DNA of 6,841 nt. Origin: a candidate division WOR-3 bacterium (GTDB lineage: Bacteria > SDB-A). The notes below the pieces were generated by a model that was not told the origin of the DNA, ran no database searches, and saw nothing but the letters and a program-made list of their open reading frames with translations. The DNA lies in contig JAFGON010000098.1 of the NCBI GenBank assembly GCA_016926475.1, positions 1 to 6,841 of the forward strand, in the 5' to 3' direction. Of the stretch, positions 1-6,841 are shown one piece after another. Position numbers and translations under genes: made by a program. Within the stretch, counting starts at the first letter, position 1, and each line of letters starts with the position of its first letter.

Positions 1-996
1 AATCGTGTGTGAAGTCGGCAGGCCGAGGATTTCAGGGTCTATTGATACAGAAGTCACCCGCCAGTTTTTTTTGTCTTTAAAACGGCCGAGAAGAATTTTC
101 CTTATTTCAAGAAGGGCTTTCTGCCTGAATGCTTCATTGTGGACGAGAAGGGGAAAGCTTCTGATTTTTGGTATGCCCTTCAGTTCAACTCTTGTCCCTC
201 CAGACACGCTGACGTTTACGTCCTGTCTTGTCGCTCCTATGCCGGTTCTCACTTTTCCAGTGCTTCTGGTCAAAAACCTGACGTATTGACCGGCTTCGAC
301 TACTTCGAGAGGGTTGAGCATATCTGGGTAGGTGACGGTTTCGACAAGAGGCATTCCGAGTCTGTCGGTTGTGAATATTCTGTCGTGCCTGAAATCCGAA
401 ACCTCTCTGCAGGAATCTTCTTCTAGGCTGAGTTGAATGATTCTCACGTCCTTGTTTTTAAGAGGTATTTTGCCTTCGATACCCACTATAGCGGTTCTCT
501 GAAAACCTGTTGGAATGCTTCCGTCCAAGTATTGTTTTCTTGTTATGTGAAGCTCTCCGACAATGCTCGTGTTGAGAAGGCAAGCTATCTCGAGGGCTAT
601 GTCAAGGGCCTGAAGGTTTACGGGAAAAGGCGGAGTGTCGTCTATTTCATAAGTGCATGTAGTCTCTTTTCTGATTCTGTAGACAATTCTTTTTCTTGTC
701 TTGAACTCCATCAGAGCGGTTCCGTCGTATTCCCCCAGTTCGCTCAGAGTCGGGCGCATGTGCCTTATAACTTCGGCTTCAAAGTCTTCTGGCTCAAAAT
801 AGATTCCCGCCGGGCATCTGCAGAAGAGTTTTTTTGCTGTGAGAAGTTGTTGGTGTATTTCAAGTCCGCATTTAAAACCCAACGAAGAATATGTTTCGTT
901 CCCGGCGCTTTTATACGGGACGAAACTTATGAGCTCTCTTGTCTTCTTTTGATTTTCTGTTCGATTAGAATATTCTTGCATAATTTTAATTGCCAT
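1..996 (-). CDS. gatE: GatE-type Glu-tRNA(Gln) amidotransferase subunit, N-terminal part (runs off left edge)
   Basis: An open minus-strand frame covers the first 332 codons; the 3' end lies outside the window. GatE, with the asparaginase-like subunit GatD, converts Glu-tRNA(Gln) to Gln-tRNA(Gln) in the cytoplasm by activating the tRNA-bound glutamate. Visible family signatures are GLEIHQQL at residues 44-51, an FCRCP motif near 58-62, RPTLSELGEYD at 81-91, TTC and DDTPPFPVN around 112-127, GFQRTAIVG at 164-172, LEEDSCREVSD at 191-201, DRLGMPLVE at 211-219 and RQDVNVSVSGG at 257-267. The SELGE and PPFPVN segments are typical of GatE rather than GatB. An in-frame stop lies about 20 nt upstream, so translation starts at ATG 996 or ATG 981. 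Neither has a clear Shine-Dalgarno site. About 38 residues precede the conserved start, longer than I expect for archaeal GatE. A divergent GatB paralogue is the main alternative. Confidence 0.87.
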   Translation of the reverse strand, partial: MAIKIMQEYSNRTENQKKTRELISFVPYKSAGNETYSSLGFKCGLEIHQQLLTAKKLFCRCPAGIYFEPEDFEAEVIRHMRPTLSELGEYDGTALMEFKTRKRIVYRIRKETTCTYEIDDTPPFPVNLQALDIALEIACLLNTSIVGELHITRKQYLDGSIPTGFQRTAIVGIEGKIPLKNKDVRIIQLSLEEDSCREVSDFRHDRIFTTDRLGMPLVETVTYPDMLNPLEVVEAGQYVRFLTRSTGKVRTGIGATRQDVNVSVSGGTRVELKGIPKIRSFPLLVHNEAFRQKALLEIRKILLGRFKDKKNWRVTSVSIDPEILGLPTSHTI

Positions 997-1017
997 TATA
1001 GGATTTTTGACTATATA
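990..1017 (+). promoter_or_regulatory. Candidate promoter of the envelope operon
   Basis: TTGCCA (990-995, 5 of 6 matches to the -35 consensus) and TATATA (1012-1017, 4 of 6) are 16 nt apart. The expected start near 1024 gives a leader of about 39 nt with the ribosome binding site at its end. The -35 lies inside the first codons of the divergent gatE. A short inverted repeat, TCAAT-TTG-ATTGA (1019-1031), sits right at the predicted start and could be an operator, but its arms are only 5 bp. Confidence 0.35.
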
Positions 1018-1038
1018 TCAATTTGATTGACAAAGCAA
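1010..1038 (-). promoter_or_regulatory. Candidate gatE promoter
   Basis: On the minus strand TTGCTT (1038-1033) and TATAGT (1015-1010) are 17 nt apart. The -10 matches the sigma70 consensus at 5 of 6 bases, the -35 at only 3 of 6. Transcription would start near 1003, leaving a leader of only about 7 nt to ATG 996 or about 22 nt to ATG 981. The -10 overlaps the -10 proposed for the opposite strand. This is inferred from consensus matching only. Confidence 0.3.
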
Positions 1039-1050
1039 ATTTATTTAGAC

Positions 1051-1057
1051 GAAGGGG
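1051..1057 (+). promoter_or_regulatory. Ribosome binding site that fixes the start of the barrel gene
   Basis: GAAGGGG ends 5 nt before ATG 1063. It selects that ATG over an upstream in-frame TTG at 1027, which would add 12 mostly polar residues ahead of an otherwise normal signal peptide. Confidence 0.75.
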
Positions 1058-1062
1058 TAAAA

Positions 1063-2409
1063 ATGAGAAAAAACCTGTTCTCTGCTTTGGTGACGTCAAT
1101 TCTCTTGTCAGTTCCCGTTTTGCTTTCAGCCGGAGTATGTATACCTGGGCTGGGTTGTTTTTCGGGAGTTGAAGGATGTGAAATAACAACCCCCTGGTAT
1201 AATCCGGGATACCTTGTCACTTATCAACTGGCGATTGAAAAGAACGCTGTGGGAGCTGAGTTCGGTGAAAGATACCCCGGAACAGATCGTTGGGGATTTT
1301 TGCACTACCGGCTTGGTGAGAATTTTTTAGGTTTCGCGGCGAACAGAAAACAGTACCTCGGCGGATATCCTTTTGACACAACATATTTTAGACCGAGAAT
1401 AACCGTCGGTCCGGATGTTTTTCCATACATGCTGGATTCTTTTAAACCACCGACATACATAGCCGATTTTATTTTTGCCAGAAAAATGTTCGGAGGCGGA
1501 GGAGGCCTGAATCTTCATTTCGGTTCTCAATCAAAAGAAAGCGAATACGATTATTTTTTCACTCAGAGTCACGTAAAAGCTGAGCCAGATGCGAACTCTC
1601 TGGGCGGTATTTTTGGAGTTGACAACAAAAACTATTATTTGACCGTAAGCATGGATTATCTCTCATGGAATTCCCTGTTTGAAGTGATTGATTCTTTTGG
1701 CGACACGGTTTCTGCGGATTTCACAAATTCATATTCATCGGCCTCTGTGAATCTGCAGTACAAAAAGTGGACTGATCAAACCAGATATTTCACGCTTCCG
1801 ACAATTTCGTTCACATACGACAGGGCGAACGAGAAAGTTTCTTCAGCCTTGATGGGACTTCCAATCGACCCGGAAAACCGGAGAAACAAGTATTCCATCA
1901 CCGCGGGGGTGGCTTTTGACGACATGGGTGTCCCAAATTCATTCAGCGCTGGAGTCAATTTCGTCTACACCAAGACTGTGAACGATTTTAAGACCGATAC
2001 GGTTTTCACTGACGTTTCCGCGGACACACTTATAAGACGGCTTCCGGGAAAAGCTGAAATAGAAGAATACACATTTCCCCAGGTCTATATTTCGGCCAAC
2101 TTCTTTATCTGGAAGTGGCTCAGCGCGAACACTTCCGTGAATCATTCACTGAAGTATGTAGTAGAAGATGTTGAAAGGTCAAACGTCGAATACGACGGAA
2201 GCAATTATCAGATCGTAAAAAATGAAAATCAGACAACTCGCTGGGAGAGGGATTTGACCTTTGACCTTGGAGCTGAAATCACCATACACGAAGATCTGAA
2301 AATAAATTTTAAAATAGACGACTTGGCCCTTTTCAACGTACCTTACTTGGTTTCGGGCGACAACAGTTTTGAAGTGATCACGAAACTGACGGTCTGGTAC
2401 CAGTTCTAA
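1063..2409 (+). CDS. Predicted outer-membrane beta-barrel protein, family not recognised
   Basis: The product is 448 residues. It begins with a good Sec signal peptide: charged RKN at 2-4, a hydrophobic stretch at about 5-22, and likely cleavage after SA at 22-23. There is no valid lipobox, because Val precedes Cys26. The mature chain has many short alternating polar and hydrophobic segments rich in Tyr, Phe and Trp, and polar loops rich in Asp, Asn and Ser. It ends in the strand-like LTVWYQF with a terminal Phe, as is typical of BAM-assembled barrels. A five-glycine run lies near residues 146-150. The only cysteines (26, 32, 39) cluster just after the signal peptide. It is the first gene of a four-gene run; the next starts 8 nt after its stop. 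Barrel topology is inferred from composition and ends, not from a recognised family. Porin, transporter or secretion-partner roles are all possible. Confidence 0.72.
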   Translation: MRKNLFSALVTSILLSVPVLLSAGVCIPGLGCFSGVEGCEITTPWYNPGYLVTYQLAIEKNAVGAEFGERYPGTDRWGFLHYRLGENFLGFAANRKQYLGGYPFDTTYFRPRITVGPDVFPYMLDSFKPPTYIADFIFARKMFGGGGGLNLHFGSQSKESEYDYFFTQSHVKAEPDANSLGGIFGVDNKNYYLTVSMDYLSWNSLFEVIDSFGDTVSADFTNSYSSASVNLQYKKWTDQTRYFTLPTISFTYDRANEKVSSALMGLPIDPENRRNKYSITAGVAFDDMGVPNSFSAGVNFVYTKTVNDFKTDTVFTDVSADTLIRRLPGKAEIEEYTFPQVYISANFFIWKWLSANTSVNHSLKYVVEDVERSNVEYDGSNYQIVKNENQTTRWERDLTFDLGAEITIHEDLKINFKIDDLALFNVPYLVSGDNSFEVITKLTVWYQF

Positions 2410-2417
2410 ATTCATTA

Positions 2418-3443
2418 ATGATTCATGCCCTTGGTTGTTTTTTATTGACTTTTTGTGTTTTCTCCGAGGGCACGGACCCTGAATTTTTGGATCAATACCA
2501 TTGGATCGTAAAAAATATAGCTGAACGGAACCTTACACCTGAAGAAAGTCTTATAGTATTTAATTCCGTAAAATACCCGGAAATTTCAGCGGAACGATTT
2601 AATTGGTCACAGCCGATCCCCGAAGAAATTTGGAAAAAATACGTTATCTACCCGAGATTGTCACAGGAACCTCTTGAAGATTACAGGCCGTTTTTCTTTG
2701 AAATCCTTGCCGACAGCCTCGATACATGCCAAAACGCGCGAAGCGCTGTGGAGGCGATATTCAGATGGTCTTCGTCTGTCATAAAATTCAGGCAGACTTC
2801 GAGAAGGGACCAGGGGCCTCTTGAGACGTTCTATTCGGGGTACGGAAGGTGCGAGGAGCTTATGATATTCTCAGCTTCGATCTGCAGGACTTTTGGAATT
2901 CCCGCGAGAGAAGCTTTCGTTCCTTACTGGTCTTTCACGGACAACAACCACGCCTGGACAGAGGTCTTCATAGACGGCGACTGGCACTACATAGACGAAG
3001 GAGCCACTCTCGACAGGGCATGGTTTTCGGATTTTCTAGGGAAAACAGCATTGGTCCTTGCTGTATCTCCAGGTTTTGACGAAGGAGAAGATGTTATAAA
3101 AACATACAACGACGCGTCTTTGGTCAACGTCACGGGAAATTACGCACATTCGGGGATACTCACTTTTTTCGTCTCTGACGAAAGCGCTCCTGTTGAGAAC
3201 GCGAAACTATCTTTGATGTCGTATAATTGGGGCGCTTTACGGGAGATTGCAAGCGGATTCACCGACTCTGACGGAGCATTTAGTATAAGATGCGGGCTTG
3301 TATCCGTTTTTGTCCTTTGTTCCTATAACGGAAAAACCGCCACCGGTGTTTTCACACCCGTCAGGGACGATACTGTCACATGCCTTCTCGAGCTTGGACT
3401 GGCGAATGATTTGGATGTTTCGTTTTTGATGAAGGTCAAATGA
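2418..3443 (+). CDS. Secreted transglutaminase-like protein with intact catalytic triad
   Basis: The product is 341 residues. A short hydrophobic N-terminus (about 4-16) without lysine or arginine looks like a minimal Sec signal. Residues about 60-100 are a helical region with the pattern PIPEEIWKKYVIYPR and QEPLEDYR, which I associate with one branch of bacterial transglutaminase-like proteins. The core follows: YGRCEE with Cys145, a GIPAREAF stretch at 160-167, NNHAWTEVF with His178, and WHYIDEG with Asp193. That is the full papain-like Cys-His-Asp triad of the transglutaminase/protease fold. Residues about 243-325 resemble a carboxypeptidase-regulatory (Ig-like) beta-sandwich. Such enzymes may be proteases, amidases or protein crosslinkers; the substrate cannot be told from sequence. 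No Shine-Dalgarno site precedes ATG 2418 and no other in-frame ATG, GTG or TTG was seen between it and about 2370, so translation is probably coupled to the barrel gene. Confidence 0.88.
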   Translation: MIHALGCFLLTFCVFSEGTDPEFLDQYHWIVKNIAERNLTPEESLIVFNSVKYPEISAERFNWSQPIPEEIWKKYVIYPRLSQEPLEDYRPFFFEILADSLDTCQNARSAVEAIFRWSSSVIKFRQTSRRDQGPLETFYSGYGRCEELMIFSASICRTFGIPAREAFVPYWSFTDNNHAWTEVFIDGDWHYIDEGATLDRAWFSDFLGKTALVLAVSPGFDEGEDVIKTYNDASLVNVTGNYAHSGILTFFVSDESAPVENAKLSLMSYNWGALREIASGFTDSDGAFSIRCGLVSVFVLCSYNGKTATGVFTPVRDDTVTCLLELGLANDLDVSFLMKVK

Positions 3444-4810
3444 TGGTTTTTTTGCCCCTATGCTTAGCGTTCGCACTGATCTCTACTCAAATCGAAGACG
3501 ATATTATCGCAAGGGCGGGTGGAAAAGCCCCTCAAATAATAAGGACATACAACGCTTTAGAAGATTCTCAAGAGAGGGAATTCGCTCTGCAGCATATCCA
3601 AATCCTCGGGACTATAGACCTGTTGGAATTCGATTCGGCTATGTTTGTCCAGAACCTGCATAGTTCATGCGGATTTCTCGATTCAATGGCTGTATCTGAC
3701 ACTCTTTTCTTGAAATATCTCCTCGACTACAGAATATATTTTGAACCTCCATCGAATTACAAGCCTCTTTTAAATGACATTTTCAGAGGCTTAGCTGAAG
3801 CTTCAAAAAATCCTGCTGAAACGGCGGTCGCGATTGACGAATGGGCTGACCTGAGTATAATTTCTGATTCGACGAGGCTTTTATCCCCAGGAAGGTCTGT
3901 GATGAAAATATTCACAGAAAGAACCGCGTCGAACATCGAGAGGTCTATTTTTCTCGCTGCGGCGATGAGGTCATTGGGGATTCCTTCAAGGCTCGCCTTC
4001 CTTCCCGCAGGAACTTTGTCAAAACAGCCCTATTCATGGTTGGAATTTTATTCAGACGGCGGTTGGCTGCCTTTTTATCCCGACAATCCGGATATGACCG
4101 GAAACTTCGGTTACGTCGATGAAAAACACGGAGTTAGTATCGTATATTCCTATTCTGCAAACGGAACCGAAGAAAGAACTGCCGCTTACGCTAATAGTCC
4201 CAAAACCGTATTCTTAACGGGAAGTTTGGTTTCAGAAAACGACGCTGAATTCTCGGTCAGCGCAATTTGTTCCGGAACTCTAAAACCTCTTGATTTCCTC
4301 GATTTCAAAACGGATTCTTCAGGGGGGATTTTCTTTTCGATAGGGGAGGGAGATTATTATTTCGTAACCGGCGCCAGAGACGAAGATGGTTCAGCTCAGG
4401 TGGACATCTTCGGTTTTACCGTCGGAAAAGAGGATACGGTTTTTCTGTCGGTTGAAAACCCAGTGTTGACGGAAAACTTCGCATACCAATACATGACATC
4501 AGCCGTTTTCGATTATTTTAAATCTTTGTACTCACAATCTCCCTGCATCATCCTTTTGGGCGATAAAAGATCCGAACCTTATCGGAGGATGAGCGCTGAA
4601 ATAGAGCGTGAAATACCGGATGTTAAACTTTATTTTGCAGATTCATGCGGGTTTGCATTTATCGAAAATGATGTTGTTGGAATCGACGGGGAGGCACCGA
4701 TAGTTATCGGTTTGTCTTCAGATAATGAAAACTCTTTTTTCATCAGCGGGTACTACATCGACATAACTCGCCGTTTAAAGCTATGGCTTGAGAGAATCGA
4801 GGAGGATTGA
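3440..4810 (+). CDS. Secreted inactive transglutaminase paralogue (pseudoenzyme) with extra C-terminal domain
   Basis: The product is 456 residues and begins with a short hydrophobic Sec-like leader (about 3-15). It matches the preceding gene in order and spacing: the KYLLDYRI region near 92-99, IERSIFLAAAMRSLGIPSRLAFLP at about 166-189 (in two parts, IERSIFLAAAMR and SLGIPSRLAFLP), and SWLEF with DGGW at 199-209. At the catalytic positions it has Asn165 for Cys, Tyr198 for His and, in ungapped alignment, Tyr213 for Asp. It should therefore lack transglutaminase-type catalysis. An Ig-like beta-sandwich similar to the neighbour's follows at about 256-340. Residues about 345-456 form an additional domain that looks alpha/beta (strand CIILLGD at 369-375, helix, strand VKLYFADS, strand PIVIGL) and that I do not recognise. 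Its ATG overlaps the previous stop as ATGA. A second ATG at 3443 is better spaced from the weak GAAGG (3431-3435) and may be the true start. Confidence 0.8.
   Translation: MMVFLPLCLAFALISTQIEDDIIARAGGKAPQIIRTYNALEDSQEREFALQHIQILGTIDLLEFDSAMFVQNLHSSCGFLDSMAVSDTLFLKYLLDYRIYFEPPSNYKPLLNDIFRGLAEASKNPAETAVAIDEWADLSIISDSTRLLSPGRSVMKIFTERTASNIERSIFLAAAMRSLGIPSRLAFLPAGTLSKQPYSWLEFYSDGGWLPFYPDNPDMTGNFGYVDEKHGVSIVYSYSANGTEERTAAYANSPKTVFLTGSLVSENDAEFSVSAICSGTLKPLDFLDFKTDSSGGIFFSIGEGDYYFVTGARDEDGSAQVDIFGFTVGKEDTVFLSVENPVLTENFAYQYMTSAVFDYFKSLYSQSPCIILLGDKRSEPYRRMSAEIEREIPDVKLYFADSCGFAFIENDVVGIDGEAPIVIGLSSDNENSFFISGYYIDITRRLKLWLERIEED
4799..4805 (+). promoter_or_regulatory. Strong ribosome binding site of the dehydratase gene
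   Basis: GAGGAGG lies inside the last codons of the preceding gene, 4 nt before ATG 4810. It favours that ATG over the in-frame TTG at 4807. It is the strongest Shine-Dalgarno site in the operon, so this gene may be translated more heavily than the two before it. Confidence 0.85.
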
Positions 4811-5814
4811 TGAAACTTTTCGTGACCGGAGGATGCGGCTTCATAGGTTCAAACTACATAAGGAAAAGGTTCGAGGAAAAACCTTTGGATGAGATCATGA
4901 ACTATGACCTTCTCACCTACGCCGGTAACCTCGAAAACCTTGAGGAAGTCCAAAGATCCCCTCTTAAATACAGTTTTGAGAGAGGAGACATCTGCGACAG
5001 GGAAAGAGTTTTAAAGCTTTTGAAAACTTTTAAACCGGACGTAATCGTCAATTTCGCCGCCGAAAGCCACAACAGTTATTCGATTTTGAACCCCGGTGTT
5101 TTTTTCCGCACAAACACTCTTGGAACTCAAAACCTTCTCGATTGCGCGAGGCTTTCGGGGGTAGACAGGTTCCACCAGGTTTCTACCTGCGAAGTTTACG
5201 GCGACATGAGTCTTGAAGACGACAGCGCTTTTACTGAACGGTCCCCATACCAGCCAAAAACCGTCTACAACGCTTCCAAGGCTTCCGCTGATCACGCTGT
5301 TCGCGCTTACCACAACGTCTTTGGGTTGAACACGACAATTTCAATTTGCAGCAACAACTACGGACCTTACCAGTATCCGGAAAAGTTGATACCGCTTTTT
5401 TTGACCAATATTTTCGAAGGAAAAAAAATGCCACTCTACAAGAGCAGTTCCAACAAAAGAGAATGGCTTCACGTAGACGATCACTGCCGGGCGATAGATA
5501 TGATTATCGCAAACGGCGTAGTTGGAGAGACTTACAACGTTGGAAGTTCTGTTGAAAAGAGCATAGAAGAAATCGCTGATTTGCTGATAGAGCTTACCCA
5601 AGCTTCAGCGAAATCCAAAAACTATGTAGATGACAGACCGGGGCACGACAGAAGATACCTCCTGGACAGCGGGAAAATTCGAAGAGAACTCGGATGGGTG
5701 CCCGAGAAGAGTTTCGAAGAAGGCATAAAGAGCACTGTCGAATGGTACAGGGCAAACACCGGTTGGTGGAAAAGTGTTAAGGACAAAAAGCCGGTTGACG
5801 AGACATCATGGTGA
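4810..5814 (+). CDS. rfbB: dTDP-glucose 4,6-dehydratase family (RmlB/RfbB-like) NAD-dependent enzyme with variant active site
   Basis: The product is 334 residues, close to the family's usual 330-360. These cytoplasmic extended SDR enzymes convert a nucleotide-bound glucose to its 4-keto-6-deoxy form, the entry to rhamnose and other deoxysugars. Visible are the NAD-binding TGGCGFIGS (6-14), YDLLTYAGNLENL (32-44) typical of RmlB, NFAAESH (81-87), the YxxxK pair Tyr153/Lys157 in YNASKAS, CSNNYGPY (180-187), PEKLIPL (190-196), REWLHVDDH (217-225) and DRPGHDRRY (275-283). Two departures stand out. The usual STDEVYG is STCEVYG (125-131), so the catalytic Asp is Cys127, while Thr126 and Glu128 stay. 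The usual HVDRS is HNSYS (87-91). Its start overlaps the previous stop by 1 nt (TGATG). No other deoxysugar gene is in view. Substrate and exact reaction are therefore uncertain; a related NDP-sugar dehydratase or epimerase is possible. Confidence 0.9.
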   Translation: MKLFVTGGCGFIGSNYIRKRFEEKPLDEIMNYDLLTYAGNLENLEEVQRSPLKYSFERGDICDRERVLKLLKTFKPDVIVNFAAESHNSYSILNPGVFFRTNTLGTQNLLDCARLSGVDRFHQVSTCEVYGDMSLEDDSAFTERSPYQPKTVYNASKASADHAVRAYHNVFGLNTTISICSNNYGPYQYPEKLIPLFLTNIFEGKKMPLYKSSSNKREWLHVDDHCRAIDMIIANGVVGETYNVGSSVEKSIEEIADLLIELTQASAKSKNYVDDRPGHDRRYLLDSGKIRRELGWVPEKSFEEGIKSTVEWYRANTGWWKSVKDKKPVDETSW

Positions 5815-6654
5815 AAATGCTTTTTTCATAACCAGGACATCGTTCTCTTTTCCTTCTTCCCAGACTTTGAAGTTGACCTTTGAAAGAGATTCGGCCATTT
5901 CTTTCGAGTATTCCGGAACCATCATTGAGATGTAATCTTCCCCTGAATTTCCAGCGATTAGAGAAACAGCGGGAAGAATTGACATCGAATAACTGCCTGT
6001 CGGCTCGAGAGGGGTGAATATGTCCTTGAAGGCGTGTTTTGGCTGGATGAAGTATTTGTCCTCGAACCTGAACAGCTTTGCTTTTTTTTTCAAAAAACCG
6101 GAAGTGTCACCGCATTTTTTGACGAATTCCCAACCCAGAGGTATGTGGTCGTTATAACCGCATTTCTCTACAAATAGTTCGAAATCTTCTGAAATCGAGA
6201 CAGAATCCTTCCCGCATGGTTTGAATTTTTTGCTTTCAGATGATATTGATGTGAAATATTCGGCAGCGGCAAAACCGTCTCTTGTCGTGAGAGAAAGAGA
6301 TTCTTCGTTCAGGTAATACGTGGCGAACTCTGCTGATTGTATCTTGCCCGAAGAGAGAATCTGGCGGACCTTTTCCGCCGTGAAATCATAGAGAATTCTG
6401 CCCCAACCCCGGCCTTGAGAATTTTTGTGGACTCTCAACCCTTCAAGCCAGAGGGTCTGACATGGGTAAAAAGAAATTTTTACTGTGCCGATGACTTTGT
6501 TTTGTGTCTCGAGAACCCATAAATTGCCGTCTTTCAGCCATTCATCGAAAATTTCATCGAGGAAGTCGTGGCCTTCCCAGGTGTTTTCAGAAATGTCCGC
6601 GATGAAAGGCATGTCTTCTTTTCTGCATTCTCTTATCAGGAAATCTTTGTCCAT
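5806..6654 (-). CDS. GNAT-family N-acetyltransferase with C-terminal extension
   Basis: The product is 282 residues. The N-terminal half is a GNAT fold, which transfers an acetyl group from acetyl-CoA to an amine. It shows the opening IRECRKEDMPFIADI (7-21, the usual beta1-alpha1), the strand NKVIGTVKI (52-60), and motif A as LEGLRVHKNSQGRGWG (70-85) with the CoA-binding QGRGWG. LNEESLSLTTRDGF (115-128) fits the usual motif B region. Residues about 145-282 form a second region of unknown function, making it nearly twice the length of a single-domain GNAT; it may be a degenerate second GNAT repeat. ATG 6654 was chosen because GGAGG precedes it closely and the conserved fold begins right after. 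An upstream in-frame ATG at 6726 would add 24 polar residues without a ribosome binding site. Its 3' end overlaps the convergent dehydratase gene by 9 bp. The acceptor substrate cannot be predicted. Confidence 0.85.
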   Translation of the reverse strand: MDKDFLIRECRKEDMPFIADISENTWEGHDFLDEIFDEWLKDGNLWVLETQNKVIGTVKISFYPCQTLWLEGLRVHKNSQGRGWGRILYDFTAEKVRQILSSGKIQSAEFATYYLNEESLSLTTRDGFAAAEYFTSISSESKKFKPCGKDSVSISEDFELFVEKCGYNDHIPLGWEFVKKCGDTSGFLKKKAKLFRFEDKYFIQPKHAFKDIFTPLEPTGSYSMSILPAVSLIAGNSGEDYISMMVPEYSKEMAESLSKVNFKVWEEGKENDVLVMKKAFSP

Positions 6655-6658
6655 GGCG

Positions 6659-6663
6659 CCTCC
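6659..6663 (-). promoter_or_regulatory. Ribosome binding site of the acetyltransferase gene
   Basis: On the minus strand GGAGG stands 4 nt before ATG 6654 and decides between that start and ATG 6726. Confidence 0.8.
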
Positions 6664-6673
6664 AATTGAGGGT

Positions 6674-6702
6674 AATTTATCAGATTGACTTAAATTCAAC
6701 AA
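6674..6702 (-). promoter_or_regulatory. Weak candidate promoter of the acetyltransferase gene
   Basis: On the minus strand TTGTTG (6702-6697) and TAAATT (6679-6674) are 17 nt apart. The spacing is ideal but the matches to consensus are only 3 of 6 and 4 of 6. The leader would be about 13 nt, just enough to contain GGAGG. Confidence 0.25.
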
Positions 6703-6719
6703 GGTTTTTTGATTTTTTC

Positions 6720-6747
6720 TTGACATGACAAATCAATTAAGTAAAAT
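6720..6747 (+). promoter_or_regulatory. Promoter of the tRNA gene
   Basis: A perfect TTGACA (6720-6725) is followed after 16 nt by TAAAAT (6742-6747), 5 of 6 matches to the -10 consensus. The predicted start near 6754 is only a few bases before the mature tRNA 5' end at 6759. This is the best sigma70-like promoter in the window. Confidence 0.75.
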
Positions 6748-6758
6748 AAGACAGACTT

Positions 6759-6832
6759 GGGTCCGTAGCTCAGTCGGTTAGAGCATCTGACTCATAATCA
6801 GGTGGTCGTAGGTTCGAGTCCTACCGGGCCCA
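6759..6832 (+). tRNA. tRNA with anticodon CAT (elongator Met or Ile2)
   Basis: The 74-nt sequence folds as a full cloverleaf. The acceptor stem is GGGTCCG with CGGGCCC (one T-G pair), the D stem GCTC/GAGC, the anticodon stem TCTGA/TCAGG with loop CTCATAA, and the T arm GTAGG-TTCGAGT-CCTAC. The discriminator is A at 6832. The anticodon CAT is at 6793-6795. It is not the initiator: base 1 pairs with base 72 and the anticodon stem lacks the three G-C pairs. A CAT anticodon means either elongator Met or an Ile2 tRNA whose C34 is changed to lysidine by TilS. The A37-A38 loop and T arm remind me of bacterial Ile2, but this cannot be settled by eye. CCA is not encoded. Confidence 0.96.
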
Positions 6833-6841
6833 TTGACAATT

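Follow-up and report, generated by a model that had tools for sequence, protein, structure and literature searches.

Two questions are raised by a short operon in a candidate division WOR-3 bacterium: why would a putatively exported enzyme of the transglutaminase (TG) fold be encoded directly ahead of a second protein of the same fold that has lost its catalytic residues, and does the outer-membrane protein encoded just upstream belong with them? The stretch of DNA analysed here (the window, 6,841 nt) makes up an entire contig (G000:C98) in a draft genome of roughly 2.15 Mb. Among genomes with a name, those closest to it are an assembly assigned to WOR-3 (Caldifarciminota) and one deposited under the name 'Desulfuromonas sp. 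SDB', which falls in the same family. Below, G000 denotes the genome of the window and f1 its family, which is represented by four genomes (G000-G003).

Three consecutive genes on the plus strand raise the issue. The first (1063..2409, 448 aa) encodes an outer-membrane beta-barrel-like protein with an N-terminal hydrophobic stretch and a C-terminal WYQF. The second (2418..3443, 341 aa) encodes a live TG-fold enzyme followed by an Ig-like domain, assigned from PF01841, an alignment and PDB profile matches, and the third (3440..4810, 456 aa) encodes a dead TG, an Ig-like domain and a C-terminal TlpA-like thioredoxin fold, assigned from PF01841, alignments and a residue table. The close packing reported in a first-pass annotation of this DNA is borne out by the coordinates of the reading frames: 8 nt lie between the barrel stop (TAA, 2407-2409) and the ATG of the live TG at 2418, and the stop codon of the live TG gene and the start codon of the dead one share an ATGA (3440..3443), with a second in-frame ATG at 3443. 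It was postulated that the three genes are made together as one unit. The tight joints agree with this, but the gene count does not, since rmlB, encoding dTDP-glucose 4,6-dehydratase (4810..5814, plus strand; TIGR01181, 399 bits, above cut-off), starts within the stop codon of the dead TG gene (TGATG at 4808-4812, with GGAGG upstream). Given this overlap, the operon is likely to hold at least four genes, with rmlB as the fourth.

The live/dead overlap is 4 nt in four other genomes (G001, G002, G360 and G149) and 8 nt in G003. Two further species of the genus share this arrangement, with equally tight joints: gatD and gatE (divergent), barrel, TG, dead TG, rmlB and a gene for a GNAT acetyltransferase (convergent). 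The repetition of the barrel-TG-dead TG-rmlB order in these species argues that the arrangement is not due to chance. In the window itself, gatE (1-996, minus strand) lies upstream of the barrel gene, and the GNAT gene (5806-6726, minus strand) is convergent with rmlB, as it is in 4/4 f1 genomes. The GatDE of this lineage is an archaeal-type amidotransferase in bacteria; gatE is followed by gatD in relatives (L051:948-4288; L052:5891-9231), and the profile scores (497 bits for TIGR02153 and 375 bits for TIGR00134) are both above cut-off.

Each of the three proteins (barrel, live TG and dead TG) has a single N-terminal hydrophobic stretch and no later membrane helix. This is the pattern that exported proteins would have, and the earlier prediction that all three are exported is consistent with it.

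Residues and domains of the two transglutaminases

The live TG matches the Pfam Transglut_core profile (PF01841) with an E-value of 6.8e-15 and 55.7 bits, against a cut-off of 23. As first proposed, it has catalytic residues, C145 in GRCEE and H178 in NNHAW, both of which are invariant in the alignment of the live TG, and the Cys and His are kept in 28/28 live domains. The third, acidic residue is the D/E of DEG within the genus and the E of CEP in most relatives, with none clear in G003 and G294; because this position varies, 'live' is used here to mean that Cys and His are conserved. Profile searches of the PDB matched 3e8v (E 1e-9) in the Ig part and 3isr (E 5.3e-6) in the TG core. Taken together, these features indicate that the live protein is most likely a Cys-His hydrolase or transamidase of the transglutaminase superfamily that carries an Ig-like domain.

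The second TG had been called catalytically dead, and this holds: although PF01841 is still matched (E 4.2e-11, 43.5 bits against the same cut-off of 23), neither Cys nor His is present at the aligned positions. Both residues are missing in 24/24 dead domains and also in the proteins of G104 and G235. Ten dead sequences, nine of them 21-41% identical to the tenth, which is the window protein, keep E102-P103, W200-x-E202, W209-x-P211, G279, E379, R383 and P420; the strictly invariant positions include E102, P103 and P211. Wherever the locus is complete, the dead TG gene is intact. With intact genes and invariant residues, the dead TGs are evidently not decayed genes. They do evolve fast, with 40-41% identity within the genus versus 61-67% for the live TG and the barrel.

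The C-terminal part of the dead protein is predicted to have the same fold as the TlpA/AhpC-TSA thioredoxins (PF00578). In G241 this tail matches PF00578 itself (E 2.7e-11), with Redoxin also above cut-off, and in the window protein the predicted elements run strand, helix, strand, strand, strand, helix in a low-confidence AlphaFold2 model (pLDDT 43, from three alignment rows). However, the CxxC of such thioredoxins is missing in every dead member that has the domain. Nearly all of these, whether split or fused, show E-x-S-x-R or a similar motif at that position (E-P-Y-R-R for the window protein), and the cis-Pro position is kept. Lacking both this CxxC and the Cys and His of its TG domain, the dead partner is a double pseudoenzyme. 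Foldseek on the low-confidence model returned 4xz7, 3isr, a CopC-type Ig domain and thioredoxin 2ipa, at E-values of only about 0.01-0.1; these hits agree with the TG, Ig and thioredoxin parts but are given no weight here. The profile of the dead family gave no usable match in the PDB, and NCBIfam holds no family for either the live or the dead TG.

Distribution and history of the live-dead pair

To follow the pair in other bacteria, profiles of the live and the dead TG were run against 386 genomes, and the loci were read in all frames. A live TG, counted above 150 bits, is present in 29/386 genomes, and full-length dead TGs were found in many families. The dead TG gene is adjacent to the live one in 11 of the 29 (G000-G003, G019, G072, G149, G241, G280, G355 and G360), and in another 10 the two lie in one reading frame (G010, G105, G126, G141, G207, G272, G314, G316, G328 and G340). 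In four genomes (G006, G152, G283 and G294) they are on different contigs; three loci (G053, G084 and G286) are cut by a contig end; and in G333 no dead partner for the live TG was found in the genome. Adjacency or fusion thus holds in 21/26 scorable genomes, and the live TG precedes the dead one in all the fused proteins and in 10/11 adjacent pairs. Apart from G141, a weak case with a dead half of 32.6 bits, and G272, which was judged by eye, the dead halves of the fused proteins reach 81-186 bits when scored with a dead profile that excludes them (shuffles, <11). Two genomes of one family, G104 and G235, encode a lone TG without Cys and His that matches the live profile weakly, falls in the dead clade and has no live partner (L112:4880-5896 and L113:4532-5539). 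In G006 and G283, the dead TG gene is overlapped by a gene for a 335-aa protein with no Pfam match (L056:8907-9914 and L100:8275-9282).

Nine further genomes of the phylum of G006 were searched, with catalytic residues not read. In 5/5 genomes of family f264, the live TG, the dead TG and the Ig/thioredoxin part are fused in one frame of 850-869 codons. Three others (G394, G395 and G397) have both TGs on separate contigs, and G396 has neither. Split and fused forms therefore occur within family f69 (split in G072, fused in G207 and G328) and also within one phylum (fused in all five f264 genomes, split in f4, f149 and f265). The presence of split and fused forms side by side is a classical sign of two proteins working together, and its occurrence at both levels suggests that the live and dead TGs do so. 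Linkage is not obligatory, given the different contigs in four of the sampled genomes and in three of the phylum of G006. The live-dead pairing itself is well supported.

In a tree of 54 domains, a single branch (SH-aLRT 99) divides the live from the dead copies, so that the distribution of the two states takes one change; none of 500 shuffles was as low (0/500). This single, well-supported branch indicates that the dead form arose long ago and has been inherited together with the live one, and is not a product of recent decay. A recent duplication followed by decay in the lineage of the window was considered as an origin and is ruled out by this tree. The same small groups recur on the live and the dead sides (G019+G294, G006+G283, G149+G280, G207+G328, G105+G126 and the window family), and live and dead distances co-vary (Spearman 0.44, 2/2000 permutations), part of which shared species history alone would give. 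Judged from these sequences, the live-dead TG pair is old and widespread in bacteria.

It could be argued that the dead TG is a free-standing peptide- or glycan-binding protein that sits next to the live one only through tandem duplication. Such a protein could well be unlinked from the live TG, as is seen in f4, f149, f265 and G294, could occur without it, as in the dead-only G104 and G235, and could evolve as fast as the dead copy does. However, live and dead copies diverged long before the present neighbourhoods arose, and yet the two are still adjacent or fused in most scorable genomes and in a nearly constant order. An independent role for the dead TG is consequently unlikely.

A proposed function for the pair

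We favour, with a probability of roughly 0.6, a model in which the two TG proteins form an exported enzyme-pseudoenzyme pair that acts as a single unit outside the cytoplasm. The model builds on features that are seen directly, namely domain content, loss of catalytic residues, adjacency or fusion, the deep live/dead split and co-inheritance; export, physical contact, the kind of reaction, the substrate and a regulatory role are its inferred parts. After export of both proteins, the dead one would dock on the live Cys-His enzyme and would hold, present or gate a protein or peptide substrate for it. The reaction of the live enzyme would more likely be proteolysis or deamidation than cross-linking. 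Cross-linking enzymes are a minority of the bacterial members of the transglutaminase superfamily. Hydrolysis is ranked first because cross-linkers are few and because the nearest solved enzyme by sequence, 3isr, is a putative cysteine protease. The superfamily as a whole includes proteases, deamidases, N-glycanases (PNGases) and cross-linkers (PMC10318531).

The conserved adjacency or fusion across bacteria suggests that the dead copy is a needed partner of the live one. A more far-reaching version of the model, which is put forward only tentatively, is that there is an ancient, bacteria-wide system in which the live TG depends on the dead TG, with its dead thioredoxin domain, as an obligate activator or substrate clamp, whether the two are encoded by two genes or fused. 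If so, this system has so far been hidden under the label 'transglutaminase domain-containing protein'.

Parts of the pair resemble proteins already on record. Like the live TG here, 3e8v ('Possible transglutaminase-family protein'), which is presumably from Bacteroides fragilis, has an Ig-like domain after a live-type TG, but the structure is of the 82-residue Ig domain only, so the comparison is limited to that part. The putative cysteine protease of Cytophaga hutchinsonii (3isr) shares the live transglutaminase-like core; we know of no dead partner for it. A dead bacterial TG that, like the one here, is encoded in an operon and acts outside the cytoplasm has been described in the rlo operon (PMC12239564). 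However, it is a membrane protein with an aspartic protease and an ATP-grasp partner, and it has neither a live TG partner nor a thioredoxin domain; the window's dead TG has no membrane-type hydrophobic stretch past its N-terminus and thus lacks the seven transmembrane helices of the RloB-type inactive TG. Inactive TG domains of polymorphic toxins, which are proposed peptide binders, are likewise secreted and at times lie beside Ig domains (PMC3482391), but they form the N-terminal part of RHS toxins, with no live TG pairing and no thioredoxin domain described. In the literature searched, which covered few subscription papers, no description of a live-dead TG pair or of tandem or paired inactive TGs was found. 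Thus, dead TGs are known in bacteria, and what appears to be new is a dead TG that is paired with a live one and carries a thioredoxin domain.

To our knowledge, secreted TG-fold enzymes are common in bacteria, and the substrate and control are known for few of them. A conserved dead partner, fused or separate depending on the group, would provide a handle on both. The pair is open to co-expression, to finding of the interface and to substrate trapping on the dead protein, and it would be a clear and old bacterial case in which an enzyme has been retained alongside its own dead duplicate.

The barrel and rmlB

The first-pass annotation had joined the barrel to the two TGs in a three-part module whose genes should stay together in relatives. 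The TG half of this idea is strongly supported by adjacency, fusion and co-inheritance across many families; the barrel half is not. The 1063-2409 product can reasonably be taken as an outer-membrane beta-barrel: a C-terminal Y-x-F ending is common to all six barrel relatives, and one of the six aligned members, though not the window protein itself, matches OMP_b-brl (PF13505, E 8.5e-8). The AlphaFold2 model has a pLDDT of 28, from two alignment rows. Among the 386 genomes searched, however, full-length relatives of this barrel were found only in the four genomes of f1. Even within f1 the two can be unlinked: in G003, contig C395 has the barrel gene next to gatE, whereas the TG pair, preceded by a divergent gene, is found together with rmlB and the GNAT gene on C252. 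Together, the restriction to f1 and the unlinked barrel of G003 lead us to reject a conserved module that contains the barrel.

If the barrel and the live and dead TGs formed a single assembly at the outer membrane, serving surface processing or secretion, this would account for the gene order and close packing shared by three species of the genus, and for another type of barrel gene upstream of the TG pair in G149. Besides the distribution just described, however, a barrel paralogue without TG genes beside it is present in G000 and G001, and most other TG pairs have no adjoining barrel. Such an assembly is quite improbable, and we retain the enzyme-pseudoenzyme pair, with the barrel, and likewise rmlB, probably being a co-transcribed neighbour in f1 that lies outside the conserved machine. 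Least probable of all is a live protein that acts on surface glycoproteins as a peptide:N-glycanase-like or cross-linking enzyme, with sugar supplied via rmlB: rmlB adjoins the dead TG and encodes the sole RmlB above cut-off in 4/4 f1 genomes, and PNGases belong to the same superfamily (PMC10318531), but no rmlB lies near the TG pairs outside f1, the sole Rad4/PNGase match, from one dead copy, has an E-value of 0.17, and the PDB entries usefully matched by sequence comprise a putative cysteine protease and an Ig domain. The barrel of G149 mentioned above is of a different family, the Alginate_exp type (PF13372, E 4.8e-11), and is encoded at L103:3856-5160.
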